Below, piece by piece: positions 1 to 25,022 of a stretch of 25,022 nt of DNA. Source of the stretch: a virus; the IMG/VR virus record IMGVR_UViG_3300012950_000533, positions 1-25,022 of that record; one strand, 5' to 3'. Below the pieces are notes generated by a model. The model had not been told where the DNA came from, did not search any database, and was given only the letters and a program-made list of their open reading frames with translations. Position 1 is the stretch's first letter; each line of letters opens with the position of its first letter. Both the position numbers and the translations under genes were made by a program.

Positions 1-339
1 CATAACATAATCATGCCAGTACTTCGTGTCGGTTCGTGCTGGAATAAGCATGACCACTCTTGCGGCGCCGCCCTGAGCCGACTCGAATCCTTTGCGAATC
101 CAATCTTCGATTCCGCGACCGTATGGAGGATTGACAAATACTGTGTGGCCGTGCCAATCTTTGCTCAGACCATTCTCTGCTTCTGTATAAAAGTTTGCAC
201 ACTTTGTGTTGTGTGGGCTCGCGCATGGATCGAGATCAAACGGCCCCCAGCGCCAATCTAACTTATCAAAAAACTCCTGCGGTGTTGCCCAGTTTCCTGT
301 CTTGCTAGAAAATAATACTTGTTGTGCTGCTCTATTCAT
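1..339 (-). CDS. Phage DNA N6-adenine methyltransferase (Dam-type), cut by the left edge
   Basis: ATG start at 339; the reading frame stays open to base 1, so 113 N-terminal residues are visible and the C-terminus lies outside. The region around residues 20-40 (ATPQEFFDKL, then FDLDPCA) and the catalytic NPPY at residues 70-73 match the phage N6-adenine methyltransferase family, whose members are usually about 170 residues long. The family transfers a methyl group from S-adenosylmethionine to adenine N6, often to shield phage DNA from host restriction. An AGGA sequence about ten bases upstream serves as the ribosome binding site. It starts three bases after the zinc-knuckle gene ends. It is a different family from the second adenine methyltransferase at 15332-16201. 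Target sequence unknown. Confidence 0.9.
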   Translation of the reverse strand, partial: MNRAAQQVLFSSKTGNWATPQEFFDKLDWRWGPFDLDPCASPHNTKCANFYTEAENGLSKDWHGHTVFVNPPYGRGIEDWIRKGFESAQGGAARVVMLIPARTDTKYWHDYVM

Positions 340-342
340 TGT

Positions 343-660
343 TTAGTTTTCCTCAAATTCGTTCGGGTTATCAGTTAAATGCACAATCTTGTTTCCATTT
401 TCATCGAAACAGCCACATTGGAATATGCCTTTGTCATTTACTGTGGTTTTCCCATGAATGGGGCAAACAGCAAATTCCATCGTATTGGGCATACTTTCAA
501 CTTTCTTAAACCATGCTTTAGTTCCATATATGCTGCGAAGATGGGCCATTGGTCCACCGGGATCATAGCACGGACAAAGGCTGTGTTTGTCATACATTCC
601 GTGCTCTGGGCAATTACTGACCGCCATTTTGACCATTTGTCGCCTTTGTTTTCTATTCAT
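343..660 (-). CDS. Small protein with two CPxHG...CxC zinc knuckles
   Basis: 105 residues, not recognised as a named family. It carries the same pattern twice: CPEHG followed by CPC near residues 17-31, and CPIHG followed by CGC near residues 66-84. Each could bind one zinc ion through two Cys pairs or three Cys plus His, so it looks like an internal duplication of a zinc ribbon half. The N-terminus is basic (NRKQRRQ), compatible with nucleic-acid binding. ATG at 660 has a good AAGGAG site and overlaps the stop codon of the cytochrome gene by four bases (ATGA), so the two are probably translationally coupled. Function unknown. Confidence 0.75.
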   Translation of the reverse strand: MNRKQRRQMVKMAVSNCPEHGMYDKHSLCPCYDPGGPMAHLRSIYGTKAWFKKVESMPNTMEFAVCPIHGKTTVNDKGIFQCGCFDENGNKIVHLTDNPNEFEEN

Positions 661-986
661 TGTGTCTCCTTGAAAGTTTTCAGATAAGCGACCATAGCAC
701 CAATGCGGTTGTCTGTCCAGTCAGAGGCCGGCGGCATCAGCGGCGACTTACCCACTGCAAGGCCGCCGCTCTTAATCACTGTCTTTATCTGCGCGTCTGT
801 GCGCGTGGACCAAAAGGCCGAGTCTTGAAAATTGGCCGGTTTTGGTGACATAGATGACGCTGCGGGGCCATCGCCATTTCCAGCAGCGCCATGGCACACT
901 GCGCACTGGGCTGCATAATCGGAGGGTGCATCGGCATGCGCCGATGCCGGGCCTCCAAGAAAAAAGATAATAAGTAGTCTACTCAC
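657..986 (-). CDS. Exported class I c-type cytochrome
   Basis: I start this gene at the GTG at 986: it has a GGAG site six bases upstream and gives a clean signal peptide (residues 1-18, hydrophobic RLLIIFFLGG, Ala-rich cleavage site ASAHA). The frame is open further upstream, but that part only runs antiparallel to nothing useful inside dUTPase. The 109-residue product has the covalent haem site CAVCH at residues 28-32 and a probable axial Met84 in SPLMPP, the arrangement of small monohaem cytochromes c. Such proteins carry electrons in the periplasm and need the host Ccm or Ccs machinery for haem attachment. The gene overlaps the dUTPase end by eight bases and the next gene by four, so it is embedded in the phage operon, not a contig artefact. 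A cytochrome c in a phage is unusual. Electron partner unknown. Confidence 0.85.
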   Translation of the reverse strand: MSRLLIIFFLGGPASAHADAPSDYAAQCAVCHGAAGNGDGPAASSMSPKPANFQDSAFWSTRTDAQIKTVIKSGGLAVGKSPLMPPASDWTDNRIGAMVAYLKTFKETQ

Positions 987-1440
987 CTGTGCTCCCCAGC
1001 GCTCCGTCACCTCTGTCACTGATCGTAATCGGATACCAGCCGTATAAGTCCTCATTTCCTCTGCGCTCCATGGCGCGGAAGTGAACTACCGGAGTCATCA
1101 CGACCTGTGCAATCTTCGAATGAGAGTCGATAACTTGTGTGCTTTTTCCAATGTTGTGAAGGTTTACAAATACCTCGCCGTCATATCCAGAATCAATCAC
1201 ACACGCGCCGACAACCAAGCTTCGCTTAGATGCCACGCTGGAACGGTTCTTGACCTCCAGCATATACCCGTGGGGCACTCCGAAACTAAGACCAGTTGGG
1301 AGCAGGGCGCTTTCGCCCGGCTCGATGGTCACTGATTTATTATCCGCTAGACTGAAATGAACATCTAGGCCGGCATCGCTAGGATTGCCACGGGTGGGCG
1401 GGTGTACATTCAAGTGCGTTCTGCACCACTCGATCATCAT
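979..1440 (-). CDS. dut: dUTP diphosphatase (trimeric dUTPase)
   Basis: 153 residues with all five conserved dUTPase motifs in order: DAGLDV (motif 1), NRSSVASKR (motif 2), GVID-type segment ACVIDSGYDGEV (motif 3), KIAQ (motif 4) and the C-terminal P-loop-like GDGALGSTG (motif 5). It hydrolyses dUTP to dUMP and pyrophosphate, keeping uracil out of DNA and supplying dUMP for dTMP synthesis. In homotrimers the motif 5 tail closes over a neighbouring active site, and that tail is complete here. The start is an ATG overlapping the previous gene's stop (ATGA); a second in-frame ATG follows directly. Works with the deaminase-like protein and RNR in the same module. Confidence 0.95.
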   Translation of the reverse strand: MMIEWCRTHLNVHPPTRGNPSDAGLDVHFSLADNKSVTIEPGESALLPTGLSFGVPHGYMLEVKNRSSVASKRSLVVGACVIDSGYDGEVFVNLHNIGKSTQVIDSHSKIAQVVMTPVVHFRAMERRGNEDLYGWYPITISDRGDGALGSTGE

Positions 1441-1727
1441 GAGGAAGTACCTCCGCGAACAGTGGTGGCCAGAGCCTCATAATGTTCTGTAAGCTGCTCA
1501 AAGTCAACCTCGCCCTTCATAAGACGATATGCCTTGACTGCAGTGCTGAGTTCATCGCGAGTCAGCCAGCCCTGCCGCCGGTACTCGTTCTTGAGATCGC
1601 GGCGTTGGTCCTTATACGGCTCCATCGCATCTTCAATCGTCTTAAGCGACCGAATATATTGAACAATGTATCGGTTGCGATCTTGAGCATCGCTGTTATT
1701 GTCGTTGTTGTCGTTATTGTCATCCAT
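1437..1727 (-). CDS. Small charged helical protein with Asn/Asp-rich N-terminus
   Basis: I choose the ATG at 1727, five bases after a perfect AGGAGG; an ATG directly before it (1730) is too close to the site, and the longer reading frame up to 1886 overlaps the preceding gene. The product is 96 residues. Residues 2-12 are DDNNDNNDNNS, encoded by three tandem 9-base units (GACAAYAAC), then comes a highly charged, probably helical segment (residues 20-85). I do not recognise the family. The helical layout faintly recalls small nucleoid-associated proteins of the GapR/DUF2312 type, without a diagnostic motif. Its end overlaps dUTPase by four bases and its start overlaps the SH3-like gene. Confidence 0.7.
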   Translation of the reverse strand: MDDNNDNNDNNSDAQDRNRYIVQYIRSLKTIEDAMEPYKDQRRDLKNEYRRQGWLTRDELSTAVKAYRLMKGEVDFEQLTEHYEALATTVRGGTSS

Positions 1728-1941
1728 CATTACCTCCTGAGTTGTTTGATGGTGTTGCATGCTGTAAAGTACAGCCATGAAATTTAAGTACTGAACCGTT
1801 TGTAAACGTAATCCAGTAGATATCCTTGTCTTCGTTTTCTGATATGACTCCCATACGATTCTCTGGCATGCGACAATCATGAACATTGTTCGTCACCGAT
1901 ACCAAATCGCCTATCTCAAACTTGGGAGTCACCTTAATCAC
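1720..1941 (-). CDS. Small SH3/KOW-like protein
   Basis: About 73 residues if it starts at the GTG at 1941; the frame is open to 1959 and another GTG lies at 1932. The promoter just upstream puts the transcription start near 1941, so the message would be leaderless or the true start is the GTG at 1932. The centre (FEIGDLVSVTNN, then GVISENEDKDIYWITFTNG, then a C-terminal KFHGCTL) follows the strand pattern of small SH3/KOW barrels common in phages. The function is unknown. It is the first gene of a group running through dUTPase and the cytochrome to the left edge. Confidence 0.6.
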   Translation of the reverse strand: MIKVTPKFEIGDLVSVTNNVHDCRMPENRMGVISENEDKDIYWITFTNGSVLKFHGCTLQHATPSNNSGGNDG

Positions 1942-1947
1942 TCTATT

Positions 1948-1976
1948 AATATACCACAATATGGGCTCATTGTCAA
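1948..1976 (-). promoter_or_regulatory. Sigma-70 promoter, TTGACA-17-TATATT with extended -10
   Basis: On the minus strand the -35 is TTGACA (1976-1971), the spacer is exactly 17 bases and the -10 is TATATT (1953-1948), preceded by TGG (extended -10). It lies in the gap between the genes ending at 1991 and starting near 1941 and would drive the SH3-like, helical, dUTPase, cytochrome, zinc-knuckle and Dam genes. Confidence 0.8.
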
Positions 1977-1990
1977 CAGTTAATTGCTAT

Positions 1991-2329
1991 TTATTTTGTT
2001 GTATCTCTGATCCAGAACTTCTGCCAGTTGCCTGTAATCGGATCATAAACCATTCTGTAGTGCTCTATGTCTTCGATGATGCACTCTTTTGAATCCCCAT
2101 CAGATATTTTAGAATCATGCTGTTGAAATGGGTAATAAATTACTTTACCCTTGTTCTGGGCTTTTGCCTCTTCCATTTCCATCTTATTGTATTGATCTAT
2201 AAAATGTCTAAAGATTTTTTCGTTTTCTTTCTTTTGGCGTCGATCTTTTATTTCGCATCGAACCAGTATGGCCAAGACCCAACTACCGAACAGAACCCCA
2301 GACAACAGCACTATATCTAATAGAGTCAT
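1991..2329 (-). CDS. Single-pass membrane protein, unknown
   Basis: 112 residues. Residues 3-24 (hydrophobic, LLDIVLLSGVLFGSWVLAIL) form one transmembrane helix, followed by a basic juxtamembrane stretch (KDRRQKK), a charged helical linker, and an aromatic C-terminus (YDPITGNWQKFW). By the positive-inside rule the C-terminal domain is probably cytoplasmic. ATG at 2329 with AGGTG upstream. Sits between ClpP and a promoter. I do not recognise the family; an inner-membrane anchor for a phage or host protein is one possibility. Confidence 0.65.
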   Translation of the reverse strand: MTLLDIVLLSGVLFGSWVLAILVRCEIKDRRQKKENEKIFRHFIDQYNKMEMEEAKAQNKGKVIYYPFQQHDSKISDGDSKECIIEDIEHYRMVYDPITGNWQKFWIRDTTK

Positions 2330-2359
2330 TCATTATCACCTCTATACAATAAATAGTGT

Positions 2360-2965
2360 CTATCCCATTGTTATGTCAACACTAATATTTACATTCAGTG
2401 TCGGCACCTCAATCTTGTTAGCCAAATTGTGTTCCAAGCACTGATCTGAGTCTAAATACCAATCTGCGTGACCTTTCTCATGAATAAGATCCAAAAAGTA
2501 TTTCTTATTCTTGCCGCAGTTCTGCGCCATCATATGGAAAATCTTTTGATTCAGCCTGTCTGCTTCTGCTGCATCTGCCTTTAACTCCTCGATCTTTCCC
2601 CAGCCCATGGAGGATACGTCATGAACCATAACAGTAGAATCTTCGTCCATATATCTCATCCCTTCGGTCCCGAAGCTGAATAAGATGGCCCCACAAGACA
2701 TTGCTTTGCCCTGCACGATCGTGGCCACTGGCAGCTTTGAATTTTTGATATCTGAAACCATAGACATCAAACTGTAAACTTGGCCTCCGTAACTGTCGAT
2801 AATAACCGGGATCACGGTTTGGCCGGTGTTGTGTGCTTTCATCATAAGTGATGAAAACTCTTTTGCGGCGCCCTCGTTAAAAGAGCGAACTCGGATTATG
2901 ACCGGGAAATCGTCGTGCAGATCGAGATCCTTAATCATTGGATCTCTGTTAAAAACATAATTCAT
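2360..2965 (-). CDS. ClpP-like serine protease
   Basis: 201 residues, the usual size of ClpP. The catalytic triad can be placed: Ser90 in GKAMSCGA, His115 in VMVHDV, and Asp168 in ADWYL, in the order of the ClpP/crotonase fold. IDSYGGQV (residues 57-63) is the strand and loop before the oxyanion site. ClpP normally forms a 14-subunit chamber fed by an AAA+ unfoldase (ClpX or ClpA). No unfoldase is seen here, so it would need a host partner or act on flexible substrates. Phages also use ClpP-fold enzymes as prohead proteases, but this copy sits next to the replicative polymerase, not capsid genes. ATG at 2965 with AGGAT upstream, overlapping the polymerase end region by only a few bases of spacing. 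Confidence 0.9.
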   Translation of the reverse strand: MNYVFNRDPMIKDLDLHDDFPVIIRVRSFNEGAAKEFSSLMMKAHNTGQTVIPVIIDSYGGQVYSLMSMVSDIKNSKLPVATIVQGKAMSCGAILFSFGTEGMRYMDEDSTVMVHDVSSMGWGKIEELKADAAEADRLNQKIFHMMAQNCGKNKKYFLDLIHEKGHADWYLDSDQCLEHNLANKIEVPTLNVNISVDITMG

Positions 2966-2968
2966 ATT

Positions 2969-5900
2969 TTATCCTAATAGTCTAAAGTTGTGCCGGATGG
3001 ACCTCGATGAGAATCCCCATTGAGGATCATAGTCCAGCTTGGCCATGTATGGCCGGTTAAGATGTATCACGTCATTGCCCGGGCGAACGCCCCAGCACTT
3101 AATCTTGGTAGTCTGGCTAGTAGAATCGATTACTTCCACTACCCAATATGTCTTTCCATTCTTTGTTTTCTTCGGAATGACAGCCCGTGGAACAAACCAC
3201 GCGACCTGTAACTCAGAGTCAAACTCGCCAAGGGGCGGAATGTACTTTTCATCCAGTCTATCGCGGATCTTCTGATCAAGCACCTTCTCAAACGGGAAAA
3301 CTCCAGTTAAATCAACCTGATACTGGATCATTTCCTCGTCCGTGAAATCGCCCTCTGGCGCATATAGGTCAACGTTCTCCCGAAACTTCTTCTTGTTTTT
3401 GGGTCGATCTACTGCGACGGCAGACCAAAAGTGTTTGAGCCCAGTGAAGCGATCATCAACCAAATCACTAGTAGCGCCTGACCGAATCAGTGCGTCGAGA
3501 GCCTTCTTGTTCAGCTTCGAATACGACATCTCTTCGTGGAAAATAAACTCCTCAATATCACTAAATGGCCGATGAGCAATAACTTGCTCGATGGCTTTCT
3601 CACCCAAGCCCTTGATCGAAGTCAAGGGCTGAATCAAAGTCTTGCCATCGTCGCTAATCTCCCAGACCATACCAGAAGTGTTGACATCCAGCGGTGCCAA
3701 CTCAAATCCCCAGCGCTTGGCGATGTTGATGGCTTTCTCCTTGCGAGACTCTGGTTCTTTGTCTAAGAACGCAGCCATCCATTCAGCGGGATAGTAGTTT
3801 AGGAGCCATGCACATTGGAACGAGAGGACCGAGTACGATACTGCGTGTGACTTATTAAAGCCATAGCCAGAAAAGTACTCAAAAGTATCCCACAGTCTTT
3901 GACTGTCCGACTTTGAGATGCCCTTCTCTTCGCAGCCTTGCATAAACTTATTATAAATTTTCGTTTTCTTATCATTCTTTGAGCCAGTACCCTTCTTAGT
4001 AAGTAGCTTGCGAAGGGCATTACCCTCATCCAAACTAAGATCCTTACCAAGTTTATGTGCTAGCAAAGCAATCTGCTCTTGAAAAATAAGAAAGCCAAAC
4101 GTCTCCTCTGTTACTTCTTGAACAGTCGGGTGGATATACTTCACGTACTGAGGGCTCTTCTTGGCCTCCACATAGTCTCTATCTACGTTGGCACCAAGCG
4201 GCCCGGGCCGGAAGATTGATGTGATAGCTGAGATATCAATGATGCTATCCGGCTTGGCTCTCACACAAAAGTTTTGTGCGCCACCTTCTGTGAACTGGAA
4301 AATCCCTGCCCACTTACCTCTGTGAAAAATATTCTTATAGATATCCTGATTCTCAAAATCAATGACATCGGGGTGTAAGTTCTTGCCGTAGTACTCTCGC
4401 ACGTCTTCAAACGTAGGGTTCTCAATTCCATGATGGCGACGAAGGATGTGCTCGATGGCACCCTCCATCATGCGCAGCGTAGACAGGCCAAGAATATCGA
4501 ACTTAATGAAGCCCATTGGCTCAAGATGTCGAACGTTTTGGCCCTCACTCCACGGAGTCTGTCGGACACCGCCGGAGTTAATGAGAGGCATACTTTCGTC
4601 TAGATCCTCCGCGATTACAACGCCGCCGGCATGCCGAGAGCATGATCGGGTCTGACCGTAGAGAGCATTAACGTGAGTCTTAACATGCGGATATTTGTTC
4701 AAGAAACTTTGCAAAGTAACACTAAACTGCATGACCTCCTCAAAGGTAGGTACATACACACCAGACTTGATACCATGCAGCTTCTTGGCTGGTCCAGTGG
4801 CTTCGAAGATCATCTTCGATGTAACCGCGTTAACTTCTGTGAATTCAATGCCATAGAACTTTGAGATATCCTTAATCAAAGATCGAAGCTGCAATGTATT
4901 CCAGTTAGAGATCGGTGCAACAGTGTCGCGCCCCCATTCTTCGATAAGAGATTCCTTCAACACCATCGGGTCCGAAACATCATAATCGATATCTGGATAG
5001 TCCGTGGCGTCGGATCGAAGGAACCGAGAGAACAGAAGCCCATACTTGATGGGATCGATTTGCGTAATCTTCAACACGTATGCGACCAGCGAGCCCGCTG
5101 CAGAGCCCCGACCGGGACCAACAAGCATCGCATCCATGGCGCGGTCGGAGATGGCCTTCATGGTCAGGAAGTATTTACTAAATCCGCGATCTGAGATTAC
5201 AGATAGTTCGCGCTCAAGACGATCAATGTATTCTGGATTGTCTGCGAGGCCGAATGTTCCAAGGCCTTCATGTGAAAACCTATTAAGCGCCTCGTCATCC
5301 GTCATTCCTTCTGGAACAACAAAATCTGGTAGCCTAACCGTATTATCTGGATAGAAAAACTCAATTCGCTTGTGTGCGATATCGTGAGTGTTAGTGATAC
5401 TGTCCATCACCAAGTCGGGATCGTATTCTTGATCACATTGCTCAGAATATTGTAAGAAAGAACTCCACATCTGGTCGCCGTTCTTCGGGTATAGTTCGTA
5501 CCCGATTTCTTCAACGCCTGCGGGTAGCTCGTTTGTCTCATAGTCTGGGCGGCTTTTGCCCAGCCAGCCTAGGCGCTTATAAAGTTCCCGGTCCTTCCAA
5601 GCGCGAGGATTCGGGTAGTGGCTGTCTGCCGTAGAAATCAGCTTGACACCATACTTCTGAGCGGTCGTAATAATATATTGGTTCAGTTCGTGTTGCTCAG
5701 GAATATTATTCCATTGAAGTTCTGCATACCAGCGATCCCCAAAGATCTCTTGCATTCTTTCTGTGGTTTCTCCCATTGCAGCGAGGACTGCATCGCTACC
5801 TTCTTCTCGGAATTCCCAATAGTTACCGGCATATACGCCGCCTAGGCATGCTGATGCTGCGATGATTCCCTCGTTATACTTGGCCAACAAATCGTAGTCC

Positions 5901-6403
5901 ATACGAGGATACCGATAAAAGTTTTCAGGCTTATAAGATTCCGAAATCAACTTAAACAGGTTATTCAAACCCTTCTGATTCTGAACCAACAGAATAAGAT
6001 GGCGTCGGCGCCGTAGTAGGCCTTGGACCTTCTTGCTGTCGTTTTCATCTTCGACCGTGGCGCCAGACTGTCCCGACTTCTTTAGGGCTGCGGCCTGCTT
6101 CTTGTCTTCCATTGCCGTTGTGTACTCTTCGCGCCACTCAGACAAAGAAGGCAAGAAGTAGGCTTCGCACCCAAAAATGGGCTTGAAGTCTTTTCCTTCC
6201 TCTTGCATCTTCTTCGCGTGAAGTACTTGATATGCCAGACCGTTCATGTTGCCGTGATCTGTGAGCGCTAGCGCATCGCAGCCATTATCATATGCAAAAT
6301 CCATATGCTCATTGGGGTAGCCTAGGGCATCAAATACAGAGCCCGCCACGGAATGTCCGTGGAGATTAACAAATTGAATTTTCGATACTTTGCGCTCTGG
6401 CAT
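2969..6403 (-). CDS. dnaE: Replicative DNA polymerase III alpha subunit (DnaE-type, family C)
   Basis: 1144 residues, close to bacterial DnaE. The N-terminal PHP domain has LHGHS (residues 14-18), LTDHGN (48-52), a Glu in CEAYF (80), His135, Cys186 and ADSH (259-262). These metal ligands look intact, unlike E. coli DnaE, so a built-in 3'-5' proofreading exonuclease is plausible. The palm has GPGRGSAAGS (429-438), the catalytic pair Asp471 and Asp473 in PDID, and Asp636 in KFDILGL. Downstream come the finger region (FQEQ... LRKLLTKKG), a helix-hairpin-helix (SIKGLGEKAIEQVI) and a C-terminal OB-like domain. It would copy the phage genome with the helicase and SSB encoded upstream. No sliding clamp or clamp loader is visible in the window. 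Confidence 0.97.
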   Translation of the reverse strand: MPERKVSKIQFVNLHGHSVAGSVFDALGYPNEHMDFAYDNGCDALALTDHGNMNGLAYQVLHAKKMQEEGKDFKPIFGCEAYFLPSLSEWREEYTTAMEDKKQAAALKKSGQSGATVEDENDSKKVQGLLRRRRHLILLVQNQKGLNNLFKLISESYKPENFYRYPRMDYDLLAKYNEGIIAASACLGGVYAGNYWEFREEGSDAVLAAMGETTERMQEIFGDRWYAELQWNNIPEQHELNQYIITTAQKYGVKLISTADSHYPNPRAWKDRELYKRLGWLGKSRPDYETNELPAGVEEIGYELYPKNGDQMWSSFLQYSEQCDQEYDPDLVMDSITNTHDIAHKRIEFFYPDNTVRLPDFVVPEGMTDDEALNRFSHEGLGTFGLADNPEYIDRLERELSVISDRGFSKYFLTMKAISDRAMDAMLVGPGRGSAAGSLVAYVLKITQIDPIKYGLLFSRFLRSDATDYPDIDYDVSDPMVLKESLIEEWGRDTVAPISNWNTLQLRSLIKDISKFYGIEFTEVNAVTSKMIFEATGPAKKLHGIKSGVYVPTFEEVMQFSVTLQSFLNKYPHVKTHVNALYGQTRSCSRHAGGVVIAEDLDESMPLINSGGVRQTPWSEGQNVRHLEPMGFIKFDILGLSTLRMMEGAIEHILRRHHGIENPTFEDVREYYGKNLHPDVIDFENQDIYKNIFHRGKWAGIFQFTEGGAQNFCVRAKPDSIIDISAITSIFRPGPLGANVDRDYVEAKKSPQYVKYIHPTVQEVTEETFGFLIFQEQIALLAHKLGKDLSLDEGNALRKLLTKKGTGSKNDKKTKIYNKFMQGCEEKGISKSDSQRLWDTFEYFSGYGFNKSHAVSYSVLSFQCAWLLNYYPAEWMAAFLDKEPESRKEKAINIAKRWGFELAPLDVNTSGMVWEISDDGKTLIQPLTSIKGLGEKAIEQVIAHRPFSDIEEFIFHEEMSYSKLNKKALDALIRSGATSDLVDDRFTGLKHFWSAVAVDRPKNKKKFRENVDLYAPEGDFTDEEMIQYQVDLTGVFPFEKVLDQKIRDRLDEKYIPPLGEFDSELQVAWFVPRAVIPKKTKNGKTYWVVEVIDSTSQTTKIKCWGVRPGNDVIHLNRPYMAKLDYDPQWGFSSRSIRHNFRLLG

Positions 6404-6405
6404 AT

Positions 6406-6612
6406 TTAACTCGCGTCGATAACGTTGTCAATCAGACGAATCACTTCTTCAGTCGTGAGGCCCGTATTGGTGGCTAGGTGATACCGAAGTCCGCCTATGC
6501 GCTTCTGAAGGTGTGAATAGCGCCCAGTGAGCGTGGTAATCTCTTCCTTCAGAGCCTTAGTTGTGGCTGTGTTGTTCTTGGCAACACCTGTCTTTTTCTT
6601 GGTAGTAGTCAT
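6406..6612 (-). CDS. Small basic coiled-coil protein
   Basis: 68 residues: a Lys/Thr-rich N-terminus (TTTKKKTG) then a helix with heptad-like spacing (residues 20-50) and an acidic end. ATG at 6612 has a strong AAAGGAG site. It begins right after an intrinsic terminator and ends two bases before dnaE, so it is co-translated with the polymerase. Function unknown; a polymerase accessory role is suggested only by position. Confidence 0.65.
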   Translation of the reverse strand: MTTTKKKTGVAKNNTATTKALKEEITTLTGRYSHLQKRIGGLRYHLATNTGLTTEEVIRLIDNVIDAS

Positions 6613-6630
6613 TACTATCTCCTTTTGGTT

Positions 6631-6660
6631 AAAAAATGGCAGACTTTAACCGGTCTGCCA
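6631..6660 (-). terminator. Rho-independent terminator
   Basis: On the minus strand an 8-bp perfect stem (TGGCAGAC / GTCTGCCA) with an 8-base loop is followed at once by six Ts (6636-6631). It lies between the 37-residue lipoprotein gene and the small gene before dnaE. Because no clear promoter sits between it and dnaE, it may be a leaky, level-setting terminator. Confidence 0.85.
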
Positions 6661-6670
6661 GCGGCATACA

Positions 6671-6784
6671 TTACTCTGCGCCTGTGTCTTCTGCTGCTGC
6701 AGTGTCTTCAGTGCCAGTGTCTTCGTCCTTGTCTCCGCAGGCTGCGAGTAGCAGGCATGCCGCAAGGGGAATCAACTTCTTCAT
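6671..6784 (-). CDS. 37-residue lipoprotein with Asp/Glu/Thr-rich tail
   Basis: A short gene, easily missed. ATG at 6784 has an AGGAG site and overlaps the stop of the nucleotidyltransferase-like gene (ATGA). Residues 1-16 are a lipoprotein signal peptide (basic KK, hydrophobic core, lipobox LAAC with Cys16). The mature part is about 21 residues of Gly, Asp, Glu, Thr and Ala (GDKDEDTGTEDTAAAEDTGAE). Such tails are common at the start of lipoproteins in Myxococcota-like bacteria. It would be an acylated, acidic peptide on the inner or outer membrane. A promoter-like sequence at 6941-6968 and the terminator at 6631-6660 could make this gene its own small transcript. Superinfection exclusion is a common role for phage lipoproteins, but nothing here proves it. 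Confidence 0.8.
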   Translation of the reverse strand: MKKLIPLAACLLLAACGDKDEDTGTEDTAAAEDTGAE

Positions 6785-7698
6785 TTTTCGTCTCCTGTAA
6801 ACCATAGTCGGTTCATTTTCTTTTTTGTCAATATATGGGAAGGTCTTTCTAGTTTATTGCCAGAGGCAATAAAATCGGAATAACGCTCCCAACTGTCTAT
6901 GCCGTGATACCACGGCAATTCTTTTACCTTAGCTTTCTCTATTATAGCAGATCCAAACACTTTGTCAAGTGTAAAATGACGTGCAGACCATCTTTCTTCA
7001 ATTGGCAGCTTCTTAGTCGGATATTTGCCATCGGTTAAATCTTCTCCAGTCTGGCCGGGCACATAGATTCCAGTGCCTGTGGCGCGAACGTCTCTTCTGA
7101 ATCTTTTGAAATCTTCTGCATCAAAAGTGAAACCTAAGTATAGCCCATCCTTGACCGTTTGTCCATTAAAACTTAAGAAAAATCTGTCAAATTTAGTTAT
7201 ATCGGCTTTGTAAGGCCTCAACACAGAAGGATCGTATACACCATATGGGAATGCAGCATAATATTTTTCGGGCACGACCCATTTACTTATTTGCTTCGTA
7301 GTATAATAAGCAGACAGAGCCCCATAAAGAACACCCCAGCTAAGGCTATCTCTTCTAAACCTATCGTTAGGGTGAACTGGTACATAGAAGATAGGAACCT
7401 CCTTTTTGTGCTCTTTGGGGTTCACCGCGAATTTGCGACTAACATACGCAGGATCTTCTGCATAGTCACCTATCCTATATTTAACTAGTGGTTGAATATC
7501 CTTATTGCACACAATCCAGATTGTCTCGCAGCCGGCGTACACGCACTCAGCTACGGCCCTTTCGACTGCAACATAATCCTTGTCAATAGGCATCATACAG
7601 TCTGGCCACTCAAAACCAAAATCCAAAGGTTGGCCAGAAAGGGGTACTATCCCCGCCATGTGTGCATGTTGCTTATGTTCGGGCGGAGCCTCTATCAA
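6781..7698 (-). CDS. Nucleotidyltransferase-like protein (GT-A fold, putative)
   Basis: 305 residues. The N-terminal third (AGIVPLSGQPLDFG at 15-28, CMMPIDKDYVAVERAV at 34-49, CVYAGCETIWIVCN at 52-65) follows the layout of nucleotide-sugar nucleotidyltransferases: a beta strand and nucleotide loop, an 'xxPI' turn, a long helix, then the 'AG...IWIV' strand. The canonical GxGTR and PK signatures are missing, so this is a divergent relative whose NTP and acceptor I cannot name. It overlaps the preceding unknown gene by four bases (ATGA) and the lipoprotein gene by four, so the three are coupled. Possible role in modifying a sugar or nucleotide. Confidence in the gene is high, in the family moderate. 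Confidence 0.7.
   Translation of the reverse strand: MIEAPPEHKQHAHMAGIVPLSGQPLDFGFEWPDCMMPIDKDYVAVERAVAECVYAGCETIWIVCNKDIQPLVKYRIGDYAEDPAYVSRKFAVNPKEHKKEVPIFYVPVHPNDRFRRDSLSWGVLYGALSAYYTTKQISKWVVPEKYYAAFPYGVYDPSVLRPYKADITKFDRFFLSFNGQTVKDGLYLGFTFDAEDFKRFRRDVRATGTGIYVPGQTGEDLTDGKYPTKKLPIEERWSARHFTLDKVFGSAIIEKAKVKELPWYHGIDSWERYSDFIASGNKLERPSHILTKKKMNRLWFTGDEK
6941..6968 (-). promoter_or_regulatory. Internal promoter-like sequence, TTGACA-16-TATAAT
   Basis: Both hexamers are perfect (TTGACA at 6968-6963, TATAAT at 6946-6941), the spacer is 16 bases and the -10 is extended (TGC). It lies inside the nucleotidyltransferase-like gene and points at the small lipoprotein and the terminator, predicting a transcript of about 300 bases. 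Confidence 0.6.
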
Positions 7699-8522
7699 GA
7701 GTCCTCCAAGTGTGCTACAAAAAGCGGATTTTGTGAAAAATTCTTTTCGGGAAAATCTCCCATTTCTTTATCCAGCATGTACTCAATCATTTCAGACTCT
7801 GAGTATGTATGCGGCATAATTCTTCTCTTTTCTCGGTAAGCAGACTCCAAATGAATCTCCTTATAATTTGCACTCTTTCGAGTCTCTGATACTTTGTTTT
7901 TTATACAGCCACGCAAACCTTCTTGTCGTAATATACTTTCCACCTCCATGCGCATCATAGTTTCGGAAAACAAAAAGTTGTCTAGAAGATCGCTGTTCAT
8001 ATATGATATGGCGCAAATATCTTTGTTTCTAGGGTTCTCTACTCGCCCAGTATTGCAGAAATATATTTTCTTTATGAGACTGCCGCTATCCCTGTATTTT
8101 TCACAATCAATTTCTTTTATTTCGTGAGGCTGAATTGAGCGAACGTCAATCCAGTCCATGATTTCGTACAGCCTGCCTTCTTCTACAACAGGGGGGAGCC
8201 CTTCGACACCACGATCATCAAATAGGAAAATTTTATTGCACTCAATATCTATAGGCTTGTACGATACTTCTGTGGTGACCTTAAGGCCTTCTTCGGTTAT
8301 CTTGACGCTGGATATATTGTCGTAAAATGGTATCTGCGCGGACAACCCAAGCAGAAAAGAAAGCGCATTCCAGTCGTGAAGGCTGTCTCCAGAATTCGCA
8401 AACTGGTGTGGCGCTGAAGATTTGTACCCAACAACAGGAAGGGAGTGGTGATATGCAAACAAGTACGCTGGTAGTGTGGAACCTAAAACAATCTTATCCC
8501 ACTTGTACGTGTGGCCTTTCAC
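7695..8522 (-). CDS. Unknown protein with Rossmann-like N-terminus
   Basis: 275 residues, GTG start at 8522 overlapping the previous stop (TAGTG). The ribosome site GAGGAGGA is supplied by the Glu codons ending the upstream lipoprotein. The first 35 residues (KIVLGSTLPAYLFAYHHSLPVVGY) look like a beta-alpha-beta dinucleotide fold opening, with GSTLPA where FAD/NAD enzymes have GxGxxG. A later RIMPHTYSESE segment and alternating strands fit a flavoenzyme of the UDP-galactopyranose mutase type only loosely. I do not assign an activity. Translational coupling to the nucleotidyltransferase-like gene suggests the two proteins work on one substrate. Confidence 0.6.
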   Translation of the reverse strand: MKGHTYKWDKIVLGSTLPAYLFAYHHSLPVVGYKSSAPHQFANSGDSLHDWNALSFLLGLSAQIPFYDNISSVKITEEGLKVTTEVSYKPIDIECNKIFLFDDRGVEGLPPVVEEGRLYEIMDWIDVRSIQPHEIKEIDCEKYRDSGSLIKKIYFCNTGRVENPRNKDICAISYMNSDLLDNFLFSETMMRMEVESILRQEGLRGCIKNKVSETRKSANYKEIHLESAYREKRRIMPHTYSESEMIEYMLDKEMGDFPEKNFSQNPLFVAHLEDS

Positions 8523-8701
8523 TATTCCTCCTCTTCGTCTGCCTCCGGTAAATCATCGAGGTCTTCATCATCCAGTATCTCAGAAACTTCTTGTATTGCT
8601 CTTTCGCGCTGTTCGCGCTCAAGTTGATCCTGTTTTTCCTGCTTCCTAGCGGTTGCGCAAGATACTAGCAACATTGACAATATTACGGTTATGAATCTCA
8701 T
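8522..8701 (-). CDS. Small acidic lipoprotein
   Basis: 59 residues if begun at the ATG at 8701; the frame runs up to 8782, but that part overlaps the GroES-like gene and lacks a signal-like start. Residues 1-15 are a lipoprotein signal (hydrophobic core, lipobox LVSC with Cys15). The rest is a charged helix (KQEKQDQLEREQRERAI) ending in a run of Asp and Glu. It has only a weak ribosome site, and its start codon lies inside a 12-bp hairpin (8683-8709). It ends by overlapping the next gene by one base. Function unknown. Confidence 0.7.
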   Translation of the reverse strand: MRFITVILSMLLVSCATARKQEKQDQLEREQRERAIQEVSEILDDEDLDDLPEADEEEE

Positions 8702-8709
8702 AACCGTAA
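8683..8709 (-). promoter_or_regulatory. Hairpin over the lipoprotein start codon
   Basis: Perfect 12-bp inverted repeat (TTACGGTTATGA / TCATAACCGTAA) with a 3-base loop. On the mRNA the AUG at 8701-8699 is in the stem. There is no T-run, so it is not a terminator. The stop codon of the GroES-like gene (8717-8715) lies six bases before the stem, so a terminating ribosome could open it. Confidence 0.65.
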
Positions 8710-8714
8710 ATAGA

Positions 8715-9008
8715 TTATCGATCCCTGTAAAGCACTCCGAGAACATAATTTTCAAGTACAACTTGAAACTGTTCTTTGGCATGTGAAATATCCAACAGCA
8801 TATTCGATGGCACTAAAATTGTATCACCAATACTCACTGTCAGAGTGCAGTCATCAGCCTTTTCCAAGACTCGGGCCACGACATGATCATCTTTCCTTTG
8901 ATAAGTATCTGGAAGGACAAACGATGGTGATGGTGACGCTTGTTCGGGAGTGTTTTCAGACTCTACCGGCTGAACTAGTATATGTCTATTTTTTGGTCTT
9001 AAGTACAT
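8715..9008 (-). CDS. GroES-like co-chaperonin
   Basis: 97 residues, the size of GroES/Cpn10. The order of conserved elements fits: NRHILVQPVESE near the N-terminus (GroES 'DRVLVKPLE'), a flexible loop (residues 18-30) where GroES has its mobile loop, FVLPDTYQRK, VVARVLEKADD, SIGDTILVPSNMLLDI, and a final LENYVLGVL (GroES 'ESDILAVL'). It would form a heptameric lid for host GroEL, as T4 gp31 does, to help fold a phage protein such as the capsid. No GroEL gene is visible. ATG at 9008 with GAGGAAAA upstream, nine bases after the RNR stop. Confidence 0.8.
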   Translation of the reverse strand: MYLRPKNRHILVQPVESENTPEQASPSPSFVLPDTYQRKDDHVVARVLEKADDCTLTVSIGDTILVPSNMLLDISHAKEQFQVVLENYVLGVLYRDR

Positions 9009-9016
9009 CTTTTCCT

Positions 9017-10993
9017 CTATATTGTACAGGTGTCATTAGTGCAGAATTTGGTACCAGTACCCTCTTCTACATCTTCGATCTTCACAATAGGTGTAATGTT
9101 GGCCGACAGGGCCTCATATTCCTCTTTTGTGATGGGCTCATAGGGCGCTTGCTTATAGCCAGTATCATTATACTTCAAAAACGACACGGCTTTAAGTCTT
9201 GTTTCATACATTTCAAGCGCAGACTTAAGATGGGCCGCCTCAATCTCGTTAAAAGTAACTGTTATTGAAACAGAGTTGTCTGCCCAATAATGCTGGTACT
9301 GTGCCGCGATTTCAAGTTGTTCCCACATTGATACGTCTTTCTTGCTCTTGACGTAGTATGGCTCACGAACTGGAAACTCCACACAAGTTGTGTTTGGAGA
9401 GTATTCATCAGGCTCAGTTTTGTAGCCGGCAGCAATCAAAAATGGTATTAGTTTTGAGCTATTAGAAAATCTGATTCTGCGAATATAATATTCACTCTCT
9501 GGAAAATGTATTCCCGGGGTAGAACCATTGAGAAGAGATACAGTACCACTTGGCTTGATACTGGTCATCCTAACAGAGCGAGGTATGCACATCCAGTCAG
9601 AATATTCTGCATCTAGGTTCTGCACATGTTCATAAGCCTTGTCACACCAGTTAAACATTTCACGCTTACCGTGCTTCGCAAATGCCTGAACGACCCCAGA
9701 TTGAGAGAGGCCGATGCGGCGGTTCTTGAGCATGATTGCGTTTGTCTCTGGCCAGTGCGTATTCACTAGAGTCACCGTCTTGCCATATAAATAAGCAATC
9801 TTGAGTGTTCGCAAGTAATCTTCATACGAATCATGCTTTGCGGGGTATGTCTCCACTAGGCAGCACAACTCCGCGTCTTCCAATTGCTGTTCGACGCAGG
9901 GGTTGAAACCCATAATTTTAGCATCGTCGTGGCGCTCTGGGTCTTTGAACCTGCCCTTTGTGCGTGCATTCTCTAGCCAGATATAGCCCGGTTCGCCGTT
10001 CTTTTGTGATTGCTCTGCGTGCCATGTATAGTCCATTCCGACCAAAGCTTCAAAAGAATTGTTTGAGCCCCAGCGGCGTTCATAAAGAGCCTCTTCGTCG
10101 TTCTTCATGGTCAAATAACTCATGTCGTTGTACTTGCCCATTGCCAGAGCAGCGGAACGACGAACATTCCCCGCCACAACACAACGGCCAATGTAATTTT
10201 CGGTATCTACGATGTCCACAGAAGTGATAGTTTCGCCGATGCGTGGGCTATATAGTTTTTTAAGGTTGTTGTGAAGTTCAATCAGTGGCTCGGCACCAGA
10301 AGACGTTCCTCCAAAGCCCTTGATTGGAGCACCATAAGGGCGAATCGCACTATAGTCGAAATGGGGTACAGCCGAACCAAAGTAGTATCCATCCAAAAGA
10401 ATTTTCACAGATTCGACCCAGCCCTCTCGGCTGTCAGGGATAGCATAAACCTCGTTAGACCAGTCGGGCTCTTGGACGGTGCAGGTTTCGGCGCCTTGGG
10501 TGTCGAACCCAACGCCGATGCCAACCATCAGAGCGTCCATTATCCATGCAAACAAATAGCCGCCTTTGGTGTTCAGATCTTTCGTAGATCGAAACGCACA
10601 ATTGAAAAGGCCTGCGCCAGTGCGCTCCTTTACAAACTTTGTTCCCATCATCCAGAGGCCTCGGCCCGGTGGTGTCCACTTCAAGTTAAAGAGGCGATCA
10701 TAGGCCTCTTTCGCAGTTCTCTGCGCCTTGGCATCGTTCCATTCCAACCCAAGAGAGGAAACATGTTGTTTCTGAATATCGAACATGCCCTCAATTACTC
10801 GGCGGCAAGTCTGGTGCCATTCCTCAGTGGGAGTATTGTTGCCTGTAGGTTCCTCTTCTTCAAGACGGCGAGAGTATGTACGTTTAAAGGTCACATAACC
10901 TAGGGGGCCCCATGGCACCTCTTTCTCTCTGTAATTATCTATGAACGACTCTGAAAGCCGGAATTTGCGGACACTGATTTCTTTTCCAAACAC
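9017..10993 (-). CDS. nrdJ: Adenosylcobalamin-dependent (class II) ribonucleotide reductase
   Basis: 658 residues, GTG start at 10993 directly after the helicase stop, with AAGGA upstream. It reduces ribonucleotides to deoxyribonucleotides using coenzyme B12 instead of a tyrosyl radical subunit. Key residues match the monomeric triphosphate-type enzyme: Cys132 (FNCAF, redox pair), Cys366 in NPCVE (thiyl radical site) with Glu368 two residues on, Cys377 exactly eleven residues after Cys366 (second redox Cys), the TSIKPSGTVSLLNGSTPGIH finger, and a C-terminal CxxxxC (FCTNDTC) for re-reduction by thioredoxin. No class I or III partner gene is present. Use of B12 means the host must make or import cobalamin. 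Confidence 0.95.
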   Translation of the reverse strand: MFGKEISVRKFRLSESFIDNYREKEVPWGPLGYVTFKRTYSRRLEEEEPTGNNTPTEEWHQTCRRVIEGMFDIQKQHVSSLGLEWNDAKAQRTAKEAYDRLFNLKWTPPGRGLWMMGTKFVKERTGAGLFNCAFRSTKDLNTKGGYLFAWIMDALMVGIGVGFDTQGAETCTVQEPDWSNEVYAIPDSREGWVESVKILLDGYYFGSAVPHFDYSAIRPYGAPIKGFGGTSSGAEPLIELHNNLKKLYSPRIGETITSVDIVDTENYIGRCVVAGNVRRSAALAMGKYNDMSYLTMKNDEEALYERRWGSNNSFEALVGMDYTWHAEQSQKNGEPGYIWLENARTKGRFKDPERHDDAKIMGFNPCVEQQLEDAELCCLVETYPAKHDSYEDYLRTLKIAYLYGKTVTLVNTHWPETNAIMLKNRRIGLSQSGVVQAFAKHGKREMFNWCDKAYEHVQNLDAEYSDWMCIPRSVRMTSIKPSGTVSLLNGSTPGIHFPESEYYIRRIRFSNSSKLIPFLIAAGYKTEPDEYSPNTTCVEFPVREPYYVKSKKDVSMWEQLEIAAQYQHYWADNSVSITVTFNEIEAAHLKSALEMYETRLKAVSFLKYNDTGYKQAPYEPITKEEYEALSANITPIVKIEDVEEGTGTKFCTNDTCTI

Positions 10994-12373
10994 TTATTTT
11001 CCTTCCTTTTGTTGCTTAAATTTTTGGTATCTTTCTTTAAGAGATTCTTTTTGTTGAGCCAAAGATTTTTCAAGTACCCCTGCTGGTGTTTCTCCTGTGC
11101 TCTCAAGCACCTTGATCTTGACCTCAGACGTATCCATGAAGATAGGATATATCAGCCCATCAGGCCCATTCCTGTTTTTGGCTACAAAAACTCTCCCGGT
11201 ATTATTATTTTTGTCTTCAACGGTTCTGGATACAGAGAATATGAAGTCTGCAACAAAGCACTTGTTGAATGCTTCGCTGATGGCCTCCATTGTGATAACT
11301 TCTGCATTGAGTCCAGAACGGTTAGTTTGTGAGGCAGTCCAAACGGGGCAAGTATTCTCTTGCGCGATTGCACGTAGCTCTTCATATATAGATTCCAGAT
11401 CGGTTCTTCGCTCTTTATTATGCACCAAAGGTCGAAGCAAATCCCCATAATCAACTATGATCAGATCGGGCGAAATATCTCTTTTTGCTAGCTTTTCTAG
11501 GTGTGTCTTGATGGTTTTTGTACTCGCAGATTTTGTTGGATATTCTTTAATAATTAAAGATCCTTCGATCTCCTGAACGGACTCATAGATCATTTCTTTC
11601 ATCGACTTGAGATCCGAGAGCGGTATTCCAAACATGCAGCTATCATATCTGCCTGCGATAACCTCTTCAGAAAGTTCCAGAGTATAATGTACGACAGTCA
11701 GGCCGGCCTTGAGAGCGCTAGCGCCCAGATGCACAAGCACCATGCTCTTGCCTGCGCCGGTGGGAGCAATGACAACACCAAGTTCACCCTTGCCCAATCC
11801 GCCCTGACAAATTTCATCAACGCGGTCCCAGCCAGTAGTGATCGGGTTGCGAGACTTAGTTAGGAACCTCTTTTCGAAATCCTTAATATAATCATATCCA
11901 AAATTATTATCACTCCCCAATTTGAGAGCGTCATTGATGACCTTGGAAATCTCATCGAAAGAAGACGATCTGAGAAGCTTTACCGACTCCAGCATCGCCT
12001 CTTTTAGTTTTTGTTTTCTACAGAAATCTAGACTAGTTGACTTAATAAACTCTTCGCCCTCGACATCGGTATTGTAGATGCGAGAGAAGTAATTTCTCAC
12101 CTGAGTCTGGATAGTTTCTGATTCGTCCTCTAACTCTGTGCGGAGTACTGTTGTCATGATCTTGTATGACGGGTGGACTCCATATTTATCTCGATAGGAG
12201 TAAACCTTTCTCACAAAAGCTTGCAGATAGGACAACTCCAAAAAATTAAAGTTCAACACCTCGCCGATTTGATCGGCGAAGGGACGATCCTCTAGAATTA
12301 ATTGACACAGGCCCTCTTGGAAGGATTTGCCATACCTACTAAAGTCTTCTCGCTTGGTAGTAGCGTCACTCAT
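10994..12373 (-). CDS. Replicative DNA helicase (DnaB/gp41-like)
   Basis: 459 residues. The C-terminal RecA-like motor has Walker A at residues 203-210 (APTGAGKS), a DnaB-type ELSEEVIAGR (H1a region), Walker B in LIIVDYGDLL, and the H3/sensor segment WTASQTNRSG. The N-terminal 160 residues are helical and not obviously like bacterial DnaB, as in T4 gp41-type phage helicases. It would unwind the fork as a hexamer on the lagging strand. The C-terminal tail is Lys/Gln-rich. A perfect sigma-70 promoter lies 24 bases upstream of its ATG. No primase domain is visible in it. Confidence 0.93.
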   Translation of the reverse strand: MSDATTKREDFSRYGKSFQEGLCQLILEDRPFADQIGEVLNFNFLELSYLQAFVRKVYSYRDKYGVHPSYKIMTTVLRTELEDESETIQTQVRNYFSRIYNTDVEGEEFIKSTSLDFCRKQKLKEAMLESVKLLRSSSFDEISKVINDALKLGSDNNFGYDYIKDFEKRFLTKSRNPITTGWDRVDEICQGGLGKGELGVVIAPTGAGKSMVLVHLGASALKAGLTVVHYTLELSEEVIAGRYDSCMFGIPLSDLKSMKEMIYESVQEIEGSLIIKEYPTKSASTKTIKTHLEKLAKRDISPDLIIVDYGDLLRPLVHNKERRTDLESIYEELRAIAQENTCPVWTASQTNRSGLNAEVITMEAISEAFNKCFVADFIFSVSRTVEDKNNNTGRVFVAKNRNGPDGLIYPIFMDTSEVKIKVLESTGETPAGVLEKSLAQQKESLKERYQKFKQQKEGK

Positions 12374-12396
12374 TATAATACCCCACAGTTGCTATG

Positions 12397-12425
12397 ATTA
12401 TAGCAGTATTAGTCTCTGTTGTCAA
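12397..12425 (-). promoter_or_regulatory. Perfect sigma-70 promoter before the helicase
   Basis: TTGACA (12425-12420), 17-base spacer, TATAAT (12402-12397), with TGC before the -10. It overlaps the 3' end of the FEN gene and would drive helicase, RNR and GroES-like genes. The spacer begins CAGAG and ends TGC, as in the promoter at 14103-14131. Confidence 0.9.
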
Positions 12426-13371
12426 TCGATATCCTCTTCATTGTCTGAAAAAGATCACTCCAGTCACCTACTCCGAAGCCATCTTCCAACATCATCCTTT
12501 GAATCTGAGTCTTGTTAAAATCACACTCGTTTTCTTCGACGGCGTATCTAATCTGCTCTTTGCCTTGCGGCGAAATCGACGGCGAGTAAAGTTGCATAAT
12601 TTTATAATTCAATTCTACCACCTCTCTACCTTCAAGTATAGAGTCGTGTACCTTCAATTTATTTTCAGCATTCTCGCACATATCCATTAATGCGTCAATA
12701 GATACCGACTCCGGCTCTGACATGATTGGGAAGCGTTTCTTCACAGTACCGAGCCCTACGCCGCGAATGCCCTCCAAGTTATCTGAAGAATCTCCAACGA
12801 CGGCTCGGGCCAATGCAAAATTATTGGGATGAATCCCAAATTCTTCCACAATCCTCTTAGAGTTTAGAATCTGCTTCTGAATTGGCCTAAAGAGTATGGT
12901 ATTTTCATTGCAAACCTGAATAAAATCTTTGTCTGCTGAGACAATCATCTTCTGCCAATCATGAAAAACTGGAGACTTCACTACTTGTGCGATCACATCG
13001 TCAGCTTCAACCAGCGGAAGCATAATCTGAGACACCGGAAGTTCATTCAAGTATTCGACCAAGCGGGTCTGTTGCCAGATCTTATTTGTTATCTCTTCGG
13101 ATTCCGAAAGGTTGCGGATATCACGGTTCAGCCGAATCGGTTTTCGGCCGGCCTTATAGTTTTTGTTCATCTGCTTGCGGCGGTTAGAGCCGCCTTGGCC
13201 ATCCCACGCCACAACCACGTAATCGGGCTTAGATTCGCGGCACAGCTTTTGAAGCGATTGAAGGAAGCCCTTTAGACCTCCGATCGGCTGGCCATTTCTG
13301 GACAGACTCGGGTTAACAATGTAGCTTCTCAACATCATGTTGAGTGCGTCGATAATAATAACTCTTTTCAC
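12409..13371 (-). CDS. FEN-type 5'-3' exonuclease / flap endonuclease
   Basis: 320 residues. The acidic metal-binding motifs of the family are in order: IIIDALN (Asp8), VVVAWDG with the basic NRRKQMNKNYKAGR arch region, VEADDVIAQ, VSADKDF, and VGDSSDNLEGIRGVGLGTVKK, the helix-hairpin-helix DNA-binding turn. T4 RNase H and the N-terminal domain of DNA polymerase I belong here. It would remove RNA primers and trim flaps during lagging-strand synthesis. It overlaps the deaminase stop by four bases (ATGA). The length is normal for a stand-alone phage enzyme. Confidence 0.93.
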   Translation of the reverse strand: MKRVIIIDALNMMLRSYIVNPSLSRNGQPIGGLKGFLQSLQKLCRESKPDYVVVAWDGQGGSNRRKQMNKNYKAGRKPIRLNRDIRNLSESEEITNKIWQQTRLVEYLNELPVSQIMLPLVEADDVIAQVVKSPVFHDWQKMIVSADKDFIQVCNENTILFRPIQKQILNSKRIVEEFGIHPNNFALARAVVGDSSDNLEGIRGVGLGTVKKRFPIMSEPESVSIDALMDMCENAENKLKVHDSILEGREVVELNYKIMQLYSPSISPQGKEQIRYAVEENECDFNKTQIQRMMLEDGFGVGDWSDLFQTMKRISIDNRD

Positions 13372-13763
13372 AGCTTCAAAACTCCAAATGTACCTTTGCC
13401 AGTAGAGTAGAAGACCCTCTTCACTCCAACGTGTCTAAGAACAGATTCGCACATGGCGCACGGCTTAGACATTTTATATTCACCACTTTTCCCAACACGA
13501 ACAACATATATTGTCGAATTGGTTGTTTGTTTGCGGTCAACACCCAGAATACATCCTAGTTCTGCATGGTGCGTGGCGTGACCACAATCTTTGTGCCTAA
13601 ATCTAGCTCCCCATCCCTTGAACTTGTTTTTATTGGCACTAACATTGCGCACGGTGCAGCCCTTTACTAGAACTGCACCGTGACGATATGTATGGGTTGA
13701 CTGCTGTTCAGCGACCCGGCGAGCAAGTTCAAAGAACTTCCTTTTTCGCCCGTGTATCTCCAC
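13368..13763 (-). CDS. Cytidine/deoxycytidylate deaminase-like protein
   Basis: 131 residues with the zinc deaminase signature: HAE at residues 66-68 (His ligand and catalytic Glu) and PCAMC at 101-105 (Cys ligands). The likely reaction is dCMP to dUMP, feeding thymidylate synthesis with dUTPase, though tRNA or nucleoside deaminases share the fold. The N-terminus is basic. GTG start at 13763, one base after the previous gene's stop; there is no good ribosome site, so translation probably depends on coupling. Its end overlaps FEN (ATGA). Confidence 0.85.
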   Translation of the reverse strand: MEIHGRKRKFFELARRVAEQQSTHTYRHGAVLVKGCTVRNVSANKNKFKGWGARFRHKDCGHATHHAELGCILGVDRKQTTNSTIYVVRVGKSGEYKMSKPCAMCESVLRHVGVKRVFYSTGKGTFGVLKL

Positions 13764-13764
13764 T

Positions 13765-14076
13765 CTAACGTCGGGGAGTAGTCGATGGGTGCGGTCGAAG
13801 CTTCCAGTGGCCGGGGATTACGCGACTATTACGGCCGCGACCTTCCACATGAGCCGGAACCCAGATGTATGCATCACTGCTTGCATGGGGATGACGGCCC
13901 TCGCGGCGATGCCAGCGAGCACGACGCTCTCCCGGCGGTACCTCAAAGACCCAGTGATAGTCTACAGTGATTTGAACTGTAGGACGAGTGCTGCGTTCTG
14001 CAACGCTTGGACATGGAGCCGTGCCGGGATGAGCGATAGCCATTGAGCCGGCAAAAATAGTGGCAAGTAGAAACAT
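13765..14076 (-). CDS. GC-rich exported protein with YxWxPxH / PGHW motif
   Basis: 103 residues. Residues 1-15 are a signal peptide (FLLATIFAGSMAIA). The mature part is Arg/His-rich and ends with YIWVPAHVEGRGRNSRVIPGHW, resembling the short YxWxxGxW repeats of bacterial periplasmic proteins. ATG at 14076 has AGGAGG six bases upstream and a perfect promoter before it, so it is well expressed on paper. Its GC-rich composition contrasts with the AT-richer replication genes, suggesting recent acquisition from a host. Function unknown; acts in the periplasm or at the outer envelope. Confidence 0.7.
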   Translation of the reverse strand: MFLLATIFAGSMAIAHPGTAPCPSVAERSTRPTVQITVDYHWVFEVPPGERRARWHRREGRHPHASSDAYIWVPAHVEGRGRNSRVIPGHWKLRPHPSTTPRR

Positions 14077-14102
14077 CAGAAACCTCCTTTGATGTTATAT
14101 TG

Positions 14103-14131
14103 ATTATAGCAAAGATTAGCTCTGCTGTCAA
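14103..14131 (-). promoter_or_regulatory. Perfect sigma-70 promoter before the exported protein
   Basis: TTGACA (14131-14126), 17-base spacer, TATAAT (14108-14103), extended -10 TGC. It sits in the short gap after the 399-residue gene and would drive the exported protein, deaminase and FEN. Confidence 0.9.
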
Positions 14132-14139
14132 GGGTTAAT

Positions 14140-15339
14140 TTAAATTGCTCTAAACTCTTCGTTAATCTTGCTCCACTGATAGGCAATATACTTATCTGTT
14201 GAGCCTTTAAGTTGCTTTACAAACATGATTCTCTCGATCCTTGGCATACCAGCTTTCTTATAGTTTTCACTCTTGTTCCAAGCTGTCATTTCTGCAAGAC
14301 AACTCTCGCGCATCTTTTCTAGGCTGCTCAACGAAGTGACATCCTTTTTTCCCTCGCCGCAGCGAACAACAAGCCAATAATCTTCTCGCGCATGAGTGAA
14401 TTCTTCTCTAGCAAACCACCTATCAGTAACGCGGAGGCGCCATGTCTGCTTGTGATGTCCCTTGACAATAAGCATCTGCACATCTACTTCTTGGTTTGTC
14501 GGATCAAAAGCCTCGCCGGGGAAAAATCCAAGCCACTGTTGATTAATACGATTGTTATCGGGAAGGGGGATTGGGTCTGATCGGTCTGGCGAAAAAGCCT
14601 TTTTGGCCATATCGGTGCGAGTAGACTTCATATTGTCGCCAACGTATGTTGGCTTGTGTTCTAGAATCCACTGTGATGCCCACTCGACATTCTTCTCGGG
14701 TGACATGGCAGCGTCAATAATACCATTCTGGACATACAAATCATGTGCTACTGCAAGCTGGCTTACGATGTCTGCTCCGCTTTCCGGCTCGGGGGCCTCG
14801 CCATCGTCATGATTCGAAAGTTCTGAAATATGGAAGGCATGCCATTCTTTTTGAGCGTCCGTAAGCTCCCCGCCAATCTCCAAAAAGGCCCCAATTGACT
14901 TACTGAGATTTCCTCGGGCTTGCCCCATCACATGACATCTAGAGCGCTTGTTACCCGACGAGGGATACATCTTGCCATCGTCATCAAAAGTCCAGCCCAT
15001 GACAACACGCTTCTGGCGCTGGCTTCGTGTGTAAATTTCATTGTATAACCACTCGACCCTATCATCATCCTCACAATTTTCGCGAGTCTGCGTCTTCTCA
15101 TATCGAGGAGCGTCATGGCCAGCAAGATTCGACTTGAAATCATATTCAGCGTGAATAGCCACCGTCAAGTCGTGTTCTATAATATATTCCCAGATCTTGC
15201 GCTGTCGCAAGTCTGTATCTTTTGCCGGATTGTTATATCCCAGAATAGTAAGACGATCGACCTTGCTAGCATAATAATCGGCTCGCTGTCTAGATTTCCT
15301 CTTGGCTTCAAGATCTGTTAAAACGTGTTTGTTACTCAT
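14140..15339 (-). CDS. Unknown 399-residue protein of the R-M operon
   Basis: Not recognised. It has a basic N-terminus (residues 12-20, KRKSRQR), a Glu/Asp-rich stretch near 86-94, a GNKRSR segment at 129-134 (a faint echo of ParB-like 'GNxRxR' loops), an acidic hinge around 175-190 and an aromatic C-terminal half. No signal peptide or membrane helix. Its start overlaps the methyltransferase end by eight bases, so restriction enzyme, methyltransferase and this protein are translated from one message. Position suggests a part in DNA modification, restriction or its control, but the sequence does not show it. Confidence 0.65.
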   Translation of the reverse strand: MSNKHVLTDLEAKRKSRQRADYYASKVDRLTILGYNNPAKDTDLRQRKIWEYIIEHDLTVAIHAEYDFKSNLAGHDAPRYEKTQTRENCEDDDRVEWLYNEIYTRSQRQKRVVMGWTFDDDGKMYPSSGNKRSRCHVMGQARGNLSKSIGAFLEIGGELTDAQKEWHAFHISELSNHDDGEAPEPESGADIVSQLAVAHDLYVQNGIIDAAMSPEKNVEWASQWILEHKPTYVGDNMKSTRTDMAKKAFSPDRSDPIPLPDNNRINQQWLGFFPGEAFDPTNQEVDVQMLIVKGHHKQTWRLRVTDRWFAREEFTHAREDYWLVVRCGEGKKDVTSLSSLEKMRESCLAEMTAWNKSENYKKAGMPRIERIMFVKQLKGSTDKYIAYQWSKINEEFRAI

Positions 15340-16201
15340 TATTTTTTCCTATCATTAAAATTTCGCGGGCCTTCTTGGCTTCAAAACCATCTTCCACCTT
15401 TTTTCGGCGCCCTGCGGTGTATGTTACGTCAAAGTAAGTTAATTCATTTTCGCCTACTCTGTCTTCAAAGAAGTTGTCACCAACGTCTCGATTACTCATC
15501 ATAGCATAAGCGCCCTTTTCTGTCGAATCATTTAAAAAATTAATCACGCCCTGCTGCATTTCATCATCAAAATCAACACCATACTGAGTGAACGATCCCC
15601 GGTAGGGAGGATCAAGGAACACATAAGTATCAGCGCAAACTTCGTCCAAAGTGTTTTCGTAGCTCCCCGACATTAGTTTACAATTTTGCAGTGCGTAGTG
15701 CCATGCCATGACATTCTCGGGATCATAGATTTTCTCTTTCTGGTTCAAGAGGCCAGCAGGTGTACCAAACCGATTGTTGGTATTTTTGTTGATTTGCCAG
15801 ATACCATTAAACCCTGTTTTCATCAAGAAATAGAGTACTGCTGCTTCCTTGGTCTGTGTGGAGCCCTGATAGTGATATGCGTGCCAGTCCCGAATTTTAT
15901 AGTAAAACTCCTTTCTGGAACTTTTGTCCATCGGGATAAACTGACTCTCCAAGCTATCCACATGTGCCATGAAAATATCAACTTCGTCTTTTACTGCCTT
16001 ATAGATTTTCATAATAGACGGATTTGAATCATTTAGTACAAAGTTTGCAGTCGGGTTCTTTTGGTAGGCCCAAACAAACATTGCGCCGGCCCCAACAAAG
16101 GGCTCAACATATTTACCAAAAGTCTTTGGCAAGTGATCACCATATTTCTTGATCATCTTAGTCTTGCCGCCGGCCCACATGAATAGCGGTTTCATCTTCA
16201 T
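15332..16201 (-). CDS. DNA adenine methyltransferase, D12 (alpha) class
   Basis: 289 residues from the ATG at 16201 (GGAGA site nine bases upstream); a second start at Met3 is possible. The N-terminal FMWAGGKTKMI, motif I EPFVGAGA (33-40), NKNTNNRFGTPAG (139-150) and catalytic DPPY (197-200) define the Dam/D12 class, which methylates adenine N6 in sites such as GATC or those of partner restriction enzymes. It overlaps the EcoRI-like gene by four bases (ATGA), the layout expected of a restriction-modification pair. Target unknown. Note the EcoRI enzyme is paired in nature with a differently arranged methyltransferase, so a shuffled pairing is possible. Confidence 0.93.
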   Translation of the reverse strand: MKMKPLFMWAGGKTKMIKKYGDHLPKTFGKYVEPFVGAGAMFVWAYQKNPTANFVLNDSNPSIMKIYKAVKDEVDIFMAHVDSLESQFIPMDKSSRKEFYYKIRDWHAYHYQGSTQTKEAAVLYFLMKTGFNGIWQINKNTNNRFGTPAGLLNQKEKIYDPENVMAWHYALQNCKLMSGSYENTLDEVCADTYVFLDPPYRGSFTQYGVDFDDEMQQGVINFLNDSTEKGAYAMMSNRDVGDNFFEDRVGENELTYFDVTYTAGRRKKVEDGFEAKKAREILMIGKNNE

Positions 16202-16737
16202 GAATGTAATCTCCGAATTTCGCCTTCAATAAAGCGAGTCATAGTCTCTTCAATAAACTGATCCGCAAACCCAGTTTCGCTAAGAAACACTGACGGACCT
16301 CCTTGTCTGAGTTTTCCATATTGGCCCCTCACGGGGCGATATAGGGCATTGAAAATAGGTTTTCCCGGTAAAGTGCCTAGGCCCGTAGCAAACGTCACCA
16401 GAGGACACCTAGGGTTAGTTTCCACAATATGATGGTAGTTCTTAAACCAGCGCTCGATGGCGTTGCCGCGAGGGCCCTGATGTTTTGCTTCAAATGCCGA
16501 AAGAACTTTACCATTATAGGTCCAAACTCCACCATCCGGTGCGCATGCCCCAATACCTTCAAATAGGTATTTCTTTGGCAGCTTGTAGTGTCTCTCTAAG
16601 CGAGGGTGCCTTGATTTAAGCTTCTCAAACACAGACTTAGAAATGCGTCGAACCTGTTTGTCGATCTTATCCGAAGCTGGGCTCGATGCTGTCGTGCCCG
16701 GCTGGATGCCTCCCCTGTATCCATCGTGATATCCCAT
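16198..16737 (-). CDS. EcoRI-like type II restriction endonuclease
   Basis: I start at the ATG at 16737: it overlaps the upstream stop (TAATG) and has AAGGA five bases before it; the frame continues to a GTG at 16806 inside the previous gene. The 179-residue product carries the EcoRI active site almost verbatim: PDGG (67-70, metal Asp68), EAKHQG (83-88, Glu83 and Lys85), then GNAIER (91-96), which in EcoRI includes a DNA-contacting Arg. In EcoRI about 23 residues forming part of the DNA-embracing arms separate EAKHQG from GNAIER; here only two do. The enzyme is also shorter than EcoRI (277). From knowledge of the family it would cut a palindrome with AATT in its core. It is coupled to an adenine methyltransferase downstream. 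Confidence 0.85.
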   Translation of the reverse strand: MGYHDGYRGGIQPGTTASSPASDKIDKQVRRISKSVFEKLKSRHPRLERHYKLPKKYLFEGIGACAPDGGVWTYNGKVLSAFEAKHQGPRGNAIERWFKNYHHIVETNPRCPLVTFATGLGTLPGKPIFNALYRPVRGQYGKLRQGGPSVFLSETGFADQFIEETMTRFIEGEIRRLHS

Positions 16738-17012
16738 TATTGTCCTTGCGGTTGGTGGTGTTTGTGGGTATGCGTCATATCCGTTAGAATAATGATCGTC
16801 AGGCACACTACTACTGTGGCCGCAACAATCGGCGCGACAGCCCGTGGTGGTGGTGGTCGGTGACGGGGTGGTGGCGGCGGCGGCGGACGGCGGGCATGTA
16901 GTTCCAAGCCCGTAGACGCTTCCGCTGCATCGATCCGGTCAAGACCGATGGCCATTGCCGGTGAACTAGTTGCCACAATCAGTGCGGCCATTGTCATAAT
17001 CTTCTTAAGCAT
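16737..17012 (-). CDS. Exported proline-rich membrane protein
   Basis: About 91 residues. AGGAGG precedes two adjacent ATGs (17015 and 17012); the second has the better spacing. A signal peptide (MAALIVATSSPAMA) is followed by a short linker, a run of prolines and arginines (RPPPPPPPRHRPPPPR), a second hydrophobic helix (VAPIVAATVVVCLTIIIL) and a His-rich tail (THTHKHH). The DNA is GC-rich with GGT/GGC triplets, unlike its neighbours. Its stop overlaps the restriction gene start. If the first helix is cleaved, the protein would be anchored by the second. Function unknown; phage envelope proteins with proline linkers can span the periplasm. Confidence 0.7.
   Translation of the reverse strand: MLKKIMTMAALIVATSSPAMAIGLDRIDAAEASTGLELHARRPPPPPPPRHRPPPPRAVAPIVAATVVVCLTIIILTDMTHTHKHHQPQGQ
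16844..16892. repeat. GC-rich triplet low-complexity tract
   Basis: Short GGT and GGC triplet runs encode the proline/arginine stretch of the exported protein on the minus strand. Tracts like this are prone to slippage, so length may vary between relatives. Confidence 0.6.
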
Positions 17013-17037
17013 CATTACCTCCTAATGCTGTTTGATA

Positions 17038-18162
17038 TTATTCACTCTTCTCTTCATAAAAGTCCGATGCGCTTCCTTCGCGATCAGCAAACTTGCGGAT
17101 AACCTCGTCATCCATAATCTGATATACTCTGGCTCGGAATGTGTCATCTATCATGCGTTCAGCCCACTTAGAGGCCTGAAACTTGGCCCCTAGGGGTTTA
17201 TTGTTTTCGTCCATCAGTGTAAACCAAGCCCCAGACCGAACAAGATTGTCGGAAGACGCTATTGCATCAAACAAACTTGCATCGTCCTGAATGCCGATCT
17301 CGTCGGTACCCCATAGGATCTTGAAGTTGCATTGTCGGCCCGCAGTGCCGAATCGAGACTTCTCAAGTTTGACCTTGACCTCGGAACCAATTCGGAATCC
17401 AGATTCATCTGTAATGAAGCTGGCCTTAGCCTTTCGGCCGGTCAACCAGATACGAACGGAGTATGCGTAGTGCATTGCCTTTCCGCCGGGCGTAATATAA
17501 GGGGTTGTCATCGCTTCCGATGGAGAGCGAGTAATATTAGTTTTCAACTGGTTCAGTACCAGAAAAGTACACTGCTTGTTGGCAATCGGTACCGTCAGTT
17601 TAGACATACCCTTTGCCAGAATGCGCGCTTTCACGGCCATCGATGATAGGGGGTTGAAATCGCCCTCAACGTCTGAGATGGCGGGTGTTAGTGCCAATGA
17701 GTCCCATACAAATAGCATGCGGTTATCGTTAGAGCCAAGTAGTTCTTCGATAGTCTCTAGAACGAATTCAACCGAAGCCGCCTGAACATATAGAAGGCCG
17801 TTCAGATCGCAACCTGCTCGCTGCAGAAAGCCGGGATCAATAGCAGACTCAGAATCAAAATAGATCACATCGATTCCCTGCTTTTGCGCGTTTGCAGCGA
17901 TCTGTGCTGCCATATAAGATTTACCGGTAGCTTCCAAGCCGGCAATCTCAACAATCTTTCCTACTGGAATTCCTGCCAACTTTCCTCGGCATACGATCGA
18001 ATCAAGCCATCGGGAACCGGTTGAGATCCAATCTTTAACTTCTGTCGGGTTGTCTTCAGTGAGGTTGTGTGCCACCTCTATACCCGCCTTTTTGTTGATC
18101 AAATCCCTCATTTGAGAGATCGACAACTTTCCTGCACCATTAGATTTTTTGGTACGTGCCAT
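17038..18162 (-). CDS. RecA/UvsX-like recombinase
   Basis: 374 residues. Walker A is GLEATGKS at 75-82, followed by IDVIYFDSESA (catalytic Glu region), Walker B in MLFVWDSLA and the DNA-binding loop region ending LVLNQLKTN. The protein pairs single-stranded DNA with homologous duplex using ATP, for repair and for recombination-dependent replication in T4-like phages. The C-terminal tail is acidic, as in RecA. ATG at 18162 has AGGAG nine bases upstream. It follows ssb after a 189-base gap and is followed by the exported protein. Confidence 0.95.
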   Translation of the reverse strand: MARTKKSNGAGKLSISQMRDLINKKAGIEVAHNLTEDNPTEVKDWISTGSRWLDSIVCRGKLAGIPVGKIVEIAGLEATGKSYMAAQIAANAQKQGIDVIYFDSESAIDPGFLQRAGCDLNGLLYVQAASVEFVLETIEELLGSNDNRMLFVWDSLALTPAISDVEGDFNPLSSMAVKARILAKGMSKLTVPIANKQCTFLVLNQLKTNITRSPSEAMTTPYITPGGKAMHYAYSVRIWLTGRKAKASFITDESGFRIGSEVKVKLEKSRFGTAGRQCNFKILWGTDEIGIQDDASLFDAIASSDNLVRSGAWFTLMDENNKPLGAKFQASKWAERMIDDTFRARVYQIMDDEVIRKFADREGSASDFYEEKSE

Positions 18163-18351
18163 CTTTTATTAGCTCCTACGACTAGTTAAGTGTGTAAAGG
18201 GTGAGGCATCTGTAAGCCCATGCCTCCCTGCGGCTCTATAGGTGAGCACTATCCTTGCATTACCAAGTGCATCCGTATACTTTGTTTTTCATTTCAACTC
18301 TCATTACGTTTAGAGGAAACGACATACGGCAATAGCCCGTTACCCTATAGA
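18163..18351. other. 189-base gap between ssb and recA, no gene seen
   Basis: No convincing reading frame, tRNA or strong promoter. On the minus strand there is a 7-bp hairpin (GAGGCAT / ATGCCTC, 10-base loop, 18203-18226) without a T-run, so it is not a typical terminator. Tiny frames of 14 and 26 codons exist but lack well-spaced ribosome sites. It is the longest untranslated stretch in the window and would form the leader of recA, so a structured regulatory element is possible. Confidence 0.5.
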
Positions 18352-19122
18352 TCATCCACCCATCAACTCGTTGAACGCTGCGTCAACCGAATCAGTTGAG
18401 TCAGTCGTTGTATAACGAGTCGTTTCTGTGGATGAAGCCTCTGCTGTACCTTCGTTAGAAAGATACTCATCGAGCATCGCCTGCACATCTGAGGTAGATG
18501 TACGTTCGAAGATGTTGTCGAAGTCTGGAATGTTATCCAGCAACTCCGCGCAGCGATCATCGCCGCCTACAGCATCATCGCACAGGGCAGACGAGCGCCG
18601 ACGCGGTGTAAGCTTCGTTTGCGGGAACGAAGCACCAGCGGGCTTGCCATAAGTAAGGACGAGATCAGTACCAGACCCGGGGTCTGTAATATCGCCATAC
18701 TCAGGATTCAGGACAAGGCCAAGCAAAGACTCATATGCAGTCTTACCATAGCCCCAGACGCGAACGCCCAGATCTTCCTCGCCACGAACCAGAACGGGAC
18801 TGAAGAACCTCTGACGAGCAAAAAGCCCCTTAGCCATCTTCTTAGCCTCGGCATCATCCGATGCAGCGCCTTCGCGCCATAACTGCGATGCAAACTCGCA
18901 GACCGGACAGCCATCTCCGTAGTTTCGCTTCGGACATAGGAATCCGCGATTCTCTCCCACGTTATAGTGGAACCAATAATCCTTGAAAGGATCTCCATCT
19001 GCGGTTGGAACAATCCGAATTGATTGATCACCGTCTTGTGGGCGCCAGAACTGCTTGTCTCCGCCACCCTTGTTTTGAACAGCTTGAAGCCGCTCCTTCA
19101 TTTTACTTAAGTCAATACCCAT
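18352..19122 (-). CDS. Single-stranded DNA-binding protein, T4 gp32-like
   Basis: 256 residues. The zinc site of gp32 is present as His52, Cys63, Cys72 and Cys75 (HYNVGENRGFLC then CPVC), close to the spacing in T4 gp32. The N-terminus is basic and short, for cooperative binding, and the C-terminal 60 residues are acidic and Ser/Thr-rich (EDDs and TTDSTDS), the usual tail for recruiting replication and recombination proteins. ATG at 19122 with AAAGGAG. It lies just before recA/uvsX and after its own promoter and a leader hairpin (19155-19178). Confidence 0.9.
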   Translation of the reverse strand: MGIDLSKMKERLQAVQNKGGGDKQFWRPQDGDQSIRIVPTADGDPFKDYWFHYNVGENRGFLCPKRNYGDGCPVCEFASQLWREGAASDDAEAKKMAKGLFARQRFFSPVLVRGEEDLGVRVWGYGKTAYESLLGLVLNPEYGDITDPGSGTDLVLTYGKPAGASFPQTKLTPRRRSSALCDDAVGGDDRCAELLDNIPDFDNIFERTSTSDVQAMLDEYLSNEGTAEASSTETTRYTTTDSTDSVDAAFNELMGG

Positions 19123-19154
19123 AATATTTCTCCTTTGTGGTTTTTACCTAAAGT

Positions 19155-19178
19155 TAGATCGACAAATATCTCGATCTA
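19155..19178 (-). promoter_or_regulatory. Hairpin in the ssb leader
   Basis: Perfect 8-bp inverted repeat (TAGATCGA / TCGATCTA) with an 8-base loop, lying between the promoter at 19187-19216 and the ssb start codon, about 33 bases before the ATG. T4 gp32 represses its own translation by binding a structured leader, so this is a candidate autogenous operator. Confidence 0.55.
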
Positions 19179-19186
19179 CTATATCT

Positions 19187-19216
19187 AATTTAACATACCT
19201 TAACCGAAATGTCAAG
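19187..19216 (-). promoter_or_regulatory. Promoter of ssb, TTGACA-18-TAAATT
   Basis: TTGACA (19216-19211), 18-base spacer, TAAATT (19192-19187) preceded by TGT. It lies in the 103-base gap between the 82-residue gene and ssb and would give a leader of about 60 bases that includes the hairpin. Confidence 0.65.
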
Positions 19217-19225
19217 GACTTTTTT

Positions 19226-19474
19226 TCACTTTCCGAAAGGATTTTCTACTTCGATCTCAGCAACGTCTGCCAATACCGTTTTCCAATTGAACATGCGAAA
19301 ACCGTGTGTGTCCAGATCCCAGACTAGTTCCATGCCTTCAGCCAAAGTTGACTTATTGCCGGTGCCCTTAATCTGAGCGGACAAAATTGTTTCGGGGAGA
19401 TCTGTCAGCTTGACAAAACGCATTTGTCGCGACTCCCCATTCTTCTTCTTAAATGTACCCTGATATGCTCTCAT
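19226..19474 (-). CDS. Small conserved-type phage protein, unknown
   Basis: 82 residues beginning MRAYQGTFKKKNGESRQMRFVKL, with the alternating strands of a small beta barrel, then EGMELVWDLDTHGFRMFNWKTV. I do not recognise a named family, though similar 'GTFKKKdG...MELVWD' proteins occur near replication genes of marine myophages (recollection, not searched). It starts two bases after the tubulin-like gene ends and precedes the ssb promoter. No signal peptide. Function unknown. Confidence 0.7.
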   Translation of the reverse strand: MRAYQGTFKKKNGESRQMRFVKLTDLPETILSAQIKGTGNKSTLAEGMELVWDLDTHGFRMFNWKTVLADVAEIEVENPFGK

Positions 19475-19476
19475 TA

Positions 19477-20316
19477 TTACTCCTGTGTTTGAATTTCTGA
19501 TGAGCTAGCGATTATGTACCCATAATCTTCGTCGTAATCTGTCGAATGAATCTGTACATTCGATATTAAATGTTGTTCTCGGTTGTTTACGATTTTTCCT
19601 TTCAACTTCGCGAACAACTTGCCATCATTAGCAAGCTTCTCTTCATTGATAGCATAAATATAACATTTTTCGTTCACGTTGTCAAGGGGGTAAAACAACT
19701 TTTCTTCATTTTCTTTTGGTGATGTGATCCCGATCGTTGCAATTCTAGCTGTGACGAGTGTTTCGTCGGAATTGCGATATATCGGTTGATTGTTCGTGTA
19801 AACATTGATCATATGAATTGTCGAAACCACCAAGTTGTTCAAGATATCATAATACCCCACAACCGGCACGTTGTCAATGATGTTTTCCAAAATATCATTT
19901 TTTACAATGTACATTTTCTCAAAAACACCAGACCTGACATATTCTTGCAGAACATGGAACACTACCCTTTCGTGCATCTGTGCTCTGTTGGCCAAAAGCG
20001 AAGTGTCTGGCGCAACGTATAATATACTTACTTTGGCTCTCTGGATGGCCTCTAAGATCTTGAGACAGATCGATGAAATCATGGAGCCGCCCGATACGAT
20101 GAACATAATATCATCGCCGGTTCGTATTCCACGGAAAAAGTTTTTAAAAGATGGGCACTTTTCTTCGTATTCTTCAACGGTTGAATAGGCCGGCACGACG
20201 AAGCAGCCCTTTTGCTTAGGCAAGTCGTTGTCTATCTTATAAATTTGATATTGGGAATACTCTGCAAAGCCATCTGCAATTCGACAGCCGGCAGAACCCA
20301 CACCTATAACCTTCAT
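19477..20316 (-). CDS. Divergent tubulin/FtsZ-like protein
   Basis: 279 residues. The N-terminus KVIGVGSAGCRIADGF matches the first beta strand and nucleotide loop of FtsZ (KVIGVGGxGxN). Residues 70-81 (DIMFIVSGGSMIS) sit where FtsZ and tubulin have the GTP signature GGGTGS/T, but here it is reduced to SGGSMIS. After it come VSILYVAPDTSLLANRAQMHE and VFEKMYIVKNDIL, parallel to FtsZ 'VVTxPFxFEGxxR' and 'DxLIVIPNDxL', then a helix like H7. The catalytic NxDxxD/E loop is not evident, and the protein is shorter than FtsZ. I infer a member of the superfamily with altered or lost GTPase. Phage tubulins such as PhuZ centre DNA in the cell. ATG at 20316 follows a strong promoter. Confidence 0.65.
   Translation of the reverse strand: MKVIGVGSAGCRIADGFAEYSQYQIYKIDNDLPKQKGCFVVPAYSTVEEYEEKCPSFKNFFRGIRTGDDIMFIVSGGSMISSICLKILEAIQRAKVSILYVAPDTSLLANRAQMHERVVFHVLQEYVRSGVFEKMYIVKNDILENIIDNVPVVGYYDILNNLVVSTIHMINVYTNNQPIYRNSDETLVTARIATIGITSPKENEEKLFYPLDNVNEKCYIYAINEEKLANDGKLFAKLKGKIVNNREQHLISNVQIHSTDYDEDYGYIIASSSEIQTQE
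19657..19685 (-). promoter_or_regulatory. Promoter-like sequence inside the tubulin-like gene (downstream)
   Basis: TTGACA (19685-19680), 17-base spacer, TATATT (19662-19657), with TGT before the -10. Points toward the 82-residue gene and ssb. Confidence 0.55.
19849..19877 (-). promoter_or_regulatory. Promoter-like sequence inside the tubulin-like gene (upstream)
   Basis: TTGACA (19877-19872), 17-base spacer, TATTAT (19854-19849). It begins with the same TTGACAACGTG as the site at 19657-19685. Coding constraint could explain it, so it is less certain than the intergenic promoters. Confidence 0.4.
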
Positions 20317-20331
20317 TCGAGCCTCACATAC

Positions 20332-20360
20332 ATTATACTCGACTATTCACAGAAAGTCAA
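20332..20360 (-). promoter_or_regulatory. Promoter of the tubulin-like gene, TTGACT-17-TATAAT
   Basis: TTGACT (20360-20355), 17-base spacer, TATAAT (20337-20332), 15 bases before the start codon. The -35 overlaps the stop codon of the kinase-like gene. Confidence 0.85.
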
Positions 20361-21496
20361 GTACTTTCTCCAACAAAGAACAGCCCCAAGTCCATGATAA
20401 CCATATCGCCCGTACTGGGGCGCATCATTACGTTCTTGTGATGGATATCTCTAGCAGTAACGTCGCGAGATTTTTGGAGGTAGTTGATAGCATCGATAAT
20501 TCCTGTTGCCTCGGGGAATTGTTGCATTGCGCTTTTGCCGCTTTGGCCGGCCCACACGGCTTGTTCGCCGGCATGGATGGGTACAACAAAGGCTCCGATC
20601 TGGTGTCTCGCATATTGTTCAAGATCCCGAACCAATGCCATGAAAAGGCTTGGATCAATTTCTAATCTTTTCTGAGCCTGCACTAACACAGAGGCAATCA
20701 ACTCTTTCGCTTTTTGGCCCATAGTGGTCGGAATAGCAGAGGCTACGTTAGCAGGGGCCTTGCCGGTATAAAACATTTCTAATGCCGATTTTTCGATGTT
20801 AGCTATCAAGTTCAGACCCTCTACATCGCGAGAAGCTGCCAAACCAATCTCATCTGAAATAATTTGCCTCATTATAAGAGACTTGGATACTATATGAGAG
20901 ACAACCTCTTTTACTGAATCATAATCTGAGAGTATCCTATCTTCCTTTGTGTCGGAGAGTTCTATATTTTCTCCCGCCAACAAATCACTGACTACTTGTT
21001 TTGGCAGCGGCTTCAGCACTTCCATTGTGATCAAGAGCATCGTGCTGTATTTGAATACCGGCACTTCATGCACTTGTTGTACTATGGGCAAATATTTTTT
21101 TACATCGTCAGGTAAGCTGTCGCGGTTCAACATGACCCACTCATAGCTGCTCTTTTCAGTGTCATAATAGCCGCTGTGATCTGGGTCTACCATCTTGAGG
21201 GCGCGGCGTTCGCCGGAATGCTGATTCTCGATCAGATAAACCGGAGCCGAGGCGCCTTCTCCAAGTTTCTTTAATGCTACCCATCTGGGCATGTGCTCAT
21301 CAAGCACTTCTTGCACTTCTTTGAGTTTATGAGCCGCGATCTTCTTGGGGTCAAGGTGTGAAGGCATACCGCCAGTTCTTTCGATCTCTTGAAGCCCGTC
21401 CATTTCCATATACGGGTGCTTCTTCAGATACTCTTCCATTTCTGGTGTTGCGTCTTCTACGAACTTTTTCCAAGCGTTTTCAAATAAAAGTTTCAT
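20357..21496 (-). CDS. Protein kinase-like protein
   Basis: 379 residues. The N-lobe has a Gly-rich loop at 78-84 (LGEGASA) and the ATP-binding Lys101 in RALKMV. The catalytic loop is RDIHHKN (Asp350, Asn355, like HRDLKxxN) and the metal-binding motif is DLG (Asp369). These residues suggest an active phosphotransferase. Oddly, the chain ends eight residues after DLG, so the activation segment and the rest of a normal C-lobe are missing, while about 240 helical residues sit between Lys101 and the catalytic loop. The N-terminus (LLFENAWKKFVED) shares a W-K-x-F motif with two neighbours. Substrate unknown; phage kinases often modify host RNA polymerase or defence proteins. It overlaps the Nudix stop by four bases. 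Confidence 0.7.
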   Translation of the reverse strand: MKLLFENAWKKFVEDATPEMEEYLKKHPYMEMDGLQEIERTGGMPSHLDPKKIAAHKLKEVQEVLDEHMPRWVALKKLGEGASAPVYLIENQHSGERRALKMVDPDHSGYYDTEKSSYEWVMLNRDSLPDDVKKYLPIVQQVHEVPVFKYSTMLLITMEVLKPLPKQVVSDLLAGENIELSDTKEDRILSDYDSVKEVVSHIVSKSLIMRQIISDEIGLAASRDVEGLNLIANIEKSALEMFYTGKAPANVASAIPTTMGQKAKELIASVLVQAQKRLEIDPSLFMALVRDLEQYARHQIGAFVVPIHAGEQAVWAGQSGKSAMQQFPEATGIIDAINYLQKSRDVTARDIHHKNVMMRPSTGDMVIMDLGLFFVGEST

Positions 21497-21912
21497 TCTT
21501 CCTCCAGTACTTGCTTAACCCATTTCAGATATTTAGATGGAATCTCCATATTCTCTATATCCTCGGCAGAAACAAATTTGTGTTCAGTGTGCTCGGCGCT
21601 CAGTTTGATCTCCGATTCATCTGTTTCTGCTCTATAATAATATGTTCTTCCGTCTGTGTAAAGTTTTTTTGGCGAGCTTATCTTCAGGCCGGTTTCTTCT
21701 TCGATTTCTCGCCTCAAGCCATCCTCAAGCGATTCGTCCTCTTGCACATGTCCACCGGGTAAGTCCCACTCGCCTGCATACTTCTTCATGTAGTTAGATC
21801 TTTTGAGCAACAGCGCCTTGTCGCCTTTTATAACGACTGCCTTAGCAATTTTGTCTGTATCTCTCTTCTCGCTCAAAAAACGTCTCCAGTTATCGTAAAT
21901 ACTCTTGTGCAT
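21493..21912 (-). CDS. Nudix hydrolase
   Basis: 139 residues. The Nudix box GX5EX7REUXEEXGU is complete at residues 54-76 (GHVQEDE, then REIEEETGL), so metal-dependent hydrolysis of a nucleoside diphosphate linked to another group is expected. The substrate (dNTP, ADP-ribose, NADH, capped RNA) cannot be read from the sequence. Residues 8-13 NWRRFL precede the catalytic domain and match motifs at the ends of the kinase-like and the unknown protein at the right edge. Its start lies 23 bases inside the end of the nuclease gene. The GAAGG ribosome site is close to the ATG. Confidence 0.93.
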   Translation of the reverse strand: MHKSIYDNWRRFLSEKRDTDKIAKAVVIKGDKALLLKRSNYMKKYAGEWDLPGGHVQEDESLEDGLRREIEEETGLKISSPKKLYTDGRTYYYRAETDESEIKLSAEHTEHKFVSAEDIENMEIPSKYLKWVKQVLEEE

Positions 21913-22225
21913 GACCTTCAGTAATTAGTCTCTCGTTGATGTTTGTGCCGTCTATAAATAGTGTGCCCAAGCATCTTCCGTATTTGCCAACTCCGTGAGA
22001 GTGTAGTTTGAAGGCGCCCTCTGACGCCTCTAGAAGCTCTTGTAGCCTCGCCTTGGCTGCGAGACCCCTTATCTTCTCTTCGGCGTCCCTAGTGCGGCTC
22101 TCAGGGGCGTCTATGGCATAGAGACGAATACGCTTCTTCACCCACACATCAAATCCCAGATCAACTAATGCATCCACGGTATCGCCATCGACGACTCTAA
22201 GTAATTTTGCATTATATTCGTACAT
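21890..22225 (-). CDS. Staphylococcal-nuclease-like (thermonuclease) protein
   Basis: 111 residues, just the catalytic OB-fold domain. The active site matches the family: Asp13 and Asp15 in DGDTV, Arg34, Asp39 and Glu42 in RLYAIDAPE, and Arg84 in KYGR. These enzymes need calcium and cut DNA and RNA to 3'-phosphate ends. There is no signal peptide, so it acts in the cell cytoplasm or is packaged or released at lysis. Unlike secreted homologues it could degrade host DNA. It starts by overlapping the metalloprotease stop (TAATG), with a GGAG site, and overlaps Nudix by 23 bases at its end. Confidence 0.93.
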   Translation of the reverse strand: MYEYNAKLLRVVDGDTVDALVDLGFDVWVKKRIRLYAIDAPESRTRDAEEKIRGLAAKARLQELLEASEGAFKLHSHGVGKYGRCLGTLFIDGTNINERLITEGHAQEYLR

Positions 22226-22710
22226 TATTGATTCTCCGTGCCTCTAGAGTTAAAGCCGCCGCGAATCCATGTCCTGTTCATTATATGGCCAGTTTGATTA
22301 TTGTCTTTCATACCCAAGGCATGGCCTATCTCATGCTCCAAAATTCTTTCCGTAGACTCCCAGCCGGGAGCAATCTCTATTTTGGCCCTAAGAATCTCAC
22401 CGGTATCTGTCCTCCACCACGTAGAGGTATCCCCAAGCTGACTTCCATAGTTAAATGTTTGACTCGGAATATCAATGATTATCTGACCATAATTTGGAGT
22501 GCCAGTAACACAGGGCATATAATCCTGCGTTGCCTTTCGGATATCCCCAAAGGAGTATCCTCTCTGAGTCCAATATCTCGTTGCCCGGCTAGCCCTAGTG
22601 ACCGAAACTCTAGACGAATGGCATATTACCACCTCTGGTCTCATGTCCCAATGCATAGCAGGCCCTATCACTAGCTGAAATGCTAGCGCCACACCTACAC
22701 AAAACCCCAC
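22225..22710 (-). CDS. Exported metzincin-like metalloprotease
   Basis: 161 residues, GTG start at 22710 with AGGAGG eight bases upstream. Residues 1-17 form a hydrophobic signal or anchor. The zinc site is HEIGHALGMKD (126-136): His126, His130 bind zinc and Glu127 is the catalytic base, but the third ligand is Asp136 where matrixins have His, an arrangement known from snapalysin-like enzymes. GHIMN (141-145) may be the Met-turn. It would act outside the cytoplasm, on cell-envelope or virion proteins. It lies between the redoxin lipoprotein and the nuclease and is translationally linked to the latter. Confidence 0.8.
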   Translation of the reverse strand: MGFCVGVALAFQLVIGPAMHWDMRPEVVICHSSRVSVTRASRATRYWTQRGYSFGDIRKATQDYMPCVTGTPNYGQIIIDIPSQTFNYGSQLGDTSTWWRTDTGEILRAKIEIAPGWESTERILEHEIGHALGMKDNNQTGHIMNRTWIRGGFNSRGTENQ

Positions 22711-22722
22711 AAAATATACCTC

Positions 22723-23313
22723 CTATAACCACCCCTCGATTGATGTTCTCATGCTTTGCTCGCTCCAACCATAGATTCCGTATCTGAGAATCATTTCTCT
22801 GTCGATAACGACCATAGTTGGCCAGCCACCTAGCGGATATCCGGTGATCCCCTCTGGATCGTAGACTTCATCTCTGGTTGCCGACAATATCGGATCTTCC
22901 AAGCCATGGGTTGAAGCCCAGTCTTGCAGATCTGCTTGATCTGTGTCGTTTCCTTGACGATCCTGTACCAGAATGGTAATCCAGATAAAGTTGTCCTCGC
23001 CATAATCCTGCTTGAACGTTTCGGCATAGGGGGCTGCGCTATTGCATGGCCCGCACCACATTGTCGAAAAGTCTACTACAATGACTTTACCATAATGTTG
23101 ATAAAGTTCTACTTGTTCTCCGTGCTGATCCATAAAACTGAAATTGCACGGATTTTGATCGAATAGCTGGCCGCACTCTTCCCATGTTGCCCATGGGTAC
23201 GGATCGGCTGGCTCTGTCTCAGTAACACCTACGTTACTATCCTCTGTTTCTAACTCTGCTGGGCCGCATGCCCCACATGCGACCGCAAATATAAATGCTA
23301 AATATTTTAACAC
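22723..23313 (-). CDS. Thioredoxin-fold (TlpA/AhpC-like) lipoprotein
   Basis: 196 residues, GTG start at 23313 with AGGAGG upstream; the ATG two bases earlier runs into a stop. Residues 1-16 are a signal with a lipobox at AVAC (Cys13) or GAC (Cys16). A Glu/Thr-rich linker follows, then the redoxin domain with the active site WCGPC at 86-90, the strand VIVVDFS before it, and a probable cis-Pro in GGWPT near 168. It would be a membrane-anchored periplasmic thiol reductase or oxidase, perhaps for cytochrome c maturation or for disulphides in the exported enzymes. It resembles redoxins of Myxococcota-like bacteria (recollection). Periplasmic redoxins are rare in phages. Confidence 0.85.
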   Translation of the reverse strand: MLKYLAFIFAVACGACGPAELETEDSNVGVTETEPADPYPWATWEECGQLFDQNPCNFSFMDQHGEQVELYQHYGKVIVVDFSTMWCGPCNSAAPYAETFKQDYGEDNFIWITILVQDRQGNDTDQADLQDWASTHGLEDPILSATRDEVYDPEGITGYPLGGWPTMVVIDREMILRYGIYGWSEQSMRTSIEGWL

Positions 23314-23325
23314 ATTGACCCCTCC

Positions 23326-25022
23326 TTATTTACTTCGAAGAAACTCCCTCCATCTGTTAACATGTTGAGATATCTCATCTCTGCTTTCTTTAATCAAATT
23401 TTCTTGTAAACTTTCTTTTACGTCGTCACCCCACTGGCCGGCCTGATGCTGCTGCATTATCTGTGCTAGTGCCTTGTTGTGGACAACATTCAGATTGTCC
23501 TCATCATCCATTTCGCCCGTAACCAGTTCCTTAAAAAGTTCTATAATCTCATCAGGGTCATCTGCTGTAACCTTAAATCTTATGTAATGCCTAACATAAT
23601 TTGCAACTTGTTGTGTGCCGGCATTGTCAACATCTATATTGTATTCTGTGCCAACTTCGCTCTTTGGTTGTGACAGTATGTATTGTCGCAACATCGTGCG
23701 ATATTCGTGGCTGTTAAGTAATTTCTCCAGAACCTCGGGGTTCGACTTGAACGGGCCTGATTCGTAATCGTAGTGGTGGGTGTACTGAGCATATGACTCA
23801 TATGAGTCTTCGTATTCTCCGTCTGTCTCTACGTCCCACTCAACAGAATCAATATCTCTGTCCTCGATCTCTCGGGCTAGCTGCATGTATTCACCACCGG
23901 AGGCAAATCCGTTCACCTTAAGATATCGAAGAACTATTTCCCTAACGGCATCCTCTTTGTCGTCTGCCTCGTTCATATAGATGCACGCATTTTCAAAGTC
24001 ATCAGCTTGGGAGAAGTATCCAACCTCGTTATCATCAAAAGCTTCCATGTTAAGAGTAAGTTTGATGATCATAACCCCTTCAGGGCCGCCGGAAGTCTGG
24101 AAATAACCTTGTCCTGTGAATGTGTCTATGTGGTTTGTGTGTTGTCTAGAATTGAGGCCATGGCGCCGATTGCGTTCATATTTACGCTGCATCATACCAG
24201 AGATATCGAACTGGTTTAGCTCGTCCGCGATCCACTCACTATGTTCATGGCCCGGTACTGCGGTGATTTCGCCCATAGCAATTGGAATGTTGTAGTCTGC
24301 ATAGATCGACACATAAGCGCCATCGGCTCCGTCATCCTCTACTCTTGTTTCAAATTCAATATTGGCCATCATATCTTGGTACCTATCTTCAGTATCCGAG
24401 ATCTGAGCTGATAGAGCCGCCGCTGGATCGCCGCCGAGATCGTCTGGCAAATTGTTTTCTGTGTTGCTGTCCTGAACGGGGCGCCCGACAATATCTGTCC
24501 CATCTGGCAGCATTGCTGCAATAAGGCTGTTGATCCCATTGTCCTCGTATGAGCCACCAAGCTTAATAAAGCGACCCATATCAACAGCGCCATCTTCCAT
24601 TGGCAGATTTTGCATATCTTCGGCATATGCCTCTTTTACCCAACTAACAACTCTTTCTCTAAGGCCGGGGATTTTTGAACCATACACACGGCGCTCTGGT
24701 ATTGCTAATTCCGTTCCTTCGCTGTTGTCCACCCAATCGTCTTCTTGATAATATTTTACTTGACGCAAACGCAAGCGAGATACGGGCTCTATGTCGAATC
24801 CTGCGCCGCCAGAGCGCCTTTCATCTCCAAAGATTTCTCCGTCCTGAATTTCTTCTTCCGCAGCCTCTAAGGTCTCGGTATCTGTGTTGATTAACAGGTC
24901 TTCTTTGGTGACAACATAAACTACGGCGCCGTGACCATGGGCTTCGGCAACTGCACATCTATAGTGCGAACTGTCGTGGTGAGGGTGAGAGGGCGGGCTG
25001 TGGCATGAGTAGATTTCATCAA
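23326..25022 (-). CDS. Large unrecognised protein, cut by the right edge
   Basis: The frame is open from the stop at 23326 through the right edge, at least 565 residues, with no ATG in the visible upstream part; a TTG at 24774 is unlikely to be the start. The visible N-terminal part is His/Cys-rich (CHSPPSHPHHDSSHYRC), followed by acidic segments and a region VVYVVTKEDLLI. The middle has two long acidic stretches and tyrosine-rich DYESYA/HHYDYE patterns. The last residues HVNRWREFLRSK carry the W-R-x-F-L motif shared with Nudix and kinase-like proteins. I do not recognise a family. It could be a virion or internal protein. Confidence 0.8.
   Translation of the reverse strand, partial: DEIYSCHSPPSHPHHDSSHYRCAVAEAHGHGAVVYVVTKEDLLINTDTETLEAAEEEIQDGEIFGDERRSGGAGFDIEPVSRLRLRQVKYYQEDDWVDNSEGTELAIPERRVYGSKIPGLRERVVSWVKEAYAEDMQNLPMEDGAVDMGRFIKLGGSYEDNGINSLIAAMLPDGTDIVGRPVQDSNTENNLPDDLGGDPAAALSAQISDTEDRYQDMMANIEFETRVEDDGADGAYVSIYADYNIPIAMGEITAVPGHEHSEWIADELNQFDISGMMQRKYERNRRHGLNSRQHTNHIDTFTGQGYFQTSGGPEGVMIIKLTLNMEAFDDNEVGYFSQADDFENACIYMNEADDKEDAVREIVLRYLKVNGFASGGEYMQLAREIEDRDIDSVEWDVETDGEYEDSYESYAQYTHHYDYESGPFKSNPEVLEKLLNSHEYRTMLRQYILSQPKSEVGTEYNIDVDNAGTQQVANYVRHYIRFKVTADDPDEIIELFKELVTGEMDDEDNLNVVHNKALAQIMQQHQAGQWGDDVKESLQENLIKESRDEISQHVNRWREFLRSK

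What the first reader, a model, noticed from the sequence alone, without database searches (positions are those of the whole stretch)
14140..16737. Phage-borne EcoRI-like restriction enzyme overlapping a D12 adenine methyltransferase
The 179-residue protein has PDGG, EAKHQG and GNAIER, the active-site signatures of EcoRI, but the arm segment between EAKHQG and GNAIER is two residues instead of about 23. It overlaps an adenine methyltransferase by four bases and an unknown 399-residue gene follows with an eight-base overlap. A complete type II R-M unit inside the replication region of a lytic phage is unusual and could degrade host or competing DNA. GAATTC occurs at least five times in the window (4841, 5810, 8392, 14398, 17967), so the phage does not simply avoid that site. 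The methyltransferase class differs from the one that normally partners EcoRI.
Basis: partly seen in the sequence, partly recalled or inferred. Interest (0 to 1): 0.88.

Follow-up and report, generated by a model that had tools for sequence, protein, structure and literature searches.

The report
Phage-borne EcoRI-like restriction–methylation pair
A family of mostly marine phages carries a shortened relative of the restriction enzyme EcoRI next to a protective DNA methylase; the evidence points to the sequence AATT as its target, and two related phages that carry the enzyme without a detectable methylase have no AATT at all in the DNA available.

Summary
Window 16198-16737(-) encodes a 179-aa nuclease. 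It overlaps by 4 bp a D12 adenine methyltransferase (15332-16201), which overlaps by 8 bp a 399-aa orphan ORF.

The nuclease is a distant EcoRI homologue: a 54-sequence profile finds only EcoRI in the PDB (8e-7), and profile-profile E is 3e-12. PD...ExK, Gln87 and GNAIER are invariant in 69 homologues. The arm is missing throughout this phage family, which was not found in bacteria or plasmids.

The nuclease and methylase co-occur widely: of 84 loci, 45 are immediately adjacent (28 with the same 4-bp overlap), and one is a fused ORF. The 399-aa gene has no relative and is not part of the unit.

The target is probably AATT, not GAATTC or GATC. (i) EcoRI's inner-AATT contact residues persist. 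(ii) The methylase replaces two GATC-reading residues of Dam (K9→Ile/Met, R124→Gln). (iii) AATT is selectively depleted in nuclease-bearing phages (median O/E 0.45 versus 0.94). Two related phage lineages with the nuclease but no detected methylase have 0 AATT (339 and 233 expected); ten isolates lacking the nuclease have 0.78-0.99.

Host or rival DNA destruction is inferred, not shown. A fold search did not retrieve EcoRI.

The parts
16198..16737 (-). EcoRI-like restriction nuclease, 179 aa (phrog_2400)
   Evidence: ORF; phrog_2400 2.3e-34; profile A3 hits only EcoRI in the PDB at 8e-7; hhalign vs EcoRI family 3.3e-12; AlphaFold2 pLDDT 90.7
16534..16539 (-). P67-D68, aligned with EcoRI P90-D91 (catalytic Asp)
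   Evidence: P 69/69 and D 69/69 homologues; aligned to EcoRI D91
16483..16491 (-). E83-A84-K85, aligned with EcoRI E111-A112-K113 (ExK); Q87 aligned with EcoRI Q115
   Evidence: E, K and Q invariant in 69/69 homologues
16450..16467 (-). GNAIER 91-96, aligned with EcoRI 140-145 (AATT-contacting segment); the EcoRI arm 117-139 is reduced to 2 residues
   Evidence: all six residues invariant in 69/69; EcoRI contacts from PMC4081073
15332..16201 (-). D12-class (Dam-like) adenine-N6 DNA methyltransferase, 289 aa
   Evidence: PF02086 1.1e-32; TIGR00571 177.5 bits vs cut-off 114.85; DpnM (2dpm) 5.7e-24
16178..16180 (-). methylase Met8 at the position of EcoDam Lys9 (reads G1 of GATC)
   Evidence: Ile/Met in 49/53 and non-Lys in 51/53 module methylases; Lys in all GATC Dams aligned
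15794..15796 (-). methylase Gln136 at the position of EcoDam Arg124 (reads base pair 4 of GATC)
   Evidence: Gln in 53/53; Arg in EcoDam, DpnM and P1 Dmt
15602..15613 (-). methylase catalytic motif DPPY (197-200)
   Evidence: invariant D197 P198 P199 Y200
16198..16201 (-). ATGA stop/start overlap of nuclease and methylase
   Evidence: same 4-bp overlap in 28 of 65 loci with a methylase in reach
14140..15339 (-). 399-aa neighbouring ORF of unknown function; judged NOT part of the unit
   Evidence: no family, no relative in phages or IMG/VR or in any module locus; single-sequence model pLDDT 35

Best explanation
This is a phage-encoded type II restriction-modification unit built from a minimal, arm-less EcoRI homologue and a D12 adenine methylase, with AATT as the most likely common target. 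Proposed working: during infection the two proteins are made from overlapping genes. The methylase puts N6-methyl on the second A of AATT in new phage DNA, so progeny genomes enter the next cell already protected. The nuclease cuts unmethylated AATT (one site per few hundred bp) in the host chromosome and in competing phage or plasmid DNA, shutting the host down, feeding nucleotides to replication and excluding rivals. In some relatives the methylase gene is not found and the phage seems instead to be protected by having erased every AATT from its genome. Shown by computation: homology, conserved active site, conserved gene pair, residue changes in the methylase, AATT depletion tied to the nuclease. 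Inferred: cleavage activity, identical specificity of the two enzymes, the methylated base, and the biological role.
For: EcoRI homology; it survives masking of GNAIER (4e-9) and of all motifs (2e-4), with controls at 0.13 or worse. Active-site and AATT-contact residues invariant in 69 homologues. Methylase within 50 bp in 45/84 loci, always downstream; modal ATGA overlap. Nuclease-methylase fusion ORF in L062. Where D12 is absent next door, L077 has an overlapping MT-A70 methylase, and the L027 phage has a module-type methylase about 18 kb away. Co-divergence of the two proteins: Mantel r=0.70, 0/2000 permutations. Methylase K9 to I/M and R124 to Q, with the roles of these residues from PMC10073500. 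AATT: median O/E 0.45 in 70 nuclease loci vs 0.94 in 39 controls, p=5.7e-16. AATT is 0 of 339 expected in G004 (111.9 kb) and 0 of 233 in G006 (73.8 kb, 86.7% identical to G004). Of 255 AATT sites in S-RIM12 (no nuclease), 8 (3%) are kept in aligned S-RIM2 (nuclease) vs 30% for other AT-only tetramers, Fisher 7e-26; S-WAM1 to G004 keeps 0 of 80. In G004, Asn before T uses AAC 203: AAT 0, and 757:542 otherwise. Ten control isolates verified to lack the nuclease, with three positive controls ringing.
Against: No biochemistry exists for any member that I could find. Foldseek against the PDB gave no hit below 1e-3 and EcoRI is not among the 50 listed. The single sequence fails Pfam's EcoRI cut-off (13.4 vs 22 bits). 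AATT depletion is not universal: the window itself is 0.86, G007 0.90, S-CREM2 0.77. In principle it could come from host R-M systems correlated with nuclease carriage. Groups are not fully matched by phylogeny, and ATAT and GATC also differ between groups, less strongly. Some nuclease loci with no methylase found keep AATT (G011 0.66; L061/L063 0.74-0.81), perhaps because the contigs are fragments.
Confidence: 0.77

Rival explanations
1. R-M unit with EcoRI's full 6-bp site GAATTC.
For: All inner-site contact residues of EcoRI are kept.
Against: It is AATT as a whole, not only GAATTC, that vanishes (0 in 112 kb and 0 in 74 kb). The methylase is a Dam-size enzyme whose known GATC relatives read 4 bp. 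EcoRI Arg203, recalled from memory to read the outer G, aligns with Asn/His/Tyr in the family.
Confidence: 0.07
2. The methylase is an ordinary GATC Dam and the nuclease a separate, unrelated gene that happens to sit beside it.
For: The methylase is over the TIGR00571 dam cut-off; orphan Dam-type methylases are common in phages.
Against: Lys9 and Arg124, which read G1 and base pair 4 of GATC, are replaced in the module methylases but kept in EcoDam, DpnM and P1 Dmt. The pair is adjacent in 45 of 84 loci, with a fusion and correlated divergence.
Confidence: 0.05
3. AATT depletion is the work of host restriction systems, and the phage nuclease has another target; the module is only linked to the same hosts.
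For: Cyanophages also lack CCGG and are poor in GGCC and AGCT whether or not they carry the nuclease, which shows that other forces act on palindromes.
Against: AATT is the tetranucleotide palindrome with by far the strongest nuclease-linked difference. S-RIM2 and the nuclease-free S-PM2 share host WH7803 but have O/E 0.23 vs 0.99. The residue evidence independently points to AATT.
Confidence: 0.1
4. The nuclease is now catalytically idle or a homing/mobility nuclease that spreads the cassette rather than attacking host DNA.
For: The pair is scattered over distant phages and positions; intervening ORFs vary.
Against: Catalytic residues are invariant in 69 homologues; a homing enzyme would not require genome-wide loss of a 4-bp site or a dedicated methylase.
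Confidence: 0.05

Closest known systems
EcoRI family (EcoRI, RsrI; Pfam PF02963)
   Same: Aligned D91/E111/K113 catalytic residues, Q115, N141-A142 and R145; GNAIER identical; homology by profile.
   Different: 179 vs 277 aa, arm 117-139 absent, below the Pfam cut-off, partner methylase of another class, phage-restricted, predicted site AATT.
MluCI / Tsp509I (AATT cutters), named from memory; the review lists MluCI beside EcoRI and MunI as possible mosaics (PMC4081073)
   Same: Same predicted tetranucleotide.
   Different: Their sequences were not on hand; relatedness not tested.
Chlorella virus PBCV-1 R-M systems CviAI (GATC) and CviAII (CATG) (PMC7248222)
   Same: A virus carries its own 4-bp R-M with m6A self-protection and a nuclease that threatens unmethylated DNA.
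   Different: Algal giant virus, different targets; methylation is the protection, with no site-free variant in the passages read.
Burkholderia phage KL3 EcoRII-C/M.EcoRII/Vsr module (PMC3091744)
   Same: Phage-borne REase plus methylase, with host or rival DNA destruction proposed.
   Different: Temperate P2-like phage, C5 methylase, EcoRII family, CCWGG.
S-CREM2 gp11 'restriction endonuclease EcoRI' and S-RIM2 SWTG_00030 (phrog_2400)
   Same: Same protein family, 38-39% identical to the window protein.
   Different: Annotated only or hypothetical; no paper found discusses its function, and the S-CREM2 paper does not mention EcoRI.
Paracoccus marcusii plasmid pCP157_17 EcoRI-family REase with D12-class methylase
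   Same: EcoRI-family REase beside a D12-domain methylase.
   Different: Bacterial plasmid, 238 aa, passes PF02963; its methylase belongs to another D12 subgroup.

Membership tests
EcoRI family (PF02963) | Score above Pfam gathering threshold | tested here: not met
   13.4 bits vs 22, E=0.04
EcoRI family (PF02963) | Homology by profile methods | tested here: met
   8e-7 to EcoRI chains only; hhalign 3.3e-12; controls at 0.13 or worse
EcoRI family (PF02963) | Catalytic D91, E111, K113 | tested here: met
   D68, E83, K85 invariant in 69 homologues and aligned
EcoRI family (PF02963) | AATT contacts N141, A142, R145 (and Q115) | tested here: met
   N92, A93, R96, Q87 invariant; roles of 141/142/145 in PMC4081073
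EcoRI family (PF02963) | DNA-embracing arm 117-139 | tested here: not met
   2-residue segment in the window; about 2-3 residues in all homologues
EcoRI family (PF02963) | Fold match to EcoRI | tested here: inconclusive
   alpha-beta-beta-beta-alpha-beta order in a pLDDT 90.7 model, but no Foldseek PDB hit below 1e-3
EcoRI family (PF02963) | Cleavage at G^AATTC | not testable with these tools
   needs assay; the evidence favours AATT
Type II restriction-modification system | REase and MTase encoded together | tested here: met
   4-bp overlap here; 45/84 loci adjacent; fusion in L062
Type II restriction-modification system | MTase with intact catalytic motif | tested here: met
   DPPY invariant
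Type II restriction-modification system | Both enzymes read the same site | tested here: inconclusive
   both lines point to AATT, no assay
Dam (GATC) methylases | D12 domain and dam model | tested here: met
   PF02086 1.1e-32; TIGR00571 over cut-off
Dam (GATC) methylases | GATC-reading Lys9 and Arg124 | tested here: not met
   Met and Gln
phrog_2400 | Profile match over full length | tested here: met
   2.3e-34, residues 7-177 of 179

The most novel reading that the evidence does not exclude
A phage-restricted family of minimal EcoRI-type nucleases with AATT specificity is used by lytic marine phages to destroy host and rival DNA. Its carriers reach self-immunity in two alternative ways: a Gln/Met-switched Dam-type methylase, or complete evolutionary erasure of the 4-bp site from the genome, which would be a restriction enzyme without a methylase.
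Probability: 0.55. Interest if true: 0.9.

Novelty: new variant of a known kind. Interest (0 to 1): 0.82.

Why it matters
A 2014 review states that type II restriction enzymes 'rarely occur on bacteriophages' (PMC4081073); here is a phage-specific family recovered from more than 80 environmental contigs and 65 phage records. It gives a function to phrog_2400, hitherto 'unknown function'. It predicts a methylation mark on cultured cyanophages that is easy to check. It shows how a restriction enzyme might be carried without a methylase, by clearing its site from the genome, so that the site preference of an uncharacterised phage nuclease can be read from its owner's DNA. It also turns a phage's missing tetranucleotides into evidence about phage-phage warfare, not only about host defence.

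Tried and rejected
The 399-aa third gene as part of the unit: no homologue anywhere, uninformative model. Orthologue in bacteria or plasmids: none in two genome-contig scans or in plasmids. GATC as target: residue changes, and no comparable depletion (GATC medians 0.72 vs 0.91; AATT 0.45 vs 0.94). Fold search as confirmation: not informative. Defence-family library: only generic methyltransferase models. The idea that AATT depletion follows absence of a methylase in a simple way: fits G004/G006 but not G011 or L061/L063, so not claimed as a rule. S-CREM2 as a clean example of the pair: its methylase is of the Lys9/Gln124 type shared with orphan methylases of S-N03 and ACG-2014f and lies 0.9 kb away, so it may not be the partner. 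The MT-A70 search of the methylase-less contigs is uninformative because nothing rang in the controls; the N6_N4 search was negative with working controls.

Full report
What is there. The window is a 25,022-base virus record with phage replication genes: a DnaE-type polymerase, an SSB, a DnaB-type helicase, a RecA/UvsX-type recombinase, a 5'-3' exonuclease and a ribonucleotide-reductase-like ORF (the last named by eye only). On its minus strand lie a 179-aa ORF (16198-16737), a 289-aa D12 methyltransferase (15332-16201) overlapping it by ATGA, and a 399-aa ORF (14140-15339) overlapping the methylase by 8 bases.

The nuclease is an EcoRI homologue without the arm. The single sequence only grazes Pfam EcoRI (E=0.04, below cut-off), but it belongs to phrog_2400 (2e-34). 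With 54 relatives the profile finds EcoRI chains, and nothing else significant, in the whole PDB (8e-7). Against an alignment of six plasmid-borne EcoRI-family enzymes hhalign gives 97.6% and E=3.3e-12 and aligns D68/E83/K85/Q87/N92/A93/R96 with EcoRI D91/E111/K113/Q115/N141/A142/R145. Reversed and column-shuffled controls stay at E>=0.13; with GNAIER masked E is 4e-9, with all motifs masked 2e-4. P67, D68, E83, K85, Q87 and GNAIERW are invariant in 69 aligned homologues, and EAK and GNAIER are nearly contiguous in all of them. AlphaFold2 gives pLDDT 90.7 and the order helix-strand-strand-strand-helix-strand, with the ExK on the third strand and Arg96 near the start of the next helix. Foldseek did not return EcoRI (best a Mus81-Eme1 chain at 0.044), so the fold test neither confirms nor refutes.

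Distribution. IMG/VR holds at least 82 relatives; 65 isolate records carry one, all Synechococcus phages: S-RIM2 and a few others including S-BM1 and S-CREM2. None was found in about 85,000 bacterial and archaeal species genomes at the sensitivity of two scans or in plasmids, so it looks phage-restricted.

The pair. Of 84 loci, 45 have a D12 methylase within 50 bp downstream, 28 with the identical 4-bp overlap. One ORF (L062, 472 aa) is a nuclease-methylase fusion. In L077 the partner is an overlapping MT-A70-type methylase. In the L027 genome (190 kb) the nuclease has no adjacent methylase, but a module-type D12 methylase is encoded about 18 kb away. Nuclease and methylase distances correlate (Mantel r=0.70, 0/2000 permutations), though shared phage ancestry alone could do this. 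The 399-aa gene has no relative in any of these loci or collections and is dropped from the unit.

Target, line 1 (residues). In EcoDam, Lys9 reads G1, Arg124 reads base pair 4, and Leu122/Pro134 read base pair 3 (PMC10073500). In the module methylases Lys9 is Ile/Met (49 of 53; Lys in 2) and Arg124 is Gln (53 of 53), while Pro134 and an aliphatic residue at 122 are kept; EcoDam, DpnM and P1 Dmt, all GATC enzymes, have Lys and Arg. Inference: A2 and T3 are kept, base pairs 1 and 4 are changed; Gln suits an adenine opposite position 4, which gives AATT. This is the tetranucleotide contacted by the conserved GNA..R segment of EcoRI (PMC4081073).

Target, line 2 (genome composition, independent of line 1). 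Among nine nuclease-bearing and seven nuclease-free phages, AATT stood out: mean O/E 0.38 vs 0.91. With 70 nuclease loci and 39 control contigs the medians are 0.45 and 0.94 (p=5.7e-16); ATAT (0.85 vs 1.05, p=4e-10) and GATC (0.72 vs 0.91, p=5e-6) also differ, far less in size, and CCGG goes the other way. In G004 AATT occurs 0 times in 111,864 bp against 339 expected; in G006 0 of 233 in 73.8 kb. These two share only 86.7% identity, so the loss is being maintained; G005 is the same phage as G004. AATT and CCGG are the only absent tetramers in both, and CCGG is also absent from most nuclease-free T4-like cyanophages. Between S-RIM12 (no nuclease) and S-RIM2 (nuclease), 255 AATT sites in aligned DNA leave 8 conserved (3%) against 30% of other AT-only tetramers (7e-26); S-WAM1 to G004: 0 of 80. 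In G004 Asn codons before T are AAC 203, AAT 0; before other bases 757 and 542: a synonymous-level signature. The ten named control isolates were searched whole and lack the nuclease, while three positive controls ring. S-RIM2 and the nuclease-free S-PM2 share host strain WH7803 but differ 0.23 vs 0.99, which argues against host restriction as the cause.

How it would work. In phages that keep the methylase, including this one (AATT O/E 0.86), m6A at AATT protects progeny and the nuclease attacks unmethylated host or rival DNA. Why methylase-bearing phages such as S-RIM2 still lose AATT is probably the cost of incomplete methylation, as is known for self-R-M in bacteria; that is inference. In G004/G006 no D12 or N6_N4 methylase was found in 112, 90 and 74 kb (the MT-A70 search has no working control), and total site loss would make one needless. 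The contigs are incomplete, so a methylase may be missing from view.

What is known. Viral R-M systems exist in chlorella viruses (PMC7248222) and a temperate Burkholderia phage (PMC3091744); a review calls REases rare on phages (PMC4081073). The S-CREM2 genome record names its copy EcoRI, but the S-CREM2 paper does not discuss it. No paper in the library searched describes AATT loss in cyanophages, though subscription papers are not held.

Verdict. The pair is a real, conserved phage R-M unit, a new variant of a known kind. The AATT target is well supported but not assayed; the role in host takeover or competition is inference. The site-erasure variant is the most interesting part and rests on two related lineages.

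Noticed in passing
L134 (S-RIM14), L135 (ACG-2014d), L130 (G007), most T4-like cyanophages: Other tetranucleotides are also fully missing: TTAA in S-RIM14 (0.00), TCGA in ACG-2014d (0.00), CTAG and CGCG (0.00) and GATC (0.07) in G007, CCGG in nearly all T4-like cyanophages. By analogy these phages may carry other sequence-specific nucleases.
   Followed up: no
window 19477-20316 (-): 279-aa ORF with an N-terminal GVGSAGC Rossmann/tubulin-like motif and no Pfam hit; orthologues sit directly upstream or near the module in L002, L006, L008 and L053.
   Followed up: partly
L062:1881-3299: Single 472-aa ORF fusing the EcoRI-like nuclease to the D12 methylase.
   Followed up: yes
L077:4661-5703: Same nuclease family but with an overlapping MT-A70-type methylase as partner, a natural partner swap.
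   Followed up: partly
L004 (S-CREM2), L105 (S-N03), L106 (ACG-2014f), L107 (Klebsiella phage BIS47): A third methylase class with Lys9 kept but Arg124 to Gln, mostly without a nuclease; its specificity should differ from both GATC and AATT.
   Followed up: no
L104 (Paracoccus marcusii plasmid pCP157_17): EcoRI-family REase overlapping a D12-class methylase by one base, a bacterial case of the unusual pairing.
   Followed up: partly
window 657-1055 (-): 132-aa ORF with a CAVCH haem-binding motif, apparently a small secreted c-type cytochrome; unusual in a phage.
   Followed up: no
window 22723-23313 (-): 196-aa ORF that looks like a lipoprotein with a thioredoxin-like CGPC motif.
   Followed up: no
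window 16737-17015 (-) and 13765-14076 (-): Two short ORFs with signal peptides, one proline-rich, flank the three-gene stretch; no informative family match.
   Followed up: no
L003:5620-6675, L006:8845-9795, L064:7703-8722: ParB/DUF6551-like genes recur close to the module, one of them between nuclease and methylase in S-RIM2.
   Followed up: no
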